From Lachnospiraceae bacterium NC2004 (GTDB lineage: Bacteria > Bacillota > Clostridia > Lachnospirales > Lachnospiraceae), in NCBI GenBank assembly GCA_000621905.1, contig JHXB01000004.1, positions 126,752 to 190,751 of the forward strand: DNA of 64,000 nt, written 5' to 3'. Below, piece by piece: positions 1-64,000 of the stretch. The notes under the pieces are model-generated. The model saw only the letters and a program-made list of their open reading frames with translations, had not been told where the DNA came from and did not search any database. A program made the translations under genes and the position numbers. Numbering within the stretch: the first letter of the stretch is position 1; every line of letters begins with the position of its first letter.

Positions 1-648
1 TTTACCATTGCATTTCCTGATCAGACCAGATGGGCATATATTGGAGTGACAGGTGAGAACTGTGTCATTTCGGACGGGAGCGTCAAGAAAGCAAGTAATC
101 CTATCGCAAGCAATTATATAACAAGGATTGCTGATGAGGTTACTTTTATTGATGGTCCTGAGGGCGATATTCCTAATATCCAGATTGACGGACATAGAAC
201 CGACAACACCAAAGGTATTAAGCTTGAGGACAATCTTAAGATAACATTTCACTCTAAGAGCCTTCCTACGGCGAGGTTGCTATGGCACTGCCCATATGTG
301 ACAATCTTTTATTCCGATGATCAGAAGGTGTTTGGCAAGGATTATAATGAATATGCGCTTATCAGACTAGACGGTGAGAGTTGGGATGAACAGTCAGATG
401 TAGACAACAAGATAGTTGTTACTAAGAATGACGATTTTCCTGGATGGGATGAGTGGAAGGAAGCCAACAAGCAAGGTTGCGATTATGAGATTACTTTCGA
501 AAGGAAGGGCGATATAATAGTTACCTATACGGAGATTTTGGGATTATCGGTTGTTAACACAACGGTGATTAGAGATGGGGCAGACAAGGTTTATGTTGCG
601 CTAACCGGTGATCAGTGTGCATTGACTAATATCAAGATTGGAAGATAA
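1..648 (+). CDS. 3' end of a protein with tandem beta-sandwich-like repeats (5' truncated)
   Basis: The frame is open from base 1, so this is the C-terminal part of a longer gene; the GTG at 46 is not a convincing start. The visible 215 residues suggest two copies of one domain. The incomplete first copy ends in YIGVTGENC and the complete second copy ends in YVALTGDQC, both followed by a short beta-strand-like stretch. The second copy has a Trp/Tyr-rich core (LLWHCPYVTIFYSDD, DYNEYALIRLDGE). This looks like an extracellular beta-sandwich module, possibly carbohydrate-binding, but I cannot name the family and the N-terminus is outside the window. The gene ends in a strong terminator hairpin. 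Confidence 0.6.
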   Translation, partial: FTIAFPDQTRWAYIGVTGENCVISDGSVKKASNPIASNYITRIADEVTFIDGPEGDIPNIQIDGHRTDNTKGIKLEDNLKITFHSKSLPTARLLWHCPYVTIFYSDDQKVFGKDYNEYALIRLDGESWDEQSDVDNKIVVTKNDDFPGWDEWKEANKQGCDYEITFERKGDIIVTYTEILGLSVVNTTVIRDGADKVYVALTGDQCALTNIKIGR

Positions 649-657
649 CGATTAATG

Positions 658-690
658 AAGTCCGATTGGAGTGATTCCAATCGGACTTTA
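658..690 (+). terminator. Rho-independent terminator of the truncated gene
   Basis: A perfect 13-bp stem (658-670 with 676-688) has a 5-nt loop and is followed by a short TTTA run. The next gene's AGGAGG begins only four bases after the stem, so the terminator and the ribosome site abut. Confidence 0.75.
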
Positions 691-704
691 TAGGAGGATT
701 TATT

Positions 705-1229
705 ATGAAAAAGATTATGTTACTCGGAGTTATGTGTTGTATGATGTTTGGGCTTGTAGCATGTGGTTCTAAGAGCAAAGATGATATAGGAACCAAACCG
801 GAGACAACTGAAGAAGCTAGTATGGAAGCATCTGCCGAGGCTACAACCGAAGCTGTTACTGAAGCTACTGTTGATGCAACTACCGAAGCTCAGGCTGCAG
901 TTGATACAGAGGCTGATAACAATCTTGTAACTGACAGTAGCACAAGCGCTATTACAGAGGATCAGGCATTAGAGGCAATCAAGAAGTACTGCATTGCTAA
1001 CAATCCAGACTTAAAAGATATGGTTAACTCAGGCGAGCAGACTATTTACTGGGAGGTAGGCACGAAGGGCAAAGAGATAGTTGTTCTGTATAGATCATAT
1101 ACGGGTGCAATGATTCGATATTATGTCAATCCTGACACCGGAGATACATACGCAACCGAGCAGGTTCCCGGAATTATTGATGAGGAGCAGAAGAACGGCG
1201 AGACTCTTAACGTAAAAGATTATATGTAG
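705..1229 (+). CDS. Secreted lipoprotein with Thr/Glu/Ala-rich linker
   Basis: The 174-aa protein starts with a lipoprotein signal peptide (MKKIMLLGV, then lipobox LVAC with Cys20), so it is probably lipid-anchored on the outer face of the membrane. Residues about 30-75 are a low-complexity Thr/Glu/Ala spacer. The last 85 residues form a small folded domain (ALEAIKKYC, WEVGTKGKEIVVLYRSY, YYVNPDTGDTY). The YYVNPDTGDTY strand recalls PepSY-like or inhibitor-like domains, but I do not assign one. AGGAGG at 692-697 supports ATG 705. The gene is monocistronic with terminators on both sides. Function unknown. Confidence 0.8.
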   Translation: MKKIMLLGVMCCMMFGLVACGSKSKDDIGTKPETTEEASMEASAEATTEAVTEATVDATTEAQAAVDTEADNNLVTDSSTSAITEDQALEAIKKYCIANNPDLKDMVNSGEQTIYWEVGTKGKEIVVLYRSYTGAMIRYYVNPDTGDTYATEQVPGIIDEEQKNGETLNVKDYM

Positions 1230-1238
1230 TAATTAACG

Positions 1239-1270
1239 CAAGCCTGTGAAATTTTTCACAGGCTTGTTAA
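1239..1270 (+). terminator. Terminator after the lipoprotein gene
   Basis: The inverted repeat CAAGCCTGTGAAA / TTTCACAGGCTTG (1239-1251 with 1254-1266) lies 10 bases after the stop codon and is followed by a weak T-rich run. Confidence 0.75.
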
Positions 1271-1283
1271 ATATTTAATTAAA

Positions 1284-1312
1284 TTGATTTAATTTCCTTG
1301 GAGTGGTATAAT
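1284..1312 (+). promoter_or_regulatory. Sigma-A-type promoter for the acidic secreted protein
   Basis: TTGATT (1284-1289), a 17-bp spacer and TATAAT (1307-1312), with an extended -10 TGG just upstream. The 5' leader then contains the perfect dyad TTTGGTAA-CTA-TTACCAAA (1335-1353) and a direct repeat of TGGTAAC (1321 and 1337), which could be an operator or an mRNA hairpin. Confidence 0.7.
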
Positions 1313-1384
1313 TTAGGCAATGGTAACAAGTGAATTTGGTAACTATTACCAAAAGGTTTATTCTCGACAGGAAGGGTGGTTGCT

Positions 1385-1918
1385 ATGAAGAGATTTTCAA
1401 GGTTTGTAGCGTTTGCAGTGACTCTGTGCATGGTTTGTGGGTTATCACTTTCAGGAAGTGTTGGTGCAGGTGCTAAGAAGAAAAGTTATGTTAAGTCAGG
1501 CGTTGTCTATGACATGCCGGATGAGATGGAAGTTGGAGATGAGGAGACTGTTAATGTCGTTATCAGAGCCAACTGTAAGACCAAGGCATTTGGCAAGTTT
1601 AAGGTAACTACTGACGATGACGATGTTGTGGATGTAAGCAAGGTTAAGTGTGCTAAACCCGGTTCTAAAGGTTCGTTTAAGCTTACCGCTTACGAGGAGG
1701 GAACAGCAGTTATCACTGTAACTACGATTAAGAAGAACAAGAAGGGTAAGAGGCTTACTTCTGACTACGAGATTGAAGTTACAGACCCTGAGTCAGAAGA
1801 TATGGATGATGATGACGATTGGGACGATGACGATGATTATGATGATGAAGATTACGACGATGATGATTACGATTATGACAGTGTTTACTATGATGACGAC
1901 GATGATTATGATTGGTAA
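1385..1918 (+). CDS. Secreted Ig-like protein with Asp-rich acidic tail
   Basis: The protein has 177 aa. I chose ATG 1385, which follows GGAAGGGTGG at good spacing, over the in-frame GTG at 1376 that overlaps the ribosome site. A classical signal peptide (MKRFSRFVAFAVTLCMVCG) is followed by a Lys-rich stretch and a roughly 90-residue beta domain (DEMEVGDEETVNVVI, EEGTAVITVTTI) that resembles bacterial Ig-like (Big) domains. The last 37 residues or so are almost only Asp with Tyr and Trp. Such a tail could bind Ca2+ or cations, but no EF-hand or dockerin loop spacing is visible. There is no cell-wall anchor. Function unknown; probably exported. Confidence 0.75.
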   Translation: MKRFSRFVAFAVTLCMVCGLSLSGSVGAGAKKKSYVKSGVVYDMPDEMEVGDEETVNVVIRANCKTKAFGKFKVTTDDDDVVDVSKVKCAKPGSKGSFKLTAYEEGTAVITVTTIKKNKKGKRLTSDYEIEVTDPESEDMDDDDDWDDDDDYDDEDYDDDDYDYDSVYYDDDDDYDW

Positions 1919-1937
1919 TCAGTGAAGAGTAATAAAG

Positions 1938-1969
1938 CCGGCTGGAGGGTTGCCTTCAGCCGGTTTTTT
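1938..1969 (+). terminator. Terminator between convergent genes
   Basis: CCGGCTG (1938-1944) pairs with CAGCCGG (1957-1963) and is followed by six T. The A-rich left flank means it may also help stop the convergent asparaginase transcript. Confidence 0.8.
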
Positions 1970-1975
1970 ATGTGG

Positions 1976-2920
1976 TTATGATAATCTTAATTTAGCTTGC
2001 GCATAAAGTGCTGTCATTGGCGTGTCAGGTATAGGAAGGATACCCATCTTCCTGTATTCGTTGACAGTTTCGTATTCCGTAAGAGTGGAATCAAGTCCTG
2101 AAACATATATAGGAATGTTTAGCGCTTTGGCTTCATTTGCAAATGCTTGCATCTTGTCATTTACCGGTATGGTCCCCGCGTGATACCCGCTTATTACTAC
2201 AGCGCCGATGTCCTTGGTTAAGGTAGGATATACCATTCCTGTGTGCACGCTGATTAGTATGACACCTTTTGAATTAACAAGATCCGGCTGGCGGTTAGTG
2301 TGCGTATAGACAAGTTTAGACGGGGATGTAATGTTACCGGAAACATAGGTATCATCCTCGAAGCGCCCGTACCACATGTCTTTGATGCTAAAGACATCAT
2401 CAGTAAGCTCTAATCCCCTGTGAATTGTGTCGCCGCGATGGATGGTTGGGTAGCCGCCGGTGTTTTTGTAACTTACATATACGCCTGAGCCGTAATGTCC
2501 TGCTATAAACTTAAGAGCATATTTGAAGTTGTCGGTTCCGTTCGCTCTTGGATCACTCAAGACAAAGTTGCTTGACACGAGGAGCATAGGGATGTCAATG
2601 TCTTTAAACACATAGTAAAGAAACGCGGCGGTAAAGATTAACGAGTCTGTCCCGTGGGTTACGATTATTCCTTCGGGATTAGTGTCTAACACCGTATTAA
2701 TCTCCTCGATAAGCAACGTCAGATGCTCATAATCCATGTTCTCGCTTAGGATTCTAAATGGTTCGTAGGTCTTGTATTCTAGAGGGACGGTTTCATTTGC
2801 AATGTTAATACTTGGAAATGAAGTTAAAAGACGGCTCTCGCCTGCATTTGCAGGAGAAATTACACCGTCACTAACAGCACTTCCGATAGTGCCTCCTGTG
2901 TTTATTACGGCTATGTTCAT
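1976..2920 (-). CDS. L-asparaginase family protein
   Basis: Hydrolyses L-asparagine (or a related amide) to aspartate and ammonia. The N-terminal motif INTGGTIGS carries the first catalytic Thr, and THGTDSL near residue 90 carries the second Thr-Asp pair. 314 aa matches the cytosolic type I-like group, and there is no signal peptide. GGAGG lies just upstream of the ATG at 2920. It stands alone on the minus strand, divergent from pgeF and convergent with the acidic secreted protein. Substrate preference (asparagine or glutamine) cannot be read from the sequence. Confidence 0.9.
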   Translation of the reverse strand: MNIAVINTGGTIGSAVSDGVISPANAGESRLLTSFPSINIANETVPLEYKTYEPFRILSENMDYEHLTLLIEEINTVLDTNPEGIIVTHGTDSLIFTAAFLYYVFKDIDIPMLLVSSNFVLSDPRANGTDNFKYALKFIAGHYGSGVYVSYKNTGGYPTIHRGDTIHRGLELTDDVFSIKDMWYGRFEDDTYVSGNITSPSKLVYTHTNRQPDLVNSKGVILISVHTGMVYPTLTKDIGAVVISGYHAGTIPVNDKMQAFANEAKALNIPIYVSGLDSTLTEYETVNEYRKMGILPIPDTPMTALYAQAKLRLS

Positions 2921-2980
2921 AGAGTACCTCCGTAGGTTAATTGTCTTTTCTATTTATGATAATATTATATTATTTTTAGG

Positions 2981-3009
2981 TTTAATGATAGTATTAAGTA
3001 TGATAAAAT
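2981..3009 (+). promoter_or_regulatory. Possible promoter for pgeF-like gene
   Basis: TTTAAT (2981-2986), 17 bp, then TGA-TAAAAT (3001-3009, extended -10). The -35 match is weak. The start site would fall only a few bases before AAGGAG at 3024. Confidence 0.4.
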
Positions 3010-3036
3010 GAAAAAAGATTTTTAAGGAGCAGGGAA

Positions 3037-4017
3037 ATGATAGACTTAGACCAAGCAAAGCAAATGATAGATAAACAGGACTCCGGGATTAACCGCCTTA
3101 ACAATGTGACTTTAAATGTTGAGCGCGATACGCCTTTTGTCGAGATTGAAGGCTTTAAGGAGATGGATTTTATCTCACACGGATTCAGCACAAGGCTCGG
3201 TGGTGTGAGTACGGGTATTTATGAGAGTATGAATCTCGGGATCCATCTTGATGATGATAAAGATCTGGTGATAGAGAATTATAAAAGGATAGCTGCAGCG
3301 CTTGATATTGATTATAAGCGCATATCCTGTCCTAACCAACAGCATCACGATAACATTCTTGTTGTAAATGAAGAGGATGCGGGAGATGGGATTATAAGGG
3401 AGCTGACGCATGATGATGTTGATGCTCAGATTACCAACGTACCTAACCTGCCGCTTATCGTATATTCGGCAGACTGCGTACCTATCCTGCTTGCTGACCC
3501 TGTCAAGAAAGTTATAGGTTCTATACACGCTGGATGGCGAGGGACTGTTATGGGTATTGCAGCGAAGACGGTTAAGAAAATGCAGGAAGTCTATGGGTGT
3601 GACCCTAAGGATATAAGAGCTGCTATAGGACCGTCTATCGGAATTGACAGTTACGAGGTTGATGAGACTGTAATTGAAGAAGTTAAGAAATGTGAGTTTA
3701 TAGATTTTAGCGATGATAATGTTAGCTTTCTTGGCGCGTCGGATACATTTGACAATGAATTCGTAATTGTTAAGGGTGTGGCTAAAGATGGTGTTTCGGG
3801 GCCTTCTTACGGACTTTATTTGACAGTTAAAGAGAAAGACAGATATATGCTTAACTTATGGAACATCAACGAGTTGATACTTTATAATGCGGGACTTACA
3901 TTAGGACATATATTTAATACTAAGCTTGATACTTACACACATCATGACATTTTCTTCTCGCACAGATTTACAAAGGGCAGAAGAGGACTTAATGCAGGAA
4001 TAATCTCCATTAGTTAG
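3037..4017 (+). CDS. pgeF: PgeF/YfiH family purine nucleoside phosphorylase (multicopper-oxidase-like fold)
   Basis: This is the YfiH (Cu-oxidase_4) family, formerly called polyphenol oxidase or laccase domain and now known as purine nucleoside phosphorylases acting on adenosine and inosine. The family zinc ligands are visible as His in CPNQQHHDNI, Cys in YSADCVPILLADP and His in IGSIHAGWRGT. HGFSTRLGGVS and IRAAIGPSIG are also family motifs. 326 aa is longer than the usual 250-280 because about 40 residues precede the core and the C-terminal part is extended (DTYTHHDIFFSHRF). AAGGAG is 7 nt before the ATG. It is followed after 16 nt by the aldo/keto reductase, probably in one transcript. Confidence 0.9.
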   Translation: MIDLDQAKQMIDKQDSGINRLNNVTLNVERDTPFVEIEGFKEMDFISHGFSTRLGGVSTGIYESMNLGIHLDDDKDLVIENYKRIAAALDIDYKRISCPNQQHHDNILVVNEEDAGDGIIRELTHDDVDAQITNVPNLPLIVYSADCVPILLADPVKKVIGSIHAGWRGTVMGIAAKTVKKMQEVYGCDPKDIRAAIGPSIGIDSYEVDETVIEEVKKCEFIDFSDDNVSFLGASDTFDNEFVIVKGVAKDGVSGPSYGLYLTVKEKDRYMLNLWNINELILYNAGLTLGHIFNTKLDTYTHHDIFFSHRFTKGRRGLNAGIISIS

Positions 4018-4033
4018 ATAGAAAGGAGTTTTT

Positions 4034-5236
4034 ATGAACTACAGAAAGAACAAGAAGGGTGAGGATATTTCGATACTTGGCTATGGCTGTATGAGATTTA
4101 CCAGGAAAGGCAATGCAATTGACCTTGATAAGGCTGAGAAAGAGGTTATGGAGGCTGTTAACAGTGGTGTCAATTATTTCGATACCGCATACATTTACAC
4201 CGGAAGTGAAGTTGCGTTAGGAGAGATCGTTAAGAGAAACGGAATAAGGGATAAGATTAATATTGCAACCAAGCTTCCGCAGTACATGATTAGAAATCGA
4301 GAGGCGATTGATAAGTATTTTGATGAAGAGTTAAGTCGTCTTCAGACCGATTACATCGACTATTATCTTATGCATATGCTCACAGATGTTGCTGCTTGGG
4401 AGAATCTCGTTAATCTTGGAATCAAGGAATGGATCAAGGATAAGAAGGAGTCCGGACAGATTAGAAACATTGGCTTTTCTTTTCATGGGGATACCGACAT
4501 GTTCATTAAGATTTTGGATGCGTACGATTGGGATTTTGCGATGGTTCAGTACAACTATCTTGACGAAAACACCCAGGCGGGCGCTGCCGGTGTTAAAGAG
4601 GCAGGTAGGCGTGGAATTCCTATAATTATCATGGAGCCTTTAAGAGGCGGTAAGCTTGTTGATCTTCTTCCAAGCAAAGCTAAGAAGGAGATTAAGAATT
4701 ACAAGAGAGGCTGGACGCCTGCAGAGCTTGCGTTTAGATGGTTATGGAACCAGCCGGAGATTATGTGCGTTTTGTCAGGTATGAATTCAATCGAGATGGT
4801 TCAGGAAAATGTTAAAACAGCGTCCGATGCCAAGGTTGGTGATTTTACCGAGGATGATTTTAAGCTTGTTGATGATGTTAAGAATTATATTCTTGACTCG
4901 ATGAAGGTTGGATGTACCGGATGCAGATACTGCGTTCCTTGTCCTAAGGGTGTTGATATACCGGCTATATTTGCCTGCTATAACAATATGTCTATTGATG
5001 GTAAGACTGACGCGAGGTTTGAATTTGCAAGACTTGTGGGAATCAGGAAGGAGCCTGCATTTGCATCGCAGTGTGTCGAATGTGGCAAATGCATGAATCA
5101 CTGTCCGCAACATATAGACATAATCAGTGAGCTTAAGAAAGCCGACAAGGCGCTTAGACCTTTGCCTTACAAGATCGGCATAGGGATTGCAAGAAAGTTC
5201 ATGCTCGAAGGAAGAAAGAAGTCAAAAAAGGCATAA
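4034..5236 (+). CDS. Aldo/keto reductase with C-terminal two-[4Fe-4S] ferredoxin domain
   Basis: Residues 1-290 are an aldo/keto reductase barrel with the tetrad visible: Asp and Tyr in YFDTAYIYTGSE, Lys in NIATKLP and His in DYYLMHML. Residues about 290-380 carry two Cys clusters of ferredoxin type, CTGCRYCVPCP and CVECGKCMNHCP. This architecture is common in anaerobic Firmicutes, where the enzyme probably couples NAD(P)H or ferredoxin electrons to carbonyl reduction; the substrate is unknown. AAGGAG precedes the ATG. It follows pgeF by 16 nt and is closed by a hairpin terminator. Confidence 0.9.
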   Translation: MNYRKNKKGEDISILGYGCMRFTRKGNAIDLDKAEKEVMEAVNSGVNYFDTAYIYTGSEVALGEIVKRNGIRDKINIATKLPQYMIRNREAIDKYFDEELSRLQTDYIDYYLMHMLTDVAAWENLVNLGIKEWIKDKKESGQIRNIGFSFHGDTDMFIKILDAYDWDFAMVQYNYLDENTQAGAAGVKEAGRRGIPIIIMEPLRGGKLVDLLPSKAKKEIKNYKRGWTPAELAFRWLWNQPEIMCVLSGMNSIEMVQENVKTASDAKVGDFTEDDFKLVDDVKNYILDSMKVGCTGCRYCVPCPKGVDIPAIFACYNNMSIDGKTDARFEFARLVGIRKEPAFASQCVECGKCMNHCPQHIDIISELKKADKALRPLPYKIGIGIARKFMLEGRKKSKKA

Positions 5237-5241
5237 TAATA

Positions 5242-5268
5242 GGGAGTCGGTTATACCGGCTCCCTTAT
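5242..5268 (+). terminator. Terminator after aldo/keto reductase
   Basis: A 9-bp stem GGGAGTCGG (5242-5250) pairs with CCGGCTCCC (5256-5264) with one wobble pair, a TTATA loop, and a TTATTA tail. Confidence 0.75.
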
Positions 5269-5305
5269 TAAGTAATCAACGATTATGGTCTCCGTCGACG
5301 GTTAA

Positions 5306-6082
5306 TTATCTGACTGTAATATCGTCAAATGAAACAGATGGAGTTGTCTCTACATTAGAGTCTGTACCCATTCCGTTATTGTAATTTTTCTCAAAATAGT
5401 CCCTGAAACTGTCGTAGTCAGTTGGTGAAGAAGATGAAAATGCTGATAAAAATGGAATGCAAAAGATAATGGTAACAATAACCATAAGAACAAGTCCGAT
5501 GATACCTGTTACAATACCGCCTGTACCCTTGCCGTCACGCTCTCCATTGCTCTTCTTAGCGTTGGCACCGCAGATAATAGCTGCAATGCCTGTGCCTAGT
5601 GAAATGATAGGGCAACAGCAACTTGCAAATGAAAATACAATCGAAATAATACCGCATACTAACGCAGCTGTTCCAAGCTTGTTAGCCTTAGCGTCCTGGT
5701 CTGCAGGCTGATTGTACTGCTGTCCGTTGTATGGGTTGTAAGGCTGACCCTGTGGATTAGGGTTGCCGTAAGCGTTGTAGCTCTGGCTGTTGTACTGGCC
5801 TTGGTTGTTGGCGTTATACTGACCCTGAGAAGTGGTTGTGGTACTCTGGGCGGTATACTGACCCTGAGTAGTGCTTGCTGTATCTTGAGTGTTGTACTGT
5901 GGCTGAATTTGAGGTGTTGGTTCGGTTGGCTGTGGCTCAACTCTGCCATATCCCTCAGAGTCAACGGTTGTGCTCTGCTCAGGTGTATTAACTGCTTCTT
6001 GATTAGTTGTGATATCTTTAGTAGAATCGGTATTAGGCTCGTCGTCTTTGATTGGCTCGCCTGTATATGGGTCGAATCTCAT
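5306..6082 (-). CDS. DUF4190-like membrane protein with Q/N-rich N-terminus
   Basis: The 258-aa protein starts MRFDPYTGEP. Residues 20-130 are low complexity, rich in Thr, Gln, Asn and Tyr with repeated QGQYN units. A membrane module then follows with two hydrophobic segments (LGTAALVCGIISIVFSFASC and GIVTGIIGLVLMVIVTIIF) separated by GTGIAAIICGANAKK, which is the DUF4190 pattern. A short acidic extracytoplasmic tail follows. Similar proteins often start with a zinc ribbon; here there is only the disordered segment. GGAGGG precedes ATG 6082. It is divergent from the DUF2752 gene. Function unknown; probably a membrane-associated assembly or stress protein. Confidence 0.75.
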   Translation of the reverse strand: MRFDPYTGEPIKDDEPNTDSTKDITTNQEAVNTPEQSTTVDSEGYGRVEPQPTEPTPQIQPQYNTQDTASTTQGQYTAQSTTTTSQGQYNANNQGQYNSQSYNAYGNPNPQGQPYNPYNGQQYNQPADQDAKANKLGTAALVCGIISIVFSFASCCCPIISLGTGIAAIICGANAKKSNGERDGKGTGGIVTGIIGLVLMVIVTIIFCIPFLSAFSSSSPTDYDSFRDYFEKNYNNGMGTDSNVETTPSVSFDDITVR

Positions 6083-6120
6083 ATGTAGTCCCTCCTATAA
6101 TATTAACTTTATATGAAGGG

Positions 6121-6149
6121 ATTATAACACAAAAGAAAGGTTAAAACAA
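6121..6149 (-). promoter_or_regulatory. Promoter of the DUF4190-like gene
   Basis: Read on the minus strand: TTGTTT (6144-6149), a 17-bp spacer and TATAAT (6121-6126), with an extended -10 TGT. It lies inside the short leader of the divergent DUF2752 gene, so expression of the two genes may interfere. Confidence 0.65.
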
Positions 6150-6155
6150 TAAACT

Positions 6156-6608
6156 ATGAAAAAAGAACTCATGGAAGGGCAATTGTTATACAGAATATGT
6201 GGCGTGTTTCTGATACTTGTGGTTGTATACTGCGCTCTGGTCAACATTTTCGGAGTTCATATAAGTAGCCCTAATAAGTGCCTATTTAAGGAAGTAGCCC
6301 ATTTATATTGTCCCGGGTGCGGTGGAACAAGAGCAGTCCACTCTATGCTTAGCGGTCATATCATAAGGTCGTTAGAAGAAAATGCTATAGTCGTTCCTGC
6401 ATTTGCATTTATACTATATTATTTCATAGGCGTTACACTTGCGGTAAAAAGCAAGGGGACTAAGATTTATTTTCATTTTCGCAAATGGATGGTGGTAGTC
6501 TTTGTACTCATCGTCTTTTGGATATCTGTCGGGAGAAACTTGGCGGTAGTATACTTTGGTTACGACCCAATCGGCGAGATTATCGAATATTGGAATATTA
6601 AAAGTTAA
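6156..6608 (+). CDS. DUF2752 membrane protein
   Basis: 150 aa. The family signature CPGCGGTRAVHSML is near residue 50 and is flanked by hydrophobic helices (residues about 10-30, 75-95 and 105-125). DUF2752 proteins are small membrane proteins of unknown function with a conserved CPGCG-type Cys pair. They often sit beside DUF4190 or zinc-ribbon membrane proteins, and here the DUF4190-like gene is the divergent neighbour. The ribosome site is poor (GAAAGG about 15 nt from the ATG), so the start is less certain than for the surrounding genes. Confidence 0.85.
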   Translation: MKKELMEGQLLYRICGVFLILVVVYCALVNIFGVHISSPNKCLFKEVAHLYCPGCGGTRAVHSMLSGHIIRSLEENAIVVPAFAFILYYFIGVTLAVKSKGTKIYFHFRKWMVVVFVLIVFWISVGRNLAVVYFGYDPIGEIIEYWNIKS

Positions 6609-6626
6609 ATTCCTCTAACATCATTC

Positions 6627-6655
6627 TTGTATTTTTCTTTCATTTGCGATATAAT
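6627..6655 (+). promoter_or_regulatory. fba promoter
   Basis: TTGTAT (6627-6632), 17-bp spacer, TATAAT (6650-6655). It lies 56 nt upstream of the fba ATG. Confidence 0.7.
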
Positions 6656-6710
6656 AACTCTATCTGGTGTTTGCATCGGAAATTTAAGATTGTTTGGAGG
6701 ATTTTTTACA

Positions 6711-7574
6711 ATGATCGTTTCAGCTAAAGAAATGTTAGAGAAGGCTGTTGAGGGACATTATGGCGTAGGCCAGTTCAACATCAACAACCTCGAGTGGACT
6801 AAAGCTATTTTGCTTACATGCGAGGAGCTTAAGAGCCCTGCTATCCTTGGTGTTTCAGAGGGTGCCGGCAAGTACATGGGCGGATTTAAGGTAGTTGCCG
6901 CTATGGTTAAGGCTATGGATGAGAGCCTTGGAATTACTGTTCCTATCGCTCTTCACTTAGACCATGGTACATACGAGGGAGCAAAGGCTTGTATTGAAGC
7001 TGGTTTTTCATCTATCATGTTCGACGGCTCATCACTTCCTATTGATGAGAATGTTGCTAAAGCTAAGGAGCTTGTTGAGATTTGTCACTCTAAGGGTATT
7101 TCAATTGAGTGTGAGGTCGGCGGTATCGGCGGCGAGGAAGACGGAGTTGTATCATCAGGTGAGTGTGCAGACCCTGAAGAGGCAGCTCAGGTTGCAGGTC
7201 TTGGCGTAGATATGCTCGCAGCAGGTATCGGTAATATCCATGGCAAGTACCCTGACAATTGGGCAGGACTTCAGTTCGATGTATTAGAGAAGATTCAGGA
7301 GAAGACCGGTAAGCTTCCACTCGTGCTTCACGGTGGTTCAGGTATTCCTGATGAGCAGGTCAAGAAGGCTATCGGTTTAGGTGTTGCCAAGGTTAACGTT
7401 AACACCGAGTGCCAGCTTGCATTTGCTGCAGCTACTCGTAAGTATATCGAGGAAGGCAAGGACTTAGAGGGTAAAGGATTTGACCCTCGTAAGCTTCTTG
7501 CTCCTGGTACAGAGGCTATCAAGGACGTTGTTCGTGATAGAATCGCATGCTTCGGTTCAGCTAACAAGGCTTGA
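6711..7574 (+). CDS. fba: Class II fructose-1,6-bisphosphate aldolase
   Basis: Central glycolytic and gluconeogenic enzyme that cleaves fructose-1,6-bisphosphate to DHAP and GAP in the cytoplasm. The zinc and catalytic motif LHLDHG (Asp84, His85) is present. So are the zinc ligands in CEVGGIGGEED and GIGNIHGKYP, and the phosphate-binding LVLHGGSGIPDE and KVNVNTE segments. 287 aa fits the Gram-positive class IIB form. I chose ATG 6711 after TTTGGAGG (spacing 10) over the longer frame that begins at the -35 TTG. Common codons and a strong promoter and terminator suggest high expression. Confidence 0.95.
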   Translation: MIVSAKEMLEKAVEGHYGVGQFNINNLEWTKAILLTCEELKSPAILGVSEGAGKYMGGFKVVAAMVKAMDESLGITVPIALHLDHGTYEGAKACIEAGFSSIMFDGSSLPIDENVAKAKELVEICHSKGISIECEVGGIGGEEDGVVSSGECADPEEAAQVAGLGVDMLAAGIGNIHGKYPDNWAGLQFDVLEKIQEKTGKLPLVLHGGSGIPDEQVKKAIGLGVAKVNVNTECQLAFAAATRKYIEEGKDLEGKGFDPRKLLAPGTEAIKDVVRDRIACFGSANKA

Positions 7575-7602
7575 TAATCGATTGGCTAAACAATTGACTT
7601 TT

Positions 7603-7631
7603 AAGGACGGGTTTATCCCGTCCTTTTTCTT
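7603..7631 (+). terminator. fba terminator
   Basis: AAGGACGGG (7603-7611) pairs with CCCGTCCTT (7617-7625), followed by a T run. A second dyad, ATGGTTA-N8-TAACCAT followed by TTTTT (7651-7676), may be a back-up terminator or an operator for the next gene. Confidence 0.85.
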
Positions 7632-7754
7632 TTGTCTGAATTGCTAAATTATGGTTAGCGATAGTTAACCATTTTTCGTCAAAATCCACAAATTTTTTTA
7701 AAAATTTTCGGCGTGTGAAGATTGCATAAAATTAAGACTAAATACATATTACTA

Positions 7755-7799
7755 TGGTACAATGAAGGATAGTGCGTCAGGCATGTAGGGGTGTCTGAC
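7755..7799 (+). promoter_or_regulatory. Extended -10 promoter and leader hairpin of the surface-protein operon
   Basis: TGG-TACAAT (7755-7763) is an extended -10 without a good -35. The leader then has an 8-bp hairpin (GTCAGGCA 7776-7783 with TGTCTGAC 7792-7799, one wobble, loop TGTAGGGG) about 20 nt before AAGGAGG. I do not recognise it as a known riboswitch. Confidence 0.45.
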
Positions 7800-7835
7800 A
7801 GGTTCGGAATTAAACCATTTAAGGAGGCTGGATCT

Positions 7836-10160
7836 ATGAGTGTATCTAAGAGTATGAGGCGCATGAAGCGAGTAGTTGCGCTGGCGGTGGCATTTGCCTT
7901 GGCGTTAACTGTAATTATTCCAGTGAATGAAGGATGTGAAGTTAACGCGGAGGGTGAAGTAGGTCAGATTACTAACTATGAGGTATTGCGCGCCGAAGGA
8001 GCAGGACCTAAGGTAGTTAGGAATCTTGTTCAGGAGAATGAACGAGCTATCTATTTTACTATTGACGGAGTCAGGGCTGTAGAGGAGACAGGCAGAGGAA
8101 TCTATAGTGTCAAGGTAGAGGGTGGAAGCGAGTACTTCTATACCGGAGAGACTATAACATCATCTACTACTACACCGGGCGTATATTACAGCGATGGAAG
8201 GAGTGGAAGCCTCACTAAAGGATATTATTTCGTATATCCCGATGGAGATAAGAGCAAGAACATTCAGGTTCAGGTCTTGGATGTTGATGCAGCATTTTCT
8301 AAGAATTTTTCTATCAATAAATCATCATTTAGTGGAAGCGCAGGAACCTGGATAACCGATGCTTCGCTTAAGTCTGAGCTTGATTTGATGGTTAATGATA
8401 ATGCGTCTGCAATGTATATTAATTATACCGATTATAGCGGAGTTCCTTCGAGGACGCTTAGACCGGGAACTTCCAACAGTACGACTACATTCAGCACCTC
8501 TTTGTTAAGCTATTATGTTGACTCTGTATCAGCAGAGAGAGTAGATATCAAGATTTATTACGGAAGCAAATACATAGGCCCGGCGTCGTCTCTTTATAGT
8601 TCATTTATTAAAATAGGCAGTGCGTTAGCCAATTCGCCGGGATTTGGTTACAACACCAATGCATATAAGCTTAACGCCAATATGCCTAGCAAGGATTATT
8701 TAGCTGTGCTTGATTGGTGCGTGTACAGTGATTCTAACGGCGCTACCGGAATACATTATAGTAACAGTAACAATAGTTCTAATTATGTTAAAGGTTCAGG
8801 AAGCACACCTGACAATGCAAGCTCACTTGCTCTTATTCCTGATGAGGGGGTATATCTTCCACTTTCTGCAAGTTCGAGCAAGAAGAATTATCTGAAGATA
8901 AGATCGGCAAGTTATGCGGACAATCAGGCTCCGGCAATTAATGGAGAGGTAACGACGATATATGGAGCCGGAGGTCCAAATGCGATTACGTATAATTCGC
9001 TGAATGTAGGTCAAAATGTCGGCGTGGATGATGCAGATTTATTTAAGACTATGACAGTCAATGCATCTAAGGGAGAGAGGGTTCTAGGAGAGATTACATC
9101 TGTAGGTGGTAAGAGCATTGGTGCTTCATTTTCAGATGATTATATAACTATTACACCTTCAGGAAATATAACGGTTAAGAAAGGTAGTTCTAAAGCGCTT
9201 ACCTACAAGCTTGTAACCAAGACTCCTTACACTAAGTTCAGAAATGAAAGCGGATTAGCTGCTACGAAGACAGAGCCTGTCATTTATGATTCGGGAAGTT
9301 CAGCGAGTCCGTCATCATACACTTTGGGATATCAGACATGGAATGTAACCCTCACAATATCAGCAATAAAGGGAGAGGGAGCTGAAGATACGACAGAGGC
9401 AACAACTACCGAGGCGGAGACAACAGCAGAAGCATCTACAACTGAAAATGGAACAACTACCGAGACTTCTACAACTGCAGTTGATGGAACGACAGAGAGT
9501 GCGACAACAAATGTTGACTCAACAACAGGAGCTAACACTACTACTGAGTCTCCGGTGGTGATTTCACCTCAACCGGAGGTTCATGCCGATGACCTTGGAA
9601 ATGTAACTATCAGCAAGATTACAAGCAAGAAACTTAAACTTACTGTCAAATGGAATGAGGTCGCCGGAGCGGACGGCTACGAAGTATATATCGCTAATAG
9701 CAAAGCATTTACTAACTACGAGAGAGCAGCTGTTGTAAGTAACAAGACTTCTTGTGTAATTAAGTCATTTAACTGCAAGAAACTTAAAAAAGGCAAGAAA
9801 TATTTCATCATGGTAAGGCCTTTTAAAGGCGCACCGGTGTTTACAACGACTGAAGACGGATACACTAAGGTGTGTAAGAAGAAAGGTAAGATGAATATTG
9901 TTATACCGAGCAATCCTGAGGAACCTAATCTAAGGTCGACCAAGATTCAGATTTCTAAATCCGAGACATCAGGATTTAAGACTGTGGCAACGGTTAAGAA
10001 TACTCTTAGAAGAAAGTGTACAGTCACGGTTAAGAAGTATAAATCTAAGAAGCTTAAGAAGGGCAAGACGTACTATATTAAGTTGATTAGAACTATAGAT
10101 ACAACGCCTAAAGAATATGGCAATCAGAGTACTGTTAAAGGATGCAAATGTAAAAAATAA
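7836..10160 (+). CDS. Secreted surface protein, paralogue of the next gene (774 aa)
   Basis: I chose ATG 7836, 8 nt after AAGGAGG, over an upstream in-frame start. A signal peptide (MKRVVALAVAFALALTV core) leads into a roughly 490-residue N-terminal region of unknown fold (landmarks VEETGRGIYSVKVEGG, YFYTGETIT, TTPGVYYSDG). That region is closely matched in the downstream 2063-aa protein. A Thr/Glu/Ala-rich linker (about 505-575) then leads to a fibronectin-III-like segment (LKLTVKWNEVAGADGYEVYI, KKLKKGKKYFIMVRPF) and a second Lys-rich beta segment. There is no LPXTG or obvious wall anchor; the basic C-terminus may bind wall polymers. Probably an extracellular adhesin or scaffold. Confidence 0.8.
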   Translation: MSVSKSMRRMKRVVALAVAFALALTVIIPVNEGCEVNAEGEVGQITNYEVLRAEGAGPKVVRNLVQENERAIYFTIDGVRAVEETGRGIYSVKVEGGSEYFYTGETITSSTTTPGVYYSDGRSGSLTKGYYFVYPDGDKSKNIQVQVLDVDAAFSKNFSINKSSFSGSAGTWITDASLKSELDLMVNDNASAMYINYTDYSGVPSRTLRPGTSNSTTTFSTSLLSYYVDSVSAERVDIKIYYGSKYIGPASSLYSSFIKIGSALANSPGFGYNTNAYKLNANMPSKDYLAVLDWCVYSDSNGATGIHYSNSNNSSNYVKGSGSTPDNASSLALIPDEGVYLPLSASSSKKNYLKIRSASYADNQAPAINGEVTTIYGAGGPNAITYNSLNVGQNVGVDDADLFKTMTVNASKGERVLGEITSVGGKSIGASFSDDYITITPSGNITVKKGSSKALTYKLVTKTPYTKFRNESGLAATKTEPVIYDSGSSASPSSYTLGYQTWNVTLTISAIKGEGAEDTTEATTTEAETTAEASTTENGTTTETSTTAVDGTTESATTNVDSTTGANTTTESPVVISPQPEVHADDLGNVTISKITSKKLKLTVKWNEVAGADGYEVYIANSKAFTNYERAAVVSNKTSCVIKSFNCKKLKKGKKYFIMVRPFKGAPVFTTTEDGYTKVCKKKGKMNIVIPSNPEEPNLRSTKIQISKSETSGFKTVATVKNTLRRKCTVTVKKYKSKKLKKGKTYYIKLIRTIDTTPKEYGNQSTVKGCKCKK

Positions 10161-10171
10161 GGAGGCTCTTT

Positions 10172-13100
10172 ATGAGTAGTTACAACAAATACGCCAAGAG
10201 AATAACAGCTATGGGAGTGGCGTTAATAATGACAATAAGCTTGTTGATTAATGGTTGGCAGGCTAATGGGGTTAAGGCTGAGACGATAGGAACGATTACT
10301 AATTATAATACGCTGTATTCTAATGGAGCAGGTCCGAAAGTTAATAGGAACACCGCCCAAGGAAATGACAGAGCAATCAGATTTTTGATTGATGGAGTTC
10401 AGGCTGTAGAGGAGACAGGTAGAGGAATATACAGTGTCAAGGTAGAAGGAGGAAGTGAGTACTTCTACACCGGAGAGACTATAACATCAGCTACTACCAC
10501 CCCTGGTGTTTATTACAGTGACGGAAGTAGCGGAAGTCTCGCAAAGGGATGGTATTTTGTATATCCTAATGGAGATAGGACTAAGAATATTCAGGTTCAG
10601 GTATTAGAGTCTGATTCACGACAAACTGGAGAGATATTTATTCGCAAGTCTTCTTTTAGTTATGCGGAGCATACTTGGATCACAGAAGGTTCATTAAAGA
10701 GTGAATTAGATACACTCATACTAAACAATAATCGCGCGGTTATTTTGGCATATGTGAACTATAATGGAATAGTAGTTAACCCAGTTTATCCTGGAACTTC
10801 GAATGGATCAACATCGTTTGAAGTAAATAGCTTAAGGTATTATATTGACTCGGTATCTGAAGTAAGAGCAGACATAAAAATATATTACGGTAGTAAGTTG
10901 ATTGATAAATCTTCTTCGGGAAGTAGTTTTTGTATTAAAATCGGAGATAGACTTACTAATGCTCCTAGTTTGGATTACAATTCTAATGCTTATAAACTTA
11001 ATGCGAATATGGAAAGCAAGGATTATTTGGCTATTTTTGATTGGAGTATTAAAAAAGATAGTAATGGCATTAACAATAATGTGAGTTATAAATACACTTA
11101 TAATGCTGCGACTTATAATCCTGGAAGTGGGAGTCAGCCGGATAATCCTGATTCACTTGTGTTGATTCCTAAAGAGGGAATATATCTACCTTTGTCCGTT
11201 TCCGATAAAAAAATTAATTATTTAAAAATTAGATCAGCGAGCTTTGCGGATAATCAATTGCCGGTGAATGGTGAGTATACTGCTGTCAATGGTCCTTTCG
11301 GACCTTACGAAATCACTTATGATTCGCTTAATGTAGGCCAGACGGTAGGTGTGGATGATGCGACTATTTTTAAGAACAAGACTGGTTATACCTCGGCTAA
11401 GGGAGAAAGAATCCTTGGAGATATAACCTATGTTAATAGTACAGCGATTGGATCTTCATATTCAGATGATTATGTTACGATTACACCAACCGGTAGAATA
11501 ACAGTTAAGAAGGGTAGTGGATCTCGTACTTATACACTGAAAACAAAGACGAAGTATACTAAATTTATTAAAGATACAAATACTGAGGCTGTGTTATATG
11601 ATTCGGGTAGTGGAGCTTCTCCAACCAATTATACCTTCGGCTATCAAGAATGGACGGTAACTTTAACAATTAAGTCTATTGTTGCTCCAACAACAGAAGC
11701 AGAAGAGACAGAAGCTGCAACTACTACAACAACTGAGAAGGCTACAACTACAACGCAAGCTACAACCACAGAAGCAACTACAACAGAAGCTCCAACGACA
11801 GAGGCGCCTAAGTACAAGGTTTCTTTTGGAACTTCTAATTACACAGGACTTAGCAGTAAGATTAAGTTTAGTGGCGGTGGTTCAACCGGGTCTAGTATCA
11901 ATGTTAAAGAGAAGACTAGCGTAAGTATTACGGGATTAGAGGGCGACAGCACCTACTATGAGCCTACAGTAACCATCTCTTACGGTGGCAAAGAAGAGAC
12001 TGTAACTAACGGCGTATTCACTATGCCTGCTTCTAATGTTACTGTAAATGTTACTTATAAAGTTAAGGCTACATCTAATATTGCTTATTCGTTCCCTGAC
12101 AGGCAGGGTGCAACTGCAACAGGACCTGCAACAGCGTTAGAGGGAACAACGGTGTCATTTAGCGTGCCGGGTTCTAATGATCAATATAAGGAACCTGTAG
12201 TAAGTGCTACTTACGGCGAAAGCAATGCGTCAATTTCATCACTTAATAAGGGCACTACCAATTCAAATGGTACAATTAACTATTCATTTACGATGCCTAA
12301 GGGTGATGTAAAAGTTAAGATTTCTTATACAGAGAATGAGTTTCAGATAAGTGCCAGATACGCTGATACATATACCACATACAGCGCTAATGACCTGATT
12401 CTTTCTAAGACAACAGGTAAGAAAGATGAATCTATAACAGTTACTATTCCTGCAGCTAACACAAGGTATAACAAACCTTCAGTTACTGCGTCAACTGCAA
12501 CCGGTAGTATTACAGTATCTACGATATCTGATGTGACATATAAATTTGCGATGCCTGCAGGTAATGTGACAGTTATTGTAACCTACCAAAAGGTTAGTTA
12601 CAAGGTTACAGCGTCGTCTAATAACACGCAAGCTGCGATAAATGTTACTTCTCCTGCTTATCCTGATGCTAAAGTAACATTTAGCTGCTCAACGGGTGAT
12701 GTGGTTTATAAGAATCCTGTTGTTACAGTTAAGAGCGGAAGTACACCTATTGCATGTACATATTCTAACGGTTCGGGCTCATTTACAATGCCTGATTCTG
12801 CCGTTACAATCGAGGTAACTTACGAGGTATGGCATGATGTGACTGTTACCACTAACGGTCTTACGGTTTCTTTAAGCAAGACCAATGCCAAGACCGGTGA
12901 TAAGGTTACGGTTACAATGCCGATAAATGATACAGATTTCTTGTACACTAATCCTAAGCTTACAGCTACAGGAGTTACATTAGGTAATCCTAGTGATTCG
13001 GTAAATACCAGAACATACCAGTTTACAATGCCTGACAAAGCAGTTTCTTTGTCAGCAACTTATGAGACTGCTAAAACACAGAAGGTTACAGTAAGCAATA

Positions 13101-16100
13101 TTACAGGCGAATTCACGGCAAGACAGGCACTTTCAAGTCTTTCACCATCGGGTAATATAACTGTTACCTACAGTGGTAGTTCAACAAGAACAAGAGAACT
13201 TAACTCATCTTATTATACCGATAAGGATGAAGTGACTGCCACAACAGAGGATGCCAATAAGAATACAATTAAGACTCATACGGTTACAGTTACGGTTACC
13301 GCGCCTGCTATCGGTACTACGTGTAATGCGGCAACAGGAACTTTTACCTATACATATAAAGAGACGATAGCACCTAATGAGAGGAAGATATCTAAAACAA
13401 TAATAGGAGATAGTAGTGTATCGGTTGAAACTAATAAGGTTACTGCTATTAAAGGAGACACAATTACAGTAAAAGCTAATTCATCTGCTAAATACGCCTT
13501 TCCAACAATTACGGTTGATCAGAAAGTGGGAACGCTAAGCCCTACTTACGATGCACTAGGAAATGCAACTGCTACGTTTAAGATGCCTGATGCGGATGTT
13601 ACAATAACTGTTAAGTATACTGCGATAACATTGGTAATCGCTTCATCTAAAGTAGCAAACGGAGGTACATATGATGCAGGAACTAAGCCGATGACGGCTG
13701 ATGAACTTAAAGCGCTTTTTACTGCAACGGCTAAGTATGGCACTAAGACAGTAGCGGTTGATGCGTCGTATATTTCTGCGACAGTAGGCAAGGAACCAAC
13801 TATCAACAGTGGTGGCATAGTTGGTTTTCCGGTTACAGTTACCGCTAACTATGGTGAAGTGTCGGCTGAGTGTAAGTTTACTTATACATATGGAATTCCG
13901 GAATATAATATATCAGCTGTGAGTGTTGTGTCTGGAGTAAATATAGATCCTGAAAAAGCATATTATGGTGATACTGTAACCGTTACAATTAAGCCAGTTG
14001 CTGATACTCCTGAATATATCTACAATAACGTAACCTGGACATATGGTAACGGAAAGACACTTACTGTTAACAGTGCAGGAACTAACAAGTATACATTTAA
14101 GATGCCCGCAGGTAATGTAACTGCTTCTGTTAATTACAGTAAGATAAAGAGCATTGTTATTAATAAGCCTTCTACAATCAAGGAGTCTTACGATAAGAAG
14201 GTTTCGGATCCTAATTCGACATTTGCAGCACCTACTGCAACGGTTACTTATGCTAACAGTAAAGTTAAGACAATTAATCTTACTAAGGATCAGTACGAAT
14301 ATGTGGAAGATACCGCAAATATTAAGGTAACTAAAGGCTTGCTTAACTCTACTACCGGAAAGTACGAGTGCGAGGCGGAGGTTCCTGTTATATTGAAACT
14401 TAAGGATGGATACAAATATGGTGGATTGACTGCGTCTGAAGTTAAGTTCTCATATAAGTACAGATATCCTGAAGGACAGTATGCAATTAATTTAACAGGT
14501 GCTTCAATTTTAACCACAGATACAGATCCTGTGGCAGAGAAGATTGATGTCAAAGAACTTGCATCATTGGTTGATTTAGGTCGTGATCCTGTTGATGGCA
14601 AGGTTAAGTACGATCCGGGTGAGGATGTTACCATAAAGGCGTTGCCTAATGCATTATATTCTTACGCTACAATTAAGTCTTCTGAGGTTACTGGTATAGA
14701 GACAGCGTACGGCGAGGACGGAACGGCTACATTTACATTTAAGATGCCTAACAAGGAGATTAATCTTGAGGTTACATATGCTCCTCTTATGAAGGTTTAT
14801 GTAAGCAAAGGTATCACTACCACAGAGTACGATAAGATGGTAGATGTTAAGGGCGCAAGTCTTGAAGGTGGAGAATTCACTCTTGACTTTGGCGGAAAGA
14901 ACAAGATAGTTAAGAGTATGTGGAACAAGGAGAGCAACGAGATTAACGGTATGTTAAGTGTTGCATCCGGTGAAGCTAAACTTAAGGAAACTAAAGACGG
15001 TAAAGATATCTACGAAGTTCCTGTAAATGTTACATACAATGCAACTATCGGAAAGAAGAGTTATCCTGTCAAGGTGCTTAATTCCGAAGCGGGAGCCGCG
15101 GGTGAAGCGACCCTTACATACACATACGCAGTAGATAAGGATTTCACTATTACCAAGACCGCTTCTGTTAAAGAAGTTCAGGAATCTGCAGGATATGTTG
15201 TTAAGGCAGGTGGTAAGAACGGTGAGAAGATAAGGGTAACCGTTCCTGCTGATACAGACACATATATCGAGCCTATTGTAACTATCACTGTCAACGGAAA
15301 GACCGAGAAGCTTACTTTGACAGACGGATACTATGAGTTCACATTAACAGGTGATACAACAGTAAATGCTGACTATGCTGTGCTTAGTGCGATTGAGATT
15401 ACTGATGTATCAACTCTTGGAGGAGCATCGGACAAGAGGATTAACGTAGCAGATTTCAATGCAGGTAAGGTTAAGGCTACTGCGGTATACAAGAGAAGCG
15501 ATAATACTGAGATCAAGAAAGAGTTATCACTTAACAACACCAATACATCATTTGCCGAGACATCTGCTCCTAAGGTTAAGGAAGAGAAAGAAGAAACCAA
15601 TGTATATGAAGTTGGTATTACTGTAACAGTTGTTGTCGGTGATAAGACAGCAACTAAGGAATTCACTTACACTTATGAAGAATCTAAGGCAGCAACTGAT
15701 GAAGAGGTGAAGGAAGGCGATAAAGCCAAAACCGAAGTCGAAATCAGTGAAGGTGACGATACAACATTTGACGATTCTAACTTTGGATCATTTAAGCTTA
15801 AGTCGAATAAATGCAAATCCAAGAAAAAGAAGATTACCGTTAAATGGACTGCTTGTGAGGGCGCACAGTACTATGTAATCCTTGTTTCTAATAAGAAGAA
15901 GGGTTTCTATGAGAGAAACAGAATTGTTCCTGCGAGCAAGACTTCATATACTATCTCTAAGTTTAGAGGCAAGAAGCTTAAGAAGGGTACCAACTACTTC
16001 ATCAAGATTCAGCCTATCGGAGAGGTTGGAGAGCCTCAGGAGAGAGTCAGCGAGACAAGAGCTATTACCGCTAAGAAGAAAGGCAAGCTTACTGTTAATG

Positions 16101-16363
16101 TTTCTGCAAATGCAGACTTAAGTGTTAGAAAGATCTTCCTCTACATGTCAACAACAGGCGGAGAAGATGAGTCTGAATGGAAGCAGGTAGGATCTTGGGG
16201 GAATACAATGAGAACTTATTCTAAGGTTCTTAAGAAATTTAACGGAGCAAAGATTAAGAAGGGTACTACCTACTATCTCAAAGCTAAATACACCTATATA
16301 GAGGGTGATTACGGCGATCCTGAAGATATGACGGCTCCGATTAAGGTTAAATGTAAGAAGTAA
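10172..16363 (+). CDS. Giant secreted repeat protein, 2063 aa
   Basis: It follows the paralogue by 11 nt, with AAGGAGG overlapping the upstream stop, so the two are co-transcribed. After a signal peptide (residues 1-36) comes the same N-terminal module of about 490 residues, then a Thr-rich linker (about 505-545). At least eight, probably nine, repeats of about 80-130 aa follow, most ending in a strand of the form F(T/K/A)MP..(N/D)V.V.V.Y, as in Ig-like or InlB-B-type repeat proteins. The C-terminal 230 residues contain Lys-rich Fn3-like modules (KKITVKWTACEGAQYYVIL, KKLKKGTNYFIKIQPIG). Part of the N-terminal module (about 10,600-11,700) is more AT-rich than its neighbours. Probably a long stalk-like adhesin. 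Confidence 0.8.
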   Translation: MSSYNKYAKRITAMGVALIMTISLLINGWQANGVKAETIGTITNYNTLYSNGAGPKVNRNTAQGNDRAIRFLIDGVQAVEETGRGIYSVKVEGGSEYFYTGETITSATTTPGVYYSDGSSGSLAKGWYFVYPNGDRTKNIQVQVLESDSRQTGEIFIRKSSFSYAEHTWITEGSLKSELDTLILNNNRAVILAYVNYNGIVVNPVYPGTSNGSTSFEVNSLRYYIDSVSEVRADIKIYYGSKLIDKSSSGSSFCIKIGDRLTNAPSLDYNSNAYKLNANMESKDYLAIFDWSIKKDSNGINNNVSYKYTYNAATYNPGSGSQPDNPDSLVLIPKEGIYLPLSVSDKKINYLKIRSASFADNQLPVNGEYTAVNGPFGPYEITYDSLNVGQTVGVDDATIFKNKTGYTSAKGERILGDITYVNSTAIGSSYSDDYVTITPTGRITVKKGSGSRTYTLKTKTKYTKFIKDTNTEAVLYDSGSGASPTNYTFGYQEWTVTLTIKSIVAPTTEAEETEAATTTTTEKATTTTQATTTEATTTEAPTTEAPKYKVSFGTSNYTGLSSKIKFSGGGSTGSSINVKEKTSVSITGLEGDSTYYEPTVTISYGGKEETVTNGVFTMPASNVTVNVTYKVKATSNIAYSFPDRQGATATGPATALEGTTVSFSVPGSNDQYKEPVVSATYGESNASISSLNKGTTNSNGTINYSFTMPKGDVKVKISYTENEFQISARYADTYTTYSANDLILSKTTGKKDESITVTIPAANTRYNKPSVTASTATGSITVSTISDVTYKFAMPAGNVTVIVTYQKVSYKVTASSNNTQAAINVTSPAYPDAKVTFSCSTGDVVYKNPVVTVKSGSTPIACTYSNGSGSFTMPDSAVTIEVTYEVWHDVTVTTNGLTVSLSKTNAKTGDKVTVTMPINDTDFLYTNPKLTATGVTLGNPSDSVNTRTYQFTMPDKAVSLSATYETAKTQKVTVSNITGEFTARQALSSLSPSGNITVTYSGSSTRTRELNSSYYTDKDEVTATTEDANKNTIKTHTVTVTVTAPAIGTTCNAATGTFTYTYKETIAPNERKISKTIIGDSSVSVETNKVTAIKGDTITVKANSSAKYAFPTITVDQKVGTLSPTYDALGNATATFKMPDADVTITVKYTAITLVIASSKVANGGTYDAGTKPMTADELKALFTATAKYGTKTVAVDASYISATVGKEPTINSGGIVGFPVTVTANYGEVSAECKFTYTYGIPEYNISAVSVVSGVNIDPEKAYYGDTVTVTIKPVADTPEYIYNNVTWTYGNGKTLTVNSAGTNKYTFKMPAGNVTASVNYSKIKSIVINKPSTIKESYDKKVSDPNSTFAAPTATVTYANSKVKTINLTKDQYEYVEDTANIKVTKGLLNSTTGKYECEAEVPVILKLKDGYKYGGLTASEVKFSYKYRYPEGQYAINLTGASILTTDTDPVAEKIDVKELASLVDLGRDPVDGKVKYDPGEDVTIKALPNALYSYATIKSSEVTGIETAYGEDGTATFTFKMPNKEINLEVTYAPLMKVYVSKGITTTEYDKMVDVKGASLEGGEFTLDFGGKNKIVKSMWNKESNEINGMLSVASGEAKLKETKDGKDIYEVPVNVTYNATIGKKSYPVKVLNSEAGAAGEATLTYTYAVDKDFTITKTASVKEVQESAGYVVKAGGKNGEKIRVTVPADTDTYIEPIVTITVNGKTEKLTLTDGYYEFTLTGDTTVNADYAVLSAIEITDVSTLGGASDKRINVADFNAGKVKATAVYKRSDNTEIKKELSLNNTNTSFAETSAPKVKEEKEETNVYEVGITVTVVVGDKTATKEFTYTYEESKAATDEEVKEGDKAKTEVEISEGDDTTFDDSNFGSFKLKSNKCKSKKKKITVKWTACEGAQYYVILVSNKKKGFYERNRIVPASKTSYTISKFRGKKLKKGTNYFIKIQPIGEVGEPQERVSETRAITAKKKGKLTVNVSANADLSVRKIFLYMSTTGGEDESEWKQVGSWGNTMRTYSKVLKKFNGAKIKKGTTYYLKAKYTYIEGDYGDPEDMTAPIKVKCKK
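11820..15400 (+). repeat. Intragenic tandem repeat region of the giant surface protein
   Basis: Diverged protein repeats of about 80-130 residues recur, with end motifs FTMPASNVTVNVTY, FTMPKGDVKVKISY, FAMPAGNVTVIVTY, FTMPDSAVTIEVTY, FTMPDKAVSLSATY, FKMPDADVTITVKY, FKMPAGNVTASVNY and FKMPNKEINLEVTY, plus a ninth degenerate copy. DNA identity between copies is low, so this is an old duplication series. Confidence 0.75.
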
Positions 16364-16378
16364 ATATTGTGCATTTTG

Positions 16379-16408
16379 TCCGGGTGGAATATTCCACCCG
16401 GATTTTTA
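16379..16408 (+). terminator. Terminator of the surface-protein operon
   Basis: A perfect 24-nt palindrome (16379-16402; arms TCCGGGTGGAAT and ATTCCACCCGGA) followed by a T-rich run. Confidence 0.85.
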
Positions 16409-16425
16409 TTTTTGCAAGATGTTAC

Positions 16426-16454
16426 TTGACAACTTGCATTTAACCATATTATAG
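16426..16454 (+). promoter_or_regulatory. lysA promoter
   Basis: Consensus TTGACA (16426-16431), then TATTAT (16447-16452, 15-bp spacer) or the overlapping TTATAG (16449-16454, 17-bp spacer). Confidence 0.7.
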
Positions 16455-16489
16455 TAGAAAAGGTTTTTTAAAAAGGAGGCACCTATAAT

Positions 16490-17740
16490 ATGAAGAAGAT
16501 ACCTTTCGTGACCAAAGAGAAATTAGACGAGATTATAGAAAAGTACCCTACACCTTTTCATTTGTATGATGAAGAGGGTATAAGGGAGAATGCAAGACGC
16601 ATACAGGAAGCGTTTGCATGGAATGAAGGATATAAGGAATATTTTGCAGTTAAAGCTACTCCTAATCCTACTATATTAAAGATATTGAAAGAGGAAGGCT
16701 GTGGAACAGATTGTTCTTCACTGACAGAGCTTATGCTTTCCGAGATGATCGGAGTGACAGGCAATGACATTATGTTTTCAAGTAATGACACTCCTGCTGA
16801 GGACTTCAAGAAGGCGAAAGAGCTTGATGCGATCATCAACTTAGATGATATATCTCATATCGATTTTCTTGATGAGGTTGCTGGAATGCCTGAGAAGATA
16901 TGCTGCAGATACAATCCTGGCGGTAAGTTTGAACTTGGTACAGACATCATGGACAACCCTGGCGATGCCAAGTACGGAATGACTAAAGAGCAGCTTTTTG
17001 AAGCATATTCAAGACTTAAAGATATGGGAGTTAAGGAGTTTGGCCTTCACTCATTTATTGCCAGCAATACGGTCAGCAATGATTATTATCCGACTCTTGC
17101 AGGCATTTTGTTTGAACTTGCAGTTGAGATTAAGGAGAAGACAGGCGTAGAGCTTGACTTTATCAATCTTTCCGGTGGTGTTGGTGTTAACTACACCGAG
17201 GACAAAGAGCCTAACGATATCATGGTTATAGGTGAGGGCGTGCATAAAGCATTTGACGAGATATTAGTTCCTAATGGACTTGGCAAGGTTAAGATATTCA
17301 CAGAGATGGGAAGATTTATGCTTGCGCCTTACGGTGGGTTGGTTACAACTGCAATCCATGAGAAGAAGATTTATAAAGATTACATCGGTGTTGATGCATG
17401 TGCGGTTAACCTTATGAGACCTGCAATGTATGGCGCTTATCATCATATAACAGTTATGGGTAAAGAGGATGCACCTCGTGACCATGTGTATGATGTTACC
17501 GGTTCGCTTTGTGAGAACAACGATAAGTTCGCAATCGACAGAGAGCTTCCTGAGATTGAGAAGGGCGATGTACTGTTTATTCATGACGCGGGCGCGCATG
17601 GATTTGCGATGGGTTATAATTACAACGGTAAGTTAAAGTCAGCTGAGCTTCTTCTTCACGAAGATGGCAATGTTGAGATGATTAGAAGACCGGAGACTCC
17701 GGAGGATTATTTTGCAACTCTTAGAGGTTATGGAATTTAA
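16490..17740 (+). CDS. lysA: Diaminopimelate decarboxylase family protein
   Basis: PLP-dependent fold-type III decarboxylase, most likely making L-lysine from meso-diaminopimelate in the cytoplasm. The PLP lysine lies in YFAVKATPNP, the phosphate-binding Gly-rich loop is LSGGVGVNY, and the dimer-interface active-site region is GSLCENNDKFA with HDAGAHGFAMGYNYNG. 416 aa is normal. AAAGGAGG precedes ATG 16490. The gene is followed after 15 nt by an AGCS symporter gene, which suggests a shared amino-acid metabolism transcript. Related ornithine/lysine or carboxynorspermidine decarboxylases share the fold, so the exact substrate is inferred. Confidence 0.85.
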   Translation: MKKIPFVTKEKLDEIIEKYPTPFHLYDEEGIRENARRIQEAFAWNEGYKEYFAVKATPNPTILKILKEEGCGTDCSSLTELMLSEMIGVTGNDIMFSSNDTPAEDFKKAKELDAIINLDDISHIDFLDEVAGMPEKICCRYNPGGKFELGTDIMDNPGDAKYGMTKEQLFEAYSRLKDMGVKEFGLHSFIASNTVSNDYYPTLAGILFELAVEIKEKTGVELDFINLSGGVGVNYTEDKEPNDIMVIGEGVHKAFDEILVPNGLGKVKIFTEMGRFMLAPYGGLVTTAIHEKKIYKDYIGVDACAVNLMRPAMYGAYHHITVMGKEDAPRDHVYDVTGSLCENNDKFAIDRELPEIEKGDVLFIHDAGAHGFAMGYNYNGKLKSAELLLHEDGNVEMIRRPETPEDYFATLRGYGI

Positions 17741-17755
17741 GAATAAGGAGATATC

Positions 17756-19180
17756 ATGAGAGAGACAATTGATAACATTTTAGGTAATATAGACGACTTT
17801 GTGTGGGGAGTTCCTTTGATGGTGCTTATCCTTTTAGGAGGATTACTTCTTACAATCAGAGTTAAGTGTTTGCAGGTTCACAAGCTTCCTCTTGCTTTAA
17901 GGTGGATGGTTAAGAATGAGGAAGACGGTGAAGGAGAGGTTACTTCGTTTGGAGCTCTTTGTACTGCACTTTCAGCTACAATCGGTACAGGTAACATCGT
18001 AGGTGTTGCTACCGCGATTGGAACCGGTGGTCCCGGTGCATTGTTCTGGATGGAGGTTGCTGCTTTCTTCGGAATGGCTACCAAGTACTCAGAGGGTCTT
18101 CTCGCTGTTAAGTACAGAGAAGTTGCTGAGGACGGTCACTCGCTCGGCGGACCTTTCTATTATATTGAGAAGGGTATGGGTTCTAAGTTCAAATGGCTTG
18201 CTAAGCTTTTTGCTATCTTTGGAATCTGCGCAGGTCTTCTTGGAATCGGTACATTTACACAGATTAACGGTATTGTTTCTTCAATCCAGAATTTCTTTGA
18301 TCCTGATATGACTCATTCGGTAAATGTATTAGGAATCGGTGATTATTCTATAGTAGTGGTTATTGCTTCGATTATTCTCGCTGTTGTAGTTGCGCTTGTT
18401 TTGATTGGTGGATTAAAGCGTATTGCATCGGTAACACAGGTTGTCGTTCCTTTCATGGCAATTCTTTATTTTGCTGTTACCGTAGCACTTATAGTTGTTA
18501 ATATTGAGGCTATTCCTTCAGCTATTGTTACTATCGTACAGGCTGCATTTTCACCAAAGGCAATAACAGGTGGTATTGTGGGTTCTATGATTGTTGCTAT
18601 GCAGAAGGGTGTTGCAAGAGGTATCTTCTCTAACGAGGCCGGTCTTGGTTCTGCTCCTATTGCAGCAGCTGCCGCTAAGACCAAGGAGCCTGTAAGACAG
18701 GGACTTATCTCTATGACAGGTACATTTATTGATACTATCGTTATCTGTACTATGACAGGTCTTTCAATTGTCATAACAGGTGCTTGGAAGGTTGATGGCT
18801 TAGAGGGTGTGCAGATTACAACTTATGCATTCCAAAATGGTCTTCCATTCCCAGCTAAAGTATCGGCATTTATCCTTATGATATGTCTCGTATTCTTTGC
18901 ATTTACAACAATTTTAGGATGGGATTACTATTCTGAGAGATGTTTAGAGTATGTAGCCGGCGGTAAGAAAAAGTCAGTTCTCGTGTATCGTTGGTTATAC
19001 ATTCTTGCTGTATTTATCGGACCTTACATGACTGTTGCTGAGGTTTGGACTATCGCTGATATCTTTAACGGACTTATGGCAATCCCTAATATGATAGCGC
19101 TGTTCGCACTTTCGGGAGTAGTCGCATATGAGACCAAAGATTTCTTCAAACGACATACAGATTTAAAACATGAGAAATAG
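17756..19180 (+). CDS. Amino acid carrier protein, alanine/glycine:Na+ symporter (AGCS) family
   Basis: 474-aa integral membrane protein with about ten or more hydrophobic segments. The AGCS signature region lies near residues 75-110 (ATIGTGNIVGVATAIGTGGP, FFGMATKYSEGLLAVKYR). A second conserved region is RGIFSNEAGLGSAPIAAAAA. It imports small neutral amino acids (Ala, Gly) with Na+. AAGGAGATATC precedes the ATG. It is co-transcribed with lysA, so the substrate could be relevant to lysine, diaminopimelate or alanine pools; this is inferred from position only. Confidence 0.9.
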   Translation: MRETIDNILGNIDDFVWGVPLMVLILLGGLLLTIRVKCLQVHKLPLALRWMVKNEEDGEGEVTSFGALCTALSATIGTGNIVGVATAIGTGGPGALFWMEVAAFFGMATKYSEGLLAVKYREVAEDGHSLGGPFYYIEKGMGSKFKWLAKLFAIFGICAGLLGIGTFTQINGIVSSIQNFFDPDMTHSVNVLGIGDYSIVVVIASIILAVVVALVLIGGLKRIASVTQVVVPFMAILYFAVTVALIVVNIEAIPSAIVTIVQAAFSPKAITGGIVGSMIVAMQKGVARGIFSNEAGLGSAPIAAAAAKTKEPVRQGLISMTGTFIDTIVICTMTGLSIVITGAWKVDGLEGVQITTYAFQNGLPFPAKVSAFILMICLVFFAFTTILGWDYYSERCLEYVAGGKKKSVLVYRWLYILAVFIGPYMTVAEVWTIADIFNGLMAIPNMIALFALSGVVAYETKDFFKRHTDLKHEK

Positions 19181-19195
19181 AATAATTGATATTTG

Positions 19196-19226
19196 CCACC
19201 GGGATTTAATCCCGGTGGTTTTTTTA
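19196..19226 (+). terminator. Terminator after the AGCS gene
   Basis: A 10-bp stem CCACCGGGAT / ATCCCGGTGG (19196-19205 with 19209-19218) has a 3-nt loop and seven T. Confidence 0.9.
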
Positions 19227-19239
19227 TAGCAAATCTACC

Positions 19240-19268
19240 TTGACGGTTTAATTGAACAACACTATAAT
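19240..19268 (+). promoter_or_regulatory. Promoter of the PAS/GAF sensor gene
   Basis: TTGACG (19240-19245), 17-bp spacer, TATAAT (19263-19268): one of the best sigma-A-type matches in the window. Confidence 0.75.
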
Positions 19269-19320
19269 GAATACAACTAGCGAATTATTAAGAATTATTA
19301 TTTAATTGGGGGCACTGTAT

Positions 19321-21921
19321 ATGAGTTATCAGACACTTGTTTCAAGGTATATATCTTTAACCAAAGAATTTAAGTGCGCTATTGCTATATTCACCGAGGA
19401 CGGTAATCTTATTCATTTGAATGAAGAGGCGATGGATATAATCGGCAGTAGCGTTATTAATTTTGAGTTTAAGCCGGGTAGGTATGTCGGTAACGAAGAT
19501 TTCTTTGAGAACTTAAGAAGATATAAGACGGTTTTTACGCACAAAGCACTTATAAAAGCGGGGACAGAAGTGTTTAAGGTGCGTGGAATGATGCATTTGA
19601 TTACACCTTCTGATCCTGCCAACAATGTTCCGGAGACATATTGTTTTGCATTTGATTTCAGAGAAGGAAGAATATTCGGCAGTGTCACGTTGGAGCGTAT
19701 CGTTGAGAACTCTGGATTTGTGGCTTTTAACTGGTTTATGAAGCCTGATGATGAGGATAACTGGCATGCACAGTATGTCTCTAATACTGTAAGCAGATTT
19801 GGTTACAGCAGAGAAGAGTTCTATAACAAGGACAAGTATTGGAAGGACATAATTTATGAGGGCGATGTCAATCGCTTAAGAGAAGAGTTTATCTATAACT
19901 GGAAGAGTGGAAGATTAGAATATACCAGAGAATACAACCTTGTTATGGGCGACGGACAGGTCATTCCGGTTCATGGATATATTCATATCTTAGTTGATGG
20001 TAACAATAATTTCATCGGTGCCGAGGAATTGATATTTGATTTTGCGATGGAGAGTGAGCGTAATGCCAGTCTTCTCTTCCTTGAAAATGTTATCAATAAG
20101 AGCAGTAATATAGTTTTGGTTTGGGAGTACGATGAGGATGTTGATCAGAGAAAGATCAGATACGTTTCTTCCAATATTGAGAAGTTTGGATTCAGACCTT
20201 CTAAGTTTAAGTCAGGCGAAGTTTCTTTGAGGGATTACATTCACCCTGATGAGAGAGAGCAGGTCGTTAATGTCTTTGTCCAGTATTCCAAGAAAGGTTT
20301 TACTTATCTTTCTCAGGAATTTAGGATTGTTAATCCTAAGGAGAAAGTCTTCCATGTCAAATGTGAGAGCAGCGTAATCATTCTCCCTGATGGCAATAAG
20401 TACATCGAGATGATTCTTACTGACATAACCGATATTAAGATGAAAGAGCAGCATTTGCTTGAATATCAGAAGTCGCTTGAGAAGAAGGTTGACTATATTG
20501 AGTCAAGAGATGCGCTTCTTAGTGATATGTCTGTGGTTGACTTTGTACAGAAGGATGAGTTGCAGACGTTGCAGAGTGCATTTTCTAAGATTACTGAGAG
20601 CTACAATGCGGTTATCGATTTGGACGGAGATCCGATTACATATCCTGACGGACCTGAGACTAATATGGGTGCGTTTTACGATATGTTTGAGAAGAAAGAA
20701 TATAAAGAAAGATATTTTGCTTTGTCTAAGGCAGTAAGAAAGAATCGCGTGCCTATGAAGATTGATCTTGCAACCGGGAAGGTAAGTGAACTCATATCAC
20801 TTAATGACCCTAATCTCACAGAGGTGAGAGAGGTTATGCCTGATGATGAGGTTGAAGAGACAGAGGCTAAACCTGTCACGCTTATAGGTTATCCGCTGTT
20901 TGTAGAGGACAAACACCTTGCGACCTGGGTTACATGTCTGTTTTCGGATGCTGAAGAGGACAGGATGGCTTACTATGTTCCTTCACTTTGGAATATATGT
21001 AAGGCTATGGCGAAGTATGTGTACTCCAGCACTATTATGGAGAGAGAATCTGAAAGATCCAAGTTGTCTGAGATTAAAGCTAGAGAACTTCTTGACAGGA
21101 ATAGTACATTTAGAGATATCTTGAGAAGGTGTAACGAGACCAACGATGAGGATGCTTTAGAGTACGTTCTTCATAAGGTTGGAGAGTATCTCAAGCTTAG
21201 TAAGATTGATATTATGCTCTATAGTAGCGAGACCGGGGAGCGTACCAGTTGGTATGAGTGGAAGGCCTATGGTATCAAGAGCAGTGAGCCTGATTTCTTC
21301 CTTTCGGATACTTATTTTGAAGGGCAGAAGGAAGCATTTGCCAAAGATGGAATGGTTGTGTTTAATGGAAGTTCCATTCCTATCAGATACAGAAGAGCTC
21401 TTGCTAAAGAACATGTAAGAGCTATGGTTGCGATGCCTATTTATACTTTGACGATGGATCAGCAGTACATCATATTCCAGGAGTTTGAGTATGACAGGGA
21501 TTGGACTGATGAAGAGATATCATTTATGCAGACTACAGCGTCTATCTTGCAGGGCTTTATTCAGAGAATGAGAAGTAATGTGGATGCTCACGATGTTGCA
21601 GAGTTTCACTTTGATTTCTTAAATCTTTCAAGAGAGTATATATATATCAAGAATCTTGACACAGGTAAGATTATATATGTCAATCCTCGCTTGGAGAAGA
21701 TACTCGGTAATGTTGTCGGTAAGACCGAGATTGAAGTGTTTAGACACTCCGGAATGCATCATACAGATCCGATAGAGTCTATTGAAGGTGCAAGAGAGAG
21801 CAAGAATTGTATGATGTATCACAAGCTTTTTAACAGAGCTATGCGAGTGAGAGAGCTTGATTATACCAAGCAGGGCGGACAGAGACTTAGGATATTTATT
21901 ATCAGTGAAGAAGATAAATAA
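19321..21921 (+). CDS. Multi-sensor protein: PAS-PAS-PAS-PocR-like-GAF-PAS, no output domain
   Basis: 866 aa, cytoplasmic (no signal peptide or membrane segment). ATG 19321 follows GGGGG at 8 nt; an upstream in-frame TTG at 19306 is less likely. Domains by eye: PAS about 15-125; PAS about 130-245 (YVSNTVSRFGYSREEF); PAS about 255-375 (YVSSNIEKFGFRPSKF, ending EMILTDITDIKMKEQ); PocR-like sensory domain about 405-570 (SAFSKITESYNAVIDLDGDP); GAF about 605-755; PAS about 765-866 (YIYIKNLDTGKIIYVNPRLE). No GGDEF, EAL, kinase, HTH or methyl-accepting segment can be seen. It could be a partner-binding sensor or a protein that lost its output module. It lies directly upstream of the mreB-flagellar block. 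Confidence 0.75.
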   Translation: MSYQTLVSRYISLTKEFKCAIAIFTEDGNLIHLNEEAMDIIGSSVINFEFKPGRYVGNEDFFENLRRYKTVFTHKALIKAGTEVFKVRGMMHLITPSDPANNVPETYCFAFDFREGRIFGSVTLERIVENSGFVAFNWFMKPDDEDNWHAQYVSNTVSRFGYSREEFYNKDKYWKDIIYEGDVNRLREEFIYNWKSGRLEYTREYNLVMGDGQVIPVHGYIHILVDGNNNFIGAEELIFDFAMESERNASLLFLENVINKSSNIVLVWEYDEDVDQRKIRYVSSNIEKFGFRPSKFKSGEVSLRDYIHPDEREQVVNVFVQYSKKGFTYLSQEFRIVNPKEKVFHVKCESSVIILPDGNKYIEMILTDITDIKMKEQHLLEYQKSLEKKVDYIESRDALLSDMSVVDFVQKDELQTLQSAFSKITESYNAVIDLDGDPITYPDGPETNMGAFYDMFEKKEYKERYFALSKAVRKNRVPMKIDLATGKVSELISLNDPNLTEVREVMPDDEVEETEAKPVTLIGYPLFVEDKHLATWVTCLFSDAEEDRMAYYVPSLWNICKAMAKYVYSSTIMERESERSKLSEIKARELLDRNSTFRDILRRCNETNDEDALEYVLHKVGEYLKLSKIDIMLYSSETGERTSWYEWKAYGIKSSEPDFFLSDTYFEGQKEAFAKDGMVVFNGSSIPIRYRRALAKEHVRAMVAMPIYTLTMDQQYIIFQEFEYDRDWTDEEISFMQTTASILQGFIQRMRSNVDAHDVAEFHFDFLNLSREYIYIKNLDTGKIIYVNPRLEKILGNVVGKTEIEVFRHSGMHHTDPIESIEGARESKNCMMYHKLFNRAMRVRELDYTKQGGQRLRIFIISEEDK

Positions 21922-21926
21922 CCAAT

Positions 21927-21954
21927 TAAAGTATTTCAAATAACATGCCGATAT
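21927..21954 (+). promoter_or_regulatory. Sigma-28-like promoter upstream of mreB/mbl
   Basis: TAAA (21927-21930), 16 bp, GCCGATAT (21947-21954). The -10 matches the flagellar sigma-D/28 consensus exactly in its GCCGATA core and equals the one before flaG. It would drive mreB-flgF-flgG-flgJ. Confidence 0.55.
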
Positions 21955-21973
21955 ATTAATTGATAGATTGTTG

Positions 21974-22107
21974 TTGTGAAAGATTGTCTATTTATAGTAT
22001 AATATGCCGCGGTTTTTAGGTAAAATGATGTTTTTTTGCATTACCCCTAAAAAGTATTTGAAATATTTTGGTTTTGAATTATAATAGTTAGCGTAGCTTT
22101 ATATAAT
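21974..22107 (+). promoter_or_regulatory. Complex mreB leader with two or three sigma-A-type promoters and a hairpin
   Basis: TTGTGA-18-TATAAT (21974-22003), TTGAAA-16-TATAAT (22058-22085) and a further TATAAT at 22102-22107. Between the first two lies an AT-rich imperfect hairpin (TTTTTAGG 22013-22020 with CCTAAAAA 22046-22053). AAAGTATTTsAAATA occurs twice (21928-21942 and 22051-22065), one copy before each promoter region. Confidence 0.45.
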
Positions 22108-22192
22108 GTACTTATTATGTGAGTACTATGCTATTATAGCTTATAACTTGTTGAATATTAGCAACCATTTATTATGGTGAAAGGGGATAACA

Positions 22193-23185
22193 ATGGCAAG
22201 CACAGATATTGGAATTGATTTAGGAACCGCGAGTGTTTTGGTTTACGTTAAGGGCAAAGGTGTTGTTCTTAAGGAGCCAAGCGTAGTTGCATTTGATAAG
22301 GATACTAATAGAATCAAGGCAATCGGCGAGGAAGCAAGATTGATGCTTGGTCGTACACCTGGTAATATCGTAGCGGTTAGACCGCTTCGTCAGGGTGTAA
22401 TATCCGATTATACTGTAACAGAGAAGATGATCAAGTATTTCTTACAGAAGGCAGTCGGCAAGACTTTCAGAAAGCCTAGAATCTCAGTATGTGTACCTAG
22501 TGGCGCTACTGAGGTCGAGAAGAACGCAGTTCAGGGAGCTACCATCAACGCAGGTGCTCGTGATGTATATATCATTGAGGAGCCTATAGCAGCAGCTATC
22601 GGTGCAGGTATTGATATTGCGAGACCATGTGGTAATCTTATCGTAGATATCGGTGGTGGTACAGCAGATATCGCTGTTATTTCTCTCGGTGGTACTGTTG
22701 TTTCTACTTCTATTAAGACTGCAGGTGACGATTTCGATGAAGCTATCGTCAGATATATGCGTAAGAAGCACAACCTTCTTATCGGTGAGCGTACCGCTGA
22801 GGATATCAAGATTCAGATTGGTACAGCATATCCAAGAGCAGAGGAAGTATCTATAGATGTCAGAGGTCGTAACTTAGTTACCGGTCTTCCTAAGACTATT
22901 ACAGTTACTTCAGATGAGACTATGGAAGCATTGCACGATCAGACATCATTGATTGTAGATGCAGTACATAGCGTATTAGAGAAGACACCACCTGAACTTG
23001 CAGCAGATATTGCAGACAGGGGTATTGTTCTTACCGGTGGTGGAGCTTTGCTTCACGGTCTCGAGGAATTGCTTGCTGAGAAGACAGGAATCAACACAAT
23101 GACTGCTGAGGATCCGCTTACGGCAGTGGCAATCGGAACCGGTAAATACGTTGAATTCCTTAGCGGGAAGAGAGACGAAGATTAA
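22193..23185 (+). CDS. mreB: Rod shape-determining actin homologue MreB/Mbl
   Basis: Bacterial actin that organises elongation peptidoglycan synthesis under the membrane. Actin-fold motifs are present: IGIDLGTASVLVYV (phosphate 1), IVDIGGGTADIAV (phosphate 2), GIVLTGGGALLHGL (adenosine) and VCVPSGATEVEK. 330 aa is standard. The ribosome site is AAAGGGG. The order mreB-flgF-flgG mirrors mbl-flhO-flhP of Bacillus subtilis, so this copy is probably the Mbl orthologue and not the one in mreBCD. Its 271-nt leader carries several promoter candidates, including a flagellar-type one. Confidence 0.93.
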   Translation: MASTDIGIDLGTASVLVYVKGKGVVLKEPSVVAFDKDTNRIKAIGEEARLMLGRTPGNIVAVRPLRQGVISDYTVTEKMIKYFLQKAVGKTFRKPRISVCVPSGATEVEKNAVQGATINAGARDVYIIEEPIAAAIGAGIDIARPCGNLIVDIGGGTADIAVISLGGTVVSTSIKTAGDDFDEAIVRYMRKKHNLLIGERTAEDIKIQIGTAYPRAEEVSIDVRGRNLVTGLPKTITVTSDETMEALHDQTSLIVDAVHSVLEKTPPELAADIADRGIVLTGGGALLHGLEELLAEKTGINTMTAEDPLTAVAIGTGKYVEFLSGKRDED

Positions 23186-23262
23186 TTAGATAGTAATGCA
23201 TAATAATTCTTAAACTCGGATCCATAAGGGTTATCAGGCATGCCTATCGGTAAGGAGTACGA

Positions 23263-24039
23263 ATGCTAAGAGGTCTTTACACAGCCTACACCGGCATGAA
23301 GAACGAAGAGAGACGTATGGATGTCATAGCCAACAACATGGCTAACGCCAATACCAACGGCTACAAGGCAGAAGGTACATCATCTCGCGCGTTCTCTAAG
23401 GTGTTTGGCATCAAGATTAATGACGATTCTGAAGCATATTTGCAGAGGAGCATCGGCAAGATGAGCTTGGGTGTCAAGATCGGCGAGTCCTACAGAGACT
23501 GGTCAAGCGGCAGTTTTCGCGTAACAGATAACACATACGATTTCGCGATTGCCGGTAACGGATTCTTTACAATTAGCATGACAGACAGGAGTGGCGTAGA
23601 GCACATCAGATATACAAGAGATGGCGCTTTTACCATAACCTCGGAAGGATACCTGGTAACCAAGGATGGAGACTTTGTGCTGGATGATAAGGGAGGAAAG
23701 ATTCAACTTCCTACCAATCAGGGAAATCCGTCTGTTGATGGTGATGGTAACATCAGTTTCAACAATCAGACTATCGCTAAGTTAGGTATGGTCGATTTTG
23801 CAGATTATGACTACCTTGAGCAATATGGCGAGAATCAATTTGATGCTGTCAATGGAGCGACTATTATTCCATTTACGGGATCTGTTGAACAGGGAGTAAT
23901 CGAGACCAGTAATGTTAACATAGTTGACGAGATGGTCAATCTGATTGCAGTTACCAGACAGTATGAGTCTAATCAGAAGATGATTCAGACTGTAGACAGC
24001 ATTATGGATAAGGCAGTTAACACTATTGGTAAGGTGTAG
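23263..24039 (+). CDS. flgF: Flagellar basal-body rod protein FlgF (FlhO-like)
   Basis: 258-aa member of the flagellar rod/hook family. It has the N-terminal signature LYTAYTGMKNEERRMDVIAN with NMANANTNGYKAEG, a central FlgE/F/G-like beta domain (FAIAGNGFFTIS) and a C-terminal D0 helix (SNVNIVDEMVNLIAVTRQYE). It forms part of the distal or proximal rod. It follows mreB by 77 nt and precedes flgG by 34 nt. Bacillus names for the pair are FlhO and FlhP; the F/G assignment by order is inferred. Confidence 0.88.
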   Translation: MLRGLYTAYTGMKNEERRMDVIANNMANANTNGYKAEGTSSRAFSKVFGIKINDDSEAYLQRSIGKMSLGVKIGESYRDWSSGSFRVTDNTYDFAIAGNGFFTISMTDRSGVEHIRYTRDGAFTITSEGYLVTKDGDFVLDDKGGKIQLPTNQGNPSVDGDGNISFNNQTIAKLGMVDFADYDYLEQYGENQFDAVNGATIIPFTGSVEQGVIETSNVNIVDEMVNLIAVTRQYESNQKMIQTVDSIMDKAVNTIGKV

Positions 24040-24073
24040 CCTTTGATATAATACGGAGACGAGGTGAATTACT

Positions 24074-24913
24074 ATGATGAGAGCATTATGGACTGCTGCT
24101 AGTGGTATGACTAGTGAGCAGAGCAACGTAGATACAATTTCTAACAACCTTGCCAATATCAATACGGCGGGATATAAGACCGAGAAGGCTGAATTCAAGT
24201 CTCTTCTCTATCAGAATCTCCAGAGCCGTTCCACCAACTCGGATGGAACCAAGAAACCTGTTGCAGCACAGGTCGGCTTAGGTACGAGATTAGCTTCTGT
24301 AACAAGTAAGTTTTCACAGGGAATCCTTCAGGAGACCGGCAATTTTATGGATTGGGGTCTTGAGGGAGACGGATTCTACAAGATTAAATCAGGAAATGAC
24401 ATTTTATATACAAGAAATGCAAGCTTTAGTCTTTCTATTGTGAGCGACGATAAGGTTATGGTTACTAATAGTAACGGATGGCCTGTTCTTGACGTTGACA
24501 ACAATCCTATCGTTATTAACACTCACGATGAAGAGGGTAATCTTAAATACAATACAGCCAATCTTAGTCTTAAGATTGACGGTAAGCTTTATTGTACCAA
24601 TGAAGCTACAGGAGAGGAAGAATACTTAGGTATTCAGGTAGGTCTTGTACAGTTTGCCAATCCGGCAGGTTTAGAGAAGACAGGAAGCAGTCTTTTTAAG
24701 GCTACCGAGAATTCAGGACAGCCTATGGAGGAGACAACTAACCCTGCGATTAAGAACAGTACATTTAGACAGAATTACTTAGAGGCATCTAATGTTAATG
24801 CGGCAGATGAGATGGTTAACTTGATTGTTGCCCAGCGTGCTTATGAGCTTAACTCTAAGGCAATTCAGGCTGCAGATACAATGATGGACGAGGCTAACAA
24901 CCTTAGAAGATAG
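24074..24913 (+). CDS. flgG: Flagellar basal-body rod protein FlgG (FlhP-like)
   Basis: 279 aa. N-terminal ALWTAASGMTSEQSNVDTIS with NNLANINTAGYKTEK, central WGLEGDGFYKI, and the C-terminal D0 helix SNVNAADEMVNLIVAQRAYE with ADTMMDEANNLRR are typical of the distal rod protein. It is exported through the flagellar type III apparatus, so no signal peptide is expected or seen. GAGGTGA precedes ATG 24074. Same transcript as flgF and the FlgJ-like gene. Confidence 0.92.
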   Translation: MMRALWTAASGMTSEQSNVDTISNNLANINTAGYKTEKAEFKSLLYQNLQSRSTNSDGTKKPVAAQVGLGTRLASVTSKFSQGILQETGNFMDWGLEGDGFYKIKSGNDILYTRNASFSLSIVSDDKVMVTNSNGWPVLDVDNNPIVINTHDEEGNLKYNTANLSLKIDGKLYCTNEATGEEEYLGIQVGLVQFANPAGLEKTGSSLFKATENSGQPMEETTNPAIKNSTFRQNYLEASNVNAADEMVNLIVAQRAYELNSKAIQAADTMMDEANNLRR

Positions 24914-24938
24914 TGAGCTTGATTAAGGAGGGATTGAT

Positions 24939-25430
24939 ATGGATATGTCTATCGATAAGACATCGTTATATAGTCAATATTCAGCTGTCACCAACAATAA
25001 TAGCTCAGCTCTTGATGCTGCAAAGAGTATCAATGCCAAGGATTCAACAGATGAGGAGTTGCTTGATGCATGTAAGCAGTTTGAGCAATACTTTATAAGA
25101 CAGGTCATGAAGGAGATGAAGAACACCATCCCTAAGGACTCACTTATAGGCGACAATGAATATATGAATATGTTTGAAGATCAGATGCTTGACGCTATGG
25201 CGGAGACTATATCTGACAATGCCAAGTTAGGCTTGGCTGAGCAGATGTATGATAACTTAAGACTTCAGTACAATACATCTAATATCAGAAGAGTTGATGA
25301 TGCTGCGACTACGGCGGAGGCTTTGTCAGCTACTGCTGAAGCTAAGGCTTCTTCTGCTGCAGTTGAGGCTGAGGAAGAGGAGACTAAGGTTCAGGCGATA
25401 TCTGAGATTACCAATTCAGTTGACATTTGA
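24939..25430 (+). CDS. Rod-binding protein, FlgJ N-terminal domain type
   Basis: 163 aa. The core (about 40-115: DEELLDACKQFEQYFIRQVM, MKNTIPKDS, MFEDQMLDAMAETIS) matches the rod-binding domain of FlgJ, which caps the growing rod. No muramidase domain is attached, as is usual outside Proteobacteria. The C-terminal 50 residues are Ala/Glu-rich and probably disordered. AAGGAGGG precedes ATG 24939. Position after flgF-flgG supports the role. Confidence 0.85.
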   Translation: MDMSIDKTSLYSQYSAVTNNNSSALDAAKSINAKDSTDEELLDACKQFEQYFIRQVMKEMKNTIPKDSLIGDNEYMNMFEDQMLDAMAETISDNAKLGLAEQMYDNLRLQYNTSNIRRVDDAATTAEALSATAEAKASSAAVEAEEEETKVQAISEITNSVDI

Positions 25431-25446
25431 TTACATTTTCTATAAA

Positions 25447-25476
25447 ACGGGGAAGGATTCCTTCCCCGTCTTTTGT
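25447..25476 (+). terminator. Terminator after the FlgJ-like gene
   Basis: ACGGGGAAGG / CCTTCCCCGT (25447-25456 with 25460-25469), loop ATT, then CTTTTGTTTT. The recD2 ribosome site follows directly. Confidence 0.85.
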
Positions 25477-25491
25477 TTTGGAGGATTATAG

Positions 25492-27732
25492 TTGGAAGAG
25501 AGAGCCAAAGTTATCGAGGGATATGTCCTTCGTATTCGATACAGAAATGAGAATAACGGCTATACTGTTCTTGTGCTTGATACGAGATATGGCGAGTGGA
25601 CGTGCGTGGGTACATTTGCAATGGTATCCGAGGGACAGTATTTGGAGGTTACCGGAATAGAGCAGGATAATCCTACTTATCAGGAGACTCAGTTTAAGGT
25701 GTTTTCTTATGTGGAGAAGAGACCGGAAGATCTTCTTGGTATGGAGAGATACTTGGGTTCAGGTGTTATTAAAGGTGTCGGAGAGGCGCTTGCTAAGAGG
25801 ATAGTTAAGAAGTTTAAGCTTGATACATTTAGGATTATTGAGGAGGAGCCGGAGAGATTAGCTGAGGTTAAGGGTATCTCAGAAAAGAAGGCTGAGAGCA
25901 TAGCGATTCAGTTTGTCGAACTTAAGGAAGTAAGGGATGCGATGGTGTTCCTTGCGGGGTATAATATTCCGAGTCATTATGCGGTCAAGATATATGAGAT
26001 GTACGGGGATGAAATGTACAATATCCTTAGGGATAATCCGTACAGGCTTGCTGAGGATGTAAGCGGTATCGGGTTTAGAGTGGCTGACGAGATTGCCAAA
26101 AAGGTTGGTATTCCTGCAGATTCGGAATTCAGGATTGCGGCAGGAATGCAGTATGCAATGACTATGGCAGGTGGCCTTGGCTATACATATCTTCTGAAAG
26201 ATATGCTTATCAAGCAGGCAGCGGGTTATCTGAATACTTCTCTTCAAGATGATATTTTACCTGATATTCTTGATAAGCTTGTTATGGATGGAAAGCTTAT
26301 TGCCAAGAGAAATGATGACGAACTCAGGGTTTACACGCCTTTGATGTATTACAGTGAACTGAAGGTTGCCAAGATGGTACTTGAGTTAGACGATGTCTAC
26401 GATGAGAACTCAGCCCCTGAGATTAGTGACGATACGATAAGTAAGATTGAGAACGGGCTTGGAGTAAAGCTTGATGAACTTCAAAAAGACGCAATTATAG
26501 AGCCTTCAAGACACGGGGTTACCATAGTTACGGGAGGACCGGGAACAGGTAAGACGACAGTTATTAACGGTATCATAAGATATTTTGAAATGCAAGGTAT
26601 GGAGCTTCTTCTTGCTGCGCCTACAGGTAGGGCGGCTAAGCGTATGAAAGAGGCGACCGGTTACGAGGCTATGACGATTCACAGACTTTTAGAGATTAGC
26701 GGTGATCCAAGCTCTGATATGCATTTTAAATTCGAGAGAAATCACGATAATCCTCTAGAGGCGGATGTGGTAATTATAGATGAGGTGTCGATGGTTGATA
26801 TCCTTTTGATGAATTCTCTTCTTGATGCTATTGCTTCGGGAACGAGACTTATCTTAGTCGGGGATGTCAATCAGCTCCCATCTGTCGGCCCTGGTAATGT
26901 TTTAAAGGATCTTATATCTTCCGGTGTATTTGCAACGGTCAGACTTATGCATATATACAGGCAGGATGAAGATAGCAGGATTGTAACCAATGCCCATATG
27001 ATAAATGCCGGAGAGCAGATACCATTTGACAATAAGAGTAAAGATTTCTTCTTTATCTCGAGGAGGAATCCGGCGGAGATTGCTGAGGAAGTTGTGTCTT
27101 TGGTTAAAGAGAGAATGCCTAATTATGTCGGTGTTACCTCTAATGAAATTCAGGTCCTTACTCCGATGAAGAAGGGGGATGTCGGTTCTATTATCCTTAA
27201 TTCGCTTCTTCAAAAGAGTGTTAATCCGCCTTCTAAGGACAAGCACGAAAAGGATTCCGGCAAGTTCACTTTTAGAGAAGGCGATAAGGTTATGCAGATT
27301 AGAAATAACTATAAGCTCGAGTGGGTTTTAGAAGATGAGACCGGTTACGAGATTGATAAGGGCACGGGAGTCTTTAACGGAGACGTTGGTGTGATTACTC
27401 ATATAAGCGATTACGCGGAAGAGGTTACGGTAGAATTTGACGAGGGACACAAGGTTATATATCCTTTTTCATTTCTTGATGAGTTGACTTTGGCTTACGC
27501 GGTGACAGTTCATAAGAGTCAGGGAAGTGAGTATCCCGTTGTTGTCATACCGCTTGTTCAGGGACCTCCTGTTCTTTATACGAGAAATCTTTTGTATACC
27601 GCAGTTACCAGAGCAAAGAAGTGTGTTGTAATAGTTGGCGATGTAAATGCTGTCGCAACGATGATTAACAACAACAATGAGCAGAAGAGGTACAGCGGGC
27701 TTAAGGATGCGATTCTTACTACTAGGATTTAA
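25492..27732 (+). CDS. recD2: ATP-dependent RecD2-type DNA helicase
   Basis: 746 aa, the normal RecD2 length. The N-terminal OB-like region (about 1-80) is followed by helix-hairpin-helix repeats (SGVIKGVGEALAKRIVKKF, SGIGFRVADEIAKKVG), then a superfamily 1B helicase core. Core motifs are Walker A GGPGTGKTT, motif II VVIIDEVSMVD, motif III GDVNQLPSVGPG and motif VI region YTAVTRAKKCVVIV; TVHKSQGSEYP is also typical. It unwinds 5'-3' and acts in replication-fork or mismatch-linked repair. Start is TTG 25492 after GGAGGATTATAG. It heads the recD2-comF-yvyF-flgM run. Confidence 0.93.
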   Translation: MEERAKVIEGYVLRIRYRNENNGYTVLVLDTRYGEWTCVGTFAMVSEGQYLEVTGIEQDNPTYQETQFKVFSYVEKRPEDLLGMERYLGSGVIKGVGEALAKRIVKKFKLDTFRIIEEEPERLAEVKGISEKKAESIAIQFVELKEVRDAMVFLAGYNIPSHYAVKIYEMYGDEMYNILRDNPYRLAEDVSGIGFRVADEIAKKVGIPADSEFRIAAGMQYAMTMAGGLGYTYLLKDMLIKQAAGYLNTSLQDDILPDILDKLVMDGKLIAKRNDDELRVYTPLMYYSELKVAKMVLELDDVYDENSAPEISDDTISKIENGLGVKLDELQKDAIIEPSRHGVTIVTGGPGTGKTTVINGIIRYFEMQGMELLLAAPTGRAAKRMKEATGYEAMTIHRLLEISGDPSSDMHFKFERNHDNPLEADVVIIDEVSMVDILLMNSLLDAIASGTRLILVGDVNQLPSVGPGNVLKDLISSGVFATVRLMHIYRQDEDSRIVTNAHMINAGEQIPFDNKSKDFFFISRRNPAEIAEEVVSLVKERMPNYVGVTSNEIQVLTPMKKGDVGSIILNSLLQKSVNPPSKDKHEKDSGKFTFREGDKVMQIRNNYKLEWVLEDETGYEIDKGTGVFNGDVGVITHISDYAEEVTVEFDEGHKVIYPFSFLDELTLAYAVTVHKSQGSEYPVVVIPLVQGPPVLYTRNLLYTAVTRAKKCVVIVGDVNAVATMINNNNEQKRYSGLKDAILTTRI

Positions 27733-27744
27733 GAGGGTGATTGG

Positions 27745-28446
27745 GTGTTGGATGTGTTGTTCCCTAAGAGATGCGCTCTTTGCGACAATGTGTTAAGGGG
27801 AGACGAAATCGGTTTGGGGTGTTGTAAAATGTGTGATGAAAGGGTTGAGAGGATTCGCTCGCCAAGGTGTTATGCGTGTGGTGCGCCACTTTTATCATTT
27901 GACAAAGAGTTGTGCGATGACTGTATCGATAGGCCCAGAAGTTACGAGTCCAATCGGGCGGTTTACGCATATGGCGACATGGTTAAAGATTCTCTGATGA
28001 GGTTTAAGTATCATAACAGAAGAGAGTATGCCGCATTTTACGGTCAGGTGATTGCGGAAGAGTTAGATGATTATATTAAGTCTTCCGGTGTTCAGGCTCT
28101 TGTCCCGATTCCTGTTCACAAGAACAGAAGGAAGAAGAGGGGCTATAATCAGGCAGAACTTTTGGCAAATGAAATATCTAGATATTGTGGTGTAAAGGTT
28201 TTAAATAAATATTTAATTAGAAGCCAGGAAACTACTGCACAAAAGGGTTTGAGCAATTTGGAACGCCTTAAGAATCTAGAAAACACTTTTAATGTAACGC
28301 AAGATATGATACAATTAGACAAAGTTATGTTAGTTGATGATATATTTACTACTGGATCGACTATTGAGGCTTGTACTAGAGTGCTTTTGAGAGCCGGAGT
28401 AAGTAAGGTCTACGCTCTTACTGTTGCAGTGGGACAGGGGTATTGA
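27745..28446 (+). CDS. comF: ComF family phosphoribosyltransferase-like protein
   Basis: 233 aa. The N-terminal zinc-ribbon-like half has Cys pairs CALC, CKMC, CYACGAP and CDDC. The C-terminal half has a type I phosphoribosyltransferase fold with the PRPP motif VMLVDDIFTTGST and the flap region KRGYNQAELLA. ComFC proteins support DNA uptake or processing during transformation. GTG 27745 follows GAGGGTGA, which overlaps the recD2 stop. The order comF-yvyF-flgM-flgN-flgK matches Bacillus subtilis, with recD2 where comFA lies there. Confidence 0.9.
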   Translation: MLDVLFPKRCALCDNVLRGDEIGLGCCKMCDERVERIRSPRCYACGAPLLSFDKELCDDCIDRPRSYESNRAVYAYGDMVKDSLMRFKYHNRREYAAFYGQVIAEELDDYIKSSGVQALVPIPVHKNRRKKRGYNQAELLANEISRYCGVKVLNKYLIRSQETTAQKGLSNLERLKNLENTFNVTQDMIQLDKVMLVDDIFTTGSTIEACTRVLLRAGVSKVYALTVAVGQGY

Positions 28447-28483
28447 TTACATTTGACTAATGTATGTATAAGGAGGGTTTAAT

Positions 28484-28894
28484 ATGGATATTAGGAATTG
28501 TGTTAACTGTGGTAATATGTTTCAGTATGTGGGCAACAAGTTGTGTCCTAACTGTGTTAAGAAGCTCGATGACGATCTTCAGAGAGTTAAGCAGTTTATA
28601 GAGGAGAACAAAGGCGCTACTGTAGCTCAGGTTTCTGAACAGTGCGAAGTTTCGGTTAAACAGATTAGAAGATGGATTAAGGAAGAGAGATTGATGTTCG
28701 CTCCGGGTGTTGATACCGGTCTTGTTTGTACACAGTGCGGTATGCCTATCGAGAGCGGAAGCATTTGTAAGAATTGTAAGGCGCAGCTTGCGGAAGGGTT
28801 GCAGTCAAGTATTAACAAGAGCATGCCTAAACCAGAACCTTCGAAGCCTTCAAGGACTTCTGATTCAAGTCTTCATTTGTCTAAATATAAATAA
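28484..28894 (+). CDS. yvyF: YvyF-type flagellar operon protein
   Basis: 136 aa. Two zinc-knuckle-like Cys sets (CVNCGNMF...CPNC and CTQCGMPIESGSICKNC) flank a short helix-turn-helix-like segment (TVAQVSEQCEVSVKQIRRWI). This is the TIGR03826/YvyF family, found between comF and flgM in Bacillus and Clostridia. It probably regulates or assists flagellar expression; the molecular role is unsettled. AAGGAGGG precedes ATG 28484, and the gene ends in its own terminator before the flgM promoter. Confidence 0.88.
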   Translation: MDIRNCVNCGNMFQYVGNKLCPNCVKKLDDDLQRVKQFIEENKGATVAQVSEQCEVSVKQIRRWIKEERLMFAPGVDTGLVCTQCGMPIESGSICKNCKAQLAEGLQSSINKSMPKPEPSKPSRTSDSSLHLSKYK

Positions 28895-28904
28895 TAGACT
28901 TTCG

Positions 28905-28932
28905 AAAAGCGGTTTTTTAACCGCTTTTTTTT
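28905..28932 (+). terminator. Terminator between yvyF and flgM
   Basis: AAAAGCGGTT / AACCGCTTTT (28905-28914 with 28919-28928), loop TTTT, with a long T tail. Confidence 0.9.
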
Positions 28933-28950
28933 ATTTTTTTGAATTAGGTG

Positions 28951-28977
28951 TTAAGTATTCAGTTATTCTGTCGATAA
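28951..28977 (+). promoter_or_regulatory. Sigma-28 (FliA/SigD) promoter of flgM
   Basis: TTAA (28951-28954), 15 bp, GTCGATAA (28970-28977). It has the same architecture as the two flagellin promoters. It lies 57 nt before the flgM start and just after a terminator. Confidence 0.75.
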
Positions 28978-29034
28978 ATATATTAGTAGCATATGTTTTA
29001 TGCTGCGCTAAGATTACACAAGGTGGTGATTACT

Positions 29035-29313
29035 ATGAGGATAGGTTCTATTAATCAAGTGGCACAGATGTATCAGACACAGACTAAGGCTGCTAAGCCT
29101 AAAGCATCATTTGAGAGCCAGATGAACGCTTACTCAGTGTCTTCAACAGGTAAGGATTATCAGGTTGCTAAGACTGCGCTTAAAGCTACTCCTGATGTAA
29201 GAGAGGACAAGGTTGCAGAGATCAAGGCTAAGATTGATAACGGTACTTACGATGTCAATCTCGATGATTTCGCTAGTAAACTTATAAGTGCATATCGTGA
29301 GCGTACTATCTAA
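29035..29313 (+). CDS. flgM: Anti-sigma-28 factor FlgM
   Basis: 92 aa, starting at ATG 29035 after AAGGTGGTGA. The conserved C-terminal sigma-binding region is clear: DVREDKVAEIKAKIDNGTYD, then VNLDDFASKLI. FlgM holds sigma-28 inactive until the hook is complete and is then exported. It is preceded by a sigma-28 promoter, fitting the classical autoregulatory loop, and followed by flgN. A longer frame starting at 28993 has no ribosome site and would begin before the leader ends. Confidence 0.93.
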   Translation: MRIGSINQVAQMYQTQTKAAKPKASFESQMNAYSVSSTGKDYQVAKTALKATPDVREDKVAEIKAKIDNGTYDVNLDDFASKLISAYRERTI

Positions 29314-29362
29314 GAACCGGATATCTTCTAGATATAGATTCCGGTAAGCAGGAGGAAAGAAT

Positions 29363-29881
29363 TTGGCTACACTGATTGAGACATTGATTCAAGTGTTGAA
29401 TGAGGAATGTGAAGTATTTGACCAATTGCTTGAGATATCTTCGAACAAGACACAAGCGATTGTTGCCAATGATATCACTAAGTTACAGAAGATCACGGAT
29501 CAGGAACAGGATGTATTGACTGTGATTACTAATTTGGAGAACAAGCGCGAGGAAGCAACAACGGATATAGCTACAGTACTTGGGAAGGATCCTAAGAATT
29601 CAACACTCAAAGATATCATTTCATATTTAGATGGTCAGGCTGATGTTAAGAATCAGCTCGCGAAGATTCATGACAATCTTCTAACTAAGGTTAAGAGGTT
29701 GTCGGAGGAGAACCAACACAATGCTGTACTTGTACAGGATCAGTTGGATTTGATTGATTTCAGCCTCAATGCGTTGAGGGGTATTAATCAGGCTCCTGAG
29801 ACCGGAAGTTACAATAAGGGTGCATACAATACGGGTGAGACCTATGCACCGATTAAGGGTACATTTGATTCCAGTTCATGA
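29363..29881 (+). CDS. flgN: Flagellar export chaperone FlgN
   Basis: 172 aa, mostly helical. The N-terminal helix MATLIETLIQVLNEECEVFD and coiled-coil segments (LSEENQHNAVLVQDQLDLID) match the FlgN family, which keeps FlgK and FlgL soluble before export. Start is TTG 29363 after AGGAGG. It lies just upstream of two flgK genes, its expected clients. The tail (about 145-172) is low-complexity Gly/Tyr/Thr. A CsrA-like hairpin starts two bases after its stop codon. Confidence 0.88.
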   Translation: MATLIETLIQVLNEECEVFDQLLEISSNKTQAIVANDITKLQKITDQEQDVLTVITNLENKREEATTDIATVLGKDPKNSTLKDIISYLDGQADVKNQLAKIHDNLLTKVKRLSEENQHNAVLVQDQLDLIDFSLNALRGINQAPETGSYNKGAYNTGETYAPIKGTFDSSS

Positions 29882-29882
29882 T

Positions 29883-29963
29883 CACAAGGATGTGTTAGTG
29901 GTCTGGAGATATATAAGTTTAGGCTATAACATTATCATAGCCATGACGGAATGTAAGGATACA
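29883..29963 (+). promoter_or_regulatory. Two candidate CsrA-binding hairpins in the flgN-flgK gap
   Basis: CACA-AGGA-TGTG (29883-29894) and TGTA-AGGA-TACA (29952-29963) are perfect 4-bp stems with the tetraloop AGGA. ACAAGGATGT in the first matches the CsrA SELEX core ACARGGAUGU. The 199-nt gap holds four more GGA motifs, including the flgK ribosome site. I see no convincing promoter in it. Confidence 0.55.
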
Positions 29964-30080
29964 CACCATCAGATAAGCTTATTTCAGGATTTTGTTAATT
30001 GTTAACGGGCACTGTTCCCAAAGCAATTATCGCTGATGCTTGTCAGAGGTGTGTTCGTTTTTATTTAAGGAGGTGACAGT

Positions 30081-31976
30081 ATGGGCGTTGGTTCAATGAG
30101 CGGATTATATTTCGGTGTATCGGGATTTCAGGTTAATCAGACAGCTTTGCAGGCAACGGCGCACAATCTGTCTAACTTAGATACTGACGGATACGTGAGA
30201 CAGCAGGTTTTGATGAAGGATACACTTTATCAGATGTATTCGAGATCCGGTGTCAGCATGCAACAGGTTGGTCTTGGTACTTCGATGGATACGGTCAGAC
30301 AGGTAAGAGACGTATTTGCCGACAAGCAGTACAGACTTGAGACCGGTAGAGGTGCTTTCTATTCAGCAATGGAAGAGGTTGGAGAGGAAGTCGAGACATA
30401 CTTTGGAACTGATGTTGATGACGAGAAACTTAAGAATACAATGATAAGGTTTTGGGAGACTCTTAATGAGCTCCAGAAGACTCCTGACAGTATTGTTAAC
30501 AGAGAGACAGTTATCCAGTCAGCTCAGGAGATGATTGAGCAGGCTAAGCTTATATATAACCAGATCGTAGATTATCAGAGGAATCTCAATGAACAGCTTA
30601 CCAAGCAGGTTGGCGAGGTGAATGACATCGCCAAAGAGATTCACGAATTAAACAGAGAGATAGTTAGAGTTGAGAGTAATCAATCTGAGCATGCCAACGA
30701 TCTTAGAGATAAGAGAAATCTCTTGCTCGATAAGTTGGCAACATACGCTGAGATTAATTACAGAGAAGATGGCAATGGTTGCGTGACAGTTAACTTTGAA
30801 GGTATACCGTTAGTTGTTGATGATAGGGTGTTTGAGTTAGGAACGATGCCTGTCAGTGAGAGCAGCAATCTCTTACAGGTTGTGTGGGCTGATCATGGTA
30901 ATATGCCAACATTTAACTTCTCATATCTTCCAAGTGCTGAGACATCTACTGATGTCGGTTCGCTAAAGGGACTTATATATGCCAGAGGTAATTACATTGG
31001 AGACTATACTCTTATGGATATGAATACATCACAGGCTTATCTTAACAAGCTTGATGAATATGGATATCCTGAGTACGCATCATGGTACGATTATTTTGTT
31101 GGTGAGGGATATCTAAGTTCGACTGCTGTAGGAACTGATGAGGAATTAGAATCCGCATATGCAGCATTTTACGAGAAAGAGATAGAGCCTTATCTGGTTA
31201 CCAATGTTGAGGCTCAGCTTGATTATATGATGCATAATATCGTTACTACTATCAACGATATTCTTTGTCCTAATATAGAGTTAGACGCAGTTACGACTGT
31301 ATATGATGATGATGGTAACGAAGTTAAGCTTTTCATAGGTACCAAGGTACTTAATACAGAGAACGCTCCGGTTGGCTTAGGTGTCGACGGTGAACCGGGT
31401 GAGGAGTTGTTTACCAGATCTACAACACCAAGGTACAAGAAATACCACGATGATGAGGGTAATACAGTATATGTTTACAACGAAGAAGACCCGGCTGACA
31501 AGTATACGCAGTACACGATTTCTCAGTTGACGGTCAATGATACTCTTATCAAGAATCCTAGTAAGCTTCCTTTGTCAGATCCTAAGGAGCATTCTAACAG
31601 ACAGGATGTATTAAATGATTTGCTCGATGCCTGGTCATCAGAAGGAGATTACGAGGGTATGGGAGATGATCATCCTAAATCTAACATGAAGGTGCTTACT
31701 CCTAATACTCTTACGGGATACAATTTCCAGGGTTATTACAATGCTATGATTGGAGATTTATCCAACAGCATTAATTGTTACTATAATGTAGCTCAGAATC
31801 AGACTGTTGTTGCCAATCAGCTAGATGACAGAAGACAGACAGTTGCGGGTGTTAACAGTGATGAAGAGCTTACTAATATGATTATGTTCCAGCAGGCATT
31901 TAACGCTTGCTCAAGATATATCAACGTTGTTGCTGATATGTTAGATACGCTTATTAACCGTACAGGTAGAGCGTGA
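30081..31976 (+). CDS. flgK: Flagellar hook-associated protein FlgK, copy 1
   Basis: 631 aa. The N-terminal D0 signature SGLYFGVSGFQVNQTALQAT, then AHNLSNLDTDGYVRQQV; coiled D1 helices (about 90-220, VGEVNDIAKEIHELNREIV); and C-terminal D0 (AGVNSDEELTNMIMFQQAFN, SRYINVVADMLDTLINRTG). It joins hook to filament. AAGGAGGTGA is a full-length anti-SD match 4 nt before ATG 30081; ATG 30096 is a less likely start. The mid-region is acidic and distinct from copy 2. Copy 2 follows after 30 nt, so both are co-expressed. Confidence 0.92.
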   Translation: MGVGSMSGLYFGVSGFQVNQTALQATAHNLSNLDTDGYVRQQVLMKDTLYQMYSRSGVSMQQVGLGTSMDTVRQVRDVFADKQYRLETGRGAFYSAMEEVGEEVETYFGTDVDDEKLKNTMIRFWETLNELQKTPDSIVNRETVIQSAQEMIEQAKLIYNQIVDYQRNLNEQLTKQVGEVNDIAKEIHELNREIVRVESNQSEHANDLRDKRNLLLDKLATYAEINYREDGNGCVTVNFEGIPLVVDDRVFELGTMPVSESSNLLQVVWADHGNMPTFNFSYLPSAETSTDVGSLKGLIYARGNYIGDYTLMDMNTSQAYLNKLDEYGYPEYASWYDYFVGEGYLSSTAVGTDEELESAYAAFYEKEIEPYLVTNVEAQLDYMMHNIVTTINDILCPNIELDAVTTVYDDDGNEVKLFIGTKVLNTENAPVGLGVDGEPGEELFTRSTTPRYKKYHDDEGNTVYVYNEEDPADKYTQYTISQLTVNDTLIKNPSKLPLSDPKEHSNRQDVLNDLLDAWSSEGDYEGMGDDHPKSNMKVLTPNTLTGYNFQGYYNAMIGDLSNSINCYYNVAQNQTVVANQLDDRRQTVAGVNSDEELTNMIMFQQAFNACSRYINVVADMLDTLINRTGRA

Positions 31977-32006
31977 TAGATATTTATTGAAAGTGGTGGT
32001 GATTAT

Positions 32007-33881
32007 ATGTCTTCAACATTTTTTGGACTTAATATTTCAAAGACGGGTTTGTCGGGTTTTCAGGCAAGTGTTAATACGACAGCTCACAATATTTCCAACG
32101 CTGCCACTGACGGTTATTCGAGACAGGTTGTAGAGAAGCAGGCAGAGAAGGCTATTCGTACATACAACTCATACGGTAGTATGGGTGCCGGTGTTACTTT
32201 GGTGAGCGTCGAGAGACAACGTAATGAGTACTACGACACCAAGTATTGGGATAATCAGGCACATCTTGGTCAGTATGCTTCTAAGGCTGACTACATGTCA
32301 CAGGTTGAGAATTATTTTAACGAGATTTCAACTGATGGATTTAATACCGAGTTCAATAATCTTTTTAATTCATTGGTTGATCTTTCATCGGAGCCGGATA
32401 GTTCCAACAAGAGAGTTACCACTGTAAGTTATGCAAGCAGTCTTACCGATTACTTCAATGCATTGAGCGGCAACCTTACTCGTATTCAGGAAGATGCCAA
32501 TGACAGAATTAAGTCGATTGCAGATAGAATCAATTCAATTTCAGATCAGCTTTTATCGCTTAACAAGCAGATTCAGACAATTGAGATTACCGGAGAGAAG
32601 GCTAATGATCTCAGGGATCAGAGGGACCTCTTGATTGACGAATTATCAGGATATGTTAATGTTCAGGTTATTGAGACGGATGTCTACGTAAGGGGAGCTA
32701 CAGATTCTCATGGAGATCCTATAAAGGCTGGAATTACAGATGTTGCTGTATATCTGAATGACCAGATTCTTGTAGACAGCCTCAGTGCCAATCATCTTGT
32801 TTGTACTCCAAGAGAGTATCTTAACAACATGAATGATTGTGAAGGCCTTTATGACATTACTTGGAATTTCGCAGATGGAGACAGATTTGATCTTGCGTCA
32901 ACGGGAATTGACGGTGAGCTTAAAGGTCTCTTTGATATCAGAGATGGTAACAATAAAGAGAACTTCAGGGGAACGACTACATTTGCAGCGGGTGCCAACT
33001 CAATCGAGGTTCAGGCAGGCAATGTTACCAGCGTGAACAGGCTCAACATTCCTGATGAGGGCGAGATTAAGATTGGAAGATACACATACGAATATACCGA
33101 TTTCGTAATTAATTATAATGCTGACGGCGATATAGAGTCGTACACATTTAATCTTAAAGAAGCGACTAAGGAAGCTGTTAGTGATACCAAGGCGGAGATT
33201 GCTGAAGACGTAGATTTTAAGGGTGTTCCTTACTATCAATATCAGCTCAACGAGTTCGTCAGAACTTTCTCTCAGAGATTTAATGAGATGCACAACAAGG
33301 GCATTGATGAGCACGGTGAAGCCGGCGTTGATTTCTTTACTACCGTTAATACTGTAACCGGTGAAGATATGGTTATGACCGAAGAGGGTGAAACCACTAC
33401 CGGAGGTAAGACGTTTAGTTCTACAGCTGACAGTTATTATAGAATGACGGCAGCCAACATTTCCGTAGATCAGGGTATTCTTAAAGATGCCAACAAGATT
33501 TGTACAAGATACGGCCCTGTAATGACTGAGGAAGGCGTTTTGTTAGAGCCTGAAGAGGGAGTTGCATCTTGTCAGCTTCTTAAAGATATTATTAATCTTA
33601 AGTCTGACAATAAGATGTTTAGTCAGGGTAATCCTGCGGAGTTCTTGCAGGCGGTTGTCGCAGACATTTCCGTTGATTGCAGTAAGGCTAAGAATTTTGA
33701 GAGTTCTTTAAGTGATGTTTTAAGGACGATCGACAATCAGAGAGAGTCTATTAAAGGTGTTGATTCCAACGAGGAATTAGCTAACCTTGTAATCTACCAA
33801 AAGGGATATAATCTATGTTCCAAGATGATTTCGGTGTTTAATGAGATTTACAATAAATTGATAAATGAGACCGGACTATAG
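32007..33881 (+). CDS. flgK: Flagellar hook-associated protein FlgK, copy 2
   Basis: 624 aa. It has a complete FlgK N-terminus (FFGLNISKTGLSGFQASVNT, ISNAATDGYSRQ), D1 helices (LLSLNKQIQTIEITGEKAND, LRDQRDLLIDELS) and C-terminal D0 (KGVDSNEELANLVIYQKGYN, MISVFNEIYNKLINETGL). Identity to copy 1 is limited to the D0/D1 ends, so this is an old paralogue and not a recent duplicate. Both copies look intact. One could form the hook-filament junction with FlgL while the other is a specialised junction or cap-adjacent ring. Confidence 0.9.
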   Translation: MSSTFFGLNISKTGLSGFQASVNTTAHNISNAATDGYSRQVVEKQAEKAIRTYNSYGSMGAGVTLVSVERQRNEYYDTKYWDNQAHLGQYASKADYMSQVENYFNEISTDGFNTEFNNLFNSLVDLSSEPDSSNKRVTTVSYASSLTDYFNALSGNLTRIQEDANDRIKSIADRINSISDQLLSLNKQIQTIEITGEKANDLRDQRDLLIDELSGYVNVQVIETDVYVRGATDSHGDPIKAGITDVAVYLNDQILVDSLSANHLVCTPREYLNNMNDCEGLYDITWNFADGDRFDLASTGIDGELKGLFDIRDGNNKENFRGTTTFAAGANSIEVQAGNVTSVNRLNIPDEGEIKIGRYTYEYTDFVINYNADGDIESYTFNLKEATKEAVSDTKAEIAEDVDFKGVPYYQYQLNEFVRTFSQRFNEMHNKGIDEHGEAGVDFFTTVNTVTGEDMVMTEEGETTTGGKTFSSTADSYYRMTAANISVDQGILKDANKICTRYGPVMTEEGVLLEPEEGVASCQLLKDIINLKSDNKMFSQGNPAEFLQAVVADISVDCSKAKNFESSLSDVLRTIDNQRESIKGVDSNEELANLVIYQKGYNLCSKMISVFNEIYNKLINETGL

Positions 33882-33899
33882 TATTTAGGAGGTGTGCTT

Positions 33900-35429
33900 A
33901 TGCGAGTTACTAATTTAATGATGTCTAACAATGCATTATATAACTTACAGAGGCAGGAACAGAGGCTTAACACTCTTGATCAGCAGTATACCACACAGAA
34001 GAAGATTAGTGCTCCTTCCGAGGATCCTATTATTGCGACAAGAGCTTTAAAACTTAATACTACTTATAGTGAGGTTTCACAGTATGTTGACAAGAATATT
34101 CCTGATGCCCTTGCCTGGATGAGTATGACACAGAGTGCGCTTGATAACACTCAGGCTATGCTCTCAGGAATTTACGAGAAATGTGTTCAGGGTAATACGG
34201 ACGGTCTTTCTGATACAGATAGAAGAGCTATTGCCACTACTCTCGCTGAGTACAGGGATCAGATTTATCAGGAGGGTACAAGTTCTTACAGCGGAAGGTT
34301 CCTCTTTACAGGATTTAAGACAGATACCAACCTTGTATTTACCGAGGATACCAAAGAGCGATATGTGATTAATGAGGCTATAACTCCTGATTCACTTAAT
34401 TCATATTCTGACGTTGCTTACCAGGTGTCAGTAACGGATACAGATGAGCAGGATGCTCCTGTTCGTATGGATTTTCACAGAATCAGACTTGCTTATGACG
34501 CTGTAGACCTTGAAGTTACGCCTACAATATCGGCTATATCGATTGATGATGAGGGTGAGGAGACTTCTACAGATTTGATAACTCCAACCGACACATACGA
34601 GACCTATGACGATTTTATGAAGGCAGTTGAGGAAGGAGACATCGCAACTGATGGCAAGTTGAATTCGGAAGTAGTTGTATTCATAGCTGACAGAGGCGAG
34701 ATTATGCTCGGTGAAGAGTCATATAACACAATGAAGGCAGCATTTGAAAATGATGAATATGACAGAATTGAAGTCACCTACCAGAAGAGTTCTTTCAAGG
34801 AAAATGAATTAAGACCTGAGCATTACTTTACATGTACCAGAGTTGTGGATGAGGGTCTTGAGACTGAAGCTACATTCCAGTACACCAAGAAGGAAGAAGA
34901 GATTAAGTATCTTGTTAACTATAACCAGCAGATGACGGTCAATGTTCAGGGTAAAGATTGCTTTACTCACAATATCGGCCGTGATATAGACGAGCTTGTT
35001 GATATCGTAAATGCTGCAATTGCGGCAGAGGATGCCATGAACGAGCTTGAGAAGAAGTATAAGGCATTGACAGCGGGTACGGAAGAGTACGATAAGGCTA
35101 AGGCGTTGTACGAGAACTCTAAGATTGCATACGAGCTTAAGAGTAAGGTTATGCAGGAAGCGTTTGCAGACAATGAAACCAGATTCCAGGCGTACGGAGT
35201 AATGTTTAGTAACCGTGCATCTGATGTTGGTTCTAAGGAGCAGAGACTTGACCTTATCAAGACTCGCTTGGAGAATCAGCAGGCTGATGTTGAGCAGCTT
35301 CAGTCAGACAATATCGACGTGGATCTTTCTGAGATTATAGTAAGATACACATCTGCTTATGATGTATATAATGCAGCGCTTTCAGCTACCGCAAAGAGTA
35401 TAGTTGATACACTGCTTAACTATTTGTAA
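33900..35429 (+). CDS. flgL: Flagellar hook-associated protein FlgL
   Basis: 509 aa. The N-terminal flagellin-like region (MRVTNLMMSNNALYNLQRQE, ISAPSEDPIIATRAL) and C-terminal D0 helix (YTSAYDVYNAALSATAKSIV) identify FlgL, the second hook-filament junction protein. FlgL is usually near 300 aa; the extra roughly 200 residues are a surface-exposed central insertion (about 150-380). ATG 33900 follows AGGAGGTG; the frame start at 33894 overlaps the ribosome site. It is 18 nt after flgK copy 2. Confidence 0.9.
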   Translation: MRVTNLMMSNNALYNLQRQEQRLNTLDQQYTTQKKISAPSEDPIIATRALKLNTTYSEVSQYVDKNIPDALAWMSMTQSALDNTQAMLSGIYEKCVQGNTDGLSDTDRRAIATTLAEYRDQIYQEGTSSYSGRFLFTGFKTDTNLVFTEDTKERYVINEAITPDSLNSYSDVAYQVSVTDTDEQDAPVRMDFHRIRLAYDAVDLEVTPTISAISIDDEGEETSTDLITPTDTYETYDDFMKAVEEGDIATDGKLNSEVVVFIADRGEIMLGEESYNTMKAAFENDEYDRIEVTYQKSSFKENELRPEHYFTCTRVVDEGLETEATFQYTKKEEEIKYLVNYNQQMTVNVQGKDCFTHNIGRDIDELVDIVNAAIAAEDAMNELEKKYKALTAGTEEYDKAKALYENSKIAYELKSKVMQEAFADNETRFQAYGVMFSNRASDVGSKEQRLDLIKTRLENQQADVEQLQSDNIDVDLSEIIVRYTSAYDVYNAALSATAKSIVDTLLNYL

Positions 35430-35494
35430 TCTTAACTTTGATATGTTATTATACATATAGTGTTTTACGAATAAATTTTAAGGAGGTTACATAT

Positions 35495-35962
35495 ATGCTA
35501 GTTAAATCCAAATTTTTTGGGGATGTAGATATTGAAGATGATAAGGTGATCACTTTAGTTAACGGATTGCTTGGATTTGAAGACTACACCAAGTTTGTTA
35601 TTCTTTATGATAGCGACAAGTCCGGCGGGGACACTATCTCATGGCTTCAGTCAACAGAGGAGCAGACATTGGCTCTTCCTGTAGTTAATCCGCTTTTCAT
35701 TAAAGAGGGATATAATCCTGTTATCAATGATGAGCTTTTAGAGCCACTTGGTGAGGTCGGCGAGGATGGTTACTTTGTATTGGTTACCATGCGTATACCT
35801 CATGATCCTAAGGATGTTTCATGTAACCTTAAGGCTCCTATCATCATTAATCCTGCTACCCTTTTAGGAAGTCAGATTGTAGCAGAAAATGAGGACTACG
35901 ATGTAAGATATAACATTTACGAGTCTGTACAGGCACTTAAAGAGAAGGCGGGTGATTTATAA
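35495..35962 (+). CDS. fliW: Flagellar assembly factor FliW
   Basis: 155 aa from ATG 35495, 8 nt after AAGGAGG. Typical FliW segments are LVNGLLGFEDYTKFVI, FLVVNP-like ALPVVNPLFI and LKAPIIINPATLLGSQIV. FliW binds flagellin and CsrA: when flagellin is secreted, FliW is freed and sequesters CsrA, which releases flagellin mRNA. It overlaps csrA by one base (TAATG), so translation is coupled. Confidence 0.93.
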   Translation: MLVKSKFFGDVDIEDDKVITLVNGLLGFEDYTKFVILYDSDKSGGDTISWLQSTEEQTLALPVVNPLFIKEGYNPVINDELLEPLGEVGEDGYFVLVTMRIPHDPKDVSCNLKAPIIINPATLLGSQIVAENEDYDVRYNIYESVQALKEKAGDL

Positions 35963-36183
35963 TGTTAGCACTATCAAGAAAGTCAGGTGAGGCTATCGTT
36001 GTAGGCAATAACGTAGAAATCACTGTTTTAGAAGTTAAGGGAGATCAGGTTAAGATAGGAATTGCTGCTCCTAAGAGCGTTCCTGTATATCGTAAAGAGC
36101 TTTATCTTCAGATTCAAGAGGCTAACAAGGCAGCGGCTGAGGCTGATTCGTCACCTGATGCAATTGCCAAGTTATTCTCATAA
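35962..36183 (+). CDS. csrA: Translational regulator CsrA
   Basis: 73 aa. The first 50 residues are the canonical CsrA fold (MLALSRKSGEAIVVGNNVEI, VYRKELYLQIQ with the RNA-contact Arg). The C-terminal extension (EANKAAAEADSSPDAIAKLF) is where FliW-sensitive CsrA proteins bind FliW. It represses translation by binding GGA in hairpin loops, often over the ribosome site. Candidate targets nearby are flagellin 1, flaG and the flgN-flgK region. Confidence 0.95.
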   Translation: MLALSRKSGEAIVVGNNVEITVLEVKGDQVKIGIAAPKSVPVYRKELYLQIQEANKAAAEADSSPDAIAKLFS

Positions 36184-36200
36184 TATATTGCCAAAATAAA

Positions 36201-36237
36201 GCTTCTGGTTTATTATATAAACTAGAAGCATTTTTTT
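36201..36237 (+). terminator. Terminator after csrA
   Basis: A 13-bp stem with one wobble (36201-36213 with 36217-36229; core GCTTCTGG / CTAGAAGC) is followed by seven T within ATTTTTTTATT. Confidence 0.85.
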
Positions 36238-36259
36238 ATTGACTTTTTTAAAATCAGGG

Positions 36260-36287
36260 TTAATAAAGACTAATCTTATGCCGATAT
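36260..36287 (+). promoter_or_regulatory. Sigma-28 promoter of flaG-fliD
   Basis: TTAA (36260-36263), 16 bp, GCCGATAT (36280-36287). It starts the flaG-fliD-fliS-fliT transcript after the csrA terminator. Confidence 0.7.
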
Positions 36288-36291
36288 AGAT

Positions 36292-36355
36292 GATAGCAGG
36301 GATACTATGTTTTCTTTGTGTACCTATTTTGTTTTATATATCACATGGAGGTGAT
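36292..36355 (+). promoter_or_regulatory. Candidate CsrA/ribosome-site hairpins in the flaG leader
   Basis: The flaG ribosome site TGGAGGTGA lies in ATCAC-ATGGAG-GTGAT (36340-36355), placing GGA in the loop and AGG partly in the stem. An upstream stem ATAG-CAGGGATA-CTAT (36293-36308) also exposes GGA. Confidence 0.45.
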
Positions 36356-36360
36356 TTGTT

Positions 36361-36831
36361 ATGGCTATTGAAGCGTTATCAAACCCATCATCAGTAATCA
36401 ATTCTATTAATAGTGCGCAGACTACTGCTCCTACTGTTCAGGTGACACCACCGGAGTCTTCGTCTTCTAATTACGCAAGACCGGAGAATGTAGAGAGCTC
36501 TTCAACTGATGTTACTTCTGCACCTAAGAATAGAAATGATATCAATATCGCTTCAGAGGAGGCAGACGAGCAAGGACGCTACGAGGTTGAGAATGCCAAG
36601 GATGTTTCGCCTGAGAAGGTTAAGAAGGCTGTTAACGAGATTAACAAGAAGATTAGACCTACGCATACATCTTGTCAGTTCTCATATCACGAAGAGACTA
36701 ATCGTATATCTATTAAGGTTATCGATGATGAGACAGAGAAGGTTATTAGAGAGATTCCACCAGAGAAGACGCTGGATATGATCGCTAAGACCTTGGAACT
36801 TGAGGGTATCTTAGTTGACGAGAAACGCTAA
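36361..36831 (+). CDS. flaG: FlaG family flagellar protein
   Basis: 156 aa. The N-terminal 70 residues are Ser/Thr/Pro-rich and disordered. The C-terminal FlaG domain has VKKAVNEINKKIRPTHTSC, FSYHEETNRISIKVIDDET and VIREIPPEKTLDMIAK. FlaG influences filament length in several species. It lies directly before fliD, the standard Firmicute arrangement, and is preceded by a sigma-28 promoter. Confidence 0.9.
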   Translation: MAIEALSNPSSVINSINSAQTTAPTVQVTPPESSSSNYARPENVESSSTDVTSAPKNRNDINIASEEADEQGRYEVENAKDVSPEKVKKAVNEINKKIRPTHTSCQFSYHEETNRISIKVIDDETEKVIREIPPEKTLDMIAKTLELEGILVDEKR

Positions 36832-36865
36832 GCGTCAGACGTCTTTATAGAATGGAGGGATTGTC

Positions 36866-39106
36866 ATGGGTGGCATAAGATTGACAGGTATGGCTTCCGG
36901 ATTGGATACGGATTCCATAGTACAAGGTCTTACATCTGCATATCAGGTGAAGATTGATAAAGTAACCAAAAGAAAGAAGAAGGTTGAGCTCCAGAAGGAT
37001 GCTTGGGCTACAATCAATTCAAGTATATTAAGTTTTTACAAGGGTAGTTTGTCTAAGATTAAGACAAGAGGTAACTACTCTGCTAAGAAGGCAAGTGTGT
37101 CAGGTTCTAACAGTAATCTTGCAACTGTTAAGGCATCTTCTACAGCTGCTAACGGTACATACAAGATGAAAGTTAAATCTGTGGCATCGTCTGCATTTAT
37201 CTCAGGAGCCAATGTTAAAGGCTCTACATTTAATGCGACATACAATGCTACTAACACTACTAAGTTTGAGGATATGAATATCGACTCGCTTACCGGCAAG
37301 ACTCTTACATTTACTGGTACAGAGAGTGTTGTTAAGAAGGATGAGTCTGGCAACAAGCTTTTTACACTCTCTAAGAATGGAGAGGCTCAAGGAATTGATA
37401 TTTATAATGAAGACGGCACTGTTAAAGAGACTAAGACAGAGGCTACTAAAGCAGAGATTGATGCATATCTTGCTAAGTTAAAGCAAGATGATCCTTCATA
37501 TAATGCAGCTGATTATAAGAGAGAAGAAGCAAGAGAGGACGTATCTAAGGATTACACTTATACATTTGATGCATCAAGTTCGGTTTCAGATCTCAACAAT
37601 TATCTTAAGAATAATGGTATCAATAATCTTACGGCCAGCATGAAGGACGGCGCTTTGACATTTAAGAATACGGCCGATTATACCAAGAACGAAGATGGCA
37701 CTATTAAGAAAGCCAACGCATCTTACAATATTACAGGAGATGCACTTACTACTTTGGGATTTGAGTCAGCCAGTATAGATGTTGATGTGACTGCAACTCA
37801 GGGTGAAGATGGTAACTATACATACAATACATCGGTTTCAACTACAGGTTCGCCTCTTACATACAGTGTTGAGGATTCCAGCCTTAAGGGTAAGGATAAG
37901 TTATTCCAGTTTTTAGGTGACTCAATTACAGGAACGGCCCAGACTGAAGAAGGAACTGGCAAGAAGTACATAGAATTTCAGCTAGCAGTTGGAGACGAGG
38001 ACATTCAGACGATTAAGTTATATGATGATATGACTGCCAATGATTTTGCTGATGCTGTATCTGAGGCTTCTGAGGGCAAGATTACAGGTAAGTACGATCA
38101 GGAGAATGGAAGATTCTTCTTTAACTCGAGTGAGACAGGTTCTGAGAACAATTTTACTCTTACAGCCGAGGGTGACGCGGCCAATCAGGCGCTTGATAAG
38201 CTCGGATTGGTTGAGGATTCGGCTATATATACAACATCTTCTGTTAAGGGTAAGGTTCAGAGTGCAACTGATGCAGTAATCGAGTTGAACGGAGCTGAGA
38301 TTTCATCTTCAACGAATACGGTTAATGTTTCAGGTTTGGGATTGACCGTTACTGTTGAGAATGCTGATCCTGACACTGAGCTTACTGTTAACGTAAGTAA
38401 TGATACAAGTGAAGTATACAATATGGTTAAGGATTTCCTTAAGGAATATAACAACCTTATTGCAGATCTTGCCGGTAAGTATTACGCAGAGGGTAACAAA
38501 TATGAGCCTCTTACAGATGAAGAAGAAGACGCAATGACAGAGACTCAGATTAATAAATGGAATGAGAAGGTAACTTCAGCGCTGTTCAGAAGAGATGACA
38601 GACTTAATTCTATTATGAACAATATGCGTACAACATTGGCACAGTCGGTGTCGGTTAAGGGAGCTGATGGTTCAACATCTAAGTTTTCATTGGCATCACT
38701 TGGTATTACAACCGGCGCGTGGACAGAGTATGGTGTACTTCACCTTCAGGGTGATAAGGATGATGGTGAATATGCATCTAAGGAAGATAAGCTTACCAAG
38801 ATGATTGAGGAAGATCCTGACAAGGTAATGCAGATATTAAGCAATGTGGGTCAGAATCTCTATGATAAGGTTGGTAAGATGATGAGGTCTTCTTCTCTTA
38901 ACAGTTCACAGACAATCTACTATGACAAGCAGATGAAGTCACAGATAGATGATTATGATGATGATGTTAAGAAGTTACAAGATAAGTTGACAGCAATGCA
39001 AGATAAGTACTATGATCAGTTCAGCAAGATGGAGGTTGCGATGTCTAAGATTAATGCAACCGCATCACAGCTTGGATTCCAGAGTACTACAGGAAGTCAA
39101 TACTAA
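36866..39106 (+). CDS. fliD: Flagellar filament cap protein FliD
   Basis: 746 aa, longer than the common 450-500. FliD_N is clear (GIRLTGMASGLDTDSIVQGL), as is the C-terminal FliD_C region (RDDRLNSIMNNMRTTLAQSV, SKFSLASLGITTG, YYDKQMKSQIDDYDDDVKKL). The central region (about 170-480) is a large variable insertion rich in Thr, Ser and Asp. FliD caps the filament and folds incoming flagellin. ATG 36866 follows GGAGGGA. An imperfect hairpin (39115-39152) after the stop separates it from fliS. Confidence 0.93.
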   Translation: MGGIRLTGMASGLDTDSIVQGLTSAYQVKIDKVTKRKKKVELQKDAWATINSSILSFYKGSLSKIKTRGNYSAKKASVSGSNSNLATVKASSTAANGTYKMKVKSVASSAFISGANVKGSTFNATYNATNTTKFEDMNIDSLTGKTLTFTGTESVVKKDESGNKLFTLSKNGEAQGIDIYNEDGTVKETKTEATKAEIDAYLAKLKQDDPSYNAADYKREEAREDVSKDYTYTFDASSSVSDLNNYLKNNGINNLTASMKDGALTFKNTADYTKNEDGTIKKANASYNITGDALTTLGFESASIDVDVTATQGEDGNYTYNTSVSTTGSPLTYSVEDSSLKGKDKLFQFLGDSITGTAQTEEGTGKKYIEFQLAVGDEDIQTIKLYDDMTANDFADAVSEASEGKITGKYDQENGRFFFNSSETGSENNFTLTAEGDAANQALDKLGLVEDSAIYTTSSVKGKVQSATDAVIELNGAEISSSTNTVNVSGLGLTVTVENADPDTELTVNVSNDTSEVYNMVKDFLKEYNNLIADLAGKYYAEGNKYEPLTDEEEDAMTETQINKWNEKVTSALFRRDDRLNSIMNNMRTTLAQSVSVKGADGSTSKFSLASLGITTGAWTEYGVLHLQGDKDDGEYASKEDKLTKMIEEDPDKVMQILSNVGQNLYDKVGKMMRSSSLNSSQTIYYDKQMKSQIDDYDDDVKKLQDKLTAMQDKYYDQFSKMEVAMSKINATASQLGFQSTTGSQY

Positions 39107-39114
39107 TGTGTATC

Positions 39115-39152
39115 GTACGTCGGACGATATCATATGATTTTGTCCGGCGTAC
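39115..39152 (+). other. Intercistronic hairpin between fliD and fliS
   Basis: GTACGTCGGAC (39115-39125) pairs with GTCCGGCGTAC (39142-39152) with one wobble and a 16-nt loop. No T tail follows, so it is more likely an mRNA-processing or stability element than a terminator. Confidence 0.6.
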
Positions 39153-39181
39153 TTACATTTGACTTAAGGAGGCTTAATATA

Positions 39182-39565
39182 ATGGCATACAGAAACGCAG
39201 CACAGATATACGGTCAGAATAAGATATTAACCGCAACACCTGCAGAGTTGACTTTGATGCTTTATGAAGGAGCAATTAAGTTCTGCAACAAGGCGATTGA
39301 TGCGGTAGACAATAATGATGTTGTTGAAGCACATAAGAATATTCGTAAGGTAGAGAATATAATCATTGAGTTTCAGGCTACATTGGATCACAAGTACGAG
39401 GTAGCCAAGGATTTTGATATCATTTATGATTATGTATATAGAAAGCTTGTAGAGGCGAATATCAAGAAGGACAGAGAGACACTTGAGGAAGTCCTTAAGG
39501 AACTCAGAGACTTAAGAGACAGCTGGAAGATTATTATGAAGACTGCCAACAGTCCTGCCAGATAA
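39182..39565 (+). CDS. fliS: Flagellin export chaperone FliS
   Basis: 127 aa from ATG 39182. The FliS core is evident (AAQIYGQNKILTATPAELTL, MLYEGAIKFCNKAID, FDIIYDYVYRKLVEANIK, LRDLRDSWKIIMKTA). It binds the C-terminal helix of flagellin before export. The AAGGAGG sits in a short hairpin, TTAAG-GAGG-CTTAA (39164-39177), which may damp initiation. Confidence 0.93.
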   Translation: MAYRNAAQIYGQNKILTATPAELTLMLYEGAIKFCNKAIDAVDNNDVVEAHKNIRKVENIIIEFQATLDHKYEVAKDFDIIYDYVYRKLVEANIKKDRETLEEVLKELRDLRDSWKIIMKTANSPAR

Positions 39566-39600
39566 TCAGCGGGATAGATTACGAGATATGAGGTGTTACT

Positions 39601-40083
39601 GTGCAAGAGACTATCAGAAATATCAAGATACTTAGAGATTGCATGACCAGAAAAGAGAATATCCTGAATAACCTGATTGACATGACCAGGGAACAGGAAG
39701 CGTATCTTTCCGGAGATGAATTTGATGTAGATGTATTTGATGGGATGATAGATGCCAAAAATTTGATGCTTGATGAGTTGAATTCAGTAGACAACGGCTT
39801 TGAAAACGTGTATAATAGGGTAAGAGACGAACTTAAGGACAACTCATCATCATATGCCGATGAGATCAGAGATCTTAAGAATTGTATTCGTGAGATTACG
39901 AGCCTTAGCATGCAGCTTCAGGCTTTGGAGGAGCGTAACAGGAGTCGTTTAGAGAAGATATTCTCTTCTAAGCAGGTCGAGATAACCGGCTATAAGCGTG
40001 CAAGCAACCAGGTGAGTGCGTATTATCAGACTATGACAGGCAATGCTGCAGCGCTCAATTCAATCATGGATAAGAAAAAATAA
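39601..40083 (+). CDS. FliT/FlgN-like flagellar chaperone
   Basis: 160 aa, almost wholly helical with coiled-coil periodicity (ILRDCMTRKENILNNLIDMT, IRDLKNCIREITSLSMQLQA). GTG start after GAGGTG. Position right after fliS fits FliT, the chaperone of the cap protein FliD; the sequence itself is too generic to separate FliT from FlgN-type proteins. The Lys-rich C-terminus ends in KKK. It is the last gene before the flagellin genes. Confidence 0.7.
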   Translation: MQETIRNIKILRDCMTRKENILNNLIDMTREQEAYLSGDEFDVDVFDGMIDAKNLMLDELNSVDNGFENVYNRVRDELKDNSSSYADEIRDLKNCIREITSLSMQLQALEERNRSRLEKIFSSKQVEITGYKRASNQVSAYYQTMTGNAAALNSIMDKKK

Positions 40084-40103
40084 ATTTTTTTTTATAAAAA
40101 ATG

Positions 40104-40130
40104 TTAAGTTTTTGAAAGTTTATCCGATAT
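40104..40130 (+). promoter_or_regulatory. Sigma-28 promoter of flagellin 1
   Basis: TTAA (40104-40107), 15 bp, TCCGATAT (40123-40130). It starts a leader of about 130 nt. Confidence 0.8.
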
Positions 40131-40174
40131 ATTTAATGTAAGCAACAGATAAATGCTTACTACAATTGAATAAC

Positions 40175-40260
40175 ATGAGATAATAACTCTCTAGAGAGTC
40201 ATTATAGAACTTATTTATTAAGCACCAGTGATAAGGATGTCACTGTATATTCAAGGAGGA
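40175..40260 (+). promoter_or_regulatory. Flagellin 1 leader: palindrome and CsrA-type sites
   Basis: An ACTCTCT/AGAGAGT palindrome lies near 40185-40198. Then CAGTGA-TAAGGATG-TCACTG (40226-40245) has a 6-bp stem and AAGGATGT matching the CsrA core in its loop. The ribosome site itself can sit in ATTC-AAGGAG-GAAT (40249-40262). An upstream site plus a ribosome-site hairpin is the arrangement known for Bacillus hag. Confidence 0.6.
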
Positions 40261-40266
40261 ATTATT

Positions 40267-41085
40267 ATGGTAGTACAACACAACATGCAAGCAGCAAACA
40301 CAAACAGATACTTAAACGTATCAGTTAAGGCACAGGCAGGCGTAACTGAGAAGTTATCTTCTGGTTACAGAGTAAACCGTGCAGCAGATGATGCAGCAGG
40401 ACTTAACATTTCTGAGAAGATGAGAGCACAGATTAGAGGTCTTAATCAGGCTAACAGAAACTCAGAGGATGGTATCTCACTTATCCAGACAGCAGAGGGT
40501 GCTCTTCAGGAGATCCACACCATCTTACAGCGTATGAGTGAGCTTGCTACCCAGGGTGCTAACGATACCAACGTAACCGCTGACCGTCACGCTCTTAAGC
40601 TTGAGCTTACAGCGCTTTCATCAGAGATTACACGTATCGCTAATACAACCGAGTTCAACACAATGAAGCTTCTCTCTGGTAACTTCAAGAGCAAGAACCT
40701 TCAGGTTGGTGCTAACTACATGCAGCACATCTCTATCTCAATTTCTGGTATGACAGCTTCTAAACTTCATGTTCAGAACAGCAAGTTGCAGATCAGTAAC
40801 TACAAAGTTGCTACTGCTACAATTTCAGTAATTCACGCAGCTATCAATAAGGTTTCTGACCAGAGATCACAGCTTGGTGCATTACAGAATCGTCTTGAGC
40901 ATACCATTAACAACTTGAGCAATGTTGCTGAGAACTTACAGGCAGCTGAGTCACAGATTCGTGATACAGATATGGCTACAACGATGGTTGAGTACAGCAA
41001 GAACAATATCATTCAGCAGGCTGCTCAGTCAATGCTTTCACAGGCTAATCAGTCTACGCAGGGTGTATTATCATTGCTTCAGTAA
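40267..41085 (+). CDS. Flagellin 1
   Basis: 272-aa small flagellin made of D0/D1 only: N-terminal MVVQHNMQAANTNRYLNVSV, the GYRVNRAADDAAGLNISEKM motif, and C-terminal NIIQQAAQSMLSQANQSTQG. There are almost no D2/D3 residues, so the filament surface is nearly bare D1, which makes glycosylation by the downstream island relevant. ATG 40267 follows AAGGAGGAA; the longer frame from 40228 runs through the CsrA hairpin. It differs from flagellin 2 at six residues by my reading. Confidence 0.95.
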   Translation: MVVQHNMQAANTNRYLNVSVKAQAGVTEKLSSGYRVNRAADDAAGLNISEKMRAQIRGLNQANRNSEDGISLIQTAEGALQEIHTILQRMSELATQGANDTNVTADRHALKLELTALSSEITRIANTTEFNTMKLLSGNFKSKNLQVGANYMQHISISISGMTASKLHVQNSKLQISNYKVATATISVIHAAINKVSDQRSQLGALQNRLEHTINNLSNVAENLQAAESQIRDTDMATTMVEYSKNNIIQQAAQSMLSQANQSTQGVLSLLQ

Positions 41086-41107
41086 TCGATTGATTATAAG
41101 AGCATTT

Positions 41108-41135
41108 AAAGGGATCGGGTTATCCGGTCCCTTTT
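41108..41135 (+). terminator. Terminator of flagellin 1
   Basis: AAAGGGATCGG (41108-41118) pairs with CCGGTCCCTTT (41124-41134) with one wobble and a GTTAT loop. Confidence 0.85.
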
Positions 41136-41201
41136 ATTGTGCCTGGAAACGCTTATAAACAGGCGGTTTTACAAGTTTTTAAAAAAATATTAAAAAAGGG
41201 G

Positions 41202-41228
41202 TTAAGTAATTGACTTATAGGTCGATAT
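41202..41228 (+). promoter_or_regulatory. Sigma-28 promoter of flagellin 2
   Basis: TTAA (41202-41205), 15 bp, GTCGATAT (41221-41228). The leader is only about 50 nt. It has a small hairpin ACTGAA-TTT-TTCAGT (41249-41263) without GGA, and the same ribosome-site stem ATTC-AAGGAG-GAAT (41268-41281) as flagellin 1. Confidence 0.8.
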
Positions 41229-41285
41229 ATATAGTGTAAGAAATAACAACTGAATTTTTCAGTATTCATTCAAGGAGGAATTATT

Positions 41286-42104
41286 ATGGTAGTACAGCAC
41301 AATATGCAAGCATCTAACACAAACAGATACTTAAACGTATCAGTAAAGGCACAGGCAGGAGTAACTGAAAAGTTATCTTCAGGATATAGAGTTAACCGTG
41401 CAGCAGATGATGCAGCAGGTCTTAACATTTCAGAGAAGATGAGAGCTCAGATCAGAGGTCTTAATCAGGCTAACAGAAACTCAGAGGATGGTATTTCACT
41501 CATCCAGACAGCAGAGGGTGCTCTTCAGGAGATCCACTCAATCTTACAGCGTATGAGCGAGCTCGCTACACAGGGTGCTAACGACACCAACGTAACAGCT
41601 GATCGTCACGCTCTTAAGCTTGAGCTTACAGCACTTTCTTCAGAGATTACACGTATCGCTAACACAACCGAGTTCAACACAATGAAGCTCCTTTCTGGTA
41701 ACTTCAAGAGCAAGAACCTTCAGGTTGGTGCTAACTACATGCAGCACATCTCTATCTCAATTTCTGGTATGACAGCTTCTAAACTTCATGTTCAGAACAG
41801 CAACTTGAAGATCAGTAACTACAAGGTTGCTACAGCTACAATTTCAGTTATCCATGCAGCTATCAACCAGGTATCAGATCAGAGATCACAGCTTGGTGCA
41901 TTACAGAACAGATTAGAGCATACAATTAACAACTTGAGCAACGTTGCTGAGAACTTACAGGCAGCTGAGTCACAGATTCGTGATACAGATATGGCTACAA
42001 CAATGGTTGAGTACAGCAAGAATAACATCATTCAGCAGGCTGCTCAGTCAATGCTTACTCAGGCTAACCAGTCTACACAGGGCGTATTGTCATTACTACA
42101 GTAA
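41286..42104 (+). CDS. Flagellin 2
   Basis: 272 aa, a near-identical partner of flagellin 1. I find six substitutions: Ala9Ser, and later Thr/Ser, Lys/Asn, Gln/Lys, Lys/Gln and Ser/Thr. Synonymous differences are frequent over much of the gene, but a 110-bp stretch (41694-41803) is identical to the first copy. It has its own sigma-28 promoter and terminator, so the two are separately transcribed. Both copies look functional. Confidence 0.95.
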   Translation: MVVQHNMQASNTNRYLNVSVKAQAGVTEKLSSGYRVNRAADDAAGLNISEKMRAQIRGLNQANRNSEDGISLIQTAEGALQEIHSILQRMSELATQGANDTNVTADRHALKLELTALSSEITRIANTTEFNTMKLLSGNFKSKNLQVGANYMQHISISISGMTASKLHVQNSNLKISNYKVATATISVIHAAINQVSDQRSQLGALQNRLEHTINNLSNVAENLQAAESQIRDTDMATTMVEYSKNNIIQQAAQSMLTQANQSTQGVLSLLQ

Positions 42105-42124
42105 TTTACTATATAATATATATG

Positions 42125-42154
42125 AGAAACCAGCATTTGCTGGTTTCTTTTTTT
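42125..42154 (+). terminator. Terminator of flagellin 2
   Basis: AGAAACCAGCA / TGCTGGTTTCT (42125-42135 with 42138-42148) followed by six or more T. Confidence 0.9.
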
Positions 42155-42166
42155 ATCATAATAATG

Positions 42167-42172
42167 TATAAT
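42167..42172 (+). promoter_or_regulatory. Possible -10 element for the modification island
   Basis: TATAAT at 42167-42172, 21 bp before AGGAGG; the upstream -35 region (TTTCTT) is poor. Confidence 0.35.
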
Positions 42173-42205
42173 TATATCTATATAGCTTATCTAGGAGGTA
42201 TTATA

Positions 42206-42457
42206 ATGGGACGTGATGTTATAATTAATGGAATCGGTGAAGTGACTGATTTATTGTATCAGCAGAAGATACCTGAGGGATATTCAAGACTTAACGGATT
42301 GATTCAGGATTTGAGTGTATATATAACTACTATTACGGATGAAGAGCAACAGGCTGCCCTCTTAGAGACTGTTAAAGAGGCTTTGGCGGCTATGCAGGAT
42401 AATGATACAACTCTTCTTGCAGACATTTTACAGTATGAATTAGTAGAGAAATTATAA
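42206..42457 (+). CDS. Small conserved-looking protein, 83 aa
   Basis: AGGAGGTA precedes ATG 42206; a longer frame from 42122 overlaps the flagellin terminator and is rejected. The acidic, helical protein (GIGEVTDLLYQQKIPEGYSR, EEQQAALLETVKEALAAMQD) has no Cys, signal peptide or membrane segment. It precedes maf1 by 13 nt and is almost certainly co-transcribed. It could be a small chaperone or regulator for flagellin modification. I do not recognise the family. Confidence 0.7.
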   Translation: MGRDVIINGIGEVTDLLYQQKIPEGYSRLNGLIQDLSVYITTITDEEQQAALLETVKEALAAMQDNDTTLLADILQYELVEKL

Positions 42458-42470
42458 AGGTGGTACAATA

Positions 42471-44363
42471 ATGGATTTTTGGGACAAGAATCTTGAGGCA
42501 TTAAAGCCGGTGCAACCTTACTTGGTTGAGCATTTACAGACTATAAAGCAGGAGGGCAATGATACAGTTACCCTCGGTGAGAATATCAGTATAGGAGAAG
42601 CTAAGGATGGCAATCCGATATTGAATGTCATAGTGGGCGGCAAGGAATACTGCCTTAACAGTCGCTTCAGACCGATAAGCGAAGCAGAGAAGTATGCTTC
42701 TCAGTTTGATGATATCAAGGACTATTCTGTTTCGTTGTTCTTTGGGTTCGGTAACGGAACTTTCGCAAGAGAGATTCTAAAAAAAGGCAACGATAAGGTC
42801 AGATATTGTTTCTTTGAGCCTTCAAGGGATTCGTTTATGTATATGCTTCACAATGTGGATCTGTCAGATGTTTTCTCTGATAACAGGGCAACTTTTTTTG
42901 TGGAAAACATCAATAAAGATGAGACAGCTGCGTACCTCCCTTCGTTTATTGACTGGACCAATATACCTCTAACAGAGATATATGTTCTTCCTAAGTATAA
43001 GGATATCTTTTTGCAGGAATATACTGATTTTGTGCATATCGTAAGGGATATTATTGTCAGGGCACAGCTCGCAATGAATACTGTTGTGGCGCACGGCAAT
43101 AAGCTTATGAGAAGTTCGGTATTGCATCTTCAGTATATCTTTAATTGTGTCAATTCGACAACGGTAAAGGGATATTTCCCTGAGGATATGCCGGCGATTC
43201 TTGTGTCAGCGGGTCCTTCAATTATGAACAATATAGATGTACTTAGGGAGGCTAAGGGCAAGGCTCTTATTATGTGCGTAGATTCAGCACACAGAACTCT
43301 TGTCAAAGCCGGTATAAAGCCTGACATAGTAGTGTCGGTTGACCCTGCCAAGTATGGTCTTAAGAAGGTATATGCCTTAGATCCTAATGCATTTGACGGG
43401 GTGGCATACCTTTTTAATACCGTTGCTAACTGCAACAGGACAGCCAATATTGATACCTATAAGAGGATTATATTTGACGGTGATGACGATATTGTTAAGC
43501 ATATGTTTAACGAAATCGGAGAACAGAGTATAACCGGATATGCGACGGGTGGTTCGGTTGCCTGTAGCGCATTTTCAATTCTTGAATATTGGGGATTTAA
43601 GACTATCATTTTCGTGGGACAGGATCTGTCTTTCAAGGATGGCAAGAGATACGCGGATTCAGTGCGAGATGCTGCTGAAGTATCTGCAGAGCACGGATTT
43701 ACGGTGTTTGATGTTCCGGGATATTACGGTGATACTGTTCAGACAAGAGAGGACTACTATACTTATCTCAAGTGGTTTGAGTCTGCAGCATATGTTACAG
43801 ACTGCGATAACCTCATCAATGCGACCGAGGGTGGTGCTTATATTAACGGCCTTACCAATATGTCACTTAAGGATGCGCTTGATAAGTATGCCACTAAGGA
43901 GTACAACATAAGAGAGATTATTGAGAATATGCCGAGTGCCTTTAACGAAGAGCAAAAGCAGCAGATTGAGAATTATATCAGAAGCCTGCCGGGCAGGGTT
44001 GAGTATTTCTTAAGACAGTTTAAGGAGGGAATCTCTTTAGCTGAGAGAGGAATGACTCTTTCTAAAAGAGCTAACCCTGATATGAGGGAGCTTAACAAGA
44101 TTAGTAAGTCTCTCGATAAGATTGACAAGGCTACATCTAACGAGACAGAATTCGCTATGATAAGCTTAAGAGCGGTTGATGTCGAGCGAAGAATAGCCAG
44201 AGATCAGCTTGTTTCAGGCGGTAACGCAGACAATGCCGAGGAGCAGAAGGAAGTATTTGCCTCACTTATCTTGTTGTACAGGGCGTTTTATGATGCTACA
44301 TTGGAGCTTAAGGACATCGTCAATGAGCTTATGGAGAATTTTGAAAGGGACGGAAGAAAGTAA
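42471..44363 (+). CDS. Motility-associated factor (Maf) glycosyltransferase, copy 1
   Basis: 630 aa, DUF115/MAF_flag10 family, which transfers nonulosonic acids (pseudaminic or legionaminic type) onto flagellin Ser/Thr. The nucleotide-binding core is visible: AILVSAGPSIMNNIDVLREA, MCVDSAHRTLVKAGIKPDIV, VSVDP, TGYATGGSVACSAFSIL and FVGQDLSFKDGKRYA. An N-terminal Rossmann-like region and a helical C-terminus (about 490-630) flank it. AAAGGTGG precedes ATG 42471. Its stop overlaps the next start by one base (TAATG). Confidence 0.88.
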   Translation: MDFWDKNLEALKPVQPYLVEHLQTIKQEGNDTVTLGENISIGEAKDGNPILNVIVGGKEYCLNSRFRPISEAEKYASQFDDIKDYSVSLFFGFGNGTFAREILKKGNDKVRYCFFEPSRDSFMYMLHNVDLSDVFSDNRATFFVENINKDETAAYLPSFIDWTNIPLTEIYVLPKYKDIFLQEYTDFVHIVRDIIVRAQLAMNTVVAHGNKLMRSSVLHLQYIFNCVNSTTVKGYFPEDMPAILVSAGPSIMNNIDVLREAKGKALIMCVDSAHRTLVKAGIKPDIVVSVDPAKYGLKKVYALDPNAFDGVAYLFNTVANCNRTANIDTYKRIIFDGDDDIVKHMFNEIGEQSITGYATGGSVACSAFSILEYWGFKTIIFVGQDLSFKDGKRYADSVRDAAEVSAEHGFTVFDVPGYYGDTVQTREDYYTYLKWFESAAYVTDCDNLINATEGGAYINGLTNMSLKDALDKYATKEYNIREIIENMPSAFNEEQKQQIENYIRSLPGRVEYFLRQFKEGISLAERGMTLSKRANPDMRELNKISKSLDKIDKATSNETEFAMISLRAVDVERRIARDQLVSGGNADNAEEQKEVFASLILLYRAFYDATLELKDIVNELMENFERDGRK

Positions 44364-45367
44364 TGGAAGTACTTGCAATCATTCCTGCAAGATGCGGGAG
44401 TAGAAGTGTACCTGATAAGAACATTAGAAATATGGCGGGCAGACCGATGCTCGCCTATTCGATTGAGCATGGACTTAAGTCAGAGCTTATTAATAGAGTA
44501 ATTGTAAGCACTGATAGTGAGAAATACGCAGATATCGCAAGGGAGCATGGTGCTGAAGTACCATTTATCAGACCTGCCGAGTATGCTACCGATACCTCAT
44601 TAGATTATGATGTTTTTAAACATGCGCTTGATTATTTAAGAGATAATGAAGGTTATGAGCCTGATATAGTTGTGCAGTTAAGACCGACTTATCCGATAAG
44701 AGATGTAAATGATATAAATGAGATGATAAAGATCTTAAGCGAAGATGAAGAGGCAGATTCCGTAAGAGCTGTCGCACCTGCTAAAGAGATTCCTTATAAG
44801 ATGTGGAAGAAGGATGAGAATGGTGTTCTTACTCCATTTGTCACTGATATTCCTGAATGCTACAACATGCCTAGGCAGGAGCTTCCTAAGGTGTTTTATC
44901 AAAATGCAAGTATAGATGTATTGAGACCGAGAGCTATATATGAAAGCCATTCTATGACAGGTAAGAAGACTCTTGGCTATGTTATGAAGAGGAATTTTGA
45001 CATTGATACTGAGGAGGATTTCCTTCGTGCCGAGAGATATATAGAACTTAAGAGAGGCGGACACAGATATGTATTTGACATAGATGGAGTTATTGCTCAA
45101 TATGATCCAAGCCTTGACTATGCTAATGTTGGACCAAGGGAGAAGATGGTTTCTGCTATAAGGACACTTCATGAGGCCGGCAACGAGATAGTTCTTTTTA
45201 CAGCAAGAGGATATGTGACCGGAATAGACTGGGAAGAGACCACCAAGAAACAGATGGAGGAATTTGGAGTTCCTTACGATGAGCTTATATTTGGTAAGCC
45301 AAATGCTGATTTTTATATTGATGACAAGATGATCGACATGGATATATTAGAGGATTATTTTTCTTAG
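44363..45367 (+). CDS. CMP-nonulosonic acid synthetase (NeuA/PseF-like) fused to HAD domain
   Basis: 334 aa. Residues 1-225 are an acylneuraminate cytidylyltransferase: IIPARCGSRSVPDKNIRNMA (CTP loop), VSTDSEKYADIA, QLRPTYPIRD and the PRQELPKVFYQNASID substrate region. Residues about 230-334 are a HAD-type phosphatase-like domain: YVFDIDGVIAQYD (motif I), IVLFTARG (motif II) and DFYIDDKMID (motif IV). It would activate a sialic-acid-like sugar with CMP for the two Maf transferases either side. The HAD part may dephosphorylate the sugar 9-phosphate. No NeuB/NeuC or PseB-I genes are in the window, so the sugar is made elsewhere. Confidence 0.88.
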   Translation: MEVLAIIPARCGSRSVPDKNIRNMAGRPMLAYSIEHGLKSELINRVIVSTDSEKYADIAREHGAEVPFIRPAEYATDTSLDYDVFKHALDYLRDNEGYEPDIVVQLRPTYPIRDVNDINEMIKILSEDEEADSVRAVAPAKEIPYKMWKKDENGVLTPFVTDIPECYNMPRQELPKVFYQNASIDVLRPRAIYESHSMTGKKTLGYVMKRNFDIDTEEDFLRAERYIELKRGGHRYVFDIDGVIAQYDPSLDYANVGPREKMVSAIRTLHEAGNEIVLFTARGYVTGIDWEETTKKQMEEFGVPYDELIFGKPNADFYIDDKMIDMDILEDYFS

Positions 45368-45377
45368 AGGTGAGAGC

Positions 45378-47021
45378 ATGGATGAGTATAAATTATATAG
45401 CGATGGAAGAGATTTAATCGATATTGCTAACGTAATAATAAGGAATACCAGAAGAATGCACCTCGAGGATATTCATAGTGGTCTTAAGAGATTGTCAAAG
45501 CTTTATGGACCTTATGCTGAGAGCGTGGCGCTGATTGAAGCTGAGACAAGGGAGCATGGAATCTTTCCGGATGCCAACTGCCTTGCGCTTACTATATCTC
45601 AGATATTAGAATCGGATGCGGCCAAAGATTATATTATGGTTGCAGATTACCTTGAACTCTCATTTAAGCCGATGATTCTTCAGGTTCAGGAAGGGCTAAG
45701 GATTGTTTTTGGTAATATCGGGGCTACATATAGCAAAGAGATAGAGGCTGCCAACCTTTTGACCAGTGATGTACTTTCAAGGCAGTTAAAGGATGTTAAA
45801 CCATATGATATCGAAGAGACATCGACAGGGCACGCAACATTGGCTTTAGAGGATTCTAATGGCAGATATTATTTTCATAGCAATGTAGATCCTGTGGTTG
45901 AGGCAGATGAGCTTATAAATGATTATTATGATCCTAGATATGAAGAATATATTTTGATTGGAACAGGACTTGGATACCTGATTCTTAGCTTGCTTAAGAA
46001 GGATGCGTTTAGCAAGCTCACGGTATATGAAAATGACGCAAGAATGCTTAAGTCAATGATATCTTATCATGATGTAAGTGCGTTTATTAAGGGTGGAAGA
46101 TTAAAGATTATTCTTGATGATAAGCTTGAGCATTTGACTAAAGCGTGTCAGTCAGATTCGGCTAAGGTTATAATACATGAGCCAAGTATCAGAAATATCA
46201 GGAATGACAATATGAGAACTCAGCTTTACAGGTATTTTTACAAGGAGATGGGAATTAGGCGCAATCTTAATGTTATGCAGGCGAATTTCTATCAGAATTA
46301 CAGAAACTGTAAAGGAAATGTTGATGAACTTAAGGATAAGTTTGAAGGTAAGAGAGTTGTTATGGTTGCAGCGGGACCATCGGTTTCTAAGCACTATGAT
46401 GAGCTTAAGAATCTTCCTGAAGACGTAGTGGTTATAGCAGTTTCTACGATATATAGGAAGTTACTTGCTGAAGGTATAAGACCTGATTTTGTAGTTCATA
46501 TCGATCCACAGATTAAGACCTATGGGCATCTTAAAGATATCAACGAAGACATACCGCTCTTAGTGCTTTCGACAGCATTTGAAGGATGCGCGAGACTGTA
46601 TCCGGGCAAGAGTTATATTATTTATCAGGAAGGATATTATCTTGCGGAGCAGGAGGCTCTTAAAGGATATCAGCTTTATGAGACGGGTGGTTCGGTTTCT
46701 TGCGTTGCTTTAGAGGTCGCTTATAAGCTTGGTGCTAAAGAGATAGTGTTAATTGGGCTTGATCTTGCCTATACAGATGGGCTTGCGCATGCCAAAGGTG
46801 TCTCTAAGCAGAAGACGGCTGATTTGGCAAATGCATACAAGGTCAAGGGTTACTATGGAGGCGAAGTTCCTAGTACGCTGGTATTTGCAGGATTTATTGA
46901 CTGGTTTTCAGACTACGCCAAGAGGCATCAGGATTGCAAGATTGTAAATGCTACCGAGGGTGGAGCAGATATACCGGGAATTGATAAATGCGCATTTAAG
47001 GAGGCGATTTATCGTGATTAA
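45378..47021 (+). CDS. Motility-associated factor (Maf) glycosyltransferase, copy 2
   Basis: 547 aa. The same DUF115 core as copy 1 is recognisable: VVMVAAGPSVSKHYDELKNL, VSTIYRKLLAEGIRPDFV, HIDP, YETGGSVSCVALEVAYKLGA, IVLIGLDLAYTDG and NATEGGADIPG. Similarity to copy 1 is confined to this core, and the N-terminal halves differ, so the two probably use different acceptors. GAGGTGAGAGC precedes ATG 45378. The next small ORF overlaps its last 8 nt. Confidence 0.87.
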   Translation: MDEYKLYSDGRDLIDIANVIIRNTRRMHLEDIHSGLKRLSKLYGPYAESVALIEAETREHGIFPDANCLALTISQILESDAAKDYIMVADYLELSFKPMILQVQEGLRIVFGNIGATYSKEIEAANLLTSDVLSRQLKDVKPYDIEETSTGHATLALEDSNGRYYFHSNVDPVVEADELINDYYDPRYEEYILIGTGLGYLILSLLKKDAFSKLTVYENDARMLKSMISYHDVSAFIKGGRLKIILDDKLEHLTKACQSDSAKVIIHEPSIRNIRNDNMRTQLYRYFYKEMGIRRNLNVMQANFYQNYRNCKGNVDELKDKFEGKRVVMVAAGPSVSKHYDELKNLPEDVVVIAVSTIYRKLLAEGIRPDFVVHIDPQIKTYGHLKDINEDIPLLVLSTAFEGCARLYPGKSYIIYQEGYYLAEQEALKGYQLYETGGSVSCVALEVAYKLGAKEIVLIGLDLAYTDGLAHAKGVSKQKTADLANAYKVKGYYGGEVPSTLVFAGFIDWFSDYAKRHQDCKIVNATEGGADIPGIDKCAFKEAIYRD

Positions 47022-47235
47022 GAAGGCTGTTAAGTCGGATTTAATGTTTAAGGAGAGTATCCTTAAGAATAACCTTTCCAATAACTATAAGGATGCAGCG
47101 CATGAGGCGTTAGCAGACTTTGATAAAGCAGTTGAGGAGTATCATGATTCAGGACAGCTTAAGGATAAGGATTATATGAAATACCACTCTATAGTAGAAA
47201 ACTATAAGATAAGTATGAAGAATTATCATCACTAA
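47014..47235 (+). CDS. Small basic/acidic helical protein, 73 aa
   Basis: GTG 47014 follows AAGGAGG (46998-47004) inside the end of maf2, overlapping it by 8 nt. The strong, well-spaced ribosome site supports this start over the longer frame from 46948. The protein is helical and charged (MFKESILKNNLSNNYKDAAH, DFDKAVEEYHDSGQLKDKDY). No known domain is recognised. Co-transcribed with the modification island. Confidence 0.65.
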   Translation: MIKKAVKSDLMFKESILKNNLSNNYKDAAHEALADFDKAVEEYHDSGQLKDKDYMKYHSIVENYKISMKNYHH

Positions 47236-47248
47236 TTGGAGGACAATC

Positions 47249-49606
47249 ATGAAGATTAGCATAATTACACCGTTTAATAAGGGTGTATCGTTTTTATCGG
47301 ATTATTTTGAGTGCCTTAAGGCACAGACTTTTAAGAATTTTGAGATCGTTTTGGCTCTTAACGGAATTGAGGCGGACGAGAAGAAAGAGATAGATGCACT
47401 TATTGCTGAAGCGTCAGAAGATATGCAACTTAAGGTTATTAACACTGATAATGATGTTGCGACTGCACGTAATGAAGCAATCAAGGCAGCTAAAGGAGAG
47501 TACCTCTTCTTTATGGATGCCGACGATTATATCGAAGAAAATACTTTGGAGTTGCTTCTTGAAGGTCTTAAAGATACTAAGTACTTAGATTTTACATTTG
47601 CCACATGGAAAGTAAGCTATAACAGATACGGTGTCTACATGGGCGTTGAGCGCGAGATGGACAGAGATAATGATGTGGAGGACGATTCGGAAGACGGTGA
47701 TGATGTAGTTAATGTTAAGACCGAGTGGGATGATTATACACCGGGCATGAATCCAAAAGTTGAGAGGATAGTTAAGAAGCGTAGATATAAGCTTCATCCG
47801 GATTACAGAATTAAGACAGATGTTGATGAGCTGCCTGATGATGAAGCTAAGAAGCAGCAGTATCAGGTTGGTGCGGCTGAGCAGCTTCTTATAAGGCAGG
47901 GTGGACTTAAGACCATAAGTGTATTGAGTATCCTTATTAAGAAGTCGTATGTTGAGAAGAATGGGCTTGAATTTGATACGGAGGCTTATCTATATCAGGA
48001 TCTTAGATTTATGGTTAAGCTTATTGATTCAGGTGCAGTTGGTAAGAGGGTTGAGGAAGCTATTTATGTTAAGCATCGTCACAATGATCCCGTTACTCTT
48101 CCAAGTATCAATCAGCTTAAAGATCCTGAGAGATTTAACTGTTCGATTAAGGCATATAAGAGAGCTAAAGAAGCTATAGATGCCAAGGGTGTAGCAAGAT
48201 TTTATCTCGATCAAATCATTTTAAATTACTACTGCCGCTACTTTGTTACGAGGGCGAGAAGAAGTGAAAATGATTACTGGAGAAAAGAGCGCTTCGAAGT
48301 GATGAGCGAGATATTGAGAGGCTGTAGGAAGGATGTCAAGAAGGGATATCGTAGTTCTGAGCGTAATATGATAAGTGCCTGTGAGAAGGGAGATCTTAAG
48401 AAGGTGCTTAGACTTACGGCTGTTAAGCTCGGTAAGAAGAAGGCTAAGGGTATGATTAAGAACAGTCATACTTTCCCTAGATATCTTTATTATAACTTCT
48501 TTACCAAGAAGCCTTTGCTTGATAATGTCGTAATGTTTGAGACATTCTTTGGTAAGTCATATTCCGACAGTCCTAAGTATATATACGAGTACCTGGTTGA
48601 GAACTGTAAAGGTAAGTACAAGTTCGTGTGGTCGGTTGACAACATGGGTGTTAAGGTTCCTTATGGGGCTAAGAGAGTTAAGAGATACAGTATCGCATAC
48701 ATGTATTATTTGGCGAGAGCCAAGTATCAGGTATTTAATGTAAGACAGCCTTTGGGTTATCGTAAGCAGGAAGGTAACATTTTCTTGGAGTGCTGGCATG
48801 GAACACCACTTAAGAGACTTGTGTTTGATCAGGAAGAGGTTGCGAGTGCAGATCCAAGATACAAGTCAAGATTCTATAAGCACACTCTTGACTGGGATTA
48901 TCTTATCTCACCTAATCCGTTTAGTACGGGGGCTTTTCAGTCTGCGTTTAGAGTGCCTAAGGAGAAGATTATTGAGACGGGTTATCCTAGAAATGATGTC
49001 TTGTATAAGGGCAACACGCCTGAGAACATTGCTTCAATTAAGGAGAGACTTGGTATTCCTAAGGACAAGAAGGTCATTCTCTATGCTCCAACCTGGAGAG
49101 ATGATGATTATGTTGAGTCCGGTAAGTATAACTTCAAGCTTCCGCTAGATCTTGAAGATATGAGAAACAGGCTCTCAGACGAGTATGTGGTAGTGCTTAG
49201 AATGCACTATTATATAGCGAGTCAGATGGATGTTTCTATGTATGAGGGGTTTGCATTTGACGAGAGTAGTTACAGTGATATATCAGATCTTTATCTTATT
49301 TCTGATATATTGATTACAGATTATTCATCAGTGTTCTTTGATTATGGTAATTTGAAACGACCTGTGCTATTCTTTACTTATGACTTGGAAAAATACAGAG
49401 ACATGCTTAGGGGATTTTATCTTGATATTGAGAAAGATGTTCCGGGACCGCTTCTTTACACTTCTGATGAGGTTACTGACGCCATTCTTAATATCGATGA
49501 GATTAGTGAGAAATACGCTGACAGATACGACACATTCTATGAGAGATTCTGTAGTGTTGACGATGGCAATGCTGCTAAGAGAGTGTGTGAGATAGTATTT
49601 AAATAA
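47249..49606 (+). CDS. Bifunctional GT2 glycosyltransferase / CDP-glycerol glycerophosphotransferase (TagF-like)
   Basis: 785 aa. Residues 1-330 are a GT-A family 2 transferase (KISIITPFNKGVSFLSDYFE, ATARNEAIKAAKGEYLFFMD with DADD as metal motif). Residues about 400-785 match Glyphos_transf: FLECWHGTPLKRLVFD, ISPNPFSTGAF, ILYAPTWRDDDY, LRMHYYI and DILITDYSSVFFDYGNLKRP. An Asp/Glu-rich insertion lies near 135-160. It could add a sugar and a polyol phosphate to a flagellar glycan or a wall teichoic-like polymer. Position just after the Maf genes favours the first; this is inference. Confidence 0.88.
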   Translation: MKISIITPFNKGVSFLSDYFECLKAQTFKNFEIVLALNGIEADEKKEIDALIAEASEDMQLKVINTDNDVATARNEAIKAAKGEYLFFMDADDYIEENTLELLLEGLKDTKYLDFTFATWKVSYNRYGVYMGVEREMDRDNDVEDDSEDGDDVVNVKTEWDDYTPGMNPKVERIVKKRRYKLHPDYRIKTDVDELPDDEAKKQQYQVGAAEQLLIRQGGLKTISVLSILIKKSYVEKNGLEFDTEAYLYQDLRFMVKLIDSGAVGKRVEEAIYVKHRHNDPVTLPSINQLKDPERFNCSIKAYKRAKEAIDAKGVARFYLDQIILNYYCRYFVTRARRSENDYWRKERFEVMSEILRGCRKDVKKGYRSSERNMISACEKGDLKKVLRLTAVKLGKKKAKGMIKNSHTFPRYLYYNFFTKKPLLDNVVMFETFFGKSYSDSPKYIYEYLVENCKGKYKFVWSVDNMGVKVPYGAKRVKRYSIAYMYYLARAKYQVFNVRQPLGYRKQEGNIFLECWHGTPLKRLVFDQEEVASADPRYKSRFYKHTLDWDYLISPNPFSTGAFQSAFRVPKEKIIETGYPRNDVLYKGNTPENIASIKERLGIPKDKKVILYAPTWRDDDYVESGKYNFKLPLDLEDMRNRLSDEYVVVLRMHYYIASQMDVSMYEGFAFDESSYSDISDLYLISDILITDYSSVFFDYGNLKRPVLFFTYDLEKYRDMLRGFYLDIEKDVPGPLLYTSDEVTDAILNIDEISEKYADRYDTFYERFCSVDDGNAAKRVCEIVFK

Positions 49607-49625
49607 AAGGAAGGTATAGTATACT

Positions 49626-51365
49626 ATGGGGATAATTGCTGTTAATCAGACTGGATATTTAAAAGGGAACAAGAAACAGGCTACTTATGTTGATGAGACT
49701 AAATCAGGGGAAGGTCTTAGCTTCAATCTTGTTTCAAATGATGGCTCTGTTGTGTACGAAGGAACTACCAAGGTTATTGGAGATGATAAGGACTCCGGAG
49801 ATTATGTTCATCAGGTGGATTTTTCAGAGTTTGATGACGATGGTACATATAAGATTGTGATAGGGTCTGACGAGTCGTATTCATTTGCAATAGGTGAAAA
49901 GGGCTTATATAAAGATATGGTCCGCGACGTGTTTAATTACTACTATCAGAATAGATGTAGTGAAGATATCGTTGAAGAGAGAATTACATCAGGTGATAAG
50001 AGTAAGCTTAAGAGGGCAGCGGGACACAAGCCTGATATCGCTAACACTATCGCTATATGGAATTATAACGGTATTATGGAGACTTTAGATGTATCGGGTG
50101 GATGGTATGACGCCGGAGATCATGGTAAGTACACTGTTAATTCCGGATTTTCGTTATGGTTCTTTTTCAATGCATATGAACTTGAGAAGGCTATGGCTAA
50201 GAGGACAGGCGCTAACGGATTAATATTAGATAACCGTGAAATGTTCTTTGAAGAGTGTAGGTGTGAGCTTGATCACCTTTCTAAGATGCTTGTTACAAGT
50301 GGGGCTCATAAGGATATGGCTTACAGTAAGGTTCATGATAGGACTTGGACAGCGGTAGGAACAGCACCTAGCGAGGATGAAGAGGAGCGTTTACTTTTCC
50401 CTCCTACTACTGCAGCAACTTTAGATCTTAGTGCATGTTTTGCGATGGGAGCCAGGGTGTTCGCCGAGAAGGATGCAGAATATAGTGACTTCTTGCTTGA
50501 TATTTCTAAGAGAGCATATGAAGCTGCTAAGAAGTTCCCTAATATGCTTGCACCTGTAGATTCTAGATTTGGTGGCGGCTCTTATGACGATGATGATGTA
50601 AGAGACGAGTATTACTGGGCGGCTACTGAGCTTTATATTACTACCGGAGAGGAATATTACTTAAAGGATATGGAGAAGAATGATTACTTCCTCGATATTC
50701 CGTTTAGGTTTATTAATTCAGAGAGTCCTGAGGTGTGCGGATGCTTTGATTGGGGCAACGTTGCGGCTAATGGTTCGTTAAGTCTTGTTCTTAGCGACAG
50801 GCTTGATGATGACAGTTATTCGACCTTGAAGTATAACGTGATTATGGCTGCTTCTAAACTCTTTGACTTGAGCAAGAAGCAGGGATATGGTCATCCATTT
50901 GGACCTGAGTTCTTGAATGGTATCAAGGCTCCGGGTTATGCGTGGGGTTCTAATTCCTATGTTTGTGAGAATTCAATTGTTTTGCTTTCCGCATATTATA
51001 TAACTAAAGATAAACAGTATCTCAATGCTGCAATTGCCGGACTTAATTATCTGTTAGGGTGTAACCCGCTTAACATTTCATATATTACCGGGTACGGTAG
51101 TGATGCGGTTAAGTATCCTCATCATCGTTTTTGGTCAGGACAGTTAAGAGACGACAGACCTTTTGCACCTGCAGGTGTATTGGTTGGAGGACCTAATTCC
51201 GGTATGCAGTGTGATTATGTAAAGAGTCTCGGTTGGGATGGTAAGACTATGCCACCGGCTAAGATGTACGTTGATCACATTGAAGCATTTTCTACAAATG
51301 AATGCACAATCAATTGGAATGGTGCGTTTCTTAATATGCTTGTTGCGATATTGAATTTGGCGTAA
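49626..51365 (+). CDS. Glycoside hydrolase family 9 cellulase-type enzyme, no signal peptide
   Basis: 579 aa. The N-terminal Ig-like CelD_N domain (about 1-95, IAVNQTGYLKGNKKQATYV) precedes a GH9 (alpha/alpha)6 barrel. Catalytic regions are visible: VSGGWYDAGDHGKYTV (nucleophile-water Asp), PHHRFWSG (His signature) and HIEAFSTNECTINWNGAFLN (general acid Glu). It begins directly with MGIIAVNQ, so it should be cytoplasmic and act on imported cello-oligosaccharides or mixed-linkage glucan fragments. AAAGGAAGG precedes ATG 49626. It follows the modification operon by 19 nt, but the functional link is unclear. Confidence 0.92.
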   Translation: MGIIAVNQTGYLKGNKKQATYVDETKSGEGLSFNLVSNDGSVVYEGTTKVIGDDKDSGDYVHQVDFSEFDDDGTYKIVIGSDESYSFAIGEKGLYKDMVRDVFNYYYQNRCSEDIVEERITSGDKSKLKRAAGHKPDIANTIAIWNYNGIMETLDVSGGWYDAGDHGKYTVNSGFSLWFFFNAYELEKAMAKRTGANGLILDNREMFFEECRCELDHLSKMLVTSGAHKDMAYSKVHDRTWTAVGTAPSEDEEERLLFPPTTAATLDLSACFAMGARVFAEKDAEYSDFLLDISKRAYEAAKKFPNMLAPVDSRFGGGSYDDDDVRDEYYWAATELYITTGEEYYLKDMEKNDYFLDIPFRFINSESPEVCGCFDWGNVAANGSLSLVLSDRLDDDSYSTLKYNVIMAASKLFDLSKKQGYGHPFGPEFLNGIKAPGYAWGSNSYVCENSIVLLSAYYITKDKQYLNAAIAGLNYLLGCNPLNISYITGYGSDAVKYPHHRFWSGQLRDDRPFAPAGVLVGGPNSGMQCDYVKSLGWDGKTMPPAKMYVDHIEAFSTNECTINWNGAFLNMLVAILNLA

Positions 51366-51393
51366 GATTGAACTATATATATGAGTTGTTATG

Positions 51394-51420
51394 GGGAGAA
51401 TCGTTGATTCTCCCTTGTTT
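51394..51420 (+). terminator. Terminator after GH9
   Basis: GGGAGAATC-GTT-GATTCTCCC (51394-51414) followed by TTGTTT. Confidence 0.8.
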
Positions 51421-51434
51421 ATGAAGGAGGATAT

Positions 51435-51800
51435 ATGTCAGGTTTTCCGGATAGGGCAGGACTTTTTGAGAGGCTCTCTAAGTCTACTTTCAGGAGTCGG
51501 TTTCATTTGTCTAAGAAAGATAAGGATTATGTAAATGATAAAGGGTACGACACGATTAGGAGTCATGCGTGCGATTTTGTGGCTAAGAGGCTTGCGCCTG
51601 CATTTCCTAAAAATGACGGTAAGCAGACGCCTATGAAGGGACACCCGGTGTTTATAGGGCAGCATGCAGCTGCTTGTTGTTGCAGAGGGTGTTTAAGGAA
51701 GTGGCACTTTATTCCTGAGGGCAGGGAGTTAAGTGAAGAGGAGCAGGAGTATATTGTGGATGTTTTGATGGATTGGATAAGAAGAGAGATGGAGGGATAA
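51435..51800 (+). CDS. DUF4186 domain protein
   Basis: 121 aa. The conserved segments are RLSKSTFRSRFHLSKKDKDY, HACDFVAKRLAPAFPKNDGK, HPVFIGQHAAACCCRGCLRK and the terminal IVDVLMDWIRREM, matching DUF4186. The Cys/His cluster (HAAACCCRGCLRKWH) suggests metal binding. Function is unknown. AAGGAGG precedes ATG 51435. Its stop lies inside the ribosome site of the next gene, so the two are coupled. Confidence 0.85.
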   Translation: MSGFPDRAGLFERLSKSTFRSRFHLSKKDKDYVNDKGYDTIRSHACDFVAKRLAPAFPKNDGKQTPMKGHPVFIGQHAAACCCRGCLRKWHFIPEGRELSEEEQEYIVDVLMDWIRREMEG

Positions 51801-51801
51801 C

Positions 51802-53988
51802 ATGAAGAGGATTTTATACACGTTGATGATTGCAATAGCTTTAATATATTCATCATCATACGCAGTTGACGCCAGTGGAGTTGTGGTGGTTGATAAAGAG
51901 GCTGAAGAAGTTAAACTTACTTGTGGTAACTATAAGTACACTATTGCATCTTCTGAAACTAATTCAATGACGGTATGTATTACAGGCATGACCAAAAAGG
52001 CTAAAAAGAAGCTCAAGAAGGTTACAATACCTGACAGTATTAAGATTAAATCAGGGGATAACGGCGAGATACATGAGTATGATGTCACTGCAATTAGTAG
52101 GAGTGCATTTGCCAATAATCATAAGATAACATCTGTATACTTGGGAGACAATTTAGGGTACATAGGAAGAGGTGCGTTTGAACATTGTAATAAGCTGAAG
52201 ACTGTATCATCGTCGGGAAAATGCCGTCTCAATACAATAAAAAAATATGCTTTTAATGGCTGCACAAAGCTAAAGAAATTCGATTTATCTAAATATGAGT
52301 CTCTTGATAAAATAGAGGAACACGCATTTGACGATACTCCAATAGGGAAAAAGATAGATAAACAGAGAAAAGGACTTAATATCACGAAGTATTCATATGA
52401 AGTGTATCCGCTGCTTCCACCGTTTAATAATATGTACTACATTAAAACGGATAATCCGGATCCAACCTCGTTTAGGCTATATGATAAATCATCTGTGTAT
52501 GATAAACCGGTCTCCACATCATACAATAAAGATGGAAGTATTAAGAAGCAAGTACATAATTGTTCTATTGCAGTTGTGCAAAAGAGATATTCGGACGTAG
52601 TCTACGAAGACCAAAAAACATATAGAGTGAAGGGAGGATACATAGGTTATTCTACTTTTGCAAATGTTGACGGAGGTACTCTGACTCTTCAAACTACGCC
52701 AAAAGATATGTCGGACTCGTGGGATGATGAAGGGTACTCTGATACGAGCGTTACGATAAAAATGGAAAAAGTAGTTGATTTAGATGATTATCTGATTAAT
52801 ACATTTGATAAACCATCCGAGGGATTGTTTGAAAGGTTAAAAGCAATCAATGATGGTTTTGAGGAAACTGCATTGTATTCAGGAGCATGGGTTAAAGGAG
52901 AACTTGTTAAAAACAAAAACTATCCATACTATGGAATATCTAATTCACCACATGCTGATCAAGAGTTCTATATACAAGATCCATATGGAAGAACAAACAA
53001 TAAATTGTTGTTAGCATCAGATATGCACCCAATGATATGTGACTCTTACGCCACCCCACGTATTATGGGACGTATTGCTTTAAAGCTTAATCCGAATGTA
53101 ACAGTTGAGTTAGACAGTTATTATCACTACATTGCCAATGTAACGTATAATGGTGTTACTAAGGGATTCGGGGGAAATGGTAATGGTGGAGGCAAAGGAA
53201 TCAATGAGGATATGATTAAGTATTATTTTACTTTTGATGGATCTGATTCTGATTGCTCAAAGAATATGACCTACGATAGATTGTCTGCTATTTTGAACGA
53301 ATATGGTGATATGGAGATGACTGATGACATTCCGAAGGAAGACATGTTGACATGGGAAAAAATAAGGAATACAGTTGGAACTAATGGCGCTTACATTAAG
53401 ATAATCAATCTTAACACAGTAAGAGACAGTCTGGGAGATTATTACACATTTATGTATGATAATGGATCCAAATCTGAGGGAGGATGCGGATCAGCAGGCG
53501 CAGGGTGTTTTTGCAATGCGTGGTATGATGGAAGATATTTCAATAAGTTTGAGACTATTGAAAAAGGAATTAAATTTGGTGACAAAAGCCGATATGATGG
53601 AACTGATTCATCAAAGGCTGGAATAATAGTTAAAGACGCTTGTATTAAGCTTCCTGATGATGGGCGAGAATATACATATAACTATAATACAATAGACCGG
53701 GTATCGAGATATAATCCTACTACCGGCGTATGGAGCGGATTTACAAGGTATAATTATAACTCAAAAGAGGATGTATGGATTGCTGAAATAGGTGGAGACA
53801 TACGGTATTTTGATGAGGAGACGGGTACACATAATTATTGCTATGACGAGAAGTTCCTTGACGCATGTACTTTGACGAGAGATGAAGTTAATAAAATGAA
53901 TGTGGATAGAAATACATCTAAGGATCCCGAAGAATATTATGATTATACCAGAACAATGGCTCCGGGAAGCAAGTGCTTTAATAAATGA
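51802..53988 (+). CDS. Secreted BspA-type leucine-rich repeat protein
   Basis: 728 aa. A signal peptide (MKRILYTLMIAIALIYSSSY, then AVDA) is followed by three or four LRR_5 (BspA-like) repeats at about 65-190 (VTAISRSAFANNHKITSVYL, YIGRGAFEHCNKLKTV, IKKYAFNGCTKLKKFDLS). The remaining 540 residues are not recognised. They are rich in Tyr, Asp and Gly with a Cys-containing Gly segment (EGGCGSAGAGCFCNAWYDG). The region from about 52,380 on is more AT-rich and uses more A-ending codons than its neighbours. No cell-wall anchor is visible. Probably an extracellular binding protein. Confidence 0.8.
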   Translation: MKRILYTLMIAIALIYSSSYAVDASGVVVVDKEAEEVKLTCGNYKYTIASSETNSMTVCITGMTKKAKKKLKKVTIPDSIKIKSGDNGEIHEYDVTAISRSAFANNHKITSVYLGDNLGYIGRGAFEHCNKLKTVSSSGKCRLNTIKKYAFNGCTKLKKFDLSKYESLDKIEEHAFDDTPIGKKIDKQRKGLNITKYSYEVYPLLPPFNNMYYIKTDNPDPTSFRLYDKSSVYDKPVSTSYNKDGSIKKQVHNCSIAVVQKRYSDVVYEDQKTYRVKGGYIGYSTFANVDGGTLTLQTTPKDMSDSWDDEGYSDTSVTIKMEKVVDLDDYLINTFDKPSEGLFERLKAINDGFEETALYSGAWVKGELVKNKNYPYYGISNSPHADQEFYIQDPYGRTNNKLLLASDMHPMICDSYATPRIMGRIALKLNPNVTVELDSYYHYIANVTYNGVTKGFGGNGNGGGKGINEDMIKYYFTFDGSDSDCSKNMTYDRLSAILNEYGDMEMTDDIPKEDMLTWEKIRNTVGTNGAYIKIINLNTVRDSLGDYYTFMYDNGSKSEGGCGSAGAGCFCNAWYDGRYFNKFETIEKGIKFGDKSRYDGTDSSKAGIIVKDACIKLPDDGREYTYNYNTIDRVSRYNPTTGVWSGFTRYNYNSKEDVWIAEIGGDIRYFDEETGTHNYCYDEKFLDACTLTRDEVNKMNVDRNTSKDPEEYYDYTRTMAPGSKCFNK

Positions 53989-53994
53989 CTGAGG

Positions 53995-54049
53995 AAACTA
54001 CAGGGACGGTTCTTATGGTACCATAAGAACCGTCCCTGTAGTTTTTATT
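53995..54049. repeat. GGGACGGTTC palindromic repeat, probably also a bidirectional terminator
   Basis: A perfect 25-bp inverted repeat (53995-54019 with 54020-54044), centred on GGTACC with no loop spacer, is followed by TTTTTATTAT. It contains GGGACGGTTC and its complement at 54003-54012 and 54027-54036. It lies between convergent genes, so it can stop both transcripts. Confidence 0.85.
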
Positions 54050-55004
54050 ATATAAGTTTTTTGATATGGTTATACATCTTAAGTCCTCTTTCGGAACCAT
54101 ACTGATATATAATTGCCTGGTATATATTTTGCTTCCTGTTTTTCTTAGAGTAGTTAGCGATTACGGTATCACAGACAAATGTTGCTGCATCTTTAGAGTA
54201 ATTAGCGTTGTGCATAGTTTTTAAAATGTTGTCAGTCAGTTCTTTCTTAGGATCCTGTTTAGGTGCTTTCTTTTTAGGGGTGACATACTTACTTAGTACA
54301 GGCTTTGTAAGTTTGTATATCGCTTCAAAATTACTAAAGCGAGTTGTAAGTTCATTGTGAAATCTGCTTAGGATATCCTTATCGCCGTAATAAGCTATTG
54401 CAAGCATAGCAATAACCTTAATATCTTCCTCTTTGTAATTAGCTTTCTTGAGAACAGCTTTAAGCTCTTCAACCAGCTTATTCATCTTGGATTCGTCAGC
54501 GTTAGTGGTTTGAGTTGGTTGGCTTGAAGCAGGTGCTTTCTTAGGTTGAGAAGGTGTACCGGTTTTCTTGGTTGCAGTCTTTTTCTCAGCTTTAGCCTTA
54601 GGCTGGGATGCTTTCTTCTCTGACTTTGGAGTCTGAACCCGGATTTGGCTCGTTCTCGTAGCCTTGATGTGACCAATAGAGTTCCAGAAATTTATTACAT
54701 TATCGTAATCGGTGTCCTTGCTCACGATAATTACAGTACACTGGTCCTGCTTTACGGAGTTTACTCCGGCCAAATATCCTATGTAAGAACAGATATGCAT
54801 ATCTGCGGATTGATCTCCCGCAGGGACTTCTGTCATTTTAATCTCGGCTTTACCGTTCGAGATGATAGACATATCAACATTGGTTCCGTTCTTGGTAAAG
54901 AAAATGTTAACGTGGTCCGTACTGTCTAATTGGTCGTAGCCATGAAGTCCATCTGAGTGAACATTTTCATAATCTATTAAATAATAAGTCTTTATAGTAA
55001 TCAC
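54048..55004 (-). CDS. PIN/NYN-like nuclease-domain protein with basic linker
   Basis: 318 aa. Residues 1-115 resemble a PIN-like/NYN fold: YYLIDYENVHSDGL (acidic motif), NVDMSII, SADMHICSYIGYLAG and VIIVSKDTDYDNVINFW with the terminal Asp pair. Residues about 120-170 are a Lys/Ala/Pro-rich basic linker, and 175-318 are helical. This suggests an RNA-directed endonuclease or RNA-binding protein. The start is odd. The open frame begins at a GTG that lies inside the ribosome site GAGGGTGA; an ATA sits where flgM and the 59,121 gene have ATG (same GGTGATTACTAT.A context). No other in-frame start exists nearby. Confidence 0.7.
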   Translation of the reverse strand: MITIKTYYLIDYENVHSDGLHGYDQLDSTDHVNIFFTKNGTNVDMSIISNGKAEIKMTEVPAGDQSADMHICSYIGYLAGVNSVKQDQCTVIIVSKDTDYDNVINFWNSIGHIKATRTSQIRVQTPKSEKKASQPKAKAEKKTATKKTGTPSQPKKAPASSQPTQTTNADESKMNKLVEELKAVLKKANYKEEDIKVIAMLAIAYYGDKDILSRFHNELTTRFSNFEAIYKLTKPVLSKYVTPKKKAPKQDPKKELTDNILKTMHNANYSKDAATFVCDTVIANYSKKNRKQNIYQAIIYQYGSERGLKMYNHIKKLI

Positions 55005-55085
55005 CCTCTAAATTAATATATATTCATTATAATATATCAGTGAGATAATGCAAGTATCAAGGCAATAAAACTATTATAAACCACG

Positions 55086-55095
55086 GGGACGGTTC
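55086..55095 (+). repeat. Half copy of the GGGACGGTTC repeat
   Basis: GGGACGGTTC within CCACGGGGACGGTTCTATTTTT. No inverted partner is close by, so it looks like a remnant. With the copy at 53,995 it brackets the PIN/NYN gene. Confidence 0.6.
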
Positions 55096-55125
55096 TATTT
55101 TTAACTCGCCAAATTCATCGATAAA

Positions 55126-55134
55126 TGGTATAGT
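55126..55134 (+). promoter_or_regulatory. Extended -10 promoter candidate for GH3
   Basis: TGG-TATAGT at 55126-55134 without a recognisable -35; about 60 nt upstream of the GH3 start. Confidence 0.4.
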
Positions 55135-55195
55135 ATCAGTATGTAAGAGGACTTGTATATAATTAGATTATGCGATATGAAAGGGGCAGACTACT

Positions 55196-57022
55196 ATGTG
55201 GAAGAAGATTATAATTGCGGTATGTTTATTGGGGATTACAATGACGCTTGCATTTTGTGGGCGCGCGAAAGAACAGAAAAAAGAGGTTGTAAAAGAAGCT
55301 TCGGTTTCCAAATGTCAGGAATACGCTTCTATGTCAGCTGAGGACATAGTTAAGAAGCTTACATTAGAGCAGAAAGCGGGGCAAATGTTACAGCCTGCCT
55401 GCTATAACATTGAAAAGGCGAGTGTCAAAAAGAAATGCTACGGAAGTATACTCTCTGTGGGTGACCTCTTAGATTATAAGGGATGGCAGAAGTTGGTTGA
55501 TGGATTTCAGGAGGCTGCAATCGAGTCGGAAGTAGGGATACCTTATATTTATGGGCAGGATCAGGTTCACGGAGTTTATGGATGCCTGGGTGCGGTTATA
55601 TTTCCACATAATATAGGACTTGGTGCAGCCAATGATGAGCAACTTATGTATGACATAGGTCTTGCAACTGCTGATGAGGCAAAGCTTTGTCACATGATGC
55701 TCAGCTTTTCTCCATGTGTAGCTCAGTCGGTTGACCCAAGATGGGGAAGAACCTATGAGACGATAAGTTCAGATCTTAAGACAATAACTGACCTAAGTGT
55801 TTCATTTACCAAGGGAATGCAGGATGGCGGAATTGGTGCCTGCGTAAAGCATTATTTTGGAGATGGTAATGTTAAGTACGGAACCGGAGAGAACTCGGAT
55901 GTAGAGAGGCTTATAGACAGGGGAGATGCGCAGCTTTCTGACAGAGAGATTGAAGAGTTGTTAAAGGTTTATAAGGCGCAGATAGATGCGGGAGCTAAGT
56001 CGATTATGATATCTCACTCTTCGCTTAACGGCGTTAAAATGCATGAAAACAAGGAATACATTGACATTTTAAAAAATGATTATGGATTTAAGGGATTCAT
56101 TCTTAGCGATTGGAACTCAATTAAGAATATATCCAAGACAACTTATTACGATCAGGTTGTTACATCTGTAAATGCAGGTATAGACATGCTTATGGAGCCG
56201 GATACATTTGACGAAGCAATAGATATTATTGTGGATGCAGTCAATAAGGGAGATATAAGCGAAGAGCGAATTGACGACGCTGTTACAAGGATAATCAGAG
56301 TCAAGAAAGAGCTCGGAGTTTTTGAGGATCCTATGTTTGAGAAGCTTGAAACCAAGCAGGATAAAACAGGTTCTGATGAATACAGAGATTTGGCTGAAAA
56401 GGCAGTTAAGGAGAGCTTGGTTCTTCTTAAAAATGATAACAGTGTGCTTCCTTTGAAGAAGGGCTCCAGCATTTACCTTATGGGACCTGCAGCCGATAAT
56501 AAGAGTGCTCAATGCGGCGGATGGACATTAGGCTGGGAAGGATGCCCTTCTGATGATATGCCGGGAGTAACCTCTATTAAAGAAGGATTTGAGAAGGTGG
56601 CAGGAGAGTACGGAATTACTGTGTACACGAAGGAAAAGGATGCCGACAAAGCGGATGTGATTGTACTTGCCGTCGGAGAAGAGACATATGCCGAATGGAC
56701 CGGAGATGTAGAAGATATGGACCTTTGCGCCGGTATGGGATTAAAGGACAATGAGAAGGCTATTAAACAGGCAGCGTCATACAACAAGCCTGTGGTGGCT
56801 CTTGCCGTTGCCGGAAGACAGGTATTTATAAAGGATTACATGCCTTCATGGGATGCGGCAGTTATGTGTTATCTTCCGGGTTCTGAGGGACAGGGAGTTG
56901 CAAGAATGCTTTGCGGAGAAGATGAATTTAAGGGAACTCTTCCAAGTCCATGGTACTCTGATATTGATCAGATAGGTACAGATGATGCTTGGCTTCAGAG
57001 AGGGTATGGTTTGAAGAGATAG
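55196..57022 (+). CDS. Glycoside hydrolase family 3 lipoprotein (beta-glucosidase type)
   Basis: 608 aa. A lipoprotein-like signal (LLGITMTLAFCGRAKEQ with Cys about 21) suggests surface anchoring. GH3 domain 1 (about 50-400) has the conserved IYGQDQVHGVYG, CVKHYFGDG and the nucleophile motif FILSDWNSIKN. Domain 2 (about 420-600) has SLVLLKNDNSVLPLKKGS and VVALAVAGRQV. The C-terminal Fn3-like domain of many GH3 enzymes is absent. It probably releases glucose from cello- or beta-glucan oligosaccharides outside the cell, complementing the cytoplasmic GH9. ATG 55196 follows GAAAGGGG. Confidence 0.9.
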   Translation: MWKKIIIAVCLLGITMTLAFCGRAKEQKKEVVKEASVSKCQEYASMSAEDIVKKLTLEQKAGQMLQPACYNIEKASVKKKCYGSILSVGDLLDYKGWQKLVDGFQEAAIESEVGIPYIYGQDQVHGVYGCLGAVIFPHNIGLGAANDEQLMYDIGLATADEAKLCHMMLSFSPCVAQSVDPRWGRTYETISSDLKTITDLSVSFTKGMQDGGIGACVKHYFGDGNVKYGTGENSDVERLIDRGDAQLSDREIEELLKVYKAQIDAGAKSIMISHSSLNGVKMHENKEYIDILKNDYGFKGFILSDWNSIKNISKTTYYDQVVTSVNAGIDMLMEPDTFDEAIDIIVDAVNKGDISEERIDDAVTRIIRVKKELGVFEDPMFEKLETKQDKTGSDEYRDLAEKAVKESLVLLKNDNSVLPLKKGSSIYLMGPAADNKSAQCGGWTLGWEGCPSDDMPGVTSIKEGFEKVAGEYGITVYTKEKDADKADVIVLAVGEETYAEWTGDVEDMDLCAGMGLKDNEKAIKQAASYNKPVVALAVAGRQVFIKDYMPSWDAAVMCYLPGSEGQGVARMLCGEDEFKGTLPSPWYSDIDQIGTDDAWLQRGYGLKR

Positions 57023-57073
57023 TTTTAATATGCTAATATATATCTAGTATTTATTACGAAAGGAGATTTCACG

Positions 57074-57466
57074 ATGAAGGAAGTTTATGATTTTTTAAAG
57101 GCTGCTGAGACCTATTATCTCGCTACAGTTGACGGGGATCAGCCAAGAGTTAGACCTTTTGGAACAGCTGACATTTTCGAGGACAAGTTATATATCCAGA
57201 CCGGCAAGTCTAAGGATGTATCTAAGCAGATTCAGGCTAATCCAAAGGTTGAGGTGTGCGCATTTAAGGATGGCAAGTGGCTTAGAGTTGCGGGCAAGCT
57301 TGTAAGGGACGATAGGGTTGAAGCTAAGGCTCATATGTTAGATGCTCATCCATCGCTTAAGACCATGTATTCTGCAGAAGATGACAACACTGAGGTGTTA
57401 TATTTTGAAGATGCAACGGCAACATTTTCATCATTTACAGATGCACCTAAGACGGTAACATTTTAA
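57074..57466 (+). CDS. Pyridoxamine 5'-phosphate oxidase-fold family protein
   Basis: 130 aa. The split-barrel flavin-binding signature is clear: FLKAAETYYLATVDGDQPRV, RPFGTADIFEDKLYIQTGKS, KDVSKQIQANPKVEVCAFKD. Small Clostridial members bind FMN or F420-like cofactors and reduce unknown substrates. AAAGGAGA precedes ATG 57074. Downstream it ends in a terminator, so it may share the GH3 transcript. Confidence 0.88.
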   Translation: MKEVYDFLKAAETYYLATVDGDQPRVRPFGTADIFEDKLYIQTGKSKDVSKQIQANPKVEVCAFKDGKWLRVAGKLVRDDRVEAKAHMLDAHPSLKTMYSAEDDNTEVLYFEDATATFSSFTDAPKTVTF

Positions 57467-57482
57467 ACTAAATATAATAAGT

Positions 57483-57517
57483 ATCCCCGGAGCAGATTGT
57501 TCCGGGGATTTTTTTGT
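57483..57517 (+). terminator. Terminator after the PNPOx-fold gene
   Basis: ATCCCCGGA (57483-57491) pairs with TCCGGGGAT (57501-57509), followed by seven T. Confidence 0.85.
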
Positions 57518-57625
57518 TCACTGTTTGGTCACAGATTAACCACAGTTTTTCTACAATTGAACCCTCATTTTGCTAAATCAGGCCTCGTATTATTAACTAA
57601 GATGATAAACAAGGAGGCGATTATT

Positions 57626-58414
57626 ATGGGATATCTTAATACATTTAAGAGATATGAAATGAAGTACATAATTACGGTGGAGCAGAAAAATGACATCATA
57701 AAAATGATGAGTGAATATATGGTCCCGGATGCGTTTGGAATGTCTACCATTAGGAATATTTATTACGATACGGACTCGTATAGATTAATCAGAAATTCAA
57801 TCGACAAGCCGGCATACAAAGAGAAATTAAGGATGAGAAGTTATAAAAGAGTTAACGGTGATGACACGGTATTTGTTGAGCTGAAGAAGAAATATGATAA
57901 GGTGGTATATAAAAGACGACTTGATCTTCCGGAAAAAGAAGCTGTTGAATGGCTTGATGGTGGAAAGACACCGGCTGATTCCCAGATTGCTAGGGAGATA
58001 GATTACTTTGTTAATTATTATGAAACTATATCTCCGACAGCGTTTATAAGCTACGATAGAGAAGCTTTTTTTGCAAATGATGACCACGACTTTAGAATAT
58101 CATTTGACACTAATATCTTAAGCAGAACCTGTGATTTGTCGCTTCAAAAGGAAGCATATGGGGATCGTGTTATTGACAAAGATATGTGTATCATGGAGGT
58201 CAAAGTTTCAAAGGGTATGCCGATGTGGCTTGTAAGATATTTGAGTGAGAATAAGATATATAAGTCTTCATTTTCTAAATACGGAACAGCCTATAAATTA
58301 TATATTGCAAATGAAGTCAAGTTGATTCCTAACTTAGATGAAGTTAAGGTAAAGACAGTAGCATTTGACAAAAAGAATTATTACATTAATAAAGGAGGAG
58401 TGGCTTATGCTTAG
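57626..58414 (+). CDS. VTC-domain protein (polyphosphate-polymerase-like)
   Basis: 262 aa from ATG 57626 after AAGGAGGCGA; the longer frame from 57497 overlaps the terminator and is rejected. The VTC catalytic tunnel residues are recognisable as charged strands: FKRYEMKYIITVEQ, IRNIYYDTDSYRLIR, KEKLRMRSYKRV, VFVELKKKYDKVVYKRR, SYDREAFF and MCIMEVKVSKGMPMWLV. Eukaryotic VTC4 makes polyphosphate from ATP; bacterial homologues of this length are poorly characterised. It overlaps the DUF4956 gene by 8 nt, so they are coupled. Confidence 0.88.
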   Translation: MGYLNTFKRYEMKYIITVEQKNDIIKMMSEYMVPDAFGMSTIRNIYYDTDSYRLIRNSIDKPAYKEKLRMRSYKRVNGDDTVFVELKKKYDKVVYKRRLDLPEKEAVEWLDGGKTPADSQIAREIDYFVNYYETISPTAFISYDREAFFANDDHDFRISFDTNILSRTCDLSLQKEAYGDRVIDKDMCIMEVKVSKGMPMWLVRYLSENKIYKSSFSKYGTAYKLYIANEVKLIPNLDEVKVKTVAFDKKNYYINKGGVAYA

Positions 58415-59105
58415 TACATTATTTAACAGTGTTTTTACGAGCACAGAATTAACAGATTCAATTACAATTATTCCTTTTATTGAGTGCATTGTTTCAGCAC
58501 TTGTGATTGGTCTTATACTTGCAGTTTTATATACATATAAGACCAGATACACTAAGAGTTTTGTTATGACACTTGCCATTCTTCCGGCGGTGGTTGCAGT
58601 TGTAATCATGATGGTTAATGGCAATGTCGGAACCGGAATTGCGGTTGCGGGAGCATTTAGCCTCGTCCGTTTTAGATCTGCTCCGGGTACAGCCAAAGAG
58701 ATCGGAACAATCTTCATCGCGATGGGAGCCGGATTGATTGTAGGAATGGGATATATTATGTACTCGTTTGTTTTTGTGATTATTGTTGGGTTGATGAGTG
58801 TTATCTATACTGCAATTGATTTGGGCGGTAAGAAGGGTGATGCAGTATATAGAACAATCAGAATTACAATTCCTGAGGATCTTGATTATGCAGGGATATT
58901 TGATAATGTTTGGAAAGAGTTTGCCAAGGAAGTCAAACTTACTCAGGTTAAAACAACCAATATGGGAAGCATGTTTAAATTAACCTACGATGTAACTTTG
59001 AAAAATGCCTCGGACGAGAAGAAACTTATTGATCAACTTAGAATTCTTAATGGAAATCTTGAAATATCAAGTTCCCCACAATCAACTGTGTTTGAGGGGC
59101 TGTAG
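58407..59105 (+). CDS. DUF4956 membrane protein
   Basis: 232 aa from ATG 58407 (GGAGGAG upstream, inside the end of the VTC gene). Three to four membrane segments lie in residues about 20-140 (IECIVSALVIGLILAVLY, FVMTLAILPAVVAVVIMMV, SFVFVIIVGLMSVIY), with the family motif NVGTGIAVAGAFSLVRFRSA PGTAKEIG. A cytoplasmic C-terminal domain of about 90 residues follows. DUF4956 genes commonly sit beside VTC-domain genes; it may be the membrane partner that binds or exports the VTC product. Confidence 0.88.
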   Translation: MLSTLFNSVFTSTELTDSITIIPFIECIVSALVIGLILAVLYTYKTRYTKSFVMTLAILPAVVAVVIMMVNGNVGTGIAVAGAFSLVRFRSAPGTAKEIGTIFIAMGAGLIVGMGYIMYSFVFVIIVGLMSVIYTAIDLGGKKGDAVYRTIRITIPEDLDYAGIFDNVWKEFAKEVKLTQVKTTNMGSMFKLTYDVTLKNASDEKKLIDQLRILNGNLEISSSPQSTVFEGL

Positions 59106-59120
59106 AAAGGTGTGATTACT

Positions 59121-60779
59121 ATGAAAGCGAGAGTATTTTTAAATAAACTAACAGCATTTTTATTAACATTTGCAGTGTGTGTAACCTTTAGCGGGTGCAC
59201 CAAGAAATCGGTTGAAGAGAGTACTTTAAATGCTGAGAATTCAACAACGATAGAGGCTATCTCTCCTTATGAAGCATTTACCAAGAGAGATTTATCCGGT
59301 GAATATGATGAAAGTGAAGCGACATGCATAACATTAGATGAAGATAAAATCTTAGTGGACGGTGATGGGGTGGATGTTTCAGACTCTACTGCCACAATCA
59401 CTAAGGAAGGTACATATATTGTGTCGGGAACTATTACTGAAGGACAGCTTCAGGTAAATGTCGGTGATGAGGAAAAGGTTCAGTTGGTCCTTGACGGAGT
59501 GAACATGAGCTGCGAGTCAACCGCACCAATCTATGTTTTAAATGCAGATAAGGTATTTGTAACATTAGCTGAAGGAAGCGAGAATAACTTAGAGGTGACT
59601 AAGGAATTTGTTCAGATTGATGATAACAATATCGATGGTGTAATATTTGCCAAGGATGACATAACTATAAATGGCAGCGGTTCTCTTAATATCTCATCTG
59701 TAAGCGGTCATGGAATAGTGTGTAAGAACGTTCTTAAGATAACCGGCGGAACAATTGATATTACTTCGGCTGAAGACGGACTTCAGGGTGAGGACAGTGT
59801 AAGAATAGCAGATGGAACGATAACTGTAAATGCAGGAGATGACGGTATTCACAGTGATGGCAATCTTCTGATAATTGGAGGAACTGTAAATGTTACAGAG
59901 TCCGAGGAAGGACTTGAGGGTCAGATAATTACTATCACGGACGGGGATGTTAGTGTTGTTGCTAAGGATGACGGTCTAAACGCGACCAGCGGAAGTAGCA
60001 GTTCTGGTGACGCAGGTACGACTAAGATGCAGGAATTTGGAGATATGAGTAAAGAAGGAACACCACCTAAAATGGGTGAGAACGGCGGTACGCCACCGGA
60101 TATGACTGACGGTGGGAGACTTAAAGGACACGGTTTTAGAGGCGATATGGCTTCCGGCGATGGAAGAGCGTTCAAGAAAGAAATGGGTTCCAAAGATGCC
60201 AGGGAATTTAAGAATAATATGGCTTCAGGTAATGCTAAAGGTTTCGGCGGAGGTATGATGGATAGTGATGAGAGTGCTGTCATCAACATTTCCGGAGGAA
60301 CAATCAACATCGATGCAGGTGGCGACGGTGTTGATTCTAATGGTTATATCAACATTTCCGGAGGCGAGATTTATGTTTCCGGACCTACCAACAATGGTAA
60401 CGCTTCTCTTGATTACGGTATCAGTGCAACGATTACGGGCGGAGTTGTTGTGATGGCAGGTTCATCAGGTATGGCTGAGAATTTCTCTGATGACTCAACT
60501 CAAGGTGTAATTCTTGCAAATGTTGACAATCAATCAGAAGATGCTACAATTACATTAACTGATAGTTCAGGAAATGAAATTGTAAGCTATACCCCTTTAA
60601 AATCATATAATTCCGTAATTATAAGTTCGCCTGAAATCACGAGCGGTTCGACCTACTTGCTTACGACAGGACAGACTGAGACTTCGATTACTATGGATAG
60701 TCTGATTTATGGTAGTGGAACAGGAATGAGTGGTATGATGAGGGGTGACCATAAAGGAGATATTGGTGAGCAGCTCTAA
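59121..60779 (+). CDS. Carbohydrate-binding lipoprotein (DUF4353-like beta-helix)
   Basis: 552 aa from ATG 59121 after AAAGGTGTG. Lipoprotein signal with Cys at residue 26 (FAVCVTFSGCTKKS). Repeated beta-helix turns are visible: GSLNISSVSGHGIVCKNVLK, GGTIDITSAEDGLQGEDSV, GTITVNAGDDGIHSDGNLLI, GGTINIDAGGDGVDSNGYIN. A low-complexity Gly/Lys/Met-rich insert lies at about 295-375. This matches DUF4353/carbohydrate-binding proteins, often seen with VTC-DUF4956 or CotH genes. It completes a three-gene operon, presumably its surface-exposed component. The polymerase gene overlaps its end by 14 nt. Confidence 0.85.
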   Translation: MKARVFLNKLTAFLLTFAVCVTFSGCTKKSVEESTLNAENSTTIEAISPYEAFTKRDLSGEYDESEATCITLDEDKILVDGDGVDVSDSTATITKEGTYIVSGTITEGQLQVNVGDEEKVQLVLDGVNMSCESTAPIYVLNADKVFVTLAEGSENNLEVTKEFVQIDDNNIDGVIFAKDDITINGSGSLNISSVSGHGIVCKNVLKITGGTIDITSAEDGLQGEDSVRIADGTITVNAGDDGIHSDGNLLIIGGTVNVTESEEGLEGQIITITDGDVSVVAKDDGLNATSGSSSSGDAGTTKMQEFGDMSKEGTPPKMGENGGTPPDMTDGGRLKGHGFRGDMASGDGRAFKKEMGSKDAREFKNNMASGNAKGFGGGMMDSDESAVINISGGTINIDAGGDGVDSNGYINISGGEIYVSGPTNNGNASLDYGISATITGGVVVMAGSSGMAENFSDDSTQGVILANVDNQSEDATITLTDSSGNEIVSYTPLKSYNSVIISSPEITSGSTYLLTTGQTETSITMDSLIYGSGTGMSGMMRGDHKGDIGEQL

Positions 60780-62145
60780 AACCTACATTTGCATCGATTT
60801 AAAATCTTTCTTCGCATCTGTTGAGTGTGTCCTTCGTGGGCTCGACCCGCTTAGTACAAGGCTTGTTGTGGCGGATGCTTCAAGAACAGACAAGACAATA
60901 TGCCTGGCAGTTACGCCGGCTCTCAAAGCCTTTGGTGTCCCCGGACGCCCGAGGCTTTTTGAGGTTAAGAAGATAGTTGGTGATTATGAGAGGGTTAACA
61001 ATACCAAGATTGACTATATTGTAGCTCCGCCACAGATGGCTAAGTATGTGGAGTATTCCGTCAACATTTTCAAAATATACTTAAGATATGTTGCGCCTGA
61101 GGATATCCATGTTTACTCGATTGACGAGGTGTTTATTGACGCGACCGATTATATTAAGCTTTATGAAATGACGGCGCACGAACTCGCGATGCGTATGATA
61201 AAAGACGTTCTTAAGGAGACCGGAATTACTGCTACTTCGGGGATTGGAACTAATCTTTATCTTGCTAAGATTGCGATGGATATTGTTGCCAAGCATACTG
61301 AGGCGGACGAGGATGGAGTCAGAATTGCCGAGCTTGACGAAAAGCGTTTTAGAGAGCTTTTGTGGGGGCATACTCCAATTACTGATTTTTGGCGAATGGG
61401 TAAGGGCACTGCTAAGAAGCTTGCCAAATGGGGGATTTACACGATGGGAGATCTTGCAAGGGCGAGCCTTCACAGTGAGGAGCAACTTTACGAGCAATTT
61501 GGAATTGATGCGGAGATTATGATAGATCATGCGTGGGGATATGAGCCTTGCACAATGGATAAGATAAAGTCCTATAAGGCTACTTCGCATAGCCTTTCCT
61601 CAGGTCAGGTTCTACATGAGCCTTACGATTACGAGAAGGCCAAACTCATTGTCAAAGAGATGACAGATCTTTTGGTGCTTGATCTTGTGAGTAAGAATCT
61701 TGCATGTGATTCGGTGACTCTGAATGTAGGGTATGATAGAGAAAATGTTGACAAGGGCGGGTATAAAGGTACAACCGTCATTGATTATTATGGGCGTAGT
61801 GTTCCGAAGGCCGCGCATGGGACGACAAGATTTGATCAGGCGACTTCGTCTACATCGATTATTATGGATGGTGTTGTGGAATTGTATGACAGGATTGTCG
61901 ATCCTGCTTTGACAGTTAGGCGTATAACAATCAGCGCCAACAATGTTGTCGATGAGGCAAATGTTACCGGGCAGTTATCATTTTTCACAGATTATGATGC
62001 ATTAGAAAAAGAAAAGAGACTTCAAAAGGCGATGCTTTCCATTAAAGGTAAATATGGCAGTAATGCGATATTAAAAGGAATGAACCTGATGGAGGGCGGC
62101 ACCACTATTGAACGCAATAAACAGATTGGTGGGCATAAAGCGTAG
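60766..62145 (+). CDS. Y-family DNA polymerase (DinB/UmuC type)
   Basis: 459 aa. I chose GTG 60766, five nt after AAAGGAGA; TTG 60763 and GTG 60745 are less well placed. Catalytic residues are visible in YICIDLKSFFASVECVLRGL (Asp) and VYSIDEVFIDAT (Asp-Glu). Little-finger segments follow (SHSLSSGQVLHEPYDYEKAK, LACDSVTLNVGYDRENVDKG). It carries out error-prone translesion synthesis. The CDS overlaps the lipoprotein gene by 14 nt, an unexpected coupling of DNA repair to an envelope operon. No LexA-type operator was recognised. Confidence 0.9.
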   Translation: MSSSKTYICIDLKSFFASVECVLRGLDPLSTRLVVADASRTDKTICLAVTPALKAFGVPGRPRLFEVKKIVGDYERVNNTKIDYIVAPPQMAKYVEYSVNIFKIYLRYVAPEDIHVYSIDEVFIDATDYIKLYEMTAHELAMRMIKDVLKETGITATSGIGTNLYLAKIAMDIVAKHTEADEDGVRIAELDEKRFRELLWGHTPITDFWRMGKGTAKKLAKWGIYTMGDLARASLHSEEQLYEQFGIDAEIMIDHAWGYEPCTMDKIKSYKATSHSLSSGQVLHEPYDYEKAKLIVKEMTDLLVLDLVSKNLACDSVTLNVGYDRENVDKGGYKGTTVIDYYGRSVPKAAHGTTRFDQATSSTSIIMDGVVELYDRIVDPALTVRRITISANNVVDEANVTGQLSFFTDYDALEKEKRLQKAMLSIKGKYGSNAILKGMNLMEGGTTIERNKQIGGHKA

Positions 62146-62178
62146 GGGAGCGGAGCCACCGGAACCGTCCCCGCTTTT
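62145..62178. repeat. GGGACGGTTC-type hairpin, terminator between convergent genes
   Basis: GGGGAGCGG (62145-62153) pairs with CCGTCCCC (62165-62172) with one bulge, followed by GCTTTTTA. GAACCGTCCC (62162-62171) is the complement of the GGGACGGTTC core found at 54.0 and 55.1 kb. Confidence 0.65.
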
Positions 62179-62187
62179 TACCCACTT

Positions 62188-64000
62188 TTATTTCTCTTTA
62201 TACATAAGCCCGTATGTGCCTGGACCGCAATAAATAGCTACGATTGGTGATGCTTCGTAGAATATTATTTTATCAAATGTTATCCATTTGTTTATCTCTT
62301 CTTTTATCCACATTTTGTCGTTGTAAGATATGCCTGCCGTCGGTACGAGAAGTAAGCTTGTATCTATATTGGCTGTTTTAACTTTTGACTTAAATTGCTT
62401 GCGTATAAACGCGCTCCATGCATTTTTCTTGGGACCAAAAAACAAACTCTTAACTTTTAATCGACTGTGCTTAAAGCAAATTACAGGCATAAGACTGAAC
62501 GCTGTTGAAAGCTTATAGTAACGATAACTAATCAAGTTGCCTTCTTTTAAGATATTAGGATTACGGGTTATCATTTGCCCTTTTATATGTTTGCTGATAT
62601 CTTCTATTATGGTTAAAATATCATGGGTATTCATTCCAATCTTAATGCATTTGTTAAGCTCAAGAAGAAGCAGTCCTATACCGCCTGATAAGAGCCCTAC
62701 ATCAATAACGGTTACGCTGTCAAATGTCTTCGATGCCTCTAAAGCCTGCTTATAGTTTGAGCCTCCGACGCCATCCGGAGTCGAGATGTGAATAACTTCA
62801 TTGGCTGTCTTAAGCTTCTCAGAGAAGAACTCCACAAATCTTTCCACGCTTACCTCTTTAACGGCTACAAGATTATCTTCGTCAAGAATACTGTCAATAA
62901 CTGTGTCCGCTGTAATATCGATAGTGTCGTTAAATGTTCCGTTAACGGTCTTAATCTTGGCAGGAATGATATCTATATTATTCTTTCTAAGAAGCTCCTT
63001 AGGCAATGCGGAGCAAATGTCGGTAGTTAAAGCCACTGGGGTCTTGGTAACATGATCATCTCTCCACAAGATTCCGATGTTGTCATCATCAAGTTCTGAC
63101 GCATTAACTGTTACAAGTTCCTTAGGAAGAAGTCTTATCATTTCGGCTTCTAACAACTGACTGTTAACAGGTTTAACGATGTAGCCGTCAAATCCCTCTC
63201 TTGAATAAAGTTCAGCACACTCCGGACCGGCATTTGCAGTTAAAGCTACAATTCTTGCGTTCTTTGAATGACCTCCGGTCTGTGTCTTAATCTTGTGGAA
63301 ACACTCTATACCGTTCATACCCGGCATTTCGTGATCCATAAGAATAACGTTAAATGAAGTCTCAAGAGTCTTCTCCAAAGCCTGCTCTCCGCCTGACGCG
63401 GTGGTAATCTTAACCTGGGTATCTTTGAGAAGTCTCTCAACAACCTTAATATTCATTGGCGTGTCGTCAACAATCAAAATGTTGGCTTCAGGTGCAGTGA
63501 ACTTAGGTGCATATTTCTTCTTGGATGTACCCTTGGCTTTGTTGATATTGATTCGGGCGTCTCCGACAGCATGCAAAGGAAGCTCCACTGTAAATGTCGA
63601 GCCAACATTATACACGCTGTTAACGGTTATGTTACCGCCCATAAGATCTATAAACTGCTTAACGATTGAGAGACCCAAACCGGTACCCTCAATCAGCTTG
63701 TTATTCTCTTCGTCAACTCTCGTAAATGCATCAAAAAGGTAAGGAATACTGTCTTTTTTGATTCCTATACCTGTATCTGTAATGCTGAATATGAGCTTGG
63801 TAATCTCAGGGTCAGATGTATCTTCACACCTTGCCGCTAACTCAACACTTCCCTCGTTGGTATATTTAACGGAGTTGCTAAGCAGATTGATAAGTATCTG
63901 TTTAATTCTTACTTCGTCACCTGTTACCTGTTTAGGCATATCTGGAGCTACATCAATAGAGAACTTAAGACCTTTCTCTTTGGCGCGCACCCATATCATT
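62188..64000 (-). CDS. Hybrid histidine kinase-receiver-DegV fusion (5' truncated by window edge)
   Basis: The frame runs off the right edge, so the sensor and HisKA phosphoacceptor lie outside; at least 603 aa are visible. Numbering from the first visible Met: HATPase about 5-145 with N box QILINLLSNSVKYT, G1 DTGIGI and G2 GTGLGLSI; receiver about 170-295 with ILIVDD, phosphoacceptor Asp222 in VILMDHEMPG and Lys in DGYIVKPV; DegV (EDD) domain about 321-603 with TTDICSALPKELL, ISTPDGVGGSNYKQAL, VTVIDVGLLSGGIG and the terminal GPGTYGLMY. DegV proteins bind fatty acids. This suggests a phosphorelay controlled by, or controlling, fatty-acid binding. Confidence 0.88.
   Translation of the reverse strand, partial: MIWVRAKEKGLKFSIDVAPDMPKQVTGDEVRIKQILINLLSNSVKYTNEGSVELAARCEDTSDPEITKLIFSITDTGIGIKKDSIPYLFDAFTRVDEENNKLIEGTGLGLSIVKQFIDLMGGNITVNSVYNVGSTFTVELPLHAVGDARININKAKGTSKKKYAPKFTAPEANILIVDDTPMNIKVVERLLKDTQVKITTASGGEQALEKTLETSFNVILMDHEMPGMNGIECFHKIKTQTGGHSKNARIVALTANAGPECAELYSREGFDGYIVKPVNSQLLEAEMIRLLPKELVTVNASELDDDNIGILWRDDHVTKTPVALTTDICSALPKELLRKNNIDIIPAKIKTVNGTFNDTIDITADTVIDSILDEDNLVAVKEVSVERFVEFFSEKLKTANEVIHISTPDGVGGSNYKQALEASKTFDSVTVIDVGLLSGGIGLLLLELNKCIKIGMNTHDILTIIEDISKHIKGQMITRNPNILKEGNLISYRYYKLSTAFSLMPVICFKHSRLKVKSLFFGPKKNAWSAFIRKQFKSKVKTANIDTSLLLVPTAGISYNDKMWIKEEINKWITFDKIIFYEASPIVAIYCGPGTYGLMYKEK

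Follow-up and report, generated by a model that had tools for sequence, protein, structure and literature searches.

What is a domain of the FakB/DegV family doing at the end of a sensor kinase? The question arises from a gene that lies partly within a 64,000-nucleotide stretch of the Lachnospiraceae bacterium NC2004 genome (contig JHXB01000004.1), called here the window. A sequence-only reading of the window had recognized a HATPase domain, a receiver with Asp222 and a full-length DegV domain in a single frame, and had proposed that a two-component system senses fatty-acid supply directly through this fusion. Our results uphold the architecture, and suggest that a FakB-like carrier has been detached from fatty acid kinase and reused as a signalling domain.

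The kinase-DegV gene and its copies in the genome

The frame runs unbroken on the minus strand from position 62188 to the right edge of the window and on to the contig equivalent of 64875. The full gene (L009:2940-5627:-) encodes 895 amino acids, and the window carries its 3' two thirds. Extension to the right, where the sequence-only reading had expected a sensor and HisKA, recovered both: about five N-terminal membrane segments, predicted from hydropathy only, are followed in order by HisKA, HATPase, receiver and full-length DegV (Table 1). All four Pfam matches, including those to the three profiles that had been proposed for searching (PF02645, PF00072 and PF02518), exceed the curated cut-offs. 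Asp514 of the whole protein, the receiver phospho-acceptor, is Asp222 of the 603-residue window frame. The marks of a hybrid histidine kinase, namely the HisKA His, the HATPase domain and the receiver Asp and Lys, are all present, and by its domains and motifs the product is a hybrid histidine kinase, for which autophosphorylation and phosphotransfer are predicted. The order of TM region, HisKA, HATPase_c and REC, together with the catalytic motifs, is that of hybrid kinases of the BarA, TorS and ArcB kind, which are the best generic NCBIfam matches, but DegV here replaces or precedes the terminal Hpt, and no NCBIfam equivalog cut-off is reached.

Table 1. Features of the kinase-DegV gene (window positions; residue numbers refer to the 895-residue protein)
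Feature	Position	Strand	Basis or remark
Hybrid kinase-DegV gene, 3' part	62188..64000	-	Rest, up to the equivalent of 64875, outside the window
DegV domain, residues 613-895, FakB fold	62191..63039	-	Pfam PF02645 (4.5e-24; 85.7 bits against a cut-off of 27; residues 614-894, profile positions 2-279 of 280); AlphaFold model; PDB matches
REC-DegV linker	63040..63144	-	Model pLDDT <50 mid-linker
Receiver domain (Response_reg), residues 466-577, Asp514	63145..63480	-	Pfam PF00072 (4.1e-22)
HATPase_c domain, residues 319-435	63571..63921	-	Pfam PF02518 (6.6e-27)
HisKA, residues 208-272, phospho-site His217	Equivalent of 64060-64254, beyond the window edge	-	Pfam PF00512 (7.1e-19)

A DegV search of the genome found nine domains: four stand-alone, four fused to kinases and one split case. 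The fusions are of 895, 901, 887 and 1140 amino acids, each with four to five predicted N-terminal membrane segments. The domain order of the window gene is repeated in two paralogous genes and again in a third, of 1140 residues, that adds a C-terminal Hpt. Immediately 5' of each fusion, on the same strand, another membrane kinase is encoded, which contains REC and in most cases Hpt. In the split version, the gene for a HisKA-HATPase-REC kinase, itself preceded by a REC-REC-HD-GYP gene, ends where that for a 485-residue DegV-Hpt protein begins. All five phosphorelay DegV copies therefore have a partner kinase with REC immediately before them.

Distribution of the fused architecture

Among 397 genomes sampled from the family to which the window belongs, at least 67 have a DegV match within an open frame of at least 700 residues. 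In a 398-genome sample of the phylum, long DegV frames were found only in members of the family, and none outside it, among the candidates scored; at most six candidates were scored per genome, and the fusion counts are therefore lower bounds. In a collection of named genomes, about 25 loci matched across receiver, linker and DegV, almost all of them from Lachnospiraceae. Because the same order occurs both in paralogues and in this many family genomes, one of them with the gene on a single 3.19-Mb contig (G408), an assembly error, frameshift or chimeric join, any of which could have produced the single frame artificially, is ruled out. The open-access literature, to which the search was confined, yielded no description of a DegV-kinase fusion.

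Across 52 fused proteins, the HisKA, G2 and receiver motifs are found in 49 to 52; the N-box pattern used, which matched eight, was too strict to be informative. The linker between REC and DegV is nearly constant in length, at 29-36 residues.

Two candidate fusions outside the family were rejected. A 580-residue frame in G492 consists of an ordinary DegV and, upstream of it, an extension of low complexity, and the G054 protein is a Dak2-DegV protein of different architecture. The latter (L167:4100-5893), 597 residues long, joins the Dak2 and middle domains of FakA to a true DegV, and is possibly a natural FakA-FakB fusion.

Fold and ligand contacts of the DegV domain

AlphaFold models of the REC-DegV part of the window protein and of a relative (L015) have mean pLDDT of 85-86, with a disordered linker. 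The window model matches FakB2 (4x9x) by Foldseek with an E-value of 1e-20 and a TM score of 0.87 by target length; the L015 model superimposes on FakB2 with Z 32.0 and 2.2 A over 264 residues. FakB2 and the T. thermophilus structure 2dt8 are the best PDB matches, and other fatty-acid-binding DegV structures match also. The domain is thus predicted to keep the two-domain EDD/DegV (FakB) fold, and the models give no sign of the missing lipid-binding fold that would have told against the sequence-only reading. Strongly hydrophobic positions are retained in 58 of 68 columns. Because fold and hydrophobic core are kept, the domain may still bind some lipid.

The whole DegV fold is common to the window domain and the FakB/DegV family (PF02645, TIGR00762), which includes FakB1 and FakB2 of Staphylococcus aureus. 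The window domain differs in being fused to kinase and receiver, in a protein of 895 rather than about 280 residues, and the phosphorelay DegVs as a clade differ in that the FakA-docking and catalytic arginines and the headgroup His are replaced. The NCBIfam FakB1 model, with a cut-off of 350, gives 55 bits for the split DegV-Hpt member; the stand-alone DegVs of the genome likewise fall below the cut-off.

In FakB1, Thr62, Ser95, Ser171 and His270 form a carboxylate network; Arg173 belongs to the latch, takes part in the reaction with FakA and is needed for phosphorylation by that enzyme; and binding to FakA and to the membrane depends on Arg205 (PMC8892158, PMC9136124). Both arginines are reported as essential and completely conserved (PMC8892158, PMC9136124). 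In an alignment anchored on FakB2, with the correspondence (FakB1/FakB2) Thr62/T61, Ser95/S93, Arg173/R170, Arg205/R202 and His270/H266, we compared 57 phosphorelay DegVs (51 kinase-fused, six linked or rearranged) with 34 stand-alone DegVs, a non-random set in which the closest relatives, as ranked by profile score, were joined by the genome's own four. Position 61 is Ser or Thr in 49 of 57 phosphorelay domains, against 34 of 34 stand-alone; Ser93 is kept in 36 against all 34, and Arg170 in 22 against all 34. The FakA-docking Arg202 survives in a single phosphorelay domain (32 of 34 stand-alone; alignment here is anchored by a following Gly common to both classes). His266, found in 33 of 34 stand-alone proteins, is likewise kept once, and is Asn in 54 of the 57. 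Position 200, Lys in 31 of the 34, is aliphatic in most fused DegVs, and across the clade the FakA- and membrane-contact patch at 200 and 202 has changed from Lys/Arg to aliphatic or aromatic residues. The window copy has V, G, L, F and Y at the five positions T61, S93, R170, R202 and H266, every FakB contact tested being changed, although the alignment is least sure next to gaps near residue 93 and, in this copy, at residues 61 and 170.

Sequence and fold both identify the phosphorelay domain as a DegV, but it lacks the FakB marks tested. From these substitutions, it is very unlikely that a fused DegV serves FakA. The genome does encode one FakA (L014, 591 residues), for which the sequence-only reading had suggested a search, and the three of its four stand-alone DegVs that keep both arginines and the His could, judging by those residues, serve it. 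Of the original fatty-acid-sensing proposal, the FakB-fold DegV conserved within a phosphorelay stands, but the ligand claim finds only partial support: fatty-acid binding in the manner of FakB and sensing of fatty-acid supply are not upheld in the form proposed, the carboxylate network and both arginines being altered across the clade. The near-fixed Asn266, together with the common Ser/Thr at 61, suggests a polar site that has been kept but changed.

Evolutionary history

In a maximum-likelihood tree, midpoint-rooted for drawing, all phosphorelay DegVs fall in one clade with support 100/99, which rules out independent recruitment in different lineages. Its deepest branch holds two separate DegV genes (L165, L166), each directly behind a HisKA-HATPase-REC-Hpt kinase, and both DegVs already have Asn266 and a Phe at 202. 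This fits a history in which recruitment into the operon and change of the Fak contacts came first and fusion second; alternatively, the fusion may have come early and been undone in the L165/L166 branch. Later changes produced split members (L012, L127, L151) and a rearranged one, L153, with DegV in front. This last protein (L153:1808-6544, genome G416), of 1578 residues, has an N-terminal DegV, two Cache-type sensor stretches and HisKA-HATPase-REC-Hpt, the reverse of the window gene's order. Of the genome's five copies, that in the window has diverged furthest and sits on a long branch of 1.23 changes per column.

The DegV domain is under purifying selection in relatives: dN/dS is 0.06-0.16 in ortholog pairs whose dS could be measured and was not very small, several of these dS values being near saturation. 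In most pairs DegV evolves faster than the kinase domains. The pair L013/L125 is too close to inform on dN/dS. Its dS (L013:6814-10236 against L125:5825-9247) is about 0.03, and since two other pairs between the same genomes give about 1.1, recent exchange of this locus is likely.

Gene neighbourhood

At 56 loci with flanking sequence, a HisKA-HATPase-REC(-Hpt) kinase stands immediately upstream in almost every case; loci without one are mostly at contig ends or have seemingly broken frames. In the NC2004 genome the partner kinase usually carries an Hpt, a domain for which the sequence-only reading had suggested a search. The window locus has no adjacent response regulator. A REC-HD protein precedes the partner kinase in about 16 of the 56 loci, and a single receiver does so in others. 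Most of these REC-HD regulators have intact HD and HHExxDGxGYP motifs, as do the REC-HD-GYP c-di-GMP phosphodiesterases of kinase operons; here they stand upstream of a DegV kinase pair. One upstream regulator is a GGDEF-REC-HD-GYP protein, and the NC2004 genome encodes 34 GGDEF domains. Because of these three observations, a c-di-GMP output can reasonably be inferred for part of the family, though not for the window locus alone.

No fatty-acid gene recurs next to the cassette at the flanked loci. Among neighbours without a signalling role, the one that recurs most is an AgcS amino-acid symporter, found downstream in L013, L026-L029, L036, L125, L128 and L151, mostly beside the DegV-Hpt kinase class.

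A role for the DegV domain

Our first choice for the family, to which we give about an even chance, is that lipid occupancy of the acyl pocket is an intracellular input to the kinase. Beyond the architecture, predicted fold, gene order, residue changes, single clade and purifying selection shown above, the model we infer extends to the lipid ligand, the direction of control, the route of phosphate, the c-di-GMP output and the order of evolutionary steps. A Lachnospiraceae phosphorelay would have recruited DegV as a separate gene beside a HisKA-HATPase-REC-Hpt kinase, and a later fusion would have placed it after the receiver of another kinase, one bound to the membrane. Service to fatty acid kinase would have been lost, with hydrophobic side chains replacing the basic residues that dock FakA, constraint on the catalytic Arg relaxed, and Asn taking the place of the headgroup His. 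DegV would now be a tethered intracellular input domain, its acyl pocket occupied by a fatty acid or other acyl compound, and occupancy would alter how far the receiver and kinase next to the domain are phosphorylated. Phosphate would pass to the Hpt of the partner kinase, or to the C-terminal Hpt of the long members, and then to a response regulator, in many loci a protein of the HD-GYP cyclic-di-GMP phosphodiesterase type. The majority of members have probably kept a response to lipid; for the window copy this is least certain.

Several observations weigh against lipid input. The window copy, on its long branch, has none of the five FakB contacts tested; the cassette is accompanied by the AgcS symporter instead of a recurrent fatty-acid gene; sensing may in reality fall to the N-terminal membrane region; and the window locus lacks an adjacent response regulator. 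In addition, a receiver followed by an effector domain is the order of response regulators, and REC-DegV has the same order.

The loss of all five contacts in the window copy would suit our second choice, a ligand-free DegV acting as a docking or dimerisation platform that unites the kinase, receiver and Hpt of a two-kinase complex. The aliphatic and aromatic residues at positions 200 and 202 are as expected of a new protein interface, and DegV is found at the N-terminal or the C-terminal end of kinases as well as in DegV-Hpt proteins. A pure scaffold, however, needs neither Asn266 nor Ser/Thr at 61, both so widely kept, and the hydrophobic interior is retained; we regard this explanation as possible but rather unlikely. 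That DegV is a drifting passenger, with the N-terminal membrane region driving signalling, is improbable: the predicted membrane segments of the genome's four fused kinases and the faster evolution of DegV agree with it, but the full-length domain held at a near-constant linker in 52 fused proteins, and its low dN/dS, do not. Slightly more improbable still is DegV as an output, whose lipid loading or release would be altered by receiver phosphorylation to control fatty-acid use via FakA, since the response-regulator-like domain order and the FakA in the genome are outweighed by the scarcity of both essential FakB arginines and by the three stand-alone DegVs that could serve FakA.

If the lipid input reading holds, the family may, more tentatively, form a Lachnospiraceae-specific relay class in which a former fatty-acid carrier is a cytosolic lipid receptor of altered headgroup specificity (Asn for His), reporting lipid state to c-di-GMP turnover. 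To our knowledge, few kinases sense lipids in the cytosol. In these common inhabitants of gut and rumen the fold of a carrier has entered relays, with as many as five copies in one genome, and the residue changes offer a clear and cheap test of DegV domains as receptors.

Elsewhere in the window, at 57497-60779 on the plus strand, a VTC-domain protein, a DUF4956 membrane protein and a Cthe_2159 carbohydrate-binding protein are encoded in a row.
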